From positions 62,001 to 126,000 of the forward strand of contig BPIH01000003.1 in the NCBI GenBank assembly GCA_026004015.1: a stretch of 64,000 bases of DNA, read 5' to 3'. Both the position numbers and the translations under genes were made by a program. Positions 1-64,000 of this stretch are shown here, piece after piece. The DNA comes from Chloroflexota bacterium (GTDB lineage Bacteria; Chloroflexota; Limnocylindria; Limnocylindrales; CSP1-4). Under the pieces are notes generated by a model. The model saw only the letters and a list, made by a program, of their open reading frames with translations. It did not search any database and was not told the DNA's origin. How positions within the stretch are numbered: position 1 is the stretch's first letter; every line of letters starts with the position of its first letter.

Positions 1-621
1 CGGGAAGAAGTCCGTCACCCCGCTCGTTCGTAAGAAGACGGCGAAGAAGAAGATGAGCATGAGGCCGAGCCAGAAGGTCGGCAGCGAGTAGAAGACGTAG
101 GCGAGGAAGGTCATCCCCTGGTCGAAGAGGGAGTAGCGGTGGACGGCGGCGTACGTTCCGATGAGGATGGCGATGCCGACCCAGAGAGCGAGGGCCGTCG
201 TCGTCAGGAGGAGCGTGGCCGGCACCCGCTCGAGGATGACGTCGACGACCGGCCGTCCGGCCCGGATGGAGAGGCCGAGGTCGCCGTGGAGGATGCCGTT
301 GTCACCGCCGCCGAGGGCCGCCGGCAGGACGTTCAGGCCGCCCTGGGCGGAAAAGAAGATCTCGGGAACGGTGTCGCTGTCGCAGTTGAGGACGCCGAGC
401 CAACCGCCGAACTCCTTGAGCATGTTGATCGGCGTCACCTCGGCCTGGAGGCACCAGCGCCGCAGCCACTTCTCGCGGTCCTCCTGGGTGATGCTCTTGA
501 TCCCGGCCAGGGCCGCCTGGGGACCGCCGGGGGCAGCGCGCATGAGGAGGAAGCTGATAACGACGGCCCCGACGAAGAGGGGCAGAAGGCCGAGGGTTCG
601 GCGGATGATGTACTTGGTCAT
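1..621 (-). CDS. ABC transporter permease, dipeptide/oligopeptide (DppB-like), partial at window edge
   Basis: Minus-strand translation from about 619: MTKYIIRRTLGLLPLFVGAVVISFLLMRAALGGP...VPATLLLTTTALALWVGIAILIGTYAAVHRYSLFDQGMTFLAYVFYSLPTFWLGLMLIFFFAVFLRTSGVTDFFP; typical binding-protein-dependent permease; runs off the left edge. Confidence 0.85.
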   Translation of the reverse strand, partial: MTKYIIRRTLGLLPLFVGAVVISFLLMRAAPGGPQAALAGIKSITQEDREKWLRRWCLQAEVTPINMLKEFGGWLGVLNCDSDTVPEIFFSAQGGLNVLPAALGGGDNGILHGDLGLSIRAGRPVVDVILERVPATLLLTTTALALWVGIAILIGTYAAVHRYSLFDQGMTFLAYVFYSLPTFWLGLMLIFFFAVFLRTSGVTDFFP

Positions 622-798
622 GGAGGTGGATCGTCTCCGGGGCTCCGTGGCACGGGGTGCTCGACGCCACGATCCGGACGGGGCAGTCGGCTCCCCGGCA
701 GGAGCCGCGATCCCGGACCTTGGGCCCGAGTATAGCGAGGCGGCGGCCCGGGGCTCCGGACCGCCGCCTCGGATCGACCGTCGTCGATCAGCGGCCGA

Positions 799-2658
799 CT
801 ACTGGTCGACCCACCAGTCCTCGACGTTCCAGAAGTCGGAGGAGGTGCTCGGGTTCTTGAAGAAGTTGTGGAGCCGGGTCGAGATGCCGCGGGCCTCGTT
901 CCGGTAGTAGAGGGCGACCTCGGGGACCTGATCGACGTAGATCTCCTGGATCTTCCAGGCGGCCTCGATCTGGTCCTTCGTCAGGATCGCCGCCTTGAGG
1001 GTGTCGAGGGCGGCATCCATCTCCGGGTTGGAGAAGCGGAGGTAGTTGTAGCCGTCGCCGTTGTTCTCTTCGGTCGGGATCTGCTCCGAGTGGTAGCTGT
1101 AGTAGTAGTTCCCGAAGAGGTCGAAGGAGAGGACGTAGGCGAACTCGGCCGTGTCGTACTGCCCGTGGGCGAGGTTGCACTTCGTGTCCGGGGCGACGTC
1201 CGGCCAGTTGGCGAAGAAGACCGCCGTCGAATCGACGTAGTTCTCTTCGAGCTTGATGCCGATCTCCTTGAGGGACTTGGCGAGGAAGGCGCCGCCCGTC
1301 TGGCGGAAGCCGGCCTGGGACGAGCAGTGGACGAAGTCGAGGTTCTCGCCGCCGCCCGGCATGTTCCGGATCCCGTCGCCGTCGGTGTCCTTGTAGCCCG
1401 CGTCGTCGAGGCGCTTGTTCGCCGCCGCGACGTCGAAGGGGAGGCACTGGAGGTTCGGGTTCCGCCAGTAGTTCGTCGGAGTGGCGTTGCTGCAGGCCGG
1501 CTCGTCGGGCAGCGGGCTGCCCGGGAAGACCGTCTGGAACATCGCCACCTTGTCGATGGCCTGGGCGATGGCCCGCCGGACCTCGACGTCCTTGAGGGCG
1601 GGATGGCCCTTGCCACGGCCGAGGCCGGCCTGGTTGAAGTCGAGGTGCTCGTAGAGCCAGGCGGGCTCGAGGATGGCCCGGCCGATGGACGGATCGACGC
1701 CCTTGATGGCGTCGTAGTCGGCCTGGACGAGGTCGACGGCGACGTCGATCTCACCGGCCAGGAAGGCGGCGATCATGCCCTCCTTGTTGTCCGGGAAGAA
1801 CTTGTAGGTCAGCCGATCGAGGTAGGCGAGCCGCCCGCCCTCGCCGGCCTTCCAGTTGTCGTTCCGGACGAGGACGATGGTGTCGGCCGAAGCGGTCTCG
1901 TACTTGAAGGGACCCGAGACGGGGGCCTTCGAGAGGATGGCGCCGTCGACCGGGTACGACTTCGTGTTCGCCTCGGCGACCGGGATCGTCTTCATGTAGT
2001 GCTCGGGCAGCGGCGGGCTGCCGACGAGGAGGCCGAGCCAGCCGGCGTACGGCTCCTTGAAGTGGACCTCGGCAGTCAGGCCGTCGGCCGAGACGTCGAA
2101 GCGATCGATGACGTCCCAGCCGAGGGTCGAGATCCCGGGCTGATTCGGATCGAGGACCCACTGCCAGGTGAACTTGAGGTCGTTCAGGGTGAGCGGCTGG
2201 CCGTCGCTCCAGAGGAGGCCCGGCTTGATGTTGATCTTGACCGTGAAGCCGCCGCCGGAGCTGTCCATGACGACGTCGCCGGCGCTCGCCTTTGGCAGGG
2301 ACTGGGCGAGGTCGGCCTTCCAGTGACCGTCGGCAGTGACGACCCCGAGGGATCGCATCGTGGCGGCGAGGACCTGGCTGTTGGCGAAGGCGTTGCTGTA
2401 GTAGGGGTTCAGCTGGTTCGCCGCCTGCCAGTCGGAGGCGATGACGCTGCCGCCCGGCTTGCCGGGCTCGGGCGAGTACGAGTAGTTGTAGAGGAGCGCG
2501 TCGTAGTCGATCGGTGTCGGTGTCGGGCTCGGTGACGGCGACGCCGGCGGCTGGCTCGGGGCTTGGCTCGCCGGCGCCGGCGTCGGCGAGGCGGCCCCAC
2601 CGCAGGCTGCGGCCACGATTGCCGCGCTCGCGAGCAAGCCGAAAAGACGGTTCCGCAT
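799..2658 (-). CDS. Peptide ABC transporter substrate-binding lipoprotein (SBP family 5)
   Basis: ORF 799..2817; likely true start MRNRLFGLLASAAIVAAACGG (lipobox) near 2658; SBP_bac_5-like sequence (YNYSYSPEPGKPGGSVIASDWQAANQLNPYYSN...). Confidence 0.88.
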   Translation of the reverse strand: MRNRLFGLLASAAIVAAACGGAASPTPAPASQAPSQPPASPSPSPTPTPIDYDALLYNYSYSPEPGKPGGSVIASDWQAANQLNPYYSNAFANSQVLAATMRSLGVVTADGHWKADLAQSLPKASAGDVVMDSSGGGFTVKINIKPGLLWSDGQPLTLNDLKFTWQWVLDPNQPGISTLGWDVIDRFDVSADGLTAEVHFKEPYAGWLGLLVGSPPLPEHYMKTIPVAEANTKSYPVDGAILSKAPVSGPFKYETASADTIVLVRNDNWKAGEGGRLAYLDRLTYKFFPDNKEGMIAAFLAGEIDVAVDLVQADYDAIKGVDPSIGRAILEPAWLYEHLDFNQAGLGRGKGHPALKDVEVRRAIAQAIDKVAMFQTVFPGSPLPDEPACSNATPTNYWRNPNLQCLPFDVAAANKRLDDAGYKDTDGDGIRNMPGGGENLDFVHCSSQAGFRQTGGAFLAKSLKEIGIKLEENYVDSTAVFFANWPDVAPDTKCNLAHGQYDTAEFAYVLSFDLFGNYYYSYHSEQIPTEENNGDGYNYLRFSNPEMDAALDTLKAAILTKDQIEAAWKIQEIYVDQVPEVALYYRNEARGISTRLHNFFKNPSTSSDFWNVEDWWVDQ

Positions 2659-2844
2659 GCGTGGTCCTCCCTGGTGGGTTGTACCCCTTGACTCCCAGGA
2701 CAGCGATTGCTCGTGATCGCCCGTCCCGCCGGGCTCGGTTCTCCTCGGACGGCTCCTCCTCAGGATCTCCTCCGAGGCCGCCGCCGGCACGACGGCGAGG
2801 ACGACGGTCGAGCGCACGGTGAGCAGCAGTCGCTGCGCTGGCCC

Positions 2845-2875
2845 GTACTATGCGGGTCGCCGCGCCCGGTGTCAA
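2845..2875 (-). promoter_or_regulatory. Putative sigma70-like promoter for the peptide ABC operon
   Basis: Minus-strand TTGACA (2870-2875) with CATAGT about 17 nt (or TAGTAC 19 nt) downstream. Confidence 0.35.
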
Positions 2876-2986
2876 ATCGGCGCCATCGCCGGGAGCGCCG
2901 GGCGGGCGTCGGTGCTCGATCGATCCTCGCCTACCGCACCTCCTTTCGTCGTCGGATCCCGCCGGATCGCCGTGGCCCGTCCGGAC

Positions 2987-3658
2987 TCAGCTCGTCCGCG
3001 GCTCGTTGGGCCAATGGCCGATGGAACGGTCATGCCCGCCGATGCCGAGCCCATCGGGGCCCGGCCAGGCGGGCGTCCCGTCGGCTTCGCTCGTCGGGTC
3101 CGGCCGCTCCGTCCGCCGGCTCGGAGCCGGTGGCGGCGGCTGCGATCGGACCTGAAGCTGCCCGGCAAGGACGGCCGCTTCCTGCCGTTCCTCTTCCTGC
3201 CGAAGAGCGGCGATGTGGCGCGCCTCGACGCCCGCCTCCTGGAGGCTCGTCGGCCGCGGTCGCCACATCGCGCTCGGGGCGACGACGAGGCCGACGACGA
3301 GGCTGCCGAGGACGAGCCCGGCCAGCCCGGCCCGCCAGCGCCAGACCTCGGGAGGACGGGACCGCACCCGGCGGCGGAGGGCGGATCGATCGTCCGGAAC
3401 GGGAGCGCGGCGGACGGCCCGGGCGTAGCGGCGGAGCCGCTGGTCGACGAGGAGCGTGGCCTCGATCATCCGACGGCAGTCGCCGCAGGCCGTCGCATGG
3501 CGGACCGCCCGTTCGGCACGCACCTCGACGTGCCGATCGACGAGCGACCCCGAGGGGGGCGGCCCGGTTCCCGCGGCGGCTCGGGCCTCGGCTCGGGCCT
3601 CGAGGAGCTCGACGACCGCCGCCCGGGCGGCCCGACAGGCCCGGCGTTCCGCCGTCAC
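2987..3658 (-). CDS. Anti-sigma factor, zinc-finger (ZAS/zf-HC2-like) with one TM segment
   Basis: GTG start at 3658 overlaps the sigma-factor stop; HxxxCxxC motif (RHATACGDC), then hydrophobic segment RAGLAGLVLGSLVVGLVVAP. Confidence 0.65.
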   Translation of the reverse strand: MTAERRACRAARAAVVELLEARAEARAAAGTGPPPSGSLVDRHVEVRAERAVRHATACGDCRRMIEATLLVDQRLRRYARAVRRAPVPDDRSALRRRVRSRPPEVWRWRAGLAGLVLGSLVVGLVVAPSAMWRPRPTSLQEAGVEARHIAALRQEEERQEAAVLAGQLQVRSQPPPPAPSRRTERPDPTSEADGTPAWPGPDGLGIGGHDRSIGHWPNEPRTS

Positions 3659-4338
3659 CGCTCGGTCCCTCCGGCCGGGAGCGGCCGATCCCGAGCCTGG
3701 GCGAGGGCGCCGAGGGGCTCCGCGAGGGCCGCCCCGAAGCGTTGGTCCGCCTCCAGCCACTCGCGGAGCGCCGCCAGGGCGTAGTGGAGCCGCGACTTCA
3801 CCGTGCCGAGGCGGAGCCCGAGGAGCTCGGCCGTCTCGGCGAGGGACAGCCCCTGGAGGTAGTAGCAGACGACGACGCTCCGCTGCTTCGGCGGCAGGGC
3901 GGCGATCCCCTCCCGGACGAGCTCCTGGAGTTCGGATCGCTCGCTCTCGGCGACTGGCTCGGCGGCGGCGTCGGTGAGCCGCTCCGCGAGCGCTTCGATC
4001 GGTTCGAGGGTCGGCGGGCGGCGAGCGAGGCGTGAGTAGCAGAGGTTGAGGACGACGCGGTGGAGCCACGGCAGCGGCGAAACGTCCCGGCGAAGGAGTC
4101 GCCGGCGCTGCCAGGTCCTGGCGAAGGCGTCCTGGAGGGCTTCCTCGGCGGCCTGGGGATCCCCGAGGAGCCCGAGGGCCGTGCGGTAGACGAAGGCACG
4201 GTGACGCTCGAAGAGCAGCTCGAAGGCCTCGAGATCGTCGGCCGCCATCCGATCGACGAGCTCGGCGTCGCTCAGCCCGGCGGCTCGGGCCGCCTCGGCC
4301 CGCTCTCCCACCACTCGGGACTCGACCTCCATCGTCAT
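3655..4338 (-). CDS. ECF-type RNA polymerase sigma factor
   Basis: 227 aa; sigma70 r2 (LFERHRAFVYRTALGLLGDPQAAEEALQDAFARTWQRR) and r4 (LPPKQRSVVVCYYLQGLSLAETAELLGLRLGTVKSRLHYAL). Confidence 0.9.
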   Translation of the reverse strand: MTMEVESRVVGERAEAARAAGLSDAELVDRMAADDLEAFELLFERHRAFVYRTALGLLGDPQAAEEALQDAFARTWQRRRLLRRDVSPLPWLHRVVLNLCYSRLARRPPTLEPIEALAERLTDAAAEPVAESERSELQELVREGIAALPPKQRSVVVCYYLQGLSLAETAELLGLRLGTVKSRLHYALAALREWLEADQRFGAALAEPLGALAQARDRPLPAGGTER

Positions 4339-4456
4339 CCCCCGGCTCCGAACAACGATACCGAACCGAGGAGTCGTGGGTTCACGGTCGGCACAGGGGG
4401 CGTCTGGCTTCCGATCCGCGCCATCAGTGCCGACCGCCGGCCCGTTGGCCTCGCCC

Positions 4457-5961
4457 TCAGTCCGGACAGGGCGTCTCGCGCCCCGTGAGGGGCTGCCAGC
4501 GGAGGTTCGGCTTGCGAGCTGCGGCCGCCTCGTCGAGCCGCCGGACGGGGGCCGTGTGGGGCGCCCCGCGGACGAGGTCTGGCGTCTCGCGGGCCTCGCG
4601 GGCGATGGCGACGAGGGCGTCGGCGAAGGCGTCGAGGGTCTCCAGGGACTCCGTCTCGGTCGGTTCGATGAGCATCGCCTCCTCGACCGTGAGGGGGAAG
4701 TAGATCGTCGGCGGGTGGAAGCCGTAGTCGATGAGCCGCTTGGCGACGTCGAGGGTTCGGATCCCGGTCTCGCGGTGGAGGGTCTTCGCCTGGGCGACGA
4801 ACTCGTGCTTGCAGGGTCGCTCGAAGGGGATGTCGTACGAACCGTCGACGGCGAGGCGATGCTTCAGGTAGTTGGCGGCGAGGACCGCGTCCTCGGAGAC
4901 GAGGGCGAGGTCGCGCCCGTGGGCGAGGATGTAGGCGTAGGCGCGGACGAGGACGCCGGTATTGCCGACGAAGCTCCGAAGACGACCGATGGACGACGGG
5001 CGCTCGCCGGGGCGCTCGAGGCGGAACGTTCCGTCGGGCTCCCGGAGGACCCGCGGCGTGGGCAGGAAGGGGACGAGCTTCGGCCCGACCCCGACCGGCC
5101 CGGCCCCCGGTCCACCGCCGCCGTGGGGGGTGCTGAAGGTCTTGTGGACGTTGAAGTGCATGGCGTCGAAGCCGGCCTCGCCGGGCTTGAAGCGGCCCAT
5201 GATCGCGTTCAGGTTCGCCCCGTCCATGTAGGCCAGGCCGCCGGCGGCGTGGACGAGCTCGATGAGCTCGCCGATCCGGGGTTCGAAGAGGCCGAGGGTC
5301 GACGGGTTGGTGATCATGACGGCCGCCGTGCGGGGCCCGAGGACGGCCCGGAAAGCGTCGAGGTCGACCCCGCCGTCAGGGGCCGAGGGGACGTTCACCG
5401 TCCGAAAGCCGGCCATGGAGGTCGTAGCCGGGTTCGTGCCATGGGCGGAATCGGGGACGAGGACCTCGGTCCGCTCCAGGTCGCCGCGGCTCCGGTGGTA
5501 GGCCCGGATCATGAGGATCCCGGTCAGCTCGCCCTGCGCTCCGGCCGCCGGCTGGAGGGTGACCGCCGCCATGCCGCCGATCTCGGCGAGGGCCTGCTCG
5601 AGGGACCAGAGGAGCTCGAGGGTCCCCTGGGCGATCCTCGTCCGGCGCGTACGGGTGGAGGCGGGCGAAGCCCGGGCAGGCGGGCCGCCCACTCCCCGAG
5701 CTTCGGGTTGTACTTCATCGTGCACGAGCCGAGGGGGTAGAAGCCCGTGTCGACGGCGTGGTTGAGCTGGGAGAGGTTGACGAAGTGGCGAACGACCTCG
5801 GGCTCGGCGAGCTCGGGCAGGCCGGGCGGGGCGGGTCGGCGGTGTTCGGCCGGGATCCGGTCGAGGGCGTCGCTCGGCGGATGCGGAACGGGGTAGCCGC
5901 CGCGGCCCGGCCGCGAGAGCTCGGCGAGGGTCGGCTGGAGGCGCGGCCCGGTGACGCTCAT
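4457..5961 (-). CDS. gcvPB: Glycine dehydrogenase (decarboxylating) subunit 2 (frameshifted in this sequence)
   Basis: N-term [27 protein letters not shown]...[39 protein letters not shown] is in one frame; the rest ([34 protein letters not shown]...) in another. Two single-base shifts near 5640-5680. Confidence 0.9.
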
Positions 5962-7370
5962 CGGCCACCTCCCGCCCCGGCGGTCGTCGGCTGCCGACGT
6001 GGAGCGGCGGCGCCGAGGACCTCGCCGAGGGCCCAGGCGAAGAGCTCGATCTCCTCGTCCGTCGTCACCTCCGTGGCGCAGACGAGGAGGCCGTCGGCGA
6101 GGAGCGGGTCGTCGGGTTCGACGAGGGCGAGGGGCAACCCGGCGAGAACGCCGTGGTCGAGGAGGCGCCGGTGGACCGCCGGCGCCTCGGGGACCCGGAC
6201 GACGAACTCGTCGAAGTAGGGACCCGGGAAGAGGCGTTCCACCCCGACCTCGGTGAGGGCCCGTTCGAGGGCCGCTGCCCGGGCCGCCGAGCCGGCCGCC
6301 ACGTCCCGGAGGCCGTGGGGACCGAGGGCGGCGAGATAGACGGCGGCGGCCAGGGCGAGGAGGGCCTGGTTCGTGCAGATGTTGCTCGCCGCCCGCTCGC
6401 GCCGGATGTCCTGCTCCCGGGCCCTGAGGGTCATGACGAAGGCGCGCCGTCCGTCGAGGTCGGTCGTCTGGCCGACGAGGCGGCCCGGGATCTGGCGGAC
6501 GAGGGCGTTCGTGCAGGCGAGGAGGCCGAGGTAGGGCCCGCCGTAGGAGAGGGGGATCCCGAGGGGCTGGCCTTCCCCGGCGGCGATGTCGGCCCCATAG
6601 GCACCGGGCGGCGCGAGGACGGCGAGGGAGACCGGCTCGACGACGGCGACGAAGAGGCCGCCGGCGGCATGGATCGCCGCCCCGAGCTCGGCCATCGGCT
6701 CGAGGAGGCCGAAGAAGTTCGGCTGGGCGGCGATGAGGCCGGCCGGAGGACGGGCGCTGTCGGCGAGGGCGCGCTCCAGGGCGGTCCGGTCCGTCGTCCC
6801 GGCCGCTGGCCCCTCGCCGACGACGGGGACCTCGTCGACGGCGACGCCGGCCCCGGCGGCGTAGGTTCGGAGGGTCTCCCGGTACTGGGGGTGAACGGCT
6901 CGGGAGACGAGGATCCGGTCGCGCCCCGACGCCCGGCAGGCCATGAGGGCCGCTTCCGCCGTCGCCGCCGCCCCGTCGTAGTGGGAAGCCGAGACGACGT
7001 CGAGGCCGGTCAGCTCGGCGATGAGGGACTGGAACTCGTAGATGCTCTGAAGGGTGCCCTGGCTGACCTCGGGCTGGTACGGCGTGTAGGCCGTGTACCA
7101 CTCGCCCCGGAGGAGGATCTGGTCGACGAGGGGCGGCGTCCAGTGGCGGTACGCCCCCGCTCCGAGGAAGGACGCGAGGTCGGTCCGGTTCCGGGCGGCG
7201 AGGCGTTCGAGGCGGGCGGCGACGCTCTGCTCGGGCAGGGGCGGCGAGAGCCGGAGCGGGCTCGAGCGGAGCTCGGGTGGGATGTCGGCGAAGAGGGCGT
7301 CGACGGATTCGATGCCGAGGGCCTCGAGCATCCGGCGCCGGTCGTCGTGGGTGTGCGGCGCGTAGCCCAT
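5958..7370 (-). CDS. gcvPA: Glycine dehydrogenase (decarboxylating) subunit 1
   Basis: 470 aa; [35 protein letters not shown]...; ATGA overlap with gcvPB. Confidence 0.93.
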
Positions 7371-7381
7371 CGCCCGCCCCC

Positions 7382-7765
7382 TCAGGACTCGCTGACGAGC
7401 TGCTCGTAGGCAGCCGCGTCGAGGAGGGCCTCGACCTCGGCCGGGTCGCGGGGTTTGATCCGGATGAGCCAGCCCTCGCCGTAGGGGTCGTTGTTCACGA
7501 GCTCGGGGCGGTCGGCGAGGGCCGTGTTGACGGCGACGACCTCACCGGAGATCGGGGCGTAGAGGTCGGAGACGGCCTTCACCGACTCGACGACGCCGAA
7601 GGTGGCGAACTGGTCGAGAGACCGGCCCATCTCCGGCAATTCGACGAAGACGATGTCGCCGAGCTGTTCGGCCGCATAGGCGGTGATGCCGACGGTCGCC
7701 TCGTCGCCGGCCAGGCGGAGCCATTCGTGCTCCTTCGTGTAGCGCAGCTCGGGCGGGACGGACAC
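7382..7765 (-). CDS. gcvH: Glycine cleavage system H protein
   Basis: 127 aa; lipoyl-attachment region [23 protein letters not shown]. Confidence 0.95.
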
Positions 7766-7845
7766 CGGCAGAACCTCCTTCCGCTTGTCCGACCCCGCCG
7801 CCGGGCCCGGCGGCCTGCTCGAGGGTCCGGCGGGCGCTCGTCCGG

Positions 7846-8984
7846 TCAGCGGGGCCGGCGATAGAACGGCAGTGGGACGACCCGGGCCGGGACCCGCGTC
7901 CCGCGGATGCCGACCGCGAGCATCGTACCCGGTTCGGCGTCGCCCGGGGCGACGTAGGCCATGGCGATCGGCACCCCGAGGGTCGGCGAAAGTGCGTCCC
8001 CGACGTCACGGCGCCCGTCTCGACGGTCGCCGGCGTAGACCGGGTATGCCCGTGGCGGGCGATCCCCCGGCCCGTCGACGACGAGCCCGACCCGCCGCCG
8101 CGCCGGGCCGGCCGCGGCCACCCGCTCGAGGGCCGCCCGACCGACGAAGTCGCCGGGCTTGTCGAAGCGGACGACGTGGCCGAGTCCCGCCTCGAAGGGA
8201 TTCGTCGAGCCGGGTCGAGCTCGTTGCCGTAGAGGGGCATCCCGGCCTCGAGGCGGAGGGTGTCGCGAGCGCCCAGGCCGGCGGGGACGAGACGCCGTCT
8301 CGCGCCCGGCCTCGAGGAGCGGCGTCCCAGAGGCGACCGGATGACCTCGCCGGTGTCGACGAAGAGCTCGAAGCCGTCCTCGCCCGTGTACCCGGTCCGG
8401 GCCACGATCGCCGGGCAGGCCCGGCCACCGCGCCCTCGGCGGCGCCGTAGGAGCGGACGGCCGTCGAGGTCGAGGTCGGTGAGTGGGGCGAGGATCTCGG
8501 CGGCCCGAGGGGACCCTGGACGGCGACGAGTCCCGTGGCGAGGGTCTGGTCGTCGACGATCGCCGAGAACCCGGCGACCCGCTCCGCCAGGGCGTCGGAG
8601 ACGAGGACGGCGTTCGCCGCGTTCGCGACGACGAGGAAGCGATCCTCGGCGAGGCGGTAGACGATGAGGTCGTCGAGGACGCCCCCGTCGGGCGCGCAGA
8701 GGAGCGAGTAGCCCGCCCGACCGACCCGTAGGGCCGACGGCCACGAGACGAGGGCCCGATCGAGGGCCCGGTCCCGCCTCGGCGCCGACGACGACGATCT
8801 CGCCCATGTGGCAGAGGTCGAAGAGCCCGGCCCGCTCCCGGACGGCCCGGTGCTCGTCGAGGATCGACGCTGTACTGGAGCGGCATTCGCCAGCCGGCGA
8901 ACTCGACGAAGCGGGCCCCGAGGGCCCGGTGGCGCTCGAGGAGTGGGGTCTCGTGGGGCGCGCGGCCGTCGCCGGATCGGTCAT
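7846..8984 (-). CDS. gcvT: Glycine cleavage T protein (aminomethyltransferase), frameshifted
   Basis: Pieces in several frames: [99 protein letters not shown]; position next to gcvH. Confidence 0.8.
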
Positions 8985-8999
8985 GGGAGGCTCGGCTCC

Positions 9000-9608
9000 C
9001 GACCGCCGCCGGCGCTCAGTCCGGAGCTCCGGGTCGCGGAGCCCGGATCGAGGGGTCGCGCCGCCGGCCGCCGGTCCCTCGGCTGGCCGCGGACGTCCGG
9101 CGCCCGACTCCCGGGGTGAACCGACCCCGACCGGCTCGCGACCCCCACCGGACACCGCCGCGCCCCCGAGGCTGCCCTCCCGAAGCAGCTGGGCGACCCG
9201 AGCGACGAGCTCGCGCTCCGTTTCGAAGGTCAGGAGGCCCGGGGCCGCCTCGAGGTCGACCCAGCGGACCCGGGCGAACTCCTGGTCGTGGCGGGCAAGG
9301 TGCCCACCGCACGGTTCCATGAGGAAGTAGTGGACGGTCTTCGCGATCCGCACGTCGTCGACGGTGAAGGAATAGCGGATCGAGCCGATCGGACGCCGGA
9401 TCGCGACCTCGAGGCCCGTCTCCTCCCCGACCTCGCGGATCGCCGTCTCGGCGAGGGTCTCGCCCGGTCGCGGCGTCCCTTTCGGGAGCGTCCAGGTAAC
9501 GCCCCGCTCGCGCCGTCGCATCCCGACGACGATCTGGATCCGCCCGTCGCGAACCCGGACGACGATCCCGCCGGCGGAGGTCGCTCGTTCCTTTCTCAGG
9601 CGTGCCAC
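9000..9608 (-). CDS. NUDIX hydrolase
   Basis: Nudix box [21 protein letters not shown]-term [44 protein letters not shown]. Reads into gcvT without a stop, so the 3' end is uncertain. Confidence 0.8.
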
Positions 9609-10869
9609 GGGGCCGCCGCCGTCCGGTCGTCGCGGCCGCGGCCGGCGTTCGCCCAGTGCATCCGCACGGCGGGCCGGAGGACGCCCGACGACGGCCGCGC
9701 CACCCGCGCCGGAGTGATCGCCCGCCAGCTCGACCGCAGCGCAGCGTACGGGCTGTCGTCGCCCCGCCGGAGCACCGTCGCCCGGCTCGGGGCCGGCTGG
9801 AAGGACCCGAAGGCCCGCAGCCCGAGCTTCGGCATCCGAGCCCGGGATGCCGGGGTGATAAAGCGCGCCGGGGGACGAGCCGCGTACTTGGCGGCGATGC
9901 TGTGCTGCATAGCCGCAATCCTACCCGGGCGCCGCCGCTTTGCAAGCACCGCGCCCGACGCGGGACCGCCCGGCCCGAGCTGCCCGGCCCGGATCAGCCG
10001 CCCGACGGCAGCGGGAAGCTCGGCAGTGCCCGGGCACTCGGCAGTGCCTGGACCGGGATACGGCGGCTCGAAGGATGCGTCCCCGACCCGCTCGTCGAAG
10101 CTCGTCGCCTCGCCTTCGAACGTGCTCGTCCGAGGCACGCGTCCGGGCTACAGGAGAAGCCGTCGGGACTGAAGCAGCCGTGCGCCTGCTGCCCCGTCGC
10201 CCGGTCCTCCACCTCCCAGCAGGTCGTCGGCGACCCGGCCGACGTGCGCGGCGTGGACGGCGGAATTCGATGCCGGCAGCGCCGCCGCCGAACGTCTGCT
10301 CGAGGTAGTCCGGGAGCCAGATCATCGCCGGGAACGGACGAACGGCACGGCGCCCGCGCCCAGGCCGCCGGCACCGCGATGCACTGCGATCGGGTGAGCA
10401 CCGAGCCATCGATCGGCAGCGCGATCAGGACCCGCCGTCACCGGCGGTCGGCCGGAGTCGACGGCCCAGCGCTGCCGCCCGGTTGCCAGAAGAGCTCGAA
10501 GCCCGGCCCGGCCCTCGAACCCGCCTCCGCCCCGGTCCGGACCCGCCGGAGCATTCGTCCCGCGAATAGCTGCAGGAGGCGTGCAGCCTGCCACGAGCGG
10601 GGCGGCGGCGGCGTCGCGGCCGCACGCCGGCGTGGCGGACCCGGAGTGCTCGCGCTGGCGCCTGAAGCCGCGGCGCCCTGCCGGCAGCCGGCCACGCGCG
10701 AGCCACGCCGGGCCGCGGAGCCGCCGCCCGGGCGCAGGTGGCGACCGGCGCGGCCAGCCGGGCCCCACGAGGCCGCACGCGGGCCAGGCTCGCCGCGTGG
10801 GCCCCCTCGCCGAGCCGCTCCCGCCCCGCGCCGGACGGCCCCCCGCACCCCCGCCGGCCACCTGCCGGC

Positions 10870-11760
10870 ACTCACCCCGTCGGGCCGCCACCTCGCCGAG
10901 GACCTCCCGCAGCCGGGCCGCCCGCTCGCCGTCCAGCGCCCCTCGCCGGACCGCCACCCCGATCTCCCGCTCGGCGAGGACCCGGTAGAGCCCGACCAGC
11001 CCCGGAGCGTGCCGGCCGAGCGCCTCGAGGTGGCGCCGGAGCGTCCCGACGTCGCCCCGCACGATCGGCCCCGTCAGCGCCGCCTCGATCCCGAGGGCTC
11101 GGACGTTCGCCAGCGTCTGCTCGGCGAGCCGGCCGTAGACGGCGAGCGCGCCCGGCCTCGTCGAGACCGGCGACCCGCCCGAGCTCGACGATCCCGTCGA
11201 GGAGGCCGACGAGCCCGCCCGCCGCCAGGACGGCCGCCGCGTGGTACGCCGCCTGCGAGCCCGGCGGCAGCCGCACCGGCACCGCCCCGAGCGCCTCGGC
11301 CATCTCGGCCAGCAGCCCCGCCAGGTCCGGGTCCGCCTCGATCGCCATCGGTCGCCCCGCGGAGCGCCTCGACCGACGCGCTCCACCTCGGCGAACGCGA
11401 CGAGGGGGTGGAACGTCCCCGCCTGGGTCCCCGCCGCCCGGGCCGGCTCGAGGACCTCGGGCCCGAGGGCGCCCGAGGTGTGGACGATCGCCTGGCCGCT
11501 GTACAGCCGGAGGCTTCCCGCCAGAGCCGGCGACCGCGTCGTCGGGGACGCAGAGGACGACGAGCTCGACCTCGTCGAGGACGGCCTGGGCCTCGGCGAA
11601 GGCGCGGGCCCCACCGACGAGCTCGACGAAGCGGGCCCGCCGGCCCGGGATCCCGGCTCGCCACGGCCACGACCGGCCAGCCGGCCCGCGCGAGGGCGAC
11701 CCCGAGGGCCGTCCCGACCGGGCCGGCGCCGACGATCCCGATGAACGGCCGCTCGCCCGG
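10870..11760 (-). CDS. Rossmann-like / DUF2520 domain protein, frameshifted
   Basis: Fragments in different frames: GIVGAGPVGTALGVALARAGWPVVAVASRD, SLRLYSGQAIVHTSGALGPEVLEPARAAGTQAGTFHPLVAFAEVE, YGRLAEQTLANVRALGIEAALTGPIVRGDVGTLRRHLEAL. Confidence 0.6.
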
Positions 11761-12185
11761 CTCGCTCCGGCGGTGGGGATGGACGTGGTCGCTGGGGTGG
11801 ACGACGTCGCCGTGGCGGTGGAAGCCGGCGGGCGCGTCCGCCTCGTCGGCCCCGGCGGTTCGCCGGGCGGCTCGCTCGGCGGGCGGCAACGGGTCGAGGT
11901 CGACGCCGGCCGCCTCGAGCTCGGCGAGGGCCTCGTCGGTCGGCTCCGGCGGCTCGGGTTCGAGGGCGTCCCAGATCCTCATCGAGCGCGTCGTCGGCGA
12001 GGGACGGTCAGCGGCGTCGTCGATGCGGCCCATCGGCACCACGCCGCCGGCGACTCCGACGGGACGCGGCCGCCGACGCGGCACCGGCCCACCGCCAGCC
12101 CGGCGATTCGGCCGGCCTCGGGCCGCCGGCAGGGTACTCTTGCACCCGACGAGTGTAGCGAGCGAGGCGTTCGCCGAACCCGGAC

Positions 12186-12213
12186 GGACGAACCCGACCG
12201 GACGAACCCGACC
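12186..12213. repeat. 14-bp tandem direct repeat (GGACGAACCCGACC x2 plus partial) upstream of acnA
   Basis: GGACGAACCCGACC at 12186-12199 and 12200-12213, followed by the partial unit GGACCGA. Confidence 0.9.
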
Positions 12214-12287
12214 GGACCGACGCGAGACGCCCCAGCCGAGCAACGCAGCCCGACGCGAGCCACCAGCCCGACGAGGACGGAGACACC

Positions 12288-15127
<2,840 letters not shown>

Positions 15128-15187
15128 CGGGGGCGCCGGACCCGACACCCGTGCCGGCTCCGGGCGACGCCCGTGGGGCGGCCGCCG

Positions 15188-16327
15188 TCAGATCGTCCGC
15201 AGGACCTCGACGGGGTCCCGCCAGGCCGCGGCGACGGCGGCGGGGACCGAACCGGCGACGGCCGCCAGGGCGAGGAGCCAGCCGACGGCCGCCAAGAGGA
15301 CCGGATCGGGGGCGAGCCCGGTCTGAACGACGACGAGGGCCGCGCCGACCGCCGCCCCGAGGACGACCCCGATCCCGCCGAGGATCGCCGACTCGAGGAC
15401 GACGATGGCGCCGATCGTCGACCGGGTCGCCCCCTGCGACCGCCGGAGGCCGAACTCACGGCGTCGCTCGTCGACGGCCCCGAAGCGGAGCGCCGCGACG
15501 AGCGCCGCGGTCGTGGCAAGCGCCCCCCAGAGGACCGCCGCATCGAGCGCCCCCGCGTCGGCTGCGAGCGCCTCGGTGAGTGCGGCGAGCTCGGCGGCTC
15601 GCTCGATGCCGAGCGGCCCCTCGCGGCTCGGCACGAAGTCGCCGAGCCTGGCCACGAAGGGCTCGACGTCGCGGCTCGTTCGCAGGAGGACGAGGAGCTC
15701 GGTCACCGCCGTCCCCGGACCGCCCCGGACGAGGGCGTACGCGTCGAGCCCCTCGACGCCGCGGTCCGCCTCGACCACGCCGACCACCGCGACCTGCGCC
15801 TGACGATCGTCCTCGACCGTGCCGAAGCCGTCGGCGAGGCCGAGGGCCCGGGCCGCCGCGGCGCCGACGACCGCCTCGCCGATCTCCGGTCGTCGGCCGG
15901 ATGCGAGACGGAGGAGCGGTCCGCCGAAGAGGTCGCCAACGTAGGCGCGCACGCCGACGGCGTCGGCTCCGAATCCGCCCCGCGACGCCGCGAGGGTGGC
16001 GTTCCGTCCGATCGGTCCGACCTGGCCCAGGCCGATCGCCCACTCGACGGACCCGAGGGCCCGGAGTTGCTCGACCGTCGCCGCGGAGAGGCCCGCCGAT
16101 CCTGCCCGATCCACGATCCGAACGACGCGGAGCGCCGGCGCCTCCAGAGCCGCCAGGAGGGTGCGACGCGTCGCGTCCGTGCGGCCGCTCGTGTCGACGA
16201 CGACGAGGCAGGCGAGGCTCATGACAAACATCGTGACGAGGGACCGCCGCCGATGCCCGCGAAGGCCGGCAGCGACGATGTGGAGGAGGACCCTCGGCCG
16301 GATCCCGGGCAAGGCTGCCGCACTCAT
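15188..16327 (-). CDS. ABC transporter permease (FtsX/MacB-like)
   Basis: MSAAALPGIRPRVLLHIVAAGLRGHRRRSLVTMFVMSLACLVVVDTSG ... C-terminal TM block AIVVLESAILGGIGVVLGAAVGAALVVV...AAAWRDPVEVLRTI. Confidence 0.75.
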   Translation of the reverse strand: MSAAALPGIRPRVLLHIVAAGLRGHRRRSLVTMFVMSLACLVVVDTSGRTDATRRTLLAALEAPALRVVRIVDRAGSAGLSAATVEQLRALGSVEWAIGLGQVGPIGRNATLAASRGGFGADAVGVRAYVGDLFGGPLLRLASGRRPEIGEAVVGAAAARALGLADGFGTVEDDRQAQVAVVGVVEADRGVEGLDAYALVRGGPGTAVTELLVLLRTSRDVEPFVARLGDFVPSREGPLGIERAAELAALTEALAADAGALDAAVLWGALATTAALVAALRFGAVDERRREFGLRRSQGATRSTIGAIVVLESAILGGIGVVLGAAVGAALVVVQTGLAPDPVLLAAVGWLLALAAVAGSVPAAVAAAWRDPVEVLRTI

Positions 16328-16971
16328 GCCAGCAGGACGGTTCGATCGCAGGCCTCGGCGACCGCCGGGCTGTGGGTCGCGACGACGACGCCTGCCCCGT
16401 CGTCGGCGGCCGCCCGGAGCCCCTCGATGACGGCCGCCGCGTTCTCCGGATCCAGGTTCCCGGTCGGCTCGTCGGCGAGGACGAGGCTCGGATCGCGGAC
16501 GAGGGCACGGCAGAGGGCCGCCCGCTGGGCTTCGCCCCCCGAGACCTGGACGGCCCGCCGTTCGGCGAGACCGGCGATCCCGTACCGTGTCATGAGGGCG
16601 AGGGCTCGGGCCCGAGCGGCCCCGTACGAGGCGCCACCGTAGAAGGCACCCTCGGCGACGTTGTCGACGAGGGAGGCGTCGGGATGAAGACCCGCGTCCT
16701 GGAAGACGAACCCGATCCGGTGGGCCCGGAGGCGGCTCCGCTCCCGGTCGCCGAGGCTCGTCGTCTCCTGCCCGTCGAGGCGGATCGAGCCGCCGTCCGG
16801 TCGAAGGTAGAGGCCCAACAGGTAGAGGAGCGTCGACTTCCCAGACCCCGACGGGCCCCTGACGGCGACCATCTCGCCGGCGGCGACCGACAGGTCGAGG
16901 TCGACGATGAGGCCCGGGACGTCGCGGTACCCGAAGCGAAGCGAACGGACGAGGAGGCGAGGGCCGATCAC
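16324..16971 (-). CDS. ABC transporter ATP-binding protein (LolD/MacB-like)
   Basis: Walker A GPSGSGKST, signature VSGGEAQRAALCRALVRDP, Walker B LVLADEPTGNLD. Confidence 0.9.
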   Translation of the reverse strand: MIGPRLLVRSLRFGYRDVPGLIVDLDLSVAAGEMVAVRGPSGSGKSTLLYLLGLYLRPDGGSIRLDGQETTSLGDRERSRLRAHRIGFVFQDAGLHPDASLVDNVAEGAFYGGASYGAARARALALMTRYGIAGLAERRAVQVSGGEAQRAALCRALVRDPSLVLADEPTGNLDPENAAAVIEGLRAAADDGAGVVVATHSPAVAEACDRTVLLA

Positions 16972-18158
16972 GGCAGGAGGATGGTCTCGCCCGCCTCGAC
17001 GCCGTCGACGACCGCCTGGCCCCCCGACACGACCCGAACGGTAACCGGGCGCCGCGATCCGTCCGGGAGGAGAACGAAGGCGCCGCCCCCGGCGTCGCTC
17101 TGGAGTGCCGCGACCGGCACGACGGGCCCCGAGGTCGGCGGAACGATGATCCAGTCGACGGGGACACCGGTGGCCCCCTCGACCGGCACGAGGTCGAGGC
17201 AGTCGTCCACTCGGCACAGCAGCCCGTCGGCGGGCCCGACCCGACCGGTCACCCGCCCCCCGGTCGTCTCGATCGCCGCAAGAACGACGCCCCGCCGACC
17301 GCCGTTCGCGAAGGCGGCCTCGCCCCGGAGGCCCGGGACGAACTCCGCGGGAGCCGTCGAGCCGAAGTCGATGGTCAGGACCGGCTGATCGGCCAGGACT
17401 TCGACGATCGGTGCGCCGGCGGCGACCGGGGCCCCGAGTGCCACCTCGCCCACCCAGCGGGTCGGTGCCCCGAGGACGGGAGGGGGTACGAAGAGGACGT
17501 CGCCGAGCGCCACGCTGCCCGTCGGCGGGAGTCCCAGCGACCGCTGCCACTCGCGGACCGCCGCCGCAGTGACGCTCGTGAACCGCTCGAGGTCGTCGTC
17601 GACGACGAAGCCGGCCCCGCGAAGGTACCGCTGGAGCGACGCCACGTCCCGGCCCCGGGCGCCCAGCTCGAGGGGCCGGTAGGCGGCGATCTCGCCGGGG
17701 ACCACGACGATCGGGCGCTCGTCGACGCGGATGAGGACATCGCCGGCGTGGAGGACGCCCGGCGAGGCGGCGGCCTCGGTGATGATCCCGCTCGTCGGCG
17801 CGTAGAGCCGGCGGACCGTCGGCCACTCGGCCGTTGCCAGCGAGCGAAGGGTGCGGCTGAGTGTCGCCGTTCGCACGACGACGGTCTGCGGGGTTGGGGA
17901 GGGAGCCGTGGCCGTCGGCCGGTCGGCGACGTACGAACCCGAGGCGGCGCCCAAGGCGAAGGCGACGAGGAGGGCGATGAGCCAGGCCAGCGACCCCGCG
18001 TCGCCGCGCACCTTCGGGGCAAGGGCGGCCAGACGACGCCGGCGGCTCGAGCCCGGAGGGCTGCTACTCGTCAAGGAACGTCGGGCGCTCGGGGACGGCC
18101 TGGCATCGGACGAGGTCGGCGTGGTCGAAGTCGATGCCCCGAGTTCGGAGATCGGCAA
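16968..18158 (-). CDS. Membrane-anchored efflux adaptor with peptidoglycan-binding domain
   Basis: N-terminal TM (AWLIALLVAFALGAASG), adaptor-like region, and PG_binding_1-like LELGARGRDVASLQRYLRGAGFVVDDDLERFTSVTAAAVREWQRSLGL. Confidence 0.7.
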   Translation of the reverse strand: MPISELGASTSTTPTSSDARPSPSARRSLTSSSPPGSSRRRRLAALAPKVRGDAGSLAWLIALLVAFALGAASGSYVADRPTATAPSPTPQTVVVRTATLSRTLRSLATAEWPTVRRLYAPTSGIITEAAASPGVLHAGDVLIRVDERPIVVVPGEIAAYRPLELGARGRDVASLQRYLRGAGFVVDDDLERFTSVTAAAVREWQRSLGLPPTGSVALGDVLFVPPPVLGAPTRWVGEVALGAPVAAGAPIVEVLADQPVLTIDFGSTAPAEFVPGLRGEAAFANGGRRGVVLAAIETTGGRVTGRVGPADGLLCRVDDCLDLVPVEGATGVPVDWIIVPPTSGPVVPVAALQSDAGGGAFVLLPDGSRRPVTVRVVSGGQAVVDGVEAGETILLP

Positions 18159-18618
18159 AGGGGTCGAAGGCCCGATCGGAGTCGACCCAGACCTGGAACG
18201 GCGGCGGATCGGAGACCGGGTACCCGGCCTGCCGCATGCAGTCCGTTTCGGCGACGACGTACCGATAGAAGGCGAGGAGCTGCTCGCTCGTCAGGGGCGG
18301 GGGCGGCAGGAGCCGCGCCGGGTCGACGGCTTCGACGCAGGCCCGGCTCTCCGCCCGAAGCTTCGTCGGGTCGTCTGTCACGCCGTCGACCTGATGCACG
18401 CCGCATGCCTGGCCGTCGACCCGGGCCGGATAGCCCTTTTCCTGGAGGCACGATGCCCACGGCGAGGACGAACTCCCGACGCCGGACTGACGGTACGTGG
18501 GCCGGGGACTCCCGTCGGGCGACGAGCCCTCCGGTCCGCCAGCTCCACACGCGAGAACGGCGAACGACACGGCCGCCAGGGCGATCGCGCTCTTCCGGAT
18601 CAATCGACCGAAACCCAC
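18064..18618 (-). CDS. Small secreted lipoprotein, first gene of the adaptor/ATPase/permease operon
   Basis: Lipobox AVLACGAGG; conserved Cys (WASCLQEKGYPA...CVEAVDP...DCMRQAGYPVSDPP); overlaps the next gene. Confidence 0.65.
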   Translation of the reverse strand: MGFGRLIRKSAIALAAVSFAVLACGAGGPEGSSPDGSPRPTYRQSGVGSSSSPWASCLQEKGYPARVDGQACGVHQVDGVTDDPTKLRAESRACVEAVDPARLLPPPPLTSEQLLAFYRYVVAETDCMRQAGYPVSDPPPFQVWVDSDRAFDPFADLRTRGIDFDHADLVRCQAVPERPTFLDE

Positions 18619-18764
18619 GGGGGCAGCGGACTTAGCTGGAGGCGCAGTAGCCGACCCACCAGGACGGAGACGTCAACAGCGACGACGGCTCGCCCCAGGG
18701 GGTTCGTGATGCCCCACGCGAGCCCTCCTCTCGGCCACCAGAGATCAACGACATCCGCTGAGGG

Positions 18765-18792
18765 AACATACCACCGCCGTTGACGGTGTCAA
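18765..18792 (-). promoter_or_regulatory. Sigma70-like promoter for the lipoprotein/adaptor/ABC operon
   Basis: Minus strand TTGACA (18787-18792) - 16 nt - TATGTT (18765-18770), about 145 nt upstream of the lipoprotein start. Confidence 0.6.
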
Positions 18793-18983
18793 GCGCCAGG
18801 CGGCGTTCTTGACGCGCACATCCCCTCCGATGTGGAGAGCCCCGTCAGCTGCTCGGGCGTGTCGTCGGTGTTGCCGGTGCCGTCGACCGCAAGGAGCCGA
18901 GGCCGCAGCGGCGGGGCCGATGCCACCGGCCGCCCGTCACGGGGCTGCCGGGCTCGAGGCCCTCGCCCCGGTAACCGTCCGGT

Positions 18984-19845
18984 TCAGCTTCCGCGTCGGC
19001 CGTCGCGGCGGGCGTGGAGCCGGCCGTCCGCGGCCAGCTCGAGGGTGAGCGGGACGCCGAAGGCGGCCGAGAGCATCGCCCCGCTGAGCGTCGTCCCGAC
19101 CGGCCCGGCCCCCACGATCCGCCCCGCGCGGAGCAGGACGACCCGGTCGAAGGAGGGTGGGATCTCCTCGACGTGGTGGGTGACCAGGATGATCGCCGTC
19201 GGCGCGCCGTCGCTCGCCAGCCGGTCGAGGGCGGCGACGAGCTCCTCCCGGGCCCCGAGGTCGAGACCGGCGGCCGGCTCGTCGAGGAGGAGGAGTTCCG
19301 GTTCCGGCATGAGCGCCCGGGCGATGAGGACCCGCTGGCGCTCGCCGGTCGAGAGCGTCCCGAAGGGGCGCTCGGCGAGGTGGTCGACCCCGAGCCGCGC
19401 GAGGAGCGAACGCGCCCGGTCTCGATCGGCCTCGGTCCAGGCGTGCCACCACGGTCCGAAGGCCGCGGCCCGGGCGGTGACGACGAGCTCGAGGGGCGTC
19501 AGGCGGCCGTCGAGGAGCGGCTCCAGCGCGGGGCTGGCGTGGCCGATCCGGCGCCGGAGCTCGCGGACGTCGACCCGGCCGAGGCGCTCGCCGAGGATCT
19601 CGACGCTCCCGGCCGTCGGGGCGAGCCAGCCGCCGGCGACGGCGAGGAGGGTCGTCTTCCCCGAGCCGTTGGGACCCAGGACGACCCACCGCTCGCCGGC
19701 AAGGATGGTCCAGTCGAGGGGGCCGAGGATCTGCCGTCCCGAGCGGCGGACGGCGACACCCCGGAGCGCGACGACGGGCGCCGGCTCGGGTCGTGGCTCT
19801 GGTGTCGGGGGCTCGCGGTCGTGGGCAATCGGATCGGCCGACACG
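18984..19845 (-). CDS. ABC transporter ATP-binding protein
   Basis: Walker A GPNGSGKTT, LSTGERQRVLIARALMPEPELLLLDEPAAGLD, H-loop VTHHVEEI; probable GTG start near 19845. Confidence 0.85.
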
Positions 19846-19891
19846 GCGGCAATCGTACCGTTCGCCGGTTCGGGACCTGACAGAAAAGCGG

Positions 19892-19922
19892 CGACGCCCC
19901 CGGGAGGAGGGCGGGGGCGTCG
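19892..19922 (-). terminator. GC-rich hairpin followed by CCGCTTTT on the minus strand (terminator/attenuator-like)
   Basis: Perfect 11-bp stem CGACGCCCCCG/CGGGGGCGTCG with 9-nt loop, about 45 nt upstream of the ABC ATPase start. Confidence 0.4.
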
Positions 19923-20095
19923 TCCTGGTCGTGAGAGGAGGACCGTCAGTGCTGACGAACGAGACCAGCTGCGTGTGACGTGTCGGCCGCTGACGAAACA
20001 CAAACCCCGAGTTCGACGAAGGCGGTCGCGTCCGCCGGAGGTCGCCCTTGACAGGCTGGGGTAACATTGATGGGCACGGGGTAAACTCCGTGGCC

Positions 20096-20530
20096 ATGGA
20101 CGAGGGAGGAGGCAGTCATGACACACACACACACACACACCGACAGGGCTTCGTCGCTGACGCGATCGCCGCAGCGGCGTGGCTTGCTCTCGCCACGGGC
20201 ATCGTCGTCGTCGCCGCCCAGCCGACCCGCGCCCTGAGCGGCAACGAGCTTCTTCTCTTCCGTGACGCGGGCAACGGTGCCCTGTATACCTACTGCGACA
20301 GCTCCTCGTCGCCATACGGGCAGCCGGTCCTGTACCTGACCCAGGCAGTCAACTCGCTCGGTGCGTACGGTTGGAACGATGTCGCCTCCGCGTACAAACA
20401 ATCCGGCGGGTGGACGCTGTACGAGAACAACAACTACAGCGGAGCGGCGCTCCAGACCGTGTACACGGGCGACTGCAACCTTGGTTCGCCCGAGAACTGG
20501 AACGATCGCGTCTCCTCTGCCGCTCCGTGA
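20096..20530 (+). CDS. Small secreted beta/gamma-crystallin-like (peptidase inhibitor I36-like) protein; start codon ambiguous
   Basis: Hydrophobic leader VADAIAAAAWLALATGIVVVAAQPTRALS, then NELLLFRDAGNGALYTYCDSS...GWNDVASAY and GGWTLYENNNYSGAALQTVYTGDCNLGSPENWNDRVSS (Greek-key style). Mature frame fits an ATG at 20096; the strong-SD ATG at 20118 is out of frame. Confidence 0.65.
   Translation: MDEGGGSHDTHTHTHRQGFVADAIAAAAWLALATGIVVVAAQPTRALSGNELLLFRDAGNGALYTYCDSSSSPYGQPVLYLTQAVNSLGAYGWNDVASAYKQSGGWTLYENNNYSGAALQTVYTGDCNLGSPENWNDRVSSAAP
20121..20140. repeat. (AC)10 dinucleotide microsatellite
   Basis: acacacacacacacacacac directly after ATG 20118-20120. Confidence 0.98.
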
Positions 20531-20548
20531 GCCCCGACGAGTGAGGCA

Positions 20549-20869
20549 TTGGTCGTCTCCCTTCGTACTCTGCGTCGACCGATCGTGCCGATCGTCCTCC
20601 TCGCGGCTCTCGGTCTGTGGCTGGCGGCACGGTCGAACCTCGAAGCCCCGTACGTCTCTTACCGGGGCGAACGTCTACCGGCTACAGAGGCAGGACGGTA
20701 CGTCTGCCACGATCTCGCCCTGCCCGAGATCCGTTGCTTCGATTCGGTCGAAGAGCTCATTCGGGATCTGGATCTCCGCTTCCCCGGGCACGCCGACCGG
20801 TTTCGCCGCCTCTGGCTCGCGACATGGCCTCCCCAACTGATACCCGAACCGGCCAACCCCCGGCCCTAG
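20549..20869 (+). CDS. Small membrane-anchored protein of unknown function
   Basis: TTG start 19 nt after the previous stop; one N-terminal hydrophobic helix ([16 protein letters not shown]), then [38 protein letters not shown]; overlaps the next CDS start. Confidence 0.5.
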
Positions 20870-21756
20870 CCGCGACACAACTCACGAAGATCTTCAAGAC
20901 CCGCTCGCGGTCGGTGGTAGCCCTGGACGACGTCACCCTCGCTGTCCCTTCGGGCGCCATCACCGGTCTCGTCGGACCGAACGGGGCGGGCAAGACGACC
21001 CTCATCCGGTGCTGGGTCGGGTTTGAGCGGCCGACCTCCGGCATTGCCCTCGTCGACGGCCGACCGGCACCGGACGGCGCGACCGATTCGGGGTGGGTGG
21101 CGTATCTCCCACAGCAAACCCGGCTTGTACCGGACGCTGTCGGCCGACGACCACCTCGTCCTGGCCCGAGCCTTGCGGCCGGGCTTCGATGCCGCCGCGG
21201 CGGCTGACTTCCTGGCACGGCGGAGCATTGAGGGCCGCCGGCCCGTCGGTCAGCTCTCGGGCGGCCAGCAGGCCCAGGTCGCCATCGCCATCGCCCTTCA
21301 CGCCGGTGCCACGACGATCCTCCTCGACGAGCCCCTGGCCAGCCTCGACCCCCTTCAGCGCGCCTACCTCTCGCGGACATCAAGGCGACCGCTGCCCGTG
21401 GTGTGACGGTTCTCGTGTCCTCCCACATCGTCGGGGATCTGGAGGGCACCATCGATCGCATCATCGTGCTCCGGTCGGGCCGCGTGATCCTGTCCGACCG
21501 GGTCGGCGATCTCCTCGATGCGCACCGAGTGGCGCCCGGGGGCGTCGTCGCCGACGGCGCCCGTCCCATCGGACCGATCCCGGGCGACGCCGAGTCGGGT
21601 GACCTGCTCTGGGCCCTTGACGCGACGGTATCCGGTCCGACCGCGGACGCCTGGCGGAGACCGACCCTGAACGAGCTCATCCTCGCCTATCTGGCCGCCG
21701 ATCTGCCCGGCGGACGTGGCAACGTCGACGGGCCGCCGATGAGGACCGGACGATGA
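20824..21756 (+). CDS. ABC transporter ATP-binding protein (frameshifted twice)
   Basis: Walker [60 protein letters not shown]; frame changes near 21121 (extra C, aaaCccggc) and 21370. Confidence 0.85.
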
Positions 21757-22690
21757 TCGAGGCGGCGAAGATCTATGTCTTCCGAACGGCCCGCCTCGAG
21801 CTCCTGCTCGCTGTGGTCGCGGTCGGGGCACTCACCGCGGCACAAGCTTGGACGGCCCTCCAGGTGGTCGGCGTCGCGCTGGATCCGGGTGTCTCCTCCA
21901 GGTCACCCAAGCCTGCGACCCGAACCTCGTCGTCCAGTACAGCTCGGCCTTCGTGAACGGCCCCATCATCCAGGCGGCCGGGCTCGGCGTCGCCGTCGGC
22001 GTGGGAACCCTCCTCGGAACGATGGCCGTCGCGAGTGAGCTGGAGTCGGGCACCGTTCAGACGGCGTGGTGGCTCGACCCGAAACGGAGCCGCTGGCTCA
22101 GGTCGCGGTTGGTCGCCTTCGGCACCGCCACCCTCGTCCTCCTCCTGGTGCTCGCCGCTACCTCACACTGGTTCGAGGCGCTCCGGCGCCCGATGTTCGA
22201 CCCCGGCGCGAGCTTCCAGGCCTACCGCTTCCGAGGGCCGGCTCTCCTCGGCGCCGGGCTCGCCGCCTTCGCGGTCGGATCCTTCGTCGGCGCCGTCGTG
22301 GGACGGACGCTGCCGTCGATGGTCATCGCCGTCGTTGTAGCGCTCGGCCTCCTCGGAGTGAGTCATGCGGTCGTCTTTCCGAACCTGGCGGAGATCGTCC
22401 CCCTCCTCTCGAGCGCCGCCGACACCCCCGACGCGATCGTTGCGAGTCGCTATCTCGATGCGTCGGGTTCGGTTCTCACGCTCGACATGGTCAAGGCCCG
22501 CTCGCCCTTCGACACCTCGAAGCAAGACTTCTGGGACTGGGCCAGCACGACCTTCCGGGAGGTTGCCGCTGGGTACGAGGGGCGTTCCTATTGGACCGTG
22601 GCACTCCGCGAGTTCGCCCTCTGGCTCGCCACCGCCGCGGCTCTCATCGGGGCCACGTGGAGCGTGGTGAGGCGTCGGCGCCCGACGTAG
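21753..22690 (+). CDS. ABC-2-type transporter permease (one frameshift)
   Basis: ATGA overlap with the ATPase; [33 protein letters not shown] then ACDPNLVVQYSSAFVNGPIIQAAGLGVAVGVGTLLGTMAVASELESGTVQTAWWLDPKRSRWL...; frame change near 21895. Confidence 0.75.
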
Positions 22691-22804
22691 CGATCCTTCG
22701 CGACGCCACGAGCACGCCCGAGGCTCTGCTCACGTCCGGCGCGCTGCCCGCGGTGCCGTATCTCCTCAGGGGAGCCGCGGCGGGACGGACGCGGTACGAA
22801 GGAC

Positions 22805-22881
22805 TGGTGGGCGATACTGGACTCGAACCAGTGACCTCGCGGATGTGAACCGCGCGCTCTGACCAGCTGAGCTAATCGCCC
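22805..22881 (-). tRNA. tRNA-Val(CAC)
   Basis: Minus strand GGGCGATTAGCTCAGCTGGTCAGAGCGCGCGGTTCACATCCGCGAGGTCACTGGTTCGAGTCCAGTATCGCCCACCA; 7-bp acceptor stem, anticodon CAC, T-loop GGTTCGAGTCC, CCA encoded. Confidence 0.95.
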
Positions 22882-22952
22882 ACGCGGTCGGCCCCGGCGC
22901 TGCGGGGTCGGACGGCGACGATGATAGCGCCTCGGAGATCCCGACCCCGAGC

Positions 22953-23198
22953 TCAGAGGGCGAGGCCCGGAAAGCGCGCCGCCAGCTCCTCGGGCCGGAT
23001 CCCTTCGACGGCGACGAGCTTCCGTCGGCCCGTCGCTCCGGCGACGAGGCGGACGGCGCGGCGGGGCAGGCCGAGCTCGGCGGCGAGGAGCCGGAGGAGC
23101 GCCTCGTTCGCCGCCCCGCCGGTCGGGGCCGCCGTGACCCGGACCCGGAGGGCACCCTCGACCACCCCCTCGATCCCATCGACCGCCGAGCGCGGCAC
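22953..23198 (-). CDS. DUF167/YggU family protein
   Basis: 81 aa; LRVRVTAAPTGGAANEALLRLLAAELGLPRRAVRLVAGATGRRKLVAVEG. Confidence 0.85.
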   Translation of the reverse strand: MPRSAVDGIEGVVEGALRVRVTAAPTGGAANEALLRLLAAELGLPRRAVRLVAGATGRRKLVAVEGIRPEELAARFPGLAL

Positions 23199-23233
23199 GA
23201 CGCGGACCTCGAAGCGGACCCCCGTCGGCCGGC

Positions 23234-23482
23234 TCAGAAGCGCACCACCCGGAGGATGACGCCGAGGATGAGCATGAGGATGAGCGGCGAGAAATCGATC
23301 ATCCCCGTCGGCGGCAGCATCCGGCGGATCGGGGCGAGGAACGGTTCCGTCGTCTGGATGAGGAAGGCCGAGAGGGCGTTCCGACCGAGGGGATCGACCC
23401 AGGAGACGATGACCCGGCCGAGGACGAGGAGCCAGAGGACGAAGACGAGGAGCGAGACGAAGTTCGCGAGGAAGGCAGCCAC
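23234..23482 (-). CDS. YggT family membrane protein
   Basis: 82 aa; [50 protein letters not shown]. Confidence 0.9.
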
Positions 23483-23528
23483 CCTTCGAGTCTAGCAGCG
23501 CCGCTCGGCGACGCGGCCGCCCGACCCG

Positions 23529-24291
23529 CTACCCCGCCGGCCGCTCGCCGAAGATCGCCCGCCCGATCCGGACGATGGTCGCCCCCTCCTCGACGGCGAC
23601 CTCGAAGTCGTCGGTCATCCCCATCGAGAGCTCCGGCCCCAGCGGCAGCCCGCTCCGACGGAGCCGCTCGCCGAGGCGCCGCAGGGCCCGGAAGGTCGGT
23701 CGGGCGGCCTCGGGCTCGGCGACGAGCCGACCGATCGTCATGAGGCCCCGGACCTCGAGGCGAGTCAGCTCGCCGATCCGCTCGAGGGCCCAGGCGACGG
23801 CCTCCGGATCGAGCCCCGCCTTCGCCGGGTCGCGGTCGACGTTGACCTGGAGGAGGACGGGGAAGCGGGTGCCCGGCCGCAGCTCGCCGACGATCCGGTC
23901 GAGCCGGACGGCGAGGTCGACCGAATCGACGGTCTCGATGGCGTCGAAGAGCTCGACGGCCCGGCGAGCCTTGTTCGACTGGAGGGGACCGACGAGGTGC
24001 CAGCGGGCGCCGGGGACCTCGGGGACCTTCGCCGCCGCCTCCTGGACCCGGTTCTCCCCGAGGAGGTCGAGCCCGGCGGCGACGGCCGCCCGGAGCCGCT
24101 CGGCCGGCACGGTCTTGCTCACCGCGACGAGGGCGACCTCGCCCGGATCCCGGCCGACCCGCCGGCAGGCGGCGGCGATCCGCTCGAGGACCCGCTCCGG
24201 GCCGCTCCGGAGCCGCTCGACCTCGGCGGGATCGAGGCCCGGGTCGAGGAGCGACCGAGGTCGGAGCGTCGGGCTCGAGTCGGGTCGCCAT
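23529..24291 (-). CDS. YggS family pyridoxal-phosphate-dependent protein (PLPBP)
   Basis: [40 protein letters not shown]...[27 protein letters not shown]...[29 protein letters not shown]. Confidence 0.92.
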
Positions 24292-24347
24292 CGTTCCTGC
24301 CGCCGATCGGATCGGGTCGAACGGTCCGCGATCGCGACCGGTCGCCG

Positions 24348-25547
24348 TTACCGCCGCCGGAGGAAGCTCGGGATCTCGAGGTCGTCGGCGTCGTAGGCGC
24401 GCCGGACGCTCGGGCTCGGCTCGGCGGTCCGGTCGACCCGGATCGAGGCCGCCGAGCGATCGTCGGTCGCCGGGCGCTCCGCCTCGGCGGCCTGCCGCTG
24501 GCGCTCGAGCTCGGTCAGGAAGTCGCGCTCCCGGACGGGCCGCGCCGTCGGCTCGCTCGCCAAAAGCTGCTCGGCCCGGTAGCCGGCCTGGCGCGGTCGG
24601 CCGTCGAAGCCGGTGGCGATGACCGTGATCTGGACCTCGTCGCCGAGCCGCTCGTTGAAGCTCGCCCCGAAGATGATGTTCGCCTCCGGATCGGCGGCGG
24701 CCCGGATCTCCTCGGCCGCCTCGGTGACCTCCCAGAGGGAGAGGTTTGACGAGCCGGTGATGTTGAAGAGGATCCCCTGGGCGCCGGTGATGTTGACCTC
24801 GAGGAGGGGGCTGGCGATGGCCTGGCGGGCGGCTTCCACGGCCCGGTTCTCGCCGCTCGCGCGGCCGATCCCCATGAGGGCCGACCCGGCGTCCTTCATG
24901 ATCGCCCGGACGTCGGCGAAGTCGAGGTTGATGAGCCCCGGGACCGTGATGATGTCGCTGATCCCCTGGACGCCCTGGCGGAGGACGTCGTCGACGATCT
25001 TGAAGGCGTCGAGGACGCTCGTGTTCTTCTGGACGACGTCCCGAAGGCGGTCGTTCGGGATCGTGATGAGGGTGTCGACCTTCGCCTTCAGCTCCTCGGC
25101 CGCCCGCTCGGCGACGAGCTTGCGACGGTTGCCCTCGAAGCTGAACGGCTTCGTCACGACGCCGATGGTGAGGGCTCCCAGCTCCTTGGCGATCTCGGCC
25201 ACGACCGGGGCCGCCCCGGAGCCGGTCCCGCCGCCGAGCCCGGCGGTGATGAAGACCATGTCCGAATCGCGGAGCGCCTCGGCGATCTTCTCGGAATCCT
25301 CCTCGGCCGCCCGCTGGCCGATCGAGGCGTCGCCGCCGGCCCCGAGGCCGCGGGTGATCTTGTCGCCGATCCGGATCTTGTGGGGGGCGTCGGACTGGAG
25401 GAGCGCCTGGGCATCGGTGTTGCAGGCGATGAACTCGACGCCCATCATCTCGGCCCGGATCATCCGGTTGACGGCGTTGCTCCCGCCGCCACCGACGCCG
25501 ATGACGCGGATCAGCGCGAAGTTCTCGGAATCGGATCGCAGCGGCAT
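24348..25547 (-). CDS. ftsZ: Cell division protein FtsZ
   Basis: [18 protein letters not shown], tubulin signature [16 protein letters not shown]. Confidence 0.98.
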
Positions 25548-25750
25548 CGCCTCTCCTCCGGGCTGGCGGTGAGCGGTCTGGTTCGGTTCGTCGCGAGCGC
25601 CTCCCGGGGCTGCTCCGAGCTCCGGGCGGCGTTCGTCCGGGGCTGGGGGTCAGTATAGCCAGGCCCGCCACCGCGCGGCACGGCGAAGTGGGCACGCTGG
25701 AGTCGGGGATCAGGCCGCGCGGCGCCGGCCGACACCTTGGGTGACGCCGC

Positions 25751-26191
25751 TCAGCCGGCGACGAAGGTGAGGCGGACCCGGCGGGTCGGGTTGTCGGGGT
25801 TCGGATCGAGGAGGCAGATCGACTGCCAGGTCCCGAGGGCGAGCCGCCCGCCGACGATGGGGATGGAGAGGGACGGTGGGGCGAGGAGCGGGAGAACGTG
25901 GTCGGCGCCGTGGCCCGGTGAGCCGTGTCGGTGGCGCCAGCGGTCGTCGCGGGGCAGGAGCCGATCGAGGGCGACCATGACGTCCTCCTCGGAACCCGCG
26001 CCCAGCTCGACGACGACGAGGCCGGCCGTGGCGTGGGGGAGCCAGACGTTGAGGAGCCCGTCCCGGCCGGCGGCGACCTCGGCGACGAAGCGGGCGCAGC
26101 GGTCGGTGAGGTCGACGAGGCCGCGGCGGCGGCCGGTCTCGAGGCTGAACTCGGTGGACGGCATCGGTTCGGTGCTCCGATCGCTCGGCAA
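25751..26191 (-). CDS. YjbQ family protein
   Basis: 146 aa; GLLNVWLPHATAGLVVVELGAGSEEDVMVALDRLLPRDDRWRHRHGSPGHGADHVLPLLAPPSLSIPIVGGRLALGTWQSICLLDPN. Confidence 0.9.
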   Translation of the reverse strand: MPSDRSTEPMPSTEFSLETGRRRGLVDLTDRCARFVAEVAAGRDGLLNVWLPHATAGLVVVELGAGSEEDVMVALDRLLPRDDRWRHRHGSPGHGADHVLPLLAPPSLSIPIVGGRLALGTWQSICLLDPNPDNPTRRVRLTFVAG

Positions 26192-26227
26192 CGGCAGGGA
26201 TGCGGGAAGGAGGCTACGGGAAGCGGG

Positions 26228-27460
26228 CTACGGGAAGATGCTCCGGAGGGCCTCCCGGAGGCGGGCGAAGAGGCCGAGGGCGGGGGTCGACTCGAAGCGG
26301 AGCGACTCGCCTGCGCCGAGGCCGCCGGCGCCCCAGAGGAGGAGGCCGATGCTCGTCGCGTAGGCCGGGGTGAGGAGGGTGTCGACGAGTCCGCCGATCC
26401 CGGACGGGGCGGCGATCCGGACCGGGAGGCCGAGGACCTCCCGGCCGAGCTGGCCCGCTCCGGCGAGCTGGGCCGCACCGCCGGTCAGGACGACCCCGGC
26501 CGGCAGGAGCCCCGGCCCGGCCGAGGCGAGCTCGTCCCGGAGGAGCTCGAAGGTCTCCCGCATCCGGGCCTCGATGACCTCCGAGAGCTCGCGGCGGCTC
26601 ACCGTCCGACCGGCCTCGTCCCCCAGGACAGCGACGCTGATCGCCTCGTCGTCGTCGACGGCGGCGAGATCGCACGTCCCGTGGCGGATCTTCAGCTCCT
26701 CGGCCGCCTGGAGGCTCGTCTTGAGGACGGCGGCGATGTCGTTGGTGACGTTGATCCCGCCGACGGGGAGGACGGCGGTGTGGAAGGGCGCCCCCTCCCG
26801 GAAGAGGGCGAGGTCGATGGTGCCGGCCCCGATGTCGGCGACGGCGACCCCGAGGTCCTTCTCGGTCTCGGTGAGGACGGCTTCGGCCGCGGCGAGGCCG
26901 CTGACGACGAGCTCGTCGATCTTCACCCCGGCCGCGGCGACGCACTTCGAGAGGTTCTGGACGGCCGTCGCCGAGGCGGTCACGATGTGCGTTTCGACCT
27001 CGAGCCGGAGGGCGCTCATGCCGAGGGGGTCCTTCACCCCCTCCTGGCCGTCGACGATGAAGCCCCGCCGTTCGACGTGGAGGACCTCCCGGTTCGAGGG
27101 GATGGAGACGGCCCGGGCGACCTCGATGGCCCGGTTGACGTCCTCCCGGGTCACCTCCCGGTGGTGGGCGGTGACGGCGACCTGGCCGGTGGAGTTGAGG
27201 CTCTCGATGTGCCCGCCGCCGACGGACACGAAGGCGCGATCGATCTTCCAGCCCGAGAGGCGCTCGGCCCGCTCGACGGCGTCGGCGATGGAGCGGACGG
27301 TCTGGTCGATGTTGACGACGACCCCCTTCCGGAGGCCGGAGGCCGGGACGGTGCCGTGGCCCATGATCGTCAGCCGACCGTCTCGGCTGACCTCGCCGAT
27401 GAGGGCGCAGACCTTCGAGGTCCCAACGTCGATGGCGACCAGGACGGCTTCTCGTTCCAA
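26228..27460 (-). CDS. ftsA: Cell division protein FtsA
   Basis: VAIDVGTSKVCALIGEVSRDG...VADIGAGTIDLALFREG...VVLTGGAAQLAGAGQLGREVLGLPVRI. Confidence 0.97.
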   Translation of the reverse strand: MEREAVLVAIDVGTSKVCALIGEVSRDGRLTIMGHGTVPASGLRKGVVVNIDQTVRSIADAVERAERLSGWKIDRAFVSVGGGHIESLNSTGQVAVTAHHREVTREDVNRAIEVARAVSIPSNREVLHVERRGFIVDGQEGVKDPLGMSALRLEVETHIVTASATAVQNLSKCVAAAGVKIDELVVSGLAAAEAVLTETEKDLGVAVADIGAGTIDLALFREGAPFHTAVLPVGGINVTNDIAAVLKTSLQAAEELKIRHGTCDLAAVDDDEAISVAVLGDEAGRTVSRRELSEVIEARMRETFELLRDELASAGPGLLPAGVVLTGGAAQLAGAGQLGREVLGLPVRIAAPSGIGGLVDTLLTPAYATSIGLLLWGAGGLGAGESLRFESTPALGLFARLREALRSIFP

Positions 27461-27502
27461 CGTACTCCTCGTCTCCGCTACGTCCGGCTGATCGACCGCC
27501 GG

Positions 27503-27860
27503 CTACAGGAAGTGTCGCCGAATGAGGGCGACGTTGTTGAAGATTCGGAACCCGAAGCTGATGAGGGCGACGAGATAGAGGTCGAGGCTGAGGCGGTCGC
27601 CGATGAAGGTCAGGGCGACGGCGACGAGGGCGTTCACGACGAAGCCGCTGACGAAGATTCGGTTGTCGTAGACCCCGTCGAGCTCGGCCCGGACCGCCCC
27701 CAGGACCGAATCGAGTGCGGCGAGGATCGCGACGGCCGAGTAGCGACTCAGCTCGAACCCGACGGTGACGTTGAGGAGCAGGCCGGCCAGGACGCCGAGC
27801 AGGAGCCCCGCGAGTGGGAGGAACACGGTAGCGACGCCCTCGATCCGGTGGATTTCCCAA
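27503..27860 (-). CDS. sbp: Small basic protein (DUF1290)
   Basis: FLPLAGLLLGVLAGLLLNVTVGFELSRYSAVAILAALDSVLGAVRAELDGVYDNRIFVSGFVVNALVAVALTFIGDRLSLDLYLVALISFGFRIFNN; start uncertain. Confidence 0.8.
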
Positions 27861-27972
27861 AGGCTACCCGACGCCGACGGGCCCGAGCAAGCCGGATCGG
27901 TCGACGGCACGCCCCGGACGCGGGGCGGCCGGCTGGCGGCGGGGAGGCCGACCAGCCCGGGGTCCGGCGCGG

Positions 27973-28887
27973 TCACGGCGCCCCCCTCCCCTCCTCCGGC
28001 GACGGGCTCGGCCGGGGAACGAAGGTCCCGTCGGTCTCGGAGGCGAGGACGACCCGGGCGACGGTCGGCTCGCGGTCGCGGAGGAGGCTGCGGAGGAGGC
28101 GGACCTGGCCGGGGATCATCGTCGTCGGCCGGAGGGTCGGCGTGTAGAAGCCGAAGACGGCCGTCCAGGCGGGCGCGCCGCTCGTCGTTCCGTCCGTGTC
28201 GGCCCCGGTCCTCGCCTGGAGGGGCCGGAGCGTCCAGCCGTCGGCGTCGTCGACGGCGACGAGGAGGCCCGGCGCCGCCGAGCCGACGTCGACGGGTCGG
28301 AGGGAGCCGAGCCGCCGAGCCGCGTCGAGGTCGACGCCCGAGAGGGTCCCGCCGAGCCGCAGTCCGGCGCTCCCGGCTCGCCGGTCGTCGACGAGGGGCA
28401 CGGCCGACCCGCCGGCCGGGGCCACCGCCGCCCCCGCCCCCGGGTCGGCGATCCGGGCGAGGAGGACGCCGTCCGCGTCGACGAGGTACGTCGCCCCGGC
28501 CGTCCGCCAGGCCAGGATCGGACGCCGCTCGACGAGGTCGACGACGACGGTGTCGGGGAGGCGGACGACGACGGCGACCCGCTCGACGGCCGGCAGCGCG
28601 GCGAGCCGCGCCTCGAGGCGATCGACGGCGAGGCCGAAGACGCTCTCCCCCCGCTGGAGGCCGAGGGCCGTCTCGATGTCGGCGCGGCTCGTGAAGCGGG
28701 CGCCGTCGACGACGAGCCGCTCGAAGCCGAAGATCGGCGAGGCGACGAGGCCGTAGAGGACGGCCCCCGACCCGAGGGCGACGAGGGCGGCCGCCGCCCG
28801 GACCGGCGAGGGGCGGGCGCTCCGGCGCCGGATCGGCCGGACGGAGCGGGCCTGGCGGAGGCGGGCGACCGCGGGGCGCCGGGTCAT
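27973..28887 (-). CDS. ftsQ: Cell division protein FtsQ (POTRA domain)
   Basis: MTRRPAVARLRQ... IFGFERLVVDGARFTSRADIETALGLQRGESVFGLAVDRLEARLAALPAVERVAVVVRLPDTVVVDLVERRPILAW. The upstream ddl frame reads into it without a stop. Confidence 0.85.
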   Translation of the reverse strand: MTRRPAVARLRQARSVRPIRRRSARPSPVRAAAALVALGSGAVLYGLVASPIFGFERLVVDGARFTSRADIETALGLQRGESVFGLAVDRLEARLAALPAVERVAVVVRLPDTVVVDLVERRPILAWRTAGATYLVDADGVLLARIADPGAGAAVAPAGGSAVPLVDDRRAGSAGLRLGGTLSGVDLDAARRLGSLRPVDVGSAAPGLLVAVDDADGWTLRPLQARTGADTDGTTSGAPAWTAVFGFYTPTLRPTTMIPGQVRLLRSLLRDREPTVARVVLASETDGTFVPRPSPSPEEGRGAP

Positions 28888-30044
28888 CGGACCCCTCGGG
28901 GCAGGTCGGCCGGGCGGAGGGGGCGGCCGGGCGCGTTCGGCAGCCCGCTCGACGGCGAGCTCGACGATCCGCTCGCAGACGGACCGGAAGTCGTAGCCGC
29001 CGGTAGCCGCCATGGCCGGGAAGAGGCTGATCGGGGTGAAGCCCGGGATCGTGTTGATTTCGGAGACGAAGACCGCTTCGCCGACGGCGAGGAAATCGAC
29101 CCGGGCGAAGCCGGCCGCGCCGACGGCCGCGTACGTCGCCTTCGCCAGCTCGCGGAGGCGGGCCGCCGTCGCCTCGGGCAGCTCGGCCCGCGGCGTCGTC
29201 TTCGAGAGCCCCGGCGTGTACTTCGCCTCGTAGTCGTAGAACTCGCGGCCCGGCCAGACCTCGCCGGGGCCGTAGGCCTCGAGGCGGCTCGGCTCGTTGC
29301 CGATGACGGCGACCTCGAGCTCCCGGGCGCCGGCGAGGTAGCGCTCGACGAGGGCCCGCTCGTCGAAGCGGAAGGCGAGCTCGAGGGCAGCTCCGCGCTC
29401 GGCCGGCCCGTGGGCGAGGGTCATGCCGACCGAGCTGCCGAGGGCCGGCGGGCTTCACCATGAGGCGGGGCTCGCCGTGGGCGGCGGCGAACGCCTCGAG
29501 CTCGGCGAGGACGCGCCGTCGGCTCGGCGAGCCAGCGGCGGCGGGAGACCTCGAGCCAGTCGACGACGGGCAGGCCGGCGCCCCGGACGAGCCGCTTGAA
29601 GCGGGGCTTGTCCATGCCGATGGCCGAGGCCCCGACCCCGGAGCCGGTGTAGACGAGGCCGGCGGCCTCGAGGAGGCCCTGGATGGTCCCGTCCTCGCCG
29701 AAGGGACCGTGGAGGGCGACGAAGACGACCGGCGGGGATGCTCGTCGGGCGAGCCGGTCGACGGCTTCACCGGTCGTCAAGGGCCCCTCGGCCCCGAGCC
29801 CGGCGGGCTCGTCGTAGCGGGCCGGGTCGGGCAGCGCCGCGAGCTCGGCGGTCGGAATCCACCACCAGCGGCGGTCGAGGTCCACGAGGACGAGTTCCAC
29901 CGGCCACCCCCCGTCGGCAAGGGCCCGGGCGATGGCGAGGCCGGAGACGATGGAGACGTCGTGCTCGGCTGACGGCCCGCCGAAGACGACGGCGACGGGG
30001 CCGCTGTCCGGACGGCCGTTCGGGGCTGGAGGCGGAGGGGTCAT
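28888..30044 (-). CDS. ddl: D-alanine--D-alanine ligase (frameshifted)
   Basis: VAVVFGGPSAEHDVSIVSGLAIARAL...FVALHGPFGEDGTIQGLLEAAGLVYTGSGVGASAIGMDKPRFKRLV then, in other frames, FAAAHGEPRLMVKPA and ...ARVDFLAVGEAVFVSEINTIPGFTPISLFPAMAA. Confidence 0.92.
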
Positions 30045-31153
30045 CGATCGACCTCCGATGGGCGCTTCGGGAGGGGGCTCGGTGGCGGATCCATGAGGCC
30101 CTCGTCCGGGCCGTCGGGCTCGTCGTCGGCCGGCCAGTCGCCGAGGAAGACGACCTCGTACTCGAGCCGGATCCCGAAGCGCTCCTCGACGGCCGCCCGG
30201 ACCCGCTCGGCGAGGCGGCGGACGTCGGCCGCCCGGGCCCGGCCGTCGGTGACGATGAAGTTCGCGTGCCGCTCCGAGACCCGTGCCCCGCCGACCTGCC
30301 AGCCCTTGCAGCCGGCGGCCTCGACGAGGCGCCCGGCGGCGTCGCCGGGCGGGTTCCGGAAGACGCTGCCCGCCGACGGCAGGCCGAGGGGCTGGTGCTC
30401 GCGCCGCCAGCGGCGGATCTCGTCGAGGCGGGCCCGGATGGCGGCCGGATCGTCGGGCCGGAGCCGGAAGGCGGCGGCGAGGACGACCTCCGTCGGGGCC
30501 GCCGCCCGACCGGGCGGGGTGACGTCGGACGGCCCCGAGGGGACCTTGAGGCGGCTCGTGCGGTAGGCGAGGCCGAGCTCCGAGGGCCCGAGCTGGACCT
30601 CGCGTCCGTCGGCGGTGAGGACCGTCGCCGATTCGAGGACGGCGGCGACGTCGGCGCCGTGGGCCCCCGCGTTCGCCCAGACGGCCCCGCCGACGGTGCC
30701 CGGAATGGCGAGACCGAACTCGAGGCCGGCGAGGCCGGCGGCGCTCGTCTCGGTGGCGGCCCGGGCCATCGGGACGCCCGCCTCGGCGAGGTAGCGCTCG
30801 CCCTCGATCCGGCTCCCCTCGGCCCGGACGGCGATGACGAGGCCCCGGATGCCGGCGTCGGCGACGACGACGTTGCTCCCCCGGCCGAGGAGGACGTGGG
30901 GGATGTCCCGGCTCCGGGCGAAGCGGACGAGGGCCCGGAGCTCGAAGGCGTTCCGGGCGACGACGTAGAGGTCGGCCGGCCCGCCGACCCGGAGCGTCGT
31001 CAGCCGGGCAAGGGGCTGGTTCCGAACGACCTTGACCCCGATCCGCCGGCCGATCTCGGCGGCGACGGCGGCGGGATCGAACCCCGGCGGCGTGGCCGGC
31101 GACCCGGCGCTCGCCCGGGCCGCCGCGGCGTCGTGGTCCTCCACGGCGCTCAT
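30041..31153 (-). CDS. murB: UDP-N-acetylmuramate dehydrogenase
   Basis: LTTLRVGGPADLYVVARN...VLLGRGSNVVVADAGIRGLVI...GLEFGLAIPGTVGGAVWANAGAHG...PSAGSVFRNPPG. Confidence 0.96.
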   Translation of the reverse strand: MSAVEDHDAAAARASAGSPATPPGFDPAAVAAEIGRRIGVKVVRNQPLARLTTLRVGGPADLYVVARNAFELRALVRFARSRDIPHVLLGRGSNVVVADAGIRGLVIAVRAEGSRIEGERYLAEAGVPMARAATETSAAGLAGLEFGLAIPGTVGGAVWANAGAHGADVAAVLESATVLTADGREVQLGPSELGLAYRTSRLKVPSGPSDVTPPGRAAAPTEVVLAAAFRLRPDDPAAIRARLDEIRRWRREHQPLGLPSAGSVFRNPPGDAAGRLVEAAGCKGWQVGGARVSERHANFIVTDGRARAADVRRLAERVRAAVEERFGIRLEYEVVFLGDWPADDEPDGPDEGLMDPPPSPLPKRPSEVDR

Positions 31154-31160
31154 CGTCCCA

Positions 31161-32312
31161 TCAGTCGGCGGAGCCTGTGGCGAGGCGCTCGACGGCCGCC
31201 GGCTCCGGCAGCGGTCGGCGGAGGGCGAGGGCCAGGACGAGCTCGGCCACGGCCTCGGCGGCACCGACGCGGGCCAGGCTCCGGGCCGCGGCGGCCATCC
31301 GGGCGTGCTCGGCCGGCCGGTCGAGGAGACCGGCGGCGTCGAGGAGGGCGGCGGCGTCGAAGGCCTCGTCCGGAACGAGCCGTCCCGCGCCGGCGGCGAC
31401 GACCCGCTCGGCGTTTGCCAGCTGGTGGCCAGCGGCGTGGGGATAGGGAACGATGACGACGGGAAGCCCGAAGGCCGCCGCCTCGGCGAGGGTCGAGGCG
31501 CCGGCCCGGCCGACGAGGAGGTCGGCGGCGGCGAGGGCGTCGGTCATCTCCTCATGGAGGAAGGGGTACGGGCGATAGCGCTCCCGCCGCTCGGCCGGCA
31601 GGCGCTCCCGGGCGGCGAGGGCGGCGGCGTAGCCGTCGGTTCCGCTGACGTGGAGGACCCAGACCCGCTCGACCAGCTCGGGGAGGGCGGCGAGGACGGC
31701 CTCGTTCAGCCGGCGGACCGCCTGGGAGCCGCCGAAGACGAGGAGGGCCCGCCCTCCGGGCGGAATCTCGAACCGGCGGCGGGCGGCCTCCCGGTCGACG
31801 CCCCGGACGTCTCGGATGGGCGTGCCGGTCACGTAGCAGCGGCCGGCCCGGCCGAGGGCGCCGCAGGTCGCCGGATCGGCCACGGCGACGACCCGGGCCA
31901 GGCGGGCCGTCGCCCGGACGCTCCGGCCCGGGACGACGTTGCCCTCCCAGAGGAGGGCCGGGAGGCCGAGGAGGCGGGCGGCGACGAGGACCGGGATGCT
32001 CGCGTAGCCGCCGGTGGCGAGGACGGCCGCCGGCCGCTCGGCGAGGAGGATCGCCAAGGCCTGCGGAAGCGAGGCGACGAGCCGGACCGGATCGAGGACG
32101 AGGTGAACGTCGCGCTCGACCGTCCGCAGGGACCGGAGGAGGAGCCGTCGGAGCCGGATCCCGGCCGCCGGCACGAGGCGCGCCTCGAGGCCCCGGTGGC
32201 CGCCGACCCAGACGAGCTCAAGCTCGGGCAGCCGGGTCCGCAGGACTCGGGCCACGGCGAGGGCCGGGTAGATGTGCCCGCCCGTGCCGCCGCCCGCCAG
32301 GAGCAGACGCAT
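31161..32312 (-). CDS. murG: UDP-N-acetylglucosamine--N-acetylmuramyl-(pentapeptide) pyrophosphoryl-undecaprenol GlcNAc transferase
   Basis: MRLLLAGGGTGGHIYPALAVARVLRTRLPELELVWVGGHRGLEARLVPAAG... LLVGRAGASTLAEAAAFGLPVVIVPYPHAAGHQLANAE. Confidence 0.97.
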   Translation of the reverse strand: MRLLLAGGGTGGHIYPALAVARVLRTRLPELELVWVGGHRGLEARLVPAAGIRLRRLLLRSLRTVERDVHLVLDPVRLVASLPQALAILLAERPAAVLATGGYASIPVLVAARLLGLPALLWEGNVVPGRSVRATARLARVVAVADPATCGALGRAGRCYVTGTPIRDVRGVDREAARRRFEIPPGGRALLVFGGSQAVRRLNEAVLAALPELVERVWVLHVSGTDGYAAALAARERLPAERRERYRPYPFLHEEMTDALAAADLLVGRAGASTLAEAAAFGLPVVIVPYPHAAGHQLANAERVVAAGAGRLVPDEAFDAAALLDAAGLLDRPAEHARMAAAARSLARVGAAEAVAELVLALALRRPLPEPAAVERLATGSAD

Positions 32313-33504
32313 CGTTCCAGGTACCTCGTTCTACGGTCTCGCGGCTGATCGACAGGAGGATGCCGACCGCCGTGAAGCTGACGATGAGGGACGATCCACC
32401 GGCCGAGATGAAGGGGAGGGTGATGCCGGTGATCGGAAAGAGGGCGACGACGACACCGATGTTGATGAAGGCCTGGATCGTCAGCCAGGCCGTGATCCCG
32501 GCCGCCAGGAGGGCGCCGAAGGTGTCCGGGGCGCCGAGGGCGACCCGGAAGCCCTGATAGGCGAGGACGGCGAAGAGGAAGATGACGACGACGCCGCCGA
32601 GGAAGCCGAACTCCTCGCCGATGACGGCGAAGACGAAGTCGTTGCTCGCGTTCGGCAGGAAGAGCCCGCCGGCCAGCCGACTCTCGCCGAGTCCCGCCCC
32701 GATGAGGCCCCCGAGGCCGAGGGCGAGGAGGCCCTGGATCGTGTGGAAGCCGATGGTATCGGGATAGGCCCAGGGGTCGAGCCAGGCCCGGATCCGGTCG
32801 AGCTGGTAGTCGCGCAGGAAGAGGAGGGCGACGGCCGGCACAGCCCCGGCCCCGAGGAGGCCGAACCAGAGGAGGTTCGCCCCGGCGACGAAGAGCATGA
32901 CGAGGGCCGTCAGGCCGATGACCGTCGCCGTGCCGAGATCGGGCTCGCGGAGGACGAGGACGACGACGGGGCCGGCGATGGCGAGAAACGGGAGGAGGCC
33001 GCTCCGAAGACCCCGAACGGCACCGCCCCGGCGGGCGAGCCAGTGGGCGAGGTAGACGACCAGGGCGAGCTTGGCAACCTCGGCCGGATGGATCGCCGGC
33101 AGGGGGCCGAGCTGGAGCCAGCGGGCCGAACCACCGACCCGGATCGGCTGGAGGGGCCCGAGGGGCGGCAGGAGGACGAGGACGAGGAGGACGACGGCGA
33201 GCCCGAAGAAGGGCACCGAGACGAGCCGGAGGTACCGGTAGTCGATCCGACTGGCGACGATCATCGCCACGAGACCGATGGCGGCCCAGACGATCTGGGG
33301 GCCGACGACCCGGAAGGGGTCGTCGGTGGCGAGATAGGCCTTCATCGCCGAGGAGCTGTAGACCATGAGGATCCCGATGGAGGCCAGGGCGACGACGGCG
33401 ACGAGGATCGCCGAGTCGGCCTCGTGGCGCTCGCGACGGAGGACCGTCTTCCGCTCGGCCGGGAGCGGTCGGACCTGGCTCAGGCGGGTGGTGGCGCTCG
33501 TCAT
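32218..33504 (-). CDS. ftsW: FtsW (SEDS glycosyltransferase); in the same open frame as murD
   Basis: ATG at 33504 preceded by GGGAGGAGGAGCAGGC (SD); ILMVYSSSAMKAYLA...HPAEVAKLALVVYLAHWLARRG...VLREPDLGTATVIG...NASNDFVFAVIGEEFGFLGG...LPFISAGGSSLI. Frame extends about 95 nt into murG. Confidence 0.95.
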   Translation of the reverse strand: MTSATTRLSQVRPLPAERKTVLRRERHEADSAILVAVVALASIGILMVYSSSAMKAYLATDDPFRVVGPQIVWAAIGLVAMIVASRIDYRYLRLVSVPFFGLAVVLLVLVLLPPLGPLQPIRVGGSARWLQLGPLPAIHPAEVAKLALVVYLAHWLARRGGAVRGLRSGLLPFLAIAGPVVVLVLREPDLGTATVIGLTALVMLFVAGANLLWFGLLGAGAVPAVALLFLRDYQLDRIRAWLDPWAYPDTIGFHTIQGLLALGLGGLIGAGLGESRLAGGLFLPNASNDFVFAVIGEEFGFLGGVVVIFLFAVLAYQGFRVALGAPDTFGALLAAGITAWLTIQAFINIGVVVALFPITGITLPFISAGGSSLIVSFTAVGILLSISRETVERGTWNDASAPGGRRHGRAHLPGPRRGPSPADPAARA

Positions 33505-35205
33505 GCCTGCTCCTCCTCCCGGGGCGGGGCCGACGACGTGGTCGGCGGCGGCGACGCTGGCGGGGGCCGACGACGTGGTCGGCGACGGCGAGCCGACCTC
33601 GCCCGAGTCGGTCACTGCGGCGCTCGCTCCGGCGACCGCCACCCCGTGGGCGCGGGCGATCTCGGCGACGGCCGCCTTGAAGGCGCGGCCCCGGTCGGCG
33701 TAGTCGACGAACATGTCGAAGGAGGCAGCCGCCGGGCTGAGGAGGACCGTCGCCTCCCCGCCCCTCGACTCCTCGCGGGCGGCCCGGGCGATGCCGTCGG
33801 CCCGCCGGACGGCGGTCGGCAGATCGGGGGCTCGCTCGACCCGGGCGAGGCCGGCGGCCCGGAAGAGGGCCTCGAGCTGAGGAGCGCTCTCGCCGATGAG
33901 GACGGCGCCGACGGCCCGCTCGGCGACGACCGGTCCGAGGGGCGACAGGTCGACGCCCTTGTCGCGGCCGCCGGCGATGAGGACGATGGGCGGCTCGAAG
34001 GCGCGGAGGGCGGCCACGACGGCGTCGGGCTGGGTGCCCTGGGAGTCGTTCACGAAGCGGACCCCGTCGACGACGGCCACGACCTCGAGGCGGTGCTCGA
34101 CCCCGGCGAAACCGGCGACGGCCCGTCGGATGGCGTCGGGGGCGAGGCCGAAGAGGAGCCCGACGGCGACGGCAGCGAGGGCGTTCGAAACGTTGTGGGC
34201 GCCCGGTAGACGGAGCTCGCCGAGGGGGAGGATCCGGCCGCCCGGCCCACCCGTCGCCACCCCGCCGCCGACGAGGGGGAGCCGCTCGACCCCGGCCGCG
34301 ACGATCCAGTCGTCGACGACGCCGACGCCGCCCGGGATCGGAACGCTCCGGCGGTACATGACCGTCGGGGCGCCGCCGAGACCGGCCAGAGCGGCCGTGA
34401 CCGGATCCTCGGCGTTGAGGACGAGGGCCCCCGTCGGATCGACGAGCTCGGCCAACCGCCGCTTGACCCGTCGGTAGGCCTCGACCGAGCCGTGCCGGTC
34501 GAGGTGATCGGCGGTGACGTTCGTGTAGACGGCGACCGTCGTTCCCCGGGACAGGGTCGGCAACTGGAGCTCGGAGATCTCGACGACGACCCGGTCGTCG
34601 GGGCTGAGCGCGAGGAGCTCCTCGACGAGGGGTCGCCCGATGTTCCCGCCGAGGACGACCCGGTGGCTCGGGTCGGCGGCGAGGACGGCGGCGATGAGGG
34701 CGGCGGTCGTCGTCTTGCCCTTCGTCCCCGTCACGCCGACCGTCGGGGCCGGGCAGAGGCGAAGGAAGAGATCGAGCTCGGAGACGAAGGCAGGCGCCGT
34801 CGGATCCCCTGCCGCCCGCCGCCGAACGAGCTCGCCGAGGGCGGCCCGGAGGCGCGGCTCGGCGGTTGGGAAGTCGGGCTGGATGGAGGGCGAGGTCGCC
34901 ACGAGGGCCGCCCCCTGCCAGGTGCTCGCCGGATCGACGTCGGGGCCGAGGCGGAGGGTGAGCGGTCGGTCGCCGAGGGCCTCGATGGCCGGTCCGAGCT
35001 CGGCGGCCGGACGGCGGTCGTAGACGGTGACCCGGGCCCCCAGGGCCGAGAAGAAGCGGGCCAGGGCGAGGCCGCTCCGGGCGAGACCGAGGACGGTGAC
35101 CGGACGCCCCTCGAGGAGCCCGGCTCGAAGGTCGGCCAGGGTCAGCCGATCGGGGTCGATGGGCGGGGCGCTTACGGCTCGGCGGTCCGTCGTCGGCGTC
35201 GTCAT
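33505..35205 (-). CDS. murD: UDP-N-acetylmuramoylalanine--D-glutamate ligase; no stop before ftsW
   Basis: VTVLGLARSGLALARFFSALGARVTVYDRRP...PTVGVTGTKGKTTTAALIAAVLA...VLGGNIGRPLVEELL...VNDSQGTQPDAVVAALRAFEPPIVLIAGGRDKG; tail GSPSPTTSSAPASVAAADHVVGPAPGGGAG reads into MTSATTRLSQ of FtsW. Confidence 0.95.
33526..33584. repeat. 22-bp direct repeat (period 37 bp) at the murD/ftsW junction
   Basis: GGGGCCGACGACGTGGTCGGCG at 33526-33547 and 33563-33584. Confidence 0.95.
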
Positions 35206-35221
35206 CGGCGTCTCGTCGACC

Positions 35222-36223
35222 TCAGCGGAGGGCATCGATGGAGGCCAGGAAGAGGGTCACCCCGAGGAGCCCGGCCAGGACGGCGACGATCCAGAAGCGG
35301 AGGGTGATCTTCTCCTCGTCCCAACCGGCGAGCTCGAAGTGGTGGTGGAGGGGGCTCATCCGGAAGAGGCGACGGCCGCCGGTGAGCTTGTAGTAGCCGA
35401 CCTGGAGGATGACCGAGGCCGTCTCGATGACGAAGACGAAACCGATCAAGGGGAGGACGAGGAGCTGGCCGGTGATGATGGCGATGACGGCCAGGGTCGC
35501 CCCGAGCGAGAGGGATCCCGAATCGCCCATGAAGATCTGGGCCGGGTGGACGTTGAACCAGAGGAAACCGAGGAGGGCACCGATGAGGATGGCGCAGAGG
35601 AAGGCGACGTTCGGCTGGTTGCCGATCCCGCCGCCGGGCAGCGGGACGGGGTTCAGGAGGGCGACGATGAGGAAGCAGACGAAGGCGATGACGAGGGTCC
35701 CACCGGCGAGGCCGTCGAGGCCGTCGGTGATGTTCACCCCGTTGCTGGCGGCGACGATGGCGAAGGCGGCGAACAGGACCCAGGCCGTGGGATCGATGAC
35801 GACGTCGCCGACGAAGGGGACCCGGAAGCCGGTCAGACCGTAGGTCTGCTGGATCTGCCAGGCGAAGAAGAGGGCGAAGACGCTCTGCCAGAGGAGCTTC
35901 TGGCGGGCCCGGATCCCCTCCCCCGTCCGGGCGTTGAGGATGTCGTCGACGGCCCCGAGGACGCCGACGATGGCGAGGGCCGCCAGGGGCGGGATGATGC
36001 CGCCCTCGACCCGGCCGAGGAGGAGGTAGAGGGCGAGGGCGACGCCGATGACGAGGAGGCCGCCGAGGGTCGGCGTGCCTTCCTTGACGAGGTGGCTCTC
36101 GGGACCCTCGAGCCGGATCTGCTTGCCGAAGCCGAGGTAGCGGAGGAGGCGGATGTAGGGCGGCATGAGGATGACGACGAGGGCGAAGGCGAGGAGGAGG
36201 CCCTGGATGAGCTCGATGGTCAC
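35222..36223 (-). CDS. mraY: Phospho-N-acetylmuramoyl-pentapeptide transferase
   Basis: 333 aa; PTLGGLLVIGVALALYLLL...NGVNITDGLDGLAGG...FMGDSGSLSLGATLAVIAIITGQ...MSPLHHHFELAGWDEEKI. Confidence 0.97.
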   Translation of the reverse strand: MTIELIQGLLLAFALVVILMPPYIRLLRYLGFGKQIRLEGPESHLVKEGTPTLGGLLVIGVALALYLLLGRVEGGIIPPLAALAIVGVLGAVDDILNARTGEGIRARQKLLWQSVFALFFAWQIQQTYGLTGFRVPFVGDVVIDPTAWVLFAAFAIVAASNGVNITDGLDGLAGGTLVIAFVCFLIVALLNPVPLPGGGIGNQPNVAFLCAILIGALLGFLWFNVHPAQIFMGDSGSLSLGATLAVIAIITGQLLVLPLIGFVFVIETASVILQVGYYKLTGGRRLFRMSPLHHHFELAGWDEEKITLRFWIVAVLAGLLGVTLFLASIDALR

Positions 36224-37818
36224 CGTCGACCTCCGGCGGGGTCTTCGCTCCCGGGGCCGGCGAGGGCCGCGGCGAGCTCGGCGACGAGGGCATCGAGGGC
36301 GATGCCCCGGGAGGCCTTGACGAGGACGACGTCCCCCGGCCGGAGGAGGTCGAGGAGGACGGAACGGGCCGCCTCGCGGTCGGCCACGGTCGTCAGCCGC
36401 TCGGGCGACAGGCCGGCCGCCAGGGCGCCTTCGGTGATCCCTCGGGCGCCGTCGCCGACGACGACGAGGTGGTCGACGACGGCGGCCGCGGCCACCCCGA
36501 CGCTCCGGTGACCGCGATCGTGGGCCGGGCCGAGCTCGAGCATCTCGCCGAGGACCGCGATCCGTCGCCCCGGCAGGCCGGCCAGAAGGTCGAGGGCCGC
36601 CCGGACCGAGCCCGGCGAGGCGTTGTACGCGTCGTCGACGAGGGCGACGCCGCCGGCCCGGACGATGGTGCCCCGGTGCTCGACGGACCAGCCGCCAGCG
36701 AGGCCGGCCGCGATCTCGTCGATCTCGAGGCCGAGGGCCGAGGCGACGGCCGCCGCCGCCAAGGCGTTGTGGACGCCGAGGCGGCCGAGCACCGGCAGGC
36801 GGACCGGGGCGGCCAGCCCGTCGACGACGAGCTCGAAGGCCATCCCCTCGAAGCCGAGCGGGCGAACCGCCCGGGCCGTCACGTCGGCTTCCGGAGCGAA
36901 GCCGTAGGTGCGGATCGCCGCCGCCGTCCGCTTCCGCATCCGGGCGACCCGTTCGTCGTCGGCGTTGAGGATCGCCAGGCCCCCCTCGGCCGCCGGGGGG
37001 AGAGCCTCGACGAGCTCGGCCTTCGCCGCTTCGATGGCGTCGAGGGAACCGATCCGCGACAGGTGGACCTCCTGGACCGCCGTGACGACCCCAAGACGGG
37101 GCCGGGCGATGCGAGCCAGATCGGCGATCTCCCCGCCGACGTACATCCCCATCTCGAGGACGGCGACCTCGTGCTCGGCGTCGAGGTCGAGGACGGTGAG
37201 CGGAAGGCCGATCTCGTTGTTCAGGTTGCCCGGGTTCTTCAGGGTTCGGAAGCGACGGGCGAGGACCGTCGCGATGGCCTCCTTCGTCGAGGTCTTGGCG
37301 ATGCTGCCCGTGACGCCGACGACGACGGGCTCGAAGCGACGCCGCCAGGCCGCTGCCAGGGCGTGGAGGGCGGGCAGGGTCTCGGGGACGGCGCAGATCG
37401 TCGCCGAGGCCGCCGCGGCGGCCTCCAGATCCGTCGGCGCGAGGGGCCAGTCGGCCCGGACGAGAAGGGCCGCGGCACCCCTCGCCAGCGCCTCGCCGAG
37501 GAAGCGGTGGCCGTCGGTCCGCTCGCCGGGCAGGGCGACGAAGAGCCGCCCGGGCGTGACGAGGCGCGAATCGACGGCGGCACCCCGGATCGGCCGTCGA
37601 CCACGGAGGACGAGCCGGCCGCCGACGATGGCGGCCAGTTCGTCGGGATCGAAGGCCGAACGCCGGAGGGGCTCGGCCCGGGGAGCGAGGTCCACGGCCT
37701 CCAGTGTCGCATACCCGTCCCGGCGCGACGGCCGGCGGGCCCCGACCGAGAGCCCCGCGCCGACGTCGGCGACCCGGACCGGGTCGACCGCCGGAGCGGG
37801 GTCAGCCGCCGGAGCCAT
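36220..37818 (-). CDS. murF: UDP-N-acetylmuramoyl-tripeptide--D-alanyl-D-alanine ligase
   Basis: VVVGVTGSIAKTSTKEAIATVLARRFRTLKNPGNLNNEIGLPLTVLDL...VALVDDAYNASPGSVRAALDLLAGLPGRRIAVLGEMLELG. Confidence 0.95.
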   Translation of the reverse strand: MAPAADPAPAVDPVRVADVGAGLSVGARRPSRRDGYATLEAVDLAPRAEPLRRSAFDPDELAAIVGGRLVLRGRRPIRGAAVDSRLVTPGRLFVALPGERTDGHRFLGEALARGAAALLVRADWPLAPTDLEAAAAASATICAVPETLPALHALAAAWRRRFEPVVVGVTGSIAKTSTKEAIATVLARRFRTLKNPGNLNNEIGLPLTVLDLDAEHEVAVLEMGMYVGGEIADLARIARPRLGVVTAVQEVHLSRIGSLDAIEAAKAELVEALPPAAEGGLAILNADDERVARMRKRTAAAIRTYGFAPEADVTARAVRPLGFEGMAFELVVDGLAAPVRLPVLGRLGVHNALAAAAVASALGLEIDEIAAGLAGGWSVEHRGTIVRAGGVALVDDAYNASPGSVRAALDLLAGLPGRRIAVLGEMLELGPAHDRGHRSVGVAAAAVVDHLVVVGDGARGITEGALAAGLSPERLTTVADREAARSVLLDLLRPGDVVLVKASRGIALDALVAELAAALAGPGSEDPAGGRR

Positions 37819-39643
37819 CGCCCGCGCCGCTCCCGCCCGGTACGGCCGTGCGGCCGCCGAGGTCGAGGATCGTCATGGCGTCGGTGGCCACCCGCCGGAA
37901 GAGCTCGAAGGACATGACCGGCATCTCGAGGTGCCCGACCTTGATGACCGTCGGTCGGGCCCGGGCGATCCGGACGGCGACGATGAGCTCGGGCTCGCTC
38001 CGGCCGATGTAGCCGACGAAGCTGTAGTTGTAGACGTCGGGGAGCCAGCCCCCCGCCCCGTCGTTCAGGCTCGCGTCCCAGATCTGGGCCGTGCCGGTCT
38101 TGCCGCCGACGACGTAGCCCGGGACGAGGGTCCGATTCCGGTAGAAGGGAACCTCCTCGACGACGTGGGCCATGAGCCGGACGAGCTCGTCGCGGAGGGT
38201 CGGCTCGACGAGGTCGCTCGCTCGCGGGGTCGGGATCACCTCCTGGTCGCCGACGGCGGCCACGACGTGGGGCGTGACGAGGATCCCGCCGTTGACCATG
38301 GCCGCGTAGGCGGTCGCCAGCTGGATGAGGGTCACCGCCACCCCCTGGCCGAAGGAGGCGTTCGCCAGGTCGATCTCCCGCCAGGTCGAGATCCGCGGGT
38401 CTCGGGCGAGCCCCACCACCTCGCCGGCCACGTCGATGCCCGTCGGCGAACCGATCCCAAAGCTCGTCCAGGTGTCGTAGAGGGCGACGGCGGCGTCGCG
38501 GACCGTGGGACCGAGGAGGAGGGCGACCCGAGCCGCCCCGACGTTCCGCGAGTAGGCGATGACGTCCTGGAAGGGGATCCGGCCCATCCCCTTCTTGTCG
38601 GCGTTGGCGACCGAGGTCCGGCCACCGTCGAGGGTGAGGGAGGCCGTGTCCCGGATCGGCGTTTCGAGATCGACGACCCCCCGGCCGAGGGCGGCGACGG
38701 CGGTGAACATCTTCATCACGGAGCCCGGCTCGTAGACCTGGGCGACGACGGGATCGACGAACCGGGCCGGATCGCTCGCCGCGACCTCGGCGAAGGCGTT
38801 GGCGTCGTAGGCCGGGACCGAGGCCGAGGCGTAGATCGCCCCCGTCGCCGGGTCCATGACGACGGCCGAGACGCTCGCCGCCCGATCGGCGACCCAGGCG
38901 GCGAGGACCTCCTGCTCCACGGCGAGCTGGAGGCCGGCGTCGACGGTCAGCCGCAGGTCGAGGGCCGGCGTGCCCGGATCGACGACCCGAGCCGTGTCGG
39001 GGATCGGCCGGGACGACGCGTCCTGCTGGGCGACGACGACCCTGGGCGCCCCGGCGAGGACGTCCTGGTACCGCTGCTCGACCCCGTACTGCCCGACTCC
39101 GTCGCGGTTGACGAAGCCGAGGAGCTGGGAGGCGAGGGAGGTCTCGGGCGCGCCGCCCGGTTGGGGGTAGACCCGGGCCGGCGTCGGTTCGAGGCTGACG
39201 GCGCGCAGGCGCCCGGCCGTCATCGCCTCCCGGAGCCGTCCGGCCGTCGTCTCGTCGACGTCGCGGGCGACGACGACGTACGGGCGCCCCGTCGCCAGTC
39301 GCTCGGCGAGGGTCGAGCGAGCGGTCGCGTCGAGGTCGAGGAGGTCGCCGAGGCGATCGACGAGGGTCGCCCGCCCCTCGACCGTCAGCCGGTCGGCGGC
39401 GACGGCGACGGTGTAGCGATCGACGGTCGTGGCCAGGACCACCGTCCCGCTCCGGTCGAAGATCTCGCCCCGGCGGGGCGGCTCCTCGATCCGGATCGTC
39501 GTCTGAGCCCGGGCCTGGGCGGCCAGGGTCCCGCCTTCGACGAGCTGCCAGTAGCCGAGGCGCGCCACGAGGCTCGCCGCGAGGACGACGAGGACGGCGA
39601 GGACGACGAGGTGGCGGAGGCGGGAATCGGTCCGGCCGAGCAT
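37802..39643 (-). CDS. ftsI: Penicillin-binding protein 2 / FtsI-like transpeptidase
   Basis: 613 aa; RGEIFDRSGTVVLATTVDRYTV, YEPGSVMKMFTAVAAL (SxxK), SRN, VGGKTGTAQIW (KTG). Confidence 0.93.
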   Translation of the reverse strand: MLGRTDSRLRHLVVLAVLVVLAASLVARLGYWQLVEGGTLAAQARAQTTIRIEEPPRRGEIFDRSGTVVLATTVDRYTVAVAADRLTVEGRATLVDRLGDLLDLDATARSTLAERLATGRPYVVVARDVDETTAGRLREAMTAGRLRAVSLEPTPARVYPQPGGAPETSLASQLLGFVNRDGVGQYGVEQRYQDVLAGAPRVVVAQQDASSRPIPDTARVVDPGTPALDLRLTVDAGLQLAVEQEVLAAWVADRAASVSAVVMDPATGAIYASASVPAYDANAFAEVAASDPARFVDPVVAQVYEPGSVMKMFTAVAALGRGVVDLETPIRDTASLTLDGGRTSVANADKKGMGRIPFQDVIAYSRNVGAARVALLLGPTVRDAAVALYDTWTSFGIGSPTGIDVAGEVVGLARDPRISTWREIDLANASFGQGVAVTLIQLATAYAAMVNGGILVTPHVVAAVGDQEVIPTPRASDLVEPTLRDELVRLMAHVVEEVPFYRNRTLVPGYVVGGKTGTAQIWDASLNDGAGGWLPDVYNYSFVGYIGRSEPELIVAVRIARARPTVIKVGHLEMPVMSFELFRRVATDAMTILDLGGRTAVPGGSGAGDGSGG

Positions 39644-39664
39644 CGACGGCGAGGTCGGCTGGCT

Positions 39665-40045
39665 TCAGCGGGCCGGCAGGACGATGGGGTCGCCGAGGGG
39701 GACGAGGCCGAGATCGATCGCCTGCTTGCGGACCGCCGGCTCGCGGCCGAGACGGTTGAGGTCGGACCGGAGGTCCCGGGCCCGGGCATCGAGCTGCTCG
39801 AGCTCGGTGGCGAAGCGTTCGGCTTCGTAGCCGGTAGCGGCCACCCGAACCGTCTGGGAGAGGGAGAAGAAGGCGAGGAGGAAGCCGACGACGATCGCCC
39901 CGAGGAGGAGGCCGAGCCGCTGCGGGCGCCGGCGGGCTCGAACGGCCCCCCGCAGCCGTCGCCGCGGGACGGCACCGGCGCCGACGGCCGGACGCCGAGG
40001 CAGGAGGAGGCCGGGTCGGGGACGCGCCCCTTCGTAGACGGCCAT
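39665..40045 (-). CDS. FtsL/septum formation initiator-like protein
   Basis: 126 aa; one TM (LGLLLGAIVVGFLLAFFSLSQTVRVAATGYEAERFATELEQLDARARDLRSDLNRLG); located between rsmH and ftsI. Confidence 0.7.
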   Translation of the reverse strand: MAVYEGARPRPGLLLPRRPAVGAGAVPRRRLRGAVRARRRPQRLGLLLGAIVVGFLLAFFSLSQTVRVAATGYEAERFATELEQLDARARDLRSDLNRLGREPAVRKQAIDLGLVPLGDPIVLPAR

Positions 40046-40263
40046 CAGTCGGCCACCGGGGTCCCGACGGCCTCGTGGCCGACGGCCCAGACGGGCAGCC
40101 CGAAGGCGTCGCCGATCGGCGCGAGGCCGCCTTTCCAGGCATCCCCGGCGACGGCGAACCAGCGCTCGAGGTCCTCCCCCCGGCGTCGACTCCGGCGTTC
40201 GTGGAGCTCGTGCTGGCGCGGGCCGTAGGCCCGGCGACGGCGAGCCTGGTGACGCTTGGCCAT
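40045..40263 (-). CDS. Small basic hypothetical protein in the dcw cluster
   Basis: 72 aa MAKRHQARRRRAYGPRQHELHERRSRRRGEDLERWFAVAGDAWKGGLAPIGDAFGLPVWAVGHEAVGTPVAD; abuts the ftsL-like gene start. Confidence 0.5.
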   Translation of the reverse strand: MAKRHQARRRRAYGPRQHELHERRSRRRGEDLERWFAVAGDAWKGGLAPIGDAFGLPVWAVGHEAVGTPVAD

Positions 40264-40342
40264 CGTGCTGCTCCTCCCGTATGTCGCCCCGTCCCGGCCG
40301 CCCGCCGGCCGGGTCGTGGCAGGTGCTCTTGCTGGGCGTCCG

Positions 40343-41290
40343 CTAGGCGGCGAGGCGTTCGGCGGCCCGAAGGCGGGCGCTTCGGGCTCGGGGGTTCGTG
40401 AGGACTTCGACGGAGCCGGGACGAAGGGGGCGTCGGGTCAGCGGCCGAAGGCGCGGCCGGCGACCGCAGACGCAGACCGGCGCCTCCGACGGGCAGGTGC
40501 AACCGCGCCGTTCGGCGGCGATGAAGCGCTTGACGATCCGGTCCTCGAGGGAGTGGTAGGAGAGGACGACGAGCCGACCGCCGGGTCGGAGGAGATCGAC
40601 GGCGGCGACGAGCCCCTCCCGGAGCGCCTCGAGCTCGTCGTTGACGGCGATCCGGAGGGCCTGGAAGACGCGGGTCGCCGGGTGGATCCGGCGCCGGCCG
40701 CGCACGGGCGCCGGGACGGCCGCCTCGACGAGGGCGGCGAGCTCCTCGGCCCGCTCGATCGGCGCCGTCCGCCTCGCTTCGACGATGGCGCGGGCGATCC
40801 GATCGGCGAAGGGCTCCTCGCCGTAGCGCCGAAAGAGGGTCCGGAGCTCGCGCTGGCCGAGGTTCGCCAGGAGCTCCGCCGCCGGCGCCCCCCGGCTCGG
40901 GTCGAAGCGGAGATCGAGGGGGCCGCCGGTTCGGATCCCGAAGCCGCGGCTCCGGTCGGCGAGCTGATCCGACGACAGCCCGAGATCGAAGAGGCAGCCT
41001 TCGACGGCGGTGAAGCCGGCCTCTGGGGCGACTCGCCCGAGGTCGCGGAAGTTCGCCCGTCGGAGGACGAGGCGATCCTCCGAAGCGAGCGAGGCGGGCC
41101 CGGGTCCGCTCGATGGCGGCCGGGTCGGCGTCGAGGCCGAGGACCCGACCATCGGGGCTACTCGCCTCCAGGATCCGCTCGGTGTGCCCACCGCCACCGA
41201 CGGTGGCGTCGATGTGCCGGCTGCCGGGGACCGGCGCGAGGATTTCGACGACCTCGTTCGCCATGACCGGCAGGTGCCCGTCCGTCACCA
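40343..41290 (-). CDS. rsmH: 16S rRNA (cytosine1402-N4)-methyltransferase (one frameshift)
   Basis: VTDGHLPVMANEVVEILAPVPGSRHIDATVGGGGHTERILEASSPDGRVLGLDADPAAIERTRARLA in one frame; FTAVEGCLFDLGLSSDQLADRSRGF...YHSLEDRIVKRF in another; shift near 41095. Confidence 0.95.
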
Positions 41291-41349
41291 CGGCACCACC
41301 TCCGGTGGTCGGTACCCGAGCGGACCCTGGAAGCGCATCTGGTGGCCCC

Positions 41350-41778
41350 CTAGATCCCAAGCCCTTCGAGCCGATCGGCGAGGGCGGCGGGATCGGTCAG
41401 CTCCCGGCGCACCGCCTCCCAGCGCTCGGGCGCCCAGATCTCGGCGTGATCGCGGGCGCCGAGGACGACGGCCTCGCTCGTCAGCCCCGCCCACTCGCGA
41501 AGGTAGGCGGGCACGAGGACCCGGCCCTGGCGATCGAGCTCCGCCTCGATGGCGCCGCCGAAGAGGAAGCGGGCGAAGGCGCGGGAGCCGGGATCGGCAA
41601 TGGGGAGGGCGGCGACCTTGGCGGCCAGGTCGTCCCAGGCCGGGGCGGGGAAGATCGCCAGACAGCCGTCGATCCAGCGCGAGACGTAGGCGCCGCCCGC
41701 GAGCTGGGCGCGGAAGCGGGCGGGGACGGCGATGCGTCCCTTCTCGTCCACCGAGTGCCGGTACTCGCCGGTGAACAC
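41350..41778 (-). CDS. mraZ: Transcriptional regulator MraZ
   Basis: 142 aa; MFTGEYRHSVDEKGRIAVPARFRAQL...LDRQGRVLVPAYLREWAGL. Confidence 0.96.
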   Translation of the reverse strand: MFTGEYRHSVDEKGRIAVPARFRAQLAGGAYVSRWIDGCLAIFPAPAWDDLAAKVAALPIADPGSRAFARFLFGGAIEAELDRQGRVLVPAYLREWAGLTSEAVVLGARDHAEIWAPERWEAVRRELTDPAALADRLEGLGI

Positions 41779-41836
41779 CTTCGGGTCGTCCTCGTCTGGG
41801 CTGGCGACGGCGCCCTGGCCGCCGGGCTATGGGCGG

Positions 41837-41866
41837 ATGCCCCACTTGGCACCACTTTGTGCCACT
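41837..41866 (-). promoter_or_regulatory. Candidate MraZ operator: three AGTGG boxes at 10-bp spacing
   Basis: Minus strand AGTGGCACAA-AGTGGTGCCA-AGTGGGGCAT; box positions 41862-41866, 41852-41856, 41842-41846. Confidence 0.8.
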
Positions 41867-41873
41867 CGGCTGC

Positions 41874-41901
41874 ATTCTAGTCCCTCAGAGCCGCCCGTCA
41901 A
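41874..41901 (-). promoter_or_regulatory. Sigma70-like promoter of the mraZ/dcw operon
   Basis: Minus strand TTGACG (41896-41901) - 16 nt - TAGAAT (41874-41879). Confidence 0.7.
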
Positions 41902-42251
41902 CCCCCAAATCGGCTCAGTTGGGACCGGCGTCGGGCTCCCTCGGGTTCTCGCGAGCCGGTGGCCGCCCCTTCCGCCCGCCCTCGGCTTCTTCCTTCGTCG
42001 TCGGCGGTCCCGCCGACGGCCCTCCGCCGCTCCTCCCAACAGCCTGCGCCTTCCCACCCGACGGCCTCCGCCGCCCCTTCCAACGGCCTCTGCGGCCATC
42101 CCGCCGCCGCTGCCGACCCCCTCCCGCCGCCGTCACCGACCCCGCCCCTCCCGCTGCCCTCGGCCCGCCCCTCCCATCGCCCTGGGCCCACCCCGGTGTG
42201 CCTCCCACGCACATCCTGGCGGCCACCCGAGCCGTCTGACCCGGCCCGCCT

Positions 42252-42285
42252 GCCGATTCCGTGCGCCTGGGGTCACGGATTCGGC
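42252..42285. repeat. Near-perfect 12-bp inverted repeat (one mismatch, 10-nt loop)
   Basis: GCCGATTCCGTG-cgcctggggt-CACGGATTCGGC. Confidence 0.8.
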
Positions 42286-42593
42286 GGCCGGGGACGCCGG
42301 CGACCGGTCCGACCCTGGAGCCGAGCGTCCGGAGTTCTTCGGCGAGGCCGTCGCGACCGCGCCGCCGGCCTGCCCCCGTGCAGGATGTGCGTCCCACGCA
42401 CGCCGGTGCAGGAACGGTGGCGCGTCAGTCACGGAATCGACGAGGTTGCGAGAGGTCGTCCGCGGGGGAGCGAGAGGTGCTCCGCGGGGCGACGTGCCCG
42501 GGCCCACGGGGAGCGCGGGGGCCGACCGTCAGCGATGGAGCCTGGGGTGGCGGTACGGCCGGACGACCGACGGCCCTGAGCGGAGCGGGCCGA

Positions 42594-43442
42594 CTACCGA
42601 GTCGGAGGCGGCAACACGAGCTCCTGGCCCGCCCGGAGGCCCGTCGTTCGCGCCCACGGGTTGAGCTCGTAGATCGTCGCCAGCGGGACCCCGAAGTAGT
42701 TGCCGATGCTCCAGAGGTTGTCGCCCTGGCGGACCGTGTAGATGTAGCAGGCGGGCCGGTCAGGGCACGGCTTCAGAAGGGCATACCGATCGCTCGTCGG
42801 GCTGGGGGACGGTTCGGGCGAGGGCGGCACACTCGGCGAGGGGCTCGGCGACGGACTCGGCGAGGGCGTCGGGCTGGGGGACGGTTCGGGTGAGGGCGGC
42901 GGTACGGTCGGCGAGGGGGCCGGAGTCGGCGACGGCGGCGGTACGGTCGGCGTTGCAGCGGGCGATGGCGCCGAGGTCACGGTCGGGGTCGGCGAGGCGA
43001 GCAGACCAGCGACGGTCAGGCCGCCGGGCCGAAGGGTTCCGGCGGCGGCGACGAAGACGGCCACGACGAGGACGGCGAGGGCGGCCGCACGGGCTCGAGG
43101 CAGGCCGGCGAGGGCGCTCCCGACGGCGATGGCGGTGAGCCGGACCGGAGCGCTCCCCTGCCCCGCTCCGGGTGAACGTTCCAGGGTCGCCTCGGGCGCC
43201 GGCGGACGGCGGCCGCGGCGGACGGCGGCGACGAACCGGGGGCAGTCGGCCTGCCGCTCGGTCCGGCAGACGAGCTCGACCTGGAGCCTCGCCAGATCGA
43301 TCGGCCGCTCGCCCGCGAGGCACAGACGGACGTCGTGGACCGCGGCCGGGCCCGTCTCGCCGGCCAGGAACGGGCAGACCGCGGGAAGCACCGGTGCCTC
43401 CGGCGCGGACGTCGCTTCGGGTTCGGAGGCCGGATCGCTCAC
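42594..43442 (-). CDS. Membrane protein: Cys motif, TM, Pro/Ser-rich linker, C-terminal LysM domain
   Basis: CPFLAG...VRLCLAG...VELVCRTERQADCPRF; TM ALAVLVVAVFVAAAG; (PSPSP)n; YTVRQGDNLWSIGNYFGVPLATIYELNPWARTTGLRAGQELVLPP. Confidence 0.8.
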   Translation of the reverse strand: MSDPASEPEATSAPEAPVLPAVCPFLAGETGPAAVHDVRLCLAGERPIDLARLQVELVCRTERQADCPRFVAAVRRGRRPPAPEATLERSPGAGQGSAPVRLTAIAVGSALAGLPRARAAALAVLVVAVFVAAAGTLRPGGLTVAGLLASPTPTVTSAPSPAATPTVPPPSPTPAPSPTVPPPSPEPSPSPTPSPSPSPSPSPSVPPSPEPSPSPTSDRYALLKPCPDRPACYIYTVRQGDNLWSIGNYFGVPLATIYELNPWARTTGLRAGQELVLPPPTR

Positions 43443-43795
43443 CGGGAACGCTGGGCTCGGGGCGGGCGACGGTTCGACATCGCCGCCAGTCTAGCCGGGC
43501 CCGTCGCGGGGAAGCGTCCCGACGACGGCTCTCCATGGCGGGACGGCGGTCCCGACCAGGGTGCGCGGCCGGCCCGCGCGGGCCGGCCCGGTGTCAACGG
43601 ACGGCGGTGCGCCGGCCCGAGCGGTGCAGCCTGGATGGGGTCCCGAGCAGGCCGGGTAGTACCTTCGGCGCGCCCGGCCGACCATCTTCGCCTTGCCCGA
43701 CGCGAAGGGAAGGTGCTAGGCTCGGCCAGGCGAGCCAGCCCAAGGCCGGTTCCAAGGTCCGTTCGTCGCTCCCGAACACCGCTCGAAGGAAGAAC

Positions 43796-44039
43796 CGTGG
43801 CGCTCCCCCTCCCGGTCGCCCCGCCCGACGCCCAACCGCAGACCCTGGCCCCCCAGCGGATCCGCCGCTGCACGTTCCGGCGGATGAGCAACCTCGGCCG
43901 GGCCGGCGACGGCCTCTACGTCGTGGAGTGCCTCTACCCGAACCGTCGGCGACCCCTCCCCCTCGGCGACCTCGAGTCGGCGACCCCGATCTGCAACGCC
44001 TGCACGGCGGCCCACATCTTCCGCCCGGACGAAGACTGA
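43796..44039 (+). CDS. Small conserved-looking protein with C-terminal CxxC
   Basis: GTG start; LPLPVAPPDAQPQTLAPQRIRRCTFRRMSNLGRAGDGLYVVECLYPNRRRPLPLGDLESATPICNACTAAHIFRPDED. Confidence 0.5.
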
Positions 44040-44096
44040 CCGCCGACCCGACCGGTTCAGACGGGCGAGCGTCGCCGAGCACGGGGAGGCCAGCGA

Positions 44097-44446
44097 GCGC
44101 GATCTGTAAGCCGAGTTCTGTACCGCGCCCGACGGCGCGGCGACGGTCATCCATCTAGGCCGCCGGTTACCCGACGGCTCGAGCGGCCGACCCGAGGGCT
44201 GGGCAGCGCTACCTCATCCCCCGGCACCGAAGCGCCGGGTTGCGCCCTCCTACTTGGCCTTGCTCCGGGTGGAGTTTGCCGCGTTTCACTCCGGCCGAGC
44301 GGCCGGCATCGTCACTGTGGCACTCGTCCTCGCCTCACGGCGGACGGGTGTTACCCGCCACCCTGCGCTGCGGAGCTCGGACTTTCCTCACGCTCGGTCC
44401 CCGATGCGGGAGCGAGCGCGCGACCGTCCGATCGCCTCGCTGGCGC
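44097..44446 (-). ncRNA. rnpB: RNase P RNA (bacterial type A)
   Basis: Minus strand 5' GAGGAAAGTCCGAGCTCC (P4 region) and 3' GTACAGAACTCGGCTTACAGATCGC hallmark sequences about 310 nt apart; no supported CDS here. Confidence 0.92.
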
Positions 44447-44538
44447 CCCGATTCTACCGGTTCTCCCGGCCGACCCCTCCGAACGACGACGTCACTCGGG
44501 CCGCCGACTCCTCCGAACGCCGACTCCGAACGCCGACC

Positions 44539-45018
44539 TCACTCGGGCCGCCGGACGACCGAGGCCGGCCCGCCCCGGGCCACCCGGTCGAGGGCGGCGT
44601 TTGCCAGGGCGTCGGCGGCCCGGTTCTCGGCCCGCCGGACGTGCCGGGCCGACCAGCGCTCGAAGCCGGCCAGGGCCCGCCGCGTCGCCGTCCAGAGCGG
44701 AACGAGCTTCGGGTCCCGGACCCGCCACCGGCCGAGGAGCTGCTCGACGACGAGCTGCGAGTCGAGGAGGAGGTCGACCTCCCGGGCGCCGAGCTCGCGG
44801 GCCAGCTCGAGACCGCGGAGGACGGCGGTGTACTCGGCGACGTTGTTCGTCGTCCGACCGAGGGCCTCCGAGATCGTCGCCAGGGCCTCGGCATCCGGCG
44901 CCATCGCCCCCGGGGCCGCGGCGTCGACGAGGACGACCCCGATGGCGGCTGGCCCCGGGTTGCCACGGGCTGCGCCGTCGGCTCGGAGGACGAGTCGACG
45001 GGCCGGAGGCACCGTCAT
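44539..45018 (-). CDS. Ribonuclease HI-like (RVT_3/RNase H fold)
   Basis: LVLRADGAARGNPGPAAIGVVLVD...TTNNVAEYTAVLRGLELARELGAREVDLLLDSQLVVEQLLGRWRVRDPKL...NRAADALANAAL. Confidence 0.9.
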   Translation of the reverse strand: MTVPPARRLVLRADGAARGNPGPAAIGVVLVDAAAPGAMAPDAEALATISEALGRTTNNVAEYTAVLRGLELARELGAREVDLLLDSQLVVEQLLGRWRVRDPKLVPLWTATRRALAGFERWSARHVRRAENRAADALANAALDRVARGGPASVVRRPE

Positions 45019-45049
45019 CGGGACCGGGCGAGCCTCGCTCGGTGCCCCG

Positions 45050-45757
45050 TCACGTCCGTCGCTCGACGATGGCCCCGCTCACCTCGAGGATGGCCTGGGT
45101 GATCTTGATCCCCCGCGGACAGGCGTCGACGCAGTTGAAGATGGTCCGGCAATGCCAGACCCCGTCCCGTTCGGCGAGGATCTCGAGCCGCTCGTCGGCC
45201 GCCTCGTCGCGGGAATCGAAGATGAACCGGTGGGCGTTCACGATCGCCGCCGGCCCGATGTACTCGGGCTGGGCCCAGAAGGATGGGCACGACGAGGTGC
45301 AGGCGGCGCAGAGGATGCACTTCGTCGTGTCGTCGTAGCGGGCCCGTCCTCGGCCGGCGACTGGCGCCGTTCCCGCTCCGGAGCCGGCCCCTCGGCGACG
45401 AGGAAGGGCATGACCCGCCGGTACTTGGCGAAGAAGCCCTCCATGTCGACCACGAGGTCCTTCACGACCGGCAGACCCGGCAGCGGGCGCGACGGTCATC
45501 CGGGCCCCGACCGAGCTGATCGAGGCGGACCTTGCAGGCCAGCCGTTGCGGCCGTTGATGAGCATCGCGTCGGAGCCGCAGATGCCGTGGGCGCAGGAGC
45601 GGCGGAAGGTGCAGGCGTGCCGTCCTGGTCGCACTTCACCTCGGTGCAGGAGGTCGAGGACCCGGTCCGTCGGCTCGGCCTCGACCTTGTAGCGCTCCCA
45701 GTGCGGCCGCGTGTCCTGCTCGGGATCGAAGCGGAGGATCCGGAGGTCGACCTGCAT
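45050..45757 (-). CDS. sdhB: Succinate dehydrogenase iron-sulfur subunit (frameshifted)
   Basis: MQVDLRILRFDPEQDTRPHWERYKVEAEPTDRVLDLL; RRSCAHGICGSDAMLINGRN; KCILCAACTSSCPSFWAQPEYIGPAAIVNAHRFIFDSRD; FNCVDACPRGIKITQAI; internal region out of frame. Confidence 0.92.
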   Translation of the reverse strand: MQVDLRILRFDPEQDTRPHWERYKVEAEPTDRVLDLLHRGEVRPGRHACTFRRSCAHGICGSDAMLINGRNGWPARSASISSVGARMTVAPAAGSAGREGPRGRHGGLLRQVPAGHALPRRRGAGSGAGTAPVAGRGRARYDDTTKCILCAACTSSCPSFWAQPEYIGPAAIVNAHRFIFDSRDEAADERLEILAERDGVWHCRTIFNCVDACPRGIKITQAILEVSGAIVERRT

Positions 45758-45777
45758 GGCGCTTCGCTCCCTCGGGG

Positions 45778-47535
<1,758 letters not shown>

Positions 47536-47545
47536 CGTGGCCTCC

Positions 47546-47938
47546 TCAGCGGGTCCCCGGCAGGGGGAGAGTCATGACGACGATGGTGCCGAGGACGAAG
47601 AGGACCGCCGCGAGCAGGTAGAGCCCCGTCACGAGGACCGTCCGGAGACCACCCTTGGCGTAGTCGAGGACGACCGTCCGAACACCCATGAAGCTGTGGA
47701 AGAGCACCATCTGGAGGAGGAGCCAGTCGAAGGCCCGCCAGAAGAGGCTGCTCCAGCGCTCGTTGATGATGAACTCGCTCGTCTGCTCGGCCGGATCGAA
47801 GATGAAGTGGAGGATGGCGAAGTGGGCGAGGGCGAGGACGAAGAGGGCGAGCCCCGAGAGCCGCATGAGGTACCAGACGGCGAGCTCGAAGCCGCCACTC
47901 TGGGGACGGGGTCGTCCGGATCGGGTCCAGAGCGTCAT
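47546..47938 (-). CDS. sdhD: Succinate dehydrogenase membrane anchor subunit
   Basis: 130 aa, three TM segments; [14 protein letters not shown]...[22 protein letters not shown]. Confidence 0.85.
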
Positions 47939-47948
47939 CGTCGCGACC

Positions 47949-48311
47949 TCAGGGAGCGAAGATCGGGCGGAGGATGATGAAGGCCCCCGGCAGGCCGACG
48001 GCGGCGAAGACGACCCAGGAGGCGTACCAGAGCTGACGGTGGTAGTGGGTCAAGGCCGGCCAGAAGTCCATGAGGATGATCCGCAGCCCGTTCAGGGCGT
48101 GGTAGAGGAGGGCGCCGCCGAGGAGGACTTCACCCACCCGACCGGCCGGGCTGGCGTAGATGGCGAGGAGCTCGTCGTAGGCCTCGGGGTTGCCGCCGAC
48201 GAGGTAGATGTCGATGACGTGGAGGATGACGAAGAGCCAGATGGCGACCCCGGAGATTCGGTGGAACGCCCAGGCGAGCATCCCTTCGCTCCCCCGATAC
48301 CGGAACAGCAT
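47949..48311 (-). CDS. sdhC: Succinate dehydrogenase cytochrome b556 subunit
   Basis: MLFRYRGSEGMLAWAFHRISGVAIWLFVILHVIDIYLVGG...LLYHALNGLRIILMDFWP. Confidence 0.9.
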   Translation of the reverse strand: MLFRYRGSEGMLAWAFHRISGVAIWLFVILHVIDIYLVGGNPEAYDELLAIYASPAGRVGEVLLGGALLYHALNGLRIILMDFWPALTHYHRQLWYASWVVFAAVGLPGAFIILRPIFAP

Positions 48312-48664
48312 CGACCCTCCTTGCCCGCTCGCGTCGGCCCGAGGTGTCGGGCGGCGGAGCCTGCCTGGCGGGCCGGTCGGCCGGCGACGATGCTCGGCCA
48401 CCGACCCCGATCGAATGACCTCCGAAGGCGCGGCCCTCGACCCCGTCGACCCGAGGGGACCGGGCCGCTCGATTCGGTTTCCCGTCCGTCCACCGAGGGG
48501 CGCAGCCGGCGGCCCGGCGACCCGCAGCGGCGACGGGGAGTGGGACGAGGGGCATTCTATGCCCTCGGGGCCGTCGTCGGTGCGGCCGCCGGCCATCCGA
48601 CCCTCGAGGCGGGCTCCGCCGTGCCGGAGGTCTGCCTCGAAGGCGGCCGAGGCGTGGCCGGGGT

Positions 48665-48712
48665 ACGGTCGAGAGGGGCCGCGGAACGGTCGAGGAGGCC
48701 GAGGAACGGTCG
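48665..48712. repeat. Three ACGGTCG direct repeats spaced 21 and 20 bp upstream of sucC
   Basis: ACGGTCG at 48665, 48686 and 48706. Confidence 0.85.
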
Positions 48713-48889
48713 CCGGGGGCCGGCCGGCTCCGGTACCATCGAGCGACCGAGCTCATCGCCGCGCCCCGACCGGCACCCGAGCATTGCCCGACCGCACCGG
48801 CGGGCCAGGCGCCGGCCCGGCCCTCGAGTGACGATCCGATCGCCCGAGCCCTCCCGAAGGGCCGCCAACGAACGGGAGGTTCGACCTTC

Positions 48890-50098
48890 GTGAAGATCCA
48901 GGAAGCCGATGCCAAGTCGCTTCTCGCCGCCCAGGGGTTGCCCGTCCCGCCATGGCAGGTGGCCCGGGACCCCTCGGCGGCCCGAGCCGCCGCCGAGCGG
49001 TTCTTCGCGGCCGGCGCCGAGCGGGTCGTCGTCAAGGCCCAGGTCCTCGTCGGCGGACGCGGCAAGGCCGGCGGTGTCCGCCTGGCGGCGACCCCCGACG
49101 AGGCCGAGGCCGTCGCCCGGGCCATCCTCGCCTTGACGATCAAGGGCATCCCAGTCCGGAAGGTCCTCGTCTCCCCGGCCGCCGACATCGTCGCCGAGTA
49201 CTACCTGGCCGCCCTCGTCGACCGCTCGGCCCGCCGGATCCTCGTCATGGGTTCGGCCGAGGGTGGCGTCGAGATCGAGGAGGTCGCCGCCCGGAACCCG
49301 GCCGCCATCGTCCGGATCCACGCCGACCCGTACCTCGGGCTCCTCGACTGGCAGGCCCGCCGGATCGCCTTCGCCCTCGGCCTCGGCGCCCACCTGCGGG
49401 AGGCCGTCGCCATCGCCAAGGGCCTCGTCGCCACGATGCGGGCGAACGACGCCGACCTCGTCGAGGTCAACCCCCTCGCCCTCGTTCGCGAGGTTGGCCC
49501 CGAGGGCATCCCGACGGAACGGCTCGTCTGCCTCGACGCGAAGGTCACCCTCGACGACTCCGCCCTCCCTCGCCACCCGGAGCTCGAGGCGATGCGCGAC
49601 CTCGACGAGGAGGACCCCGTCGACCTCGAGGCTCGCCGGCACGACATCAGCTACATCCGCCTCGACGGCACCATCGGCTGCATGGTGAACGGGGCCGGGT
49701 TGGCGATGACGACCATGGACCTCGTCAAGCGAGCCGGCGGGGAACCGGCGAACTTCCTCGACATCGGCGGCGGCGCGCGGGCCGATCGGGTCGCGGCGGC
49801 GATGCGGCTCATCCTCGCCGATCCGAACGTTCGGGCGATCCTCGTCAACATCTTCGGCGGCATCACCCGGGGCGACGAGGTCGCTCGGGGGCTCCTGGAG
49901 GCTCGGGCCGCCCAGGCGCGAACGGTCCCCATGGTCGTCCGGATCGTCGGCACGAACGCCGACGAAGCTCGGCGGATCCTCGAAGCGGCCGACGTCGAGA
50001 CGGCGACGAGCCTCGACGAGGCCGCCGCCAAGGCCGTGGCCGCTGCCGCCCGGGTGGGGCCGATGGCTGCGGCAGAACCCTCGGAGGCGAACCGATGA
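48890..50098 (+). CDS. sucC: Succinyl-CoA synthetase beta subunit
   Basis: [24 protein letters not shown]...[20 protein letters not shown]...[32 protein letters not shown]...[23 protein letters not shown] upstream of GTG. Confidence 0.97.
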
Positions 50099-50979
50099 GC
50101 ATCCTCGTCGGGCGGTCGACCCGCCTCGTCGTCCAGGGCATCACCGGCCGGGAGGGTGAGTTCCACGCCCGGGCGATGCTCGAGTACGGGACCCCCCTCG
50201 TGGCCGGGGTCACCCCGGGCAAGGGCGGCCAGCGGGCCGTGGACGGTCGGGTCCCCGTCTTCGATACCGTCGCCGAGGCCGTCGAGGCGACCGGCGCGAA
50301 CACGTCCTGCATCTTCGTCCCGGCCGCCGGGGCGCCCGACGCCATCCTCGAGGCGGTGGCGGCCGGCATTGGGACGATCTTCTGCATCACCGAAGGGATC
50401 CCCGCCCTCGACATGATCCCCGTCGTCGCCGCCGTCGAGGCCGCCGGGGCCCGCCTCGTCGGCCCCAACTGCCCCGGGGCGACGTCCCCGGGCGAGGCGA
50501 AGGTCGGCATCATCCCGGGCGCCATCCATCGCCCCGGTCGGGTCGGCGTCGTCTCCCGTTCGGGGACCCTTACGTACGAGGCCGTCCAGGCGATGACCGA
50601 CGCCGGGATCGGCCAGAGCACCTGCGTCGGCATCGGCGGCGATCCGATCGTCGGCTCGAGCTTCGTCGACGTCCTCCGGCTCTTCGCCGCCGATCCCGAG
50701 ACCGGGGCCATCGTCCTCATCGGTGAGATCGGCGGCTCGGCCGAAGAGGAGGCCGCGGCCTGGGCGGCCGACCACCTCGCCGACCGCCCGAAGGTCGCCT
50801 TCGTGGCCGGCCGGACGGCGCCCGAGGGCCGACGGATGGGGCATGCCGGGGCGATCATCTCGGGCGGCCGCGGAACGGCGGCCTCGAAGGTCGCCGCCCT
50901 CGAGGCTGCCGGCTTCCTCGTCGCCTCGTCGCCGAGCGAGATCCCGGCCCTCCTCCGGTCGGCGGGCGTCCGCGACTAG
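50095..50979 (+). CDS. sucD: Succinyl-CoA synthetase alpha subunit
   Basis: [45 protein letters not shown]...[20 protein letters not shown]...[30 protein letters not shown] overlap with sucC. Confidence 0.97.
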
Positions 50980-51018
50980 CGGGTCGGCGCCGAGCGACGG
51001 CGAGCGAGCCGGGTCGCC

Positions 51019-51642
51019 ATGGACGGAGCCGACACCCGTCGGGTCGTCGGGCTCGGCGGGCCGGATGGGGGCGCGAACCTCGATCTCGTCGCCGGGGAGG
51101 TTCGCGAGATCCTCCTCACCCTCGCCGTCGGCGATCGGGCTGGCCTCGCCGACCCCGACCGCTTTGTCGCCTACCTCCCCCTCGGCGACCTCGATCCGAC
51201 CTGGCTGGACGCCCTGACCCGTGCCCTGGGCGACCGCGGCAGCCGCGGTCCGGGGAGCTTCCGGGCGGCCCTCCGTCCCCTCGGCGATCGCCTGGCGGCA
51301 GCCCTCGACGAGGACGTCGGCCTCGTCGACCGGGCCTGGCTCGAGGCCTTCGCGGACCTCGACGAGGCAGCCCTCGAGCCGATCGCCCGACGCTGGCTGG
51401 CGGCCATCGCCGGATCGGACGAGACGACGGTCGAGGCCAGTCGGACCGAGGTCGAGCTGGCCGTCGAGCTCCTCGGGGCCGTGGTCCGCTTCGCTCGCCG
51501 GGCCCGCGAAGCGGGAGCCGTCGTCTGGGCGGCCTCGCCGCCGATCCCGGCGGCCCGCGACGTGCCCGACCCGGCTCAGCCGAGGCGGACGGCCGTGCCG
51601 GAGGCGGTCACCATGAGCATCGAGCCGCCGACCGTCTCGTAG
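51019..51642 (+). CDS. Hypothetical protein
   Basis: 207 aa ORF, coding-like composition; converges with and slightly overlaps the YbjQ-like gene. Confidence 0.45.
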
Positions 51643-51899
51643 TCGATGTCGACGCCAACGACGGCGTTGGCCCCGAGGTCGACGGCCGCCGCGGCGAGCT
51701 CCTCGAGGGCGATGGAGCGGGCCCGCCGCAGCTCGCTCTCGTAGGCGCCCGAGCGTCCGCCGACGATGTCGCGGATCCCGGCGAAGAGGTCCTTGAAGAC
51801 GTTCGCCCCGAGGATCGCCTCTCCCGAGACGACGCCGAGATAGGCCTCGATGGGGCGACCCTCGACGGTCGGGGTCGTGGTGATGAGGAGCTTCGGCAT
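51576..51899 (-). CDS. YbjQ/UPF0145 family protein
   Basis: 107 aa; [91 protein letters not shown]. Confidence 0.93.
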
Positions 51900-51984
51900 C
51901 TCGTCCCTCCTGGCATGCCGTGCGCGCCGCGTCGGGCGTCGGTCCCGGTGCGTCGGTTCGGGCGCCGTCCCCGGGCGCCCGGCT

Positions 51985-52461
51985 TCAGCCGTGCCGATCG
52001 TAGCCGAGGGCCGCCCAGGCCGGACCGCCCGGGGCCTCGATGAGCTCGACGAGGACGCCGTGGCAGGAGCGCGGGTGGAGGAAGGCGACGGGGCCCTCGG
52101 CGCCGCGGCGGGGAGCGGTGTCGATGAGCTCGATCCCCTCGATGGCGAGCCGCGTCAGCGCCTCGGCGACGCTCGGCACCTCGAAGCAGACGTGGTGGAC
52201 CCCCTCGCCGTGCTTGGCGAGGTAGCGAGCCACCCCGGTCGTGGCATCGGTCGGCTCGACGAGCTCGATCCTCGATTCGCCGACCGGGAGGAAGGCGATC
52301 CGGACCCGGTCCGACGGGATGTCGGCGACGTGCTCGAGGGGGAGGCCGAGGACGTCCCGCCAAAAGCGGAGGGCGTCGTCGAGGCTCCGGACCACGACGG
52401 CGACGTGATGGATCCGGCCGATCCGACGGACGGCCTCGGGGACGGACGGGGTCTCGGGCAT
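51985..52461 (-). CDS. mce: Methylmalonyl-CoA epimerase
   Basis: [82 protein letters not shown]. Confidence 0.94.
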
Positions 52462-52628
52462 CGGCTTCCTCCTCGGCTCCCGCTTCGGCGCTCGCTGCGG
52501 GGCGCGCTGGGGGGCTCGTCGCGGCGCGCTGTTCGTGGGCGGTGGTCCGCCCGTCGGCGGGTTCACGCTCCCTCGGGGCTCCTCGCCGGACTCCGTGCCG
52601 GGCCCCTCGGCACCGATCGGCACCACCG

Positions 52629-54314
<1,686 letters not shown>

Positions 54315-54402
54315 CGCCGCAAAGCCTACCCGACGAGCTCGTCCTCGGAACGCTCCGACCGCCCCGTCCCGGCCGCCAGTCCGCCCGCGCTCGCTCGGTC
54401 GC

Positions 54403-55238
<836 letters not shown>

Positions 55239-55251
<13 letters not shown>

Positions 55252-56888
55252 CGGTCCGGCCACCGATCGAGGGCCGCCTCGCGGCCCGCCCGTCGCCAGG
55301 GATGGGGATCGCGTCTCGTTCGGGCGCCGGACACGCTCGTCGATGGAGCGGTCGGGCTGCCGGGGTCCCCGCCGATGGGGCTCCCTGCGGAGGCTACGGG
55401 AGCTGCGGCAGCCAGGCGCGGCCCTATGGCGGCCAGGCCGGCAGCAACGGCAGCGACCCGGGCGGCTCGGAGCCAATCACCTCGCGGGTCGTAGCGTTCG
55501 GCGACCCAGTCGGTGGAGAGCTCGGCTGCGGCAAAGGCGGGATCGGCCGCCACGGCCCGGTGGAAGGGCAGCGTCGTCTGGATCCCGCTGATCTCCGCCT
55601 CGCCGAGGGCACGCCGGAGCCGGGCGATGGCCGTGGCCCGGTTCGGGCCGACGACGATGCACTTGGCGATGAGGTTGTCGTACTCGGGCGGAACCCGCTC
55701 CCCCGCCTCCATGGCCGTGTCGACCCGGACCCCGGGGCCCGCCGGCATCCGCCACACGCCGACCCGGCCGGGCGTCGGCACGAAGTCCCGCCCGGGATCC
55801 TCGGCCGAGATCCGGACCTCGATGGCGTGCCGGTCGGGATCGAGGGCCCGCTCGGCCGCCTCGCGGACCGCCGCCGAGAGCGGGGCCCCTGCCGCGAGCC
55901 AGAGCTGCTCGTGGACGATGTCGACGCCCGAGACGAGCTCCGTCACCGGATGCTCGACCTGGAGCCGGGTGTTCACCTCGAGGAACCAGAACCGCCCCGC
56001 CTCGTCCCGGAGGAACTCGACGGTGGCCGCGTTGGCGAGCCCGGCCGCCCGGCCGAGGGCGACCGCGCGTTCGTGGAGGGTGCGCCGTTCGTCGGGGTGC
56101 AAACCTGGCGCCGGCGCTTCCTCGACGAGCTTCTGATGGCGCCGCTGGATCGAACAGTCGCGCTCGCCGAGGGCAACGACCTCCCCGAAGCGGTCGCCGA
56201 GGAGCTGGACCTCGACGTGGCGAGCGGGCCGGATCTCGCGCTCGAGGTAGACGGACCCATCGCCGAAGGCCGAACGGGCTTCGGCGGATCCGGCCGCCAG
56301 GGCCGCCGGCAGGTCCTTCGGCTCGCCGACCCGCCGCATCCCCCGGCCGCCGCCCCCTGCCGCTGCCTTGACGAGGAGGGGAAACCCGACCTCCTCGGCA
56401 GCAGCGAGGAGGGCGTCGAGGTCGCCGGCGGCATCGACGGGGGCCGGCTCGAGGGTGCCGGGGACCGGTTCGACGCCGACGGAGCGGGCCAGGCGCCGGG
56501 CGGCGAGCTTGTCGCCGAGGGCTTCGATGGCCGCCACCGGTGGACCGACGAAGACGAGCCCGGCCGCCTCCACAGCGCGGGCGAACGCCGCCCGCTCGGA
56601 AAGGAAGCCGTAGCCGGGGTGGATCGCCTCGGCCCCGGTCCTGAGGGCGGCCTCGACGATGGCCTCGATCCGAAGGTAGCTCTCCGTCGGCGGCGGCGGG
56701 CCGATCCGGACGGCGGCGTCGGCGAGGCGGACGTGGAGGGCGGTAGCGTCGGCGTCGCTGTAGACGGCGACGGTCTCGACCCCGAGCTCCCGGCAGGCCC
56801 GGATGATGCGGACGGCGATCTCGCCGCGGTTGGCGACGAGGACGCGACGGAAGGGCGGTCCGCTCCGGGCCGACGGCCTGGGCTTCAT
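55239..56888 (-). CDS. Acetyl/propionyl-CoA carboxylase, biotin carboxylase subunit
   Basis: FRRVLVANRGEIAVRIIRACRELGVETVAVYSDADATALHVRLADAAVRIG...FLEVNTRLQVEHPVTELVSGVDIV. Confidence 0.95.
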
Positions 56889-56910
56889 CGGCTGGCCTCG
56901 GGGTCGGGCC

Positions 56911-56928
56911 CGTCTTTGCGCAAAGACG
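56911..56928. promoter_or_regulatory. Perfect 18-bp palindrome, candidate operator (pcc) or parS-like site
   Basis: CGTCTTTGCGCAAAGACG, 23 nt upstream of the biotin carboxylase start codon. Confidence 0.6.
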
Positions 56929-57017
56929 AGCCGGCTTGGCGCAGGCCGCCGGCGCGGGCTGGCGTCGGCCCTCCCGCCACCGGTGACCGGCGGCCTCCTC
57001 GATCGGCGGCGAGCCGC

Positions 57018-58564
57018 TCAGAGGGGGATGTTGCCATGCTTCTTGCGGGGGTTCGTGTCGCGCTTGTCGGCGAGGACCTCGAGGGCTCGAACGAGCCGCC
57101 CTCGGGTCTCGGAGGGTCGGATGACCTCGTCGATGTAGCCGCGGGCCGCCGCCACGTACGGGTTGTTGAACTCGGCCTCGTACTCGGCCACGAGCCGCGC
57201 CCTCGTCGCCTCGGGATCCGGGGAGCGGGCGATCTCGTCGCGGAAGATGATGTTGACGGCCCCCTCGGCCCCCATGACGGCGATTTCGGCCGTCGGCCAG
57301 GCGAAGTTGAGATCCCCCCGGATGTGCTTGCTGCTCATGACGTCGTAGGCACCCCCGTACGCCTTCCGGGTGATGACGGTCACCTTCGGGACCGTCGCCT
57401 CGCAGTAGGCGTACAGGAGCTTTGCGCCATGGCGAATGATCCCACCGTGCTCCTGGGCGACGCCCGGGAGGAAGCCGGGCACGTCGACGAAGGTGACGAG
57501 GGGGACGTTGAAGCAGTCGCAGGTCCGGACGAAGCGGGCCGCCTTCACGGAGGCGTCGATGTCGAGGGCGCCGGCCAGGACCGACGGCTGCTGGGCGACG
57601 ATGCCGACGCTCCGGCCGCCGAGTCGAGCGAAGCCGATGATGATGTTCTGGGCCCAGGCGGGCTGGATCTCGAGGAAGACGCCGTCGTCGACGACCCGGC
57701 CGATGACGGTCCGCATGTCGTAGGGCTTCCGCGGATCCTCGGGCACGATCTCGTCGAGGAGCGGGTCGGCCCGATCGGGCGGGTCGTCGGTGGCGACGAT
57801 GGGCGGGTCGTCGAGATTGTTCTGGGGGAGATACGAAAGGATGCGGCGAACGAGCTCGAGGGCGCTCGCCTCGTCGGGAGCGGCGAGGTGAGCGACGCCG
57901 CTCTTCGTCGTGTGGGTCGTCGCGCCGCCGAGGTACTCGCTGTCGACGTCCTCGTGGGTCACGGTTCGGACGACGTTCGGGCCGGTCACGAACATGTAGC
58001 TCGTCCCTTCGACCATGATGGTGAAATCGGTCATGGCCGGCGAGTAGACGGCGCCGCCGGCGCAGGGACCCATGATGACCGACAGCTGGGGGACGACGCC
58101 GGAGGCGAGGACGTTGCGGAGGAAGATCTCGGCGTAGCCGCCGAGGGAGGCGACCCCCTCCTGGATACGCGCCCCGCCCGAGTCGTTGAGGCCGATGATC
58201 GGCGCCCCGACCTTCATGGCAAGATCCATGATCTTGCAGATCTTCTCGGCGTAGGCCTCGGACAGGGATCCGCCGAAGACGGTGAAGTCCTGGCTGAAGA
58301 CGAAGACGAGGCGGCCGTCGATGGTCCCGTGTCCGGTCACGACGCCGTCGCCGAGGATCCGCTCCATCTCGAAGCTCGTCGTTCGGTGGGTGACGAAGGC
58401 GTCGAGCTCGACGAAGGAGTCCGGATCGAGGAGAAGCTCGAGCCGCTCCCGGGCGGTCAGCTTGCCGGCCGCGTGCTGGCGGTCGATCCGCTCCTGACCG
58501 CCGCCGAGCCGCGCCTGGGCCCGCAGTCGCTCGAGGAGCTCGAGTCGTTCCCGGTTCGTCGGCA
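57018..58564 (-). CDS. Acyl-CoA (propionyl/methylmalonyl-CoA) carboxylase carboxyltransferase subunit
   Basis: [101 protein letters not shown]; probable GTG start at 58564. Confidence 0.95.
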
Positions 58565-58591
58565 CCGCCGTCCTCCCTCGTGTCGGGTTCG

Positions 58592-58612
58592 TCGTGTCCG
58601 TACGCAAAGACA
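58592..58612. promoter_or_regulatory. 21-bp element TCGTGTCCGTACGCAAAGACA, exact copy also inside parB
   Basis: Exact match to 60319-60339; its 16-bp core GTCCGTACGCAAAGAC is 13/16 identical to GTCTTTGCGCAAAGAC at 56912-56927. Confidence 0.6.
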
Positions 58613-58790
58613 GGGCAACATCATAGAGGTCGGCGGCCTCGCCTGGCCGCGCCGGGGGCAGCGGGCGGAGCAGCGCCTGTGAACGTCGCATGGCCGAAGC
58701 GGCACCGAACACCTGGTCCGGAAAACCGACGCGGCACTGACGAGCTCACAGCCGAGCGGCGGACGAGCCACCGACCACCGTCGTCGCCGA

Positions 58791-58833
58791 CATATCCACA
58801 GCAACGGTGAATAAGTCCTCGAAGCTGTGGATA
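58791..58833. promoter_or_regulatory. Cluster of DnaA-box-like sequences upstream of parA
   Basis: ATATCCACA (58791-58799), GGTGAATAA (58805-58813, 2 mismatches), TGTGGATAA (58825-58833, perfect inverse of TTATCCACA). Confidence 0.55.
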
Positions 58834-59008
58834 ACCACGCTGCCCGAGGCCGGCCGGCCTGGGGTAGGATGAGGGCCCGGGGCGAGGTTCGCGCGACGGC
58901 CGACGCGCGACGGCCGAGACGACGAACGTCCGCCTCGACAGCCCCGAGCCCCGGCGGCTGGGGATCGGCAGCGACGTTGGAAGCGACGAGCCACGAGGTG
59001 AGTCCCGG

Positions 59009-59765
<757 letters not shown>

Positions 59766-59779
<14 letters not shown>

Positions 59780-60788
59780 CTTCCGGGCCGCCGCCGCGCG
59801 GCGCCTCTCCGAGGAGCGCGAGCTCTCCCCCGCCATCGTCAGCCTCCTCTCGCCCGAGGGCGCCGGCCGGAAGCAGGGCGTCCGCCTCATCCCCCTCGAT
59901 CGGATCGAGCCGAACCCGGACCAGCCGCGGATGGAGTTCGACGAGGCCTCCCTCGAGGAGCTCGCCGCCTCGATCCGCGAGCACGGTGTCCTCCAGCCGA
60001 TCCTCGTTCGTCCTCGGGAGCAGGGACGCTACCAGCTCGTCGCCGGCGAGCGTCGCTGGCGGGCATCCAAGCGGGCGGGCCTCGACACGATCCCGGCCCT
60101 CATCGAGGAGATCGACGACGACACGGCCCTCGAGATCGCCATCATCGAGAACCTCCAGCGCGAAGATCTCTCGCCCCTGGAAGAGGCGATGCTCTACGAC
60201 CGGATGGTCCGCGAGCACGGCTACTCGATCCGCCGCCTCGCCCAGAAGCTCGGCAAGGACAAGGGCTACCTCGAGAACCGGCTCCGCCTCGCCGACGCGC
60301 CACCCGAGATCAAGGAGCTCGTGTCCGTACGCAAAGACACCCTCAGCCATGCCTACGAGCTCCTGAAGGTCGACGACCCGAAGCGACGGCGGCGCCTGGC
60401 CGAGCAGGTCGCCCGGGGCGAGCTCAGCCTCGTCAAGCTCAAGGAACGGATCGAAGGGATCCGGCGCCGCCGAGCTCCAGCCGGCGACGGGGTCGAGGCT
60501 CCCGCCCCAGCGACGACCCCGGCCGACGGCGGCGACGAGGAGTCGTGGACGGCTCGACCGGCCTCGACGAGCGAGCTCCGGGACGACTCCCTTCTGGCCG
60601 CCAAGCGCCAGCTGGCCGAGGCCGTCGAGGAGCTCGTCGGCGTCCTCCAGAACCCGGCGGTCCTGGCCGAGATCGGCGAGGTGGACCGGGCCAACCTCGC
60701 CAAGTACCTGACCATCGCCAAGCTGAAGCTCGAGAACGCGATCGCCCTCGTCCGGAGCGGGATCCCGTCCGAACATCGCTCGACCTAG
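59766..60788 (+). CDS. parB: Chromosome partitioning protein ParB/Spo0J
   Basis: IPLDRIEPNPDQPRMEFDEASLEELAASIREHGVLQPILVRP...YQLVAGERRWRASKRAGLDTIPALI...ENLQREDLSPLEEAMLYDRMV. Confidence 0.97.
60319..60339. repeat. Second copy of the 21-bp element within parB
   Basis: TCGTGTCCGTACGCAAAGACA, identical to 58592-58612. Confidence 0.9.
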
Positions 60789-60830
60789 CGGGCCCCCATC
60801 GGGGTCAGCGAAGTCCTCCGGGAAGACACG

Positions 60831-60860
60831 AAACGGCCGGCGCCGCTGCGCCGGCCGTTT
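60831..60860. terminator. Intrinsic-terminator-like hairpin between convergent parB and a secreted-protein gene
   Basis: Perfect 13-bp stem AAACGGCCGGCGC/GCGCCGGCCGTTT with 4-nt loop; bidirectional A/T flanks. Confidence 0.75.
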
Positions 60861-60904
60861 CTCGTTGCGGCTCTCGTATCGCCCCAGGGGCGACGTCTTC
60901 GGCC

Positions 60905-61408
60905 CTACGGCCGCCCGACGCCCTCGGGCTTCCCGCCGGTCGGATGGGCGGGCGTCTGCGGCTTCAGGCGACCCCCGTTGGCGACGGCCTCCTCGGGAGC
61001 CGGATCCCCAGGCTCGGCGAGTCCACGGGCGACCGCCGAGACGTAGGCGCCGTGGTTCGCCCAGCCCTCGGGCGTCTCGCCCTGGGCCGCCTCGGAGACC
61101 TTGGCGCCGTGGTTGTCGGGGTGCTCGGAGGGCTCCGGGGACTCGGCAGGCTCTGGCGCCTCCGACGGCTCCGGCGCCGCGGAGGGCTCCGGCGCCGCCG
61201 GTGGGGGCGACGCCGGTGGGACGGTCATGCCGGACGCCTCGCCGGCCGTGGCAAGGCCCTGGTCGGCGGCGGGCGGCGGATCGGCGCCCAGGACGACCCC
61301 CGCCGAGAGGGCGAGGGCGGCGAGGGCGGCGAGGATCGTTCGCGGTCGGTGCACGATGGCGGTTCCTCCCGTCTGGCTCGAAACCCTTCGAGGGTAGGGA
61401 CGGATCAT
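60905..61408 (-). CDS. Hypothetical secreted protein with duplicated NHGAxVSxxA motif
   Basis: Signal-peptide-like TILAALAALALSAGVVLGA; Pro/Glu/Ser linker; NHGAKVSEAAQ and NHGAYVSAVAR. Confidence 0.55.
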   Translation of the reverse strand: MIRPYPRRVSSQTGGTAIVHRPRTILAALAALALSAGVVLGADPPPAADQGLATAGEASGMTVPPASPPPAAPEPSAAPEPSEAPEPAESPEPSEHPDNHGAKVSEAAQGETPEGWANHGAYVSAVARGLAEPGDPAPEEAVANGGRLKPQTPAHPTGGKPEGVGRP

Positions 61409-61546
61409 TCGGCGACACCGACGGATGCCGGCTCACCCTCCGAAACGAACCGCCAGCGGATCCGTTAGGTCCCTGCGGCCTCGATGCCCCGCCCGTGGCG
61501 CCGCCGAGCACCGTCCGGCGCGTCGACCCGTGGGAGCCGGCGCGCC

Positions 61547-62440
61547 TCAGATCGATCCCGTCGCCTGGAGCGCCGCCAGCCAGCCGACGGCGACGAGGGC
61601 GAGGCCGACGGCCTGAACCTCCCAGGCACGCGCCGCGGCCGGGAGACGGAGTCCGACGGCGAGCACCCCGATCCCCGCCGCGACGAGCCCGAGACCGATC
61701 CCTCTCCCACCCCAGACGAGGAGACCGGCGAGGACGGGGCCGAGGGCGGTCGCGTACGCCAGGACCGCCACCCGGTTGCTGGCTGGTCCGAGACGGACGG
61801 CGAGGCTCGTCCGTCCGACCGAGCGGTCGGCCGCGACATCACGACGACCGTTGGCGATGGCCAGACCGAACCCGGCCGGCGCAGCGGCGAGGGCCAGGAG
61901 GATGACGGGCCCGCCGACGGACCCCGCGCCGCCGAACCAGCCGTAGAGGACGAGGAGCGGCAATCCGACGCCGAAGGCCAGCCAGCCGAGGCCCAGGCTC
62001 CGCAGACGAAGGTCGTAGGCGAGGCCGACGGCGAGCCCCACCGCCGCCAGTCCGGCGACGAGGGGGCTGATGGAGGCAGCGAGGCCGAGGCCGCCGATGG
62101 CCGCCCCGGCGGCGAGCATCGTGGCCGACCCTCGCCCGAGGAGACCGAGGGGGAGCGGTTTCCGCCGGCCGGCGGCGCCGTCCCGTTCGGCGTCGACGAG
62201 ATCGTTCGTCGCCCCGATGGCGAGCTGGAGCGCGGTCATGGCCAGCCCCAGCCGGAGGGCGAGGCCGGCCTCGGCGCCGGCGACGAGGGCGATGGCGGCC
62301 GCGGTGAGGCCGTTCAACACCGATGGTCCCGGGTGGCCGACCCAGACGAGCCCGACGGCGCTCCGAAGGAGCCGGGACAGGTCGGTCGATTCGGGCAGGA
62401 GGCCGCGGATCCCCGGCCCGCGGGAGGCTCCGTCCCAGCC
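61547..62440 (-). CDS. UbiA-like prenyltransferase family membrane protein
   Basis: LAIGATNDLVDAERDGAAGRRKPLPLGLLGRGSA (N-D-x-x-D) and further TM segments; start uncertain (ORF 61547..62668). Confidence 0.75.
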   Translation of the reverse strand, partial: GWDGASRGPGIRGLLPESTDLSRLLRSAVGLVWVGHPGPSVLNGLTAAAIALVAGAEAGLALRLGLAMTALQLAIGATNDLVDAERDGAAGRRKPLPLGLLGRGSATMLAAGAAIGGLGLAASISPLVAGLAAVGLAVGLAYDLRLRSLGLGWLAFGVGLPLLVLYGWFGGAGSVGGPVILLALAAAPAGFGLAIANGRRDVAADRSVGRTSLAVRLGPASNRVAVLAYATALGPVLAGLLVWGGRGIGLGLVAAGIGVLAVGLRLPAAARAWEVQAVGLALVAVGWLAALQATGSI

Positions 62441-62444
62441 CGAG

Positions 62445-62810
62445 CTAGACGTACACCAGCTCCTCGAAATTGGCGACGAGGTAGTCGATGAGTCGCTCGC
62501 GGGCGTCCGGCACAAGGGTGCGCAGGCCGGCGACCAGGGCGTACAGGGTGATGGCCGGCACGACGAGCCGTCCGGCCGGATCGCGGCCGACGGTGGCCGG
62601 CGGCCCCCCGCCGGCAGCGAACACCCGTTCGAATTCCCGTTCGCTGAGGCCGGTCGTCCGGAGCACATCCTCGACGACCCGGGCCACGCCGCGCCGGATG
62701 GCGACGTCCCGCATGAGCTCGGCGGCCCAGGCGTCGATCTGGGCGTCGGGTTGCTCGGCGAGGCGGGCTCGGTATTCCTGGGGGCTGGCGGAGAGTCCGG
62801 TGACGGTCAC
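62445..62810 (-). CDS. Hypothetical protein
   Basis: TVTGLSASPQEYRARLAEQPDAQIDAWAAELMRDVAIRRGVARVVEDVLRTTGLSEREFERVFAAGGGPPATVGRDPAGRLVVPAITLYALVAGLRTLV... Confidence 0.5.
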   Translation of the reverse strand: MTVTGLSASPQEYRARLAEQPDAQIDAWAAELMRDVAIRRGVARVVEDVLRTTGLSEREFERVFAAGGGPPATVGRDPAGRLVVPAITLYALVAGLRTLVPDARERLIDYLVANFEELVYV

Positions 62811-62911
62811 AGATTCCTCCCTGGGGACGATGCTGCTCCTCTGGAGTATGCCAGTCCGCCCGCTCGGGCGCGCCCGTACCCAGGGAGCAGTTGCCCCGCC
62901 TCGGGTCGGCC

Positions 62912-63610
62912 TCAAGGTCGCCGACCGCCGGGCCAGTCGTTGAAGAGGTCCGTCAGCCAGCGACCAACGGGTCCCGGGGGCGCCAGGTCGGGGGCGTCGG
63001 CGACGAGTCCGAGGAGCTCGTTCCGGCACGCCTCACTCAGACCGTCGACGGCGGCCCGTCGCGCCGGCCCCCGGGGCGGAACGATCGGTCGTCCGACGCG
63101 GATCCGGACCCGCCGGCCGAGGGCGAGCCAGGTCGTCCCGATGATGGCCACGGGGACGAGGGGGACCCCGGCTCGAATGGCCAGATGGGCAGGACCGTCG
63201 AGGAGGGGCAGGATCTCCCGTTCATGGGCGTGGATCCGGCCCTCGCCGGCGATGGCGAGGCGCTCGCCCCGAGCGAGGATCGCCTCGGCCCGCCGAAGGG
63301 CCGCGAGGGGACGCCCGGGCGGTGCCGGGACGGCGAGCGCCGACAGGGTGATCAGCCGGTTGCGGACCCCCCTCGACATGTCGGCCTCGAGGGGGCCGAA
63401 GAAGTACGTCGTCGGTCGAGACGGCAGAGCGGCGAGGAGGACGATCGGGTCGGCCCAGTTGGCGTGACTGAAGCAGAGGACAGCGCCGCCCGGTGGCAGG
63501 TGCTCGAGCCCTTCCACCCGGACCCGAAGGTAGGCGCGGGTCAGGAGACGAGCAACGAGGCGGGCGAGGGCCTGGCGGAGGCCCGCCCCAGACACCGTCG
63601 CTCGCCGCTT
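62912..63610 (-). CDS. Lysophospholipid acyltransferase family protein (PlsC-like)
   Basis: [41 protein letters not shown]...IAGEGRIHAHEREILPLLDGPAHLAIRAGVPLVPVAIIGTTWLAL (HxxxxD variant). Confidence 0.8.
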   Translation of the reverse strand, partial: KRRATVSGAGLRQALARLVARLLTRAYLRVRVEGLEHLPPGGAVLCFSHANWADPIVLLAALPSRPTTYFFGPLEADMSRGVRNRLITLSALAVPAPPGRPLAALRRAEAILARGERLAIAGEGRIHAHEREILPLLDGPAHLAIRAGVPLVPVAIIGTTWLALGRRVRIRVGRPIVPPRGPARRAAVDGLSEACRNELLGLVADAPDLAPPGPVGRWLTDLFNDWPGGRRP

Positions 63611-64000
63611 CAGTCGCGCGCGGGCATCGCCCGACCGCGTCGCCCGGCCACGGCGGTCGCTGCCGTGCCGGTCTCGGGTACGCCGCGGCCGTCGACGGCG
63701 TCGAGGAGCCGTCGAACGAAGGCGGTGATCCGGTCGGCCTCGGCATCGACACCTCGGAGGACGATGCCCTCGACCTGGAGGCTGACGAACCGATGGCCGC
63801 CCTGGCTCTCGACGGCGAGGTCGCCGATCTGGACCCGCGACCAGCGAACGAGCTTCGCCGCCACCCGCGGCCCCTCCCCGGGGACGCTCACCCGGACGTT
63901 GGCCTCGACGAGGCCAGCGGGCGTCGGGGCGAGGAGGGTCCAGCGAACGCCCGGATCGTCGCCCCAGTGGATCCAGCACTCGGGATCGCGGCCGGCTCCG
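63610..64000 (-). CDS. Hypothetical protein, partial at right edge
   Basis: Open frame continues off the window: WIHWGDDPGVRWTLLAPTPAGLVEANVRVSVPGEGPRVAAKLVRWSRVQIGDLAVESQGGHRFVSLQVEG. Confidence 0.55.
   Translation of the reverse strand, partial: GAGRDPECWIHWGDDPGVRWTLLAPTPAGLVEANVRVSVPGEGPRVAAKLVRWSRVQIGDLAVESQGGHRFVSLQVEGIVLRGVDAEADRITAFVRRLLDAVDGRGVPETGTAATAVAGRRGRAMPARD

Follow-up and report, generated by a model that had tools for sequence, protein, structure and literature searches.

A dinucleotide repeat at the start codon of an exported-protein gene in an environmental Chloroflexota bacterium: a candidate frame switch

A perfect (AC)10 microsatellite directly follows a strongly Shine-Dalgarno (SD)-led ATG in a 64,000-nucleotide stretch of a Chloroflexota MAG (hereafter the window), and its unit number decides whether that ATG shares a frame with the gene of a small exported protein with a crystallin-like domain. 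The initial annotation had proposed a phase-variable switch in the OFF state. We find phase variation at this gene plausible, and put the probability of a genuine slippage-driven translational frame switch at roughly 0.43. Three points favor the switch: the tract separates a strong SD-ATG from a signal peptide, the frame logic is correct, and the arrangement recurs in Polyangiaceae, a support that was unexpected. The OFF state is not established. The anatomy of the locus, the improbability of the tract, the frame arithmetic, the promoter signature and the recurrence in another lineage are directly supported, and we infer in addition that slippage would alter the unit number n in living cells and that this alteration would have an effect. 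In the literature considered here, repeat-driven on/off switching is described mainly in host-adapted pathogens. If real, the present case would add an uncultivated environmental lineage, in which the switched product is a secreted protein, and the parallel in Polyangiaceae suggests that it would not stand alone.

The AC tract and its reading frames

The signals identified in the initial annotation were located exactly. On the + strand, the Shine-Dalgarno sequence GGGAGGAGG (20104..20112) contains AGGAGG at ideal spacing from ATG 20118 (20118..20120), the ATG with the best SD, and (AC)10 occupies 20121..20140, directly 3' of this start. Translation reproduced the 39-aa peptide expected from ATG 20118: as assembled, this frame is a 39-codon dead end (20118..20237, + strand) that stops at TGA 20235-20237 and does not share the frame of the exported protein. 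The frame of ATG 20096 (20096..20098, + strand) encodes 144 aa and spans both the signal peptide and the crystallin-like domain.

Profile and homology searches characterized this open reading frame (20096..20530, + strand) as a small exported protein with a signal-peptide-like hydrophobic segment at about 20160-20230 and a beta/gamma-crystallin-like domain. The domain matches gamma-crystallin D with E=1.4e-4 and the profile PF00030 with E=0.0017 and 18.9 bits, below the curated cut-off of 25, and we therefore describe it as weakly resembling beta/gamma crystallins rather than as a PF00030 member.

The tract is far longer than chance would produce. It is the sole run of seven or more AC units counted across the whole 1,373,175-base MAG (9 contigs, 54.75% complete), for which a first-order Markov model of the genome predicts about 1e-4 tracts of at least 7 units and 3e-9 of at least 10, and the window holds no further dinucleotide tract of 5 or more units. 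A tandem repeat beyond chance length is one hallmark of SSR contingency loci, and we infer that (AC)10 is a real microsatellite that has grown by replication slippage. A second hallmark is that changes in unit number shift the reading frame. According to the frame table, ATG 20118 is in frame with the exported protein at n=9 or 12, as the initial annotation had reasoned in stating that one AC unit fewer or two more would restore the frame. ATG 20096 is the reverse phase, in frame at n=7, 10 or 13, and neither ATG is in frame at n=8 or 11.

In the mechanism that we propose, the tract would occupy codons 2-8 of the gene, with the SD-led ATG 20118 as principal start. Whenever n is a multiple of 3, the SD start would read the export signal and the domain. 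At n=3k+1, the phase as assembled, it would yield the 39-aa dead end; some protein could still arise, by leaderless initiation, from ATG 20096 alone, a codon at or close to the 5' end predicted for the mRNA. At n=3k+2 neither start would work. The switch is favored by a tract far beyond chance that abuts the strongest SD-ATG and precedes the export signal, and by codon statistics that point to ATG 20118 as the better start. Against it stand the single known copy of the gene, the indel errors around the tract, the prospect that ATG 20096 keeps the gene on, the absence of a phasome and the presence of MutS.

Neither the MAG itself nor 106 other family members contain a further SD-ATG-(AC) locus, and hence there is no sign of a phasome. 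Among the 107 family genomes, tracts of (AC)7 or longer occur besides the window genome only in G058, where they are not placed after a start; the locus concerned (L054, G058:C7:179592-179635) is a long TG/CA dinucleotide run that does not lie directly 3' of a start codon. ATG(AC)8 was absent from the other 399 genomes of a 400-genome phylum sample, and viral contigs yielded no SD-ATG-AC locus. Loss of mismatch repair was considered and rejected: a MutS domain is present, as in most relatives, and no repair defect is predicted.

Indel errors and the assembled frame

The contig is rich in indels, and genes that must be intact carry frameshifts. Codon-model segmentation of the window found 57 same-strand frame switches, 35 of them beyond what gene overlap can explain. 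This corresponds to 6.2 non-overlap switches per 10 kb of coding sequence, compared with 2.9 elsewhere in the genome (160 kb outside the window) and 0.14-1.4 in four relatives. The essential and conserved sdhA (45781-47535, - strand) shows 16 single-base frameshifts in 1.74 kb when aligned to its G002 orthologue (75% identity, no stops); the sdhA of G004, aligned to the same sequence as a control, shows none. Closer to the tract, 0.6-1.2 kb downstream, homology reveals an ABC-transporter ATPase (20836..21756, + strand) broken by two single-base frameshifts, an extra base at ~21115 and a missing base at ~21370, which two homologues locate alike. Open reading frames and the codon model place a frame switch near 21894 in the following ABC permease (21753..22690, + strand). 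The frameshifts in sdhA, the ATPase and the permease would most simply be sequencing errors. Another stretch rich in frame switches, window 7862-11982 (- strand), is probably an assembly problem again.

These errors bear directly on the assembled phase of the gene. The indel rate near the tract is roughly 1 per kb, or about 5-10% for 70-100 nt, with an extra risk in the repeat itself. A miscounted AC tract, or a base missing between 20141 and about 20190, would alone mimic an OFF gene. Because the assembly is so rich in indels, neither the unit count of 10 nor the OFF state should be trusted. The statement in the initial annotation that this copy is OFF is thus not established, all the more since the frame is open from ATG 20096, which carries the leaderless -10 signature of the clade (TAAACT). 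When a MAG is unpolished and rich in indels, a gene that is out of frame at a repeat should not be taken to be OFF.

An assembly error could also account for the locus as a whole. The true ATG 20118 would then be in frame, owing to a different AC count or to an additional base within the stretch from the tract to about 20190, and the gene would simply be ON from its SD start, with the tract a rather stable N-terminal (Thr-His) coding repeat that plays no regulatory role. The frameshifts in sdhA and the ATPase, the excess of frame switches over the relatives and the local indel rate all speak for this, but the tract is perfect and so contains no single-base error, frame breaks are almost absent from the 15-20 kb stretch, and in the Polyangiaceae parallels described below an out-of-frame ATG is the rule (nine of nine) in genes that are otherwise intact. 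On balance we judge this explanation somewhat unlikely. Programmed frameshifting, also considered for the offset, is a reading for which we came across no evidence.

Two candidate start codons

The choice between the two starts depends in part on the promoter. A TANNNT-type -10 box, TAAACT (20082..20087, + strand), lies 8 nt upstream of ATG 20096 and 30 nt upstream of ATG 20118. A TANNNT motif next to the start is a published mark of leaderless genes (PMC3160421, PMC12340547). At gaps of 4-10 nt it precedes 35 of 194 gene starts in 480 kb of G002 and 34 of 245 in the window's own genome, and almost none of these starts also has an SD. Enrichment at gaps of 6-9 nt before gene starts is about 27-89-fold in the own genome and 20-93-fold in G002, with its peak at gaps 6-8 (up to 89-93-fold). 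SD genes of this clade show the motif 30-50 nt upstream. Among this clade's genes that are preceded by an intergenic gap, about 14-18% have leaderless-type starts, with TANNNT 6-9 nt before ATG or GTG, a share drawn from L020-L023 and L071-L090 (G002) and from the own genome.

With its gap of 8, ATG 20096 has the spacing of a leaderless start. The initial annotation had correctly noted that this codon lacks an obvious SD, but TAAACT speaks against reading this as the lack of any start signal: in clades rich in leaderless genes, a start should not be considered dead for want of a Shine-Dalgarno sequence. The same open frame also holds two non-ATG starts, GTG 20090 and TTG 20048.

Transcription might thus begin at or next to ATG 20096 as the real start, in which case GGGAGGAGG and ATG 20118 would lie inside the coding sequence, the tract would merely encode HDTHTHTH, and there would be no switch. 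The -10 box at gap 8, the frequency of such boxes in G002 and the own genome and the fact that the 20096 frame is open without any correction fit this possibility, and TA-led starts are a known leaderless signature in bacteria (PMC3160421). Codon statistics oppose it. Codons 2-7 from ATG 20096 (20099-20117) have a coding score of -4.13 nats; 0.5% of gene starts but 16% of upstream regions score this low, and so the sequence does not look coding from this start codon on. Since codon statistics mark 20099-20117 as leader rather than coding sequence, they favor ATG 20118 as the better start. The n-region read from ATG 20096 would moreover be acidic (net charge -3), and a strong SD and ATG right at the edge of the tract would have to be a coincidence. 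The -10 box is equally compatible with a 22-nt leader for ATG 20118, and the AT of ATG 20096 belongs to a palindrome around this box. We consider a leaderless ON gene without a switch unlikely; our rough weighing favors ATG 20118 as principal start and leaves room for initiation at ATG 20096.

The palindrome, found by an inverted-repeat search, is imperfect and covers 20070..20097 (ATGGGCACGG-GGTAAACT-CCGTGGCCAT), with 10-bp arms, 1 mismatch and the -10 box at its center; its right arm provides the AT of ATG 20096. Such inverted repeats are about as frequent as in random sequence (2.3 versus 1.4-2.05 per kb), but no other in the window carries TANNNT in its spacer. From its position, it is a possible operator candidate. 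A GGGGTAA direct repeat lies in the same stretch. TTGACA at 20048 was rejected as a -35 element, there being no sigma-70 pair at standard spacing, and RNA structure over the start region did not rise above shuffled sequences (z 0.53 and -0.80).

Parallels in other lineages and gene surroundings

A scan for GGAGG-N4-9-ATG-(AC)8 over 84,980 species genomes returned one further match, in a Polyangiaceae MAG (L053), where ATG(AC)15 precedes a lipoprotein signal encoded in a different frame from that of the ATG. The pattern returns in paralogues, both within this genome (G477) and in another species (G481), for a total of nine tract genes (L121/L053, L122, L124, L125 with two genes, L127, L130, L131 and L135). 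Their tracts differ in length and phase and consist of five to seventeen AC or CA units, in some cases with GC units after them; in L131 there are two shorter, four-unit runs. The ATG lies 3-17 nt before the tract, an SD is seen wherever upstream sequence is present, and a lipoprotein-type signal follows the tract. All nine tracts are out of phase with their ATG in otherwise intact genes (p 0.026 if phases were random and independent, although paralogy makes the cases dependent), and in five of the eight genes examined, the sequence ahead of the tract offers no start codon in frame. Unselected contigs of the two genomes, 520 kb in all, lack any tract of (AC)5 or longer. The proteins are cysteine-rich lipoproteins, without a Pfam match for the one scanned, and we saw no relation to the window protein.

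These genes fit a candidate family of mostly-OFF, phase-variable lipoproteins. The family is worth following up in its own right and may even be of greater interest than the window gene. With it, the SD-ATG-(AC)n architecture is seen more than once at genes for exported proteins, and faulty assembly is not needed to account for it. The window gene shares with it the SD, the ATG, the AC tract, the export signal and the out-of-frame ATG, whereas the Polyangiaceae genes belong to a different lineage and form a multigene family of cysteine-rich lipoproteins. One could go further and propose that environmental bacteria have convergently adopted SD-ATG-(AC)n before an export signal as a mostly-OFF contingency switch, both for a whole Polyangiaceae lipoprotein family and for the crystallin-like protein. 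The window gene would then add, on one and the same short mRNA, a leaderless ATG in a different frame, and would thereby have three states: SD start, leaderless start and neither. We regard this broader scheme as speculative and rather improbable.

The closest precedents are known from pathogens. In Helicobacter pylori oipA, a CT repeat in the signal-peptide region undergoes slipped-strand mispairing, and unit changes shift the frame (PMC10564699). Both oipA and the window gene thus have a dinucleotide tract near the 5' end of an exported-protein gene whose unit changes move the frame. Strain variation is demonstrated for oipA, whereas the window gene is a single sequence from an indel-rich environmental MAG, in which the tract directly follows the ATG and a second candidate start lies upstream. 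Haemophilus influenzae carries AGTC repeats just after presumptive start codons, as well as the (TA)9-11 tract of hifA/hifB (PMC2651432). The former share with the window an SSR immediately 3' of the start codon, and the latter is a dinucleotide tract of similar length, but one that works via promoter spacing and not via the reading frame. H. influenzae has many such loci with known strain variation, in contrast to the one AC tract of the window genome. With the leaderless, TA-led genes of high-GC bacteria (PMC3160421, PMC12340547), the window gene shares TANNNT about 8 nt before an ATG; unlike them, it has a second, SD-led ATG 22 nt downstream in another frame.

A scan of genome contigs and other collections found no close homologue in which units could be counted and no other genome of the same genus, and a single copy of the gene is known in the collections searched. 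The family search returned distant matches only (32-40% identity), and the AC tract was absent from every relative compared. One of these relatives, the G047 gene (L005), starts with GGAGG-6 nt-ATG.

The genes after the tract run in the order crystallin-like protein (20118/20096-20530), CHxxxYPIIRCF-type protein (20549-20869), ABC ATPase and permease. Upstream, a divergent ABC-transporter ATPase (18984..19844, - strand) has one intact frame according to open reading frames and the codon model. Comparison with relatives defined the second gene (20549..20869, + strand) as a 106-aa companion protein with a signal anchor and a CHxxxYPIIRCF-type domain. The distant relatives in the family (G038, G047, G074, G075 and G070) are single secreted proteins in which the crystallin-like domain comes second, after an N-terminal 'YxGxxI..CHxxxYPIIRCF' domain. 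Comparing window 20096-20869 with L005, L038, L040 and L041, we observed that the two domains joined in one protein in the relatives are encoded in the window by two adjacent genes, in reversed order.
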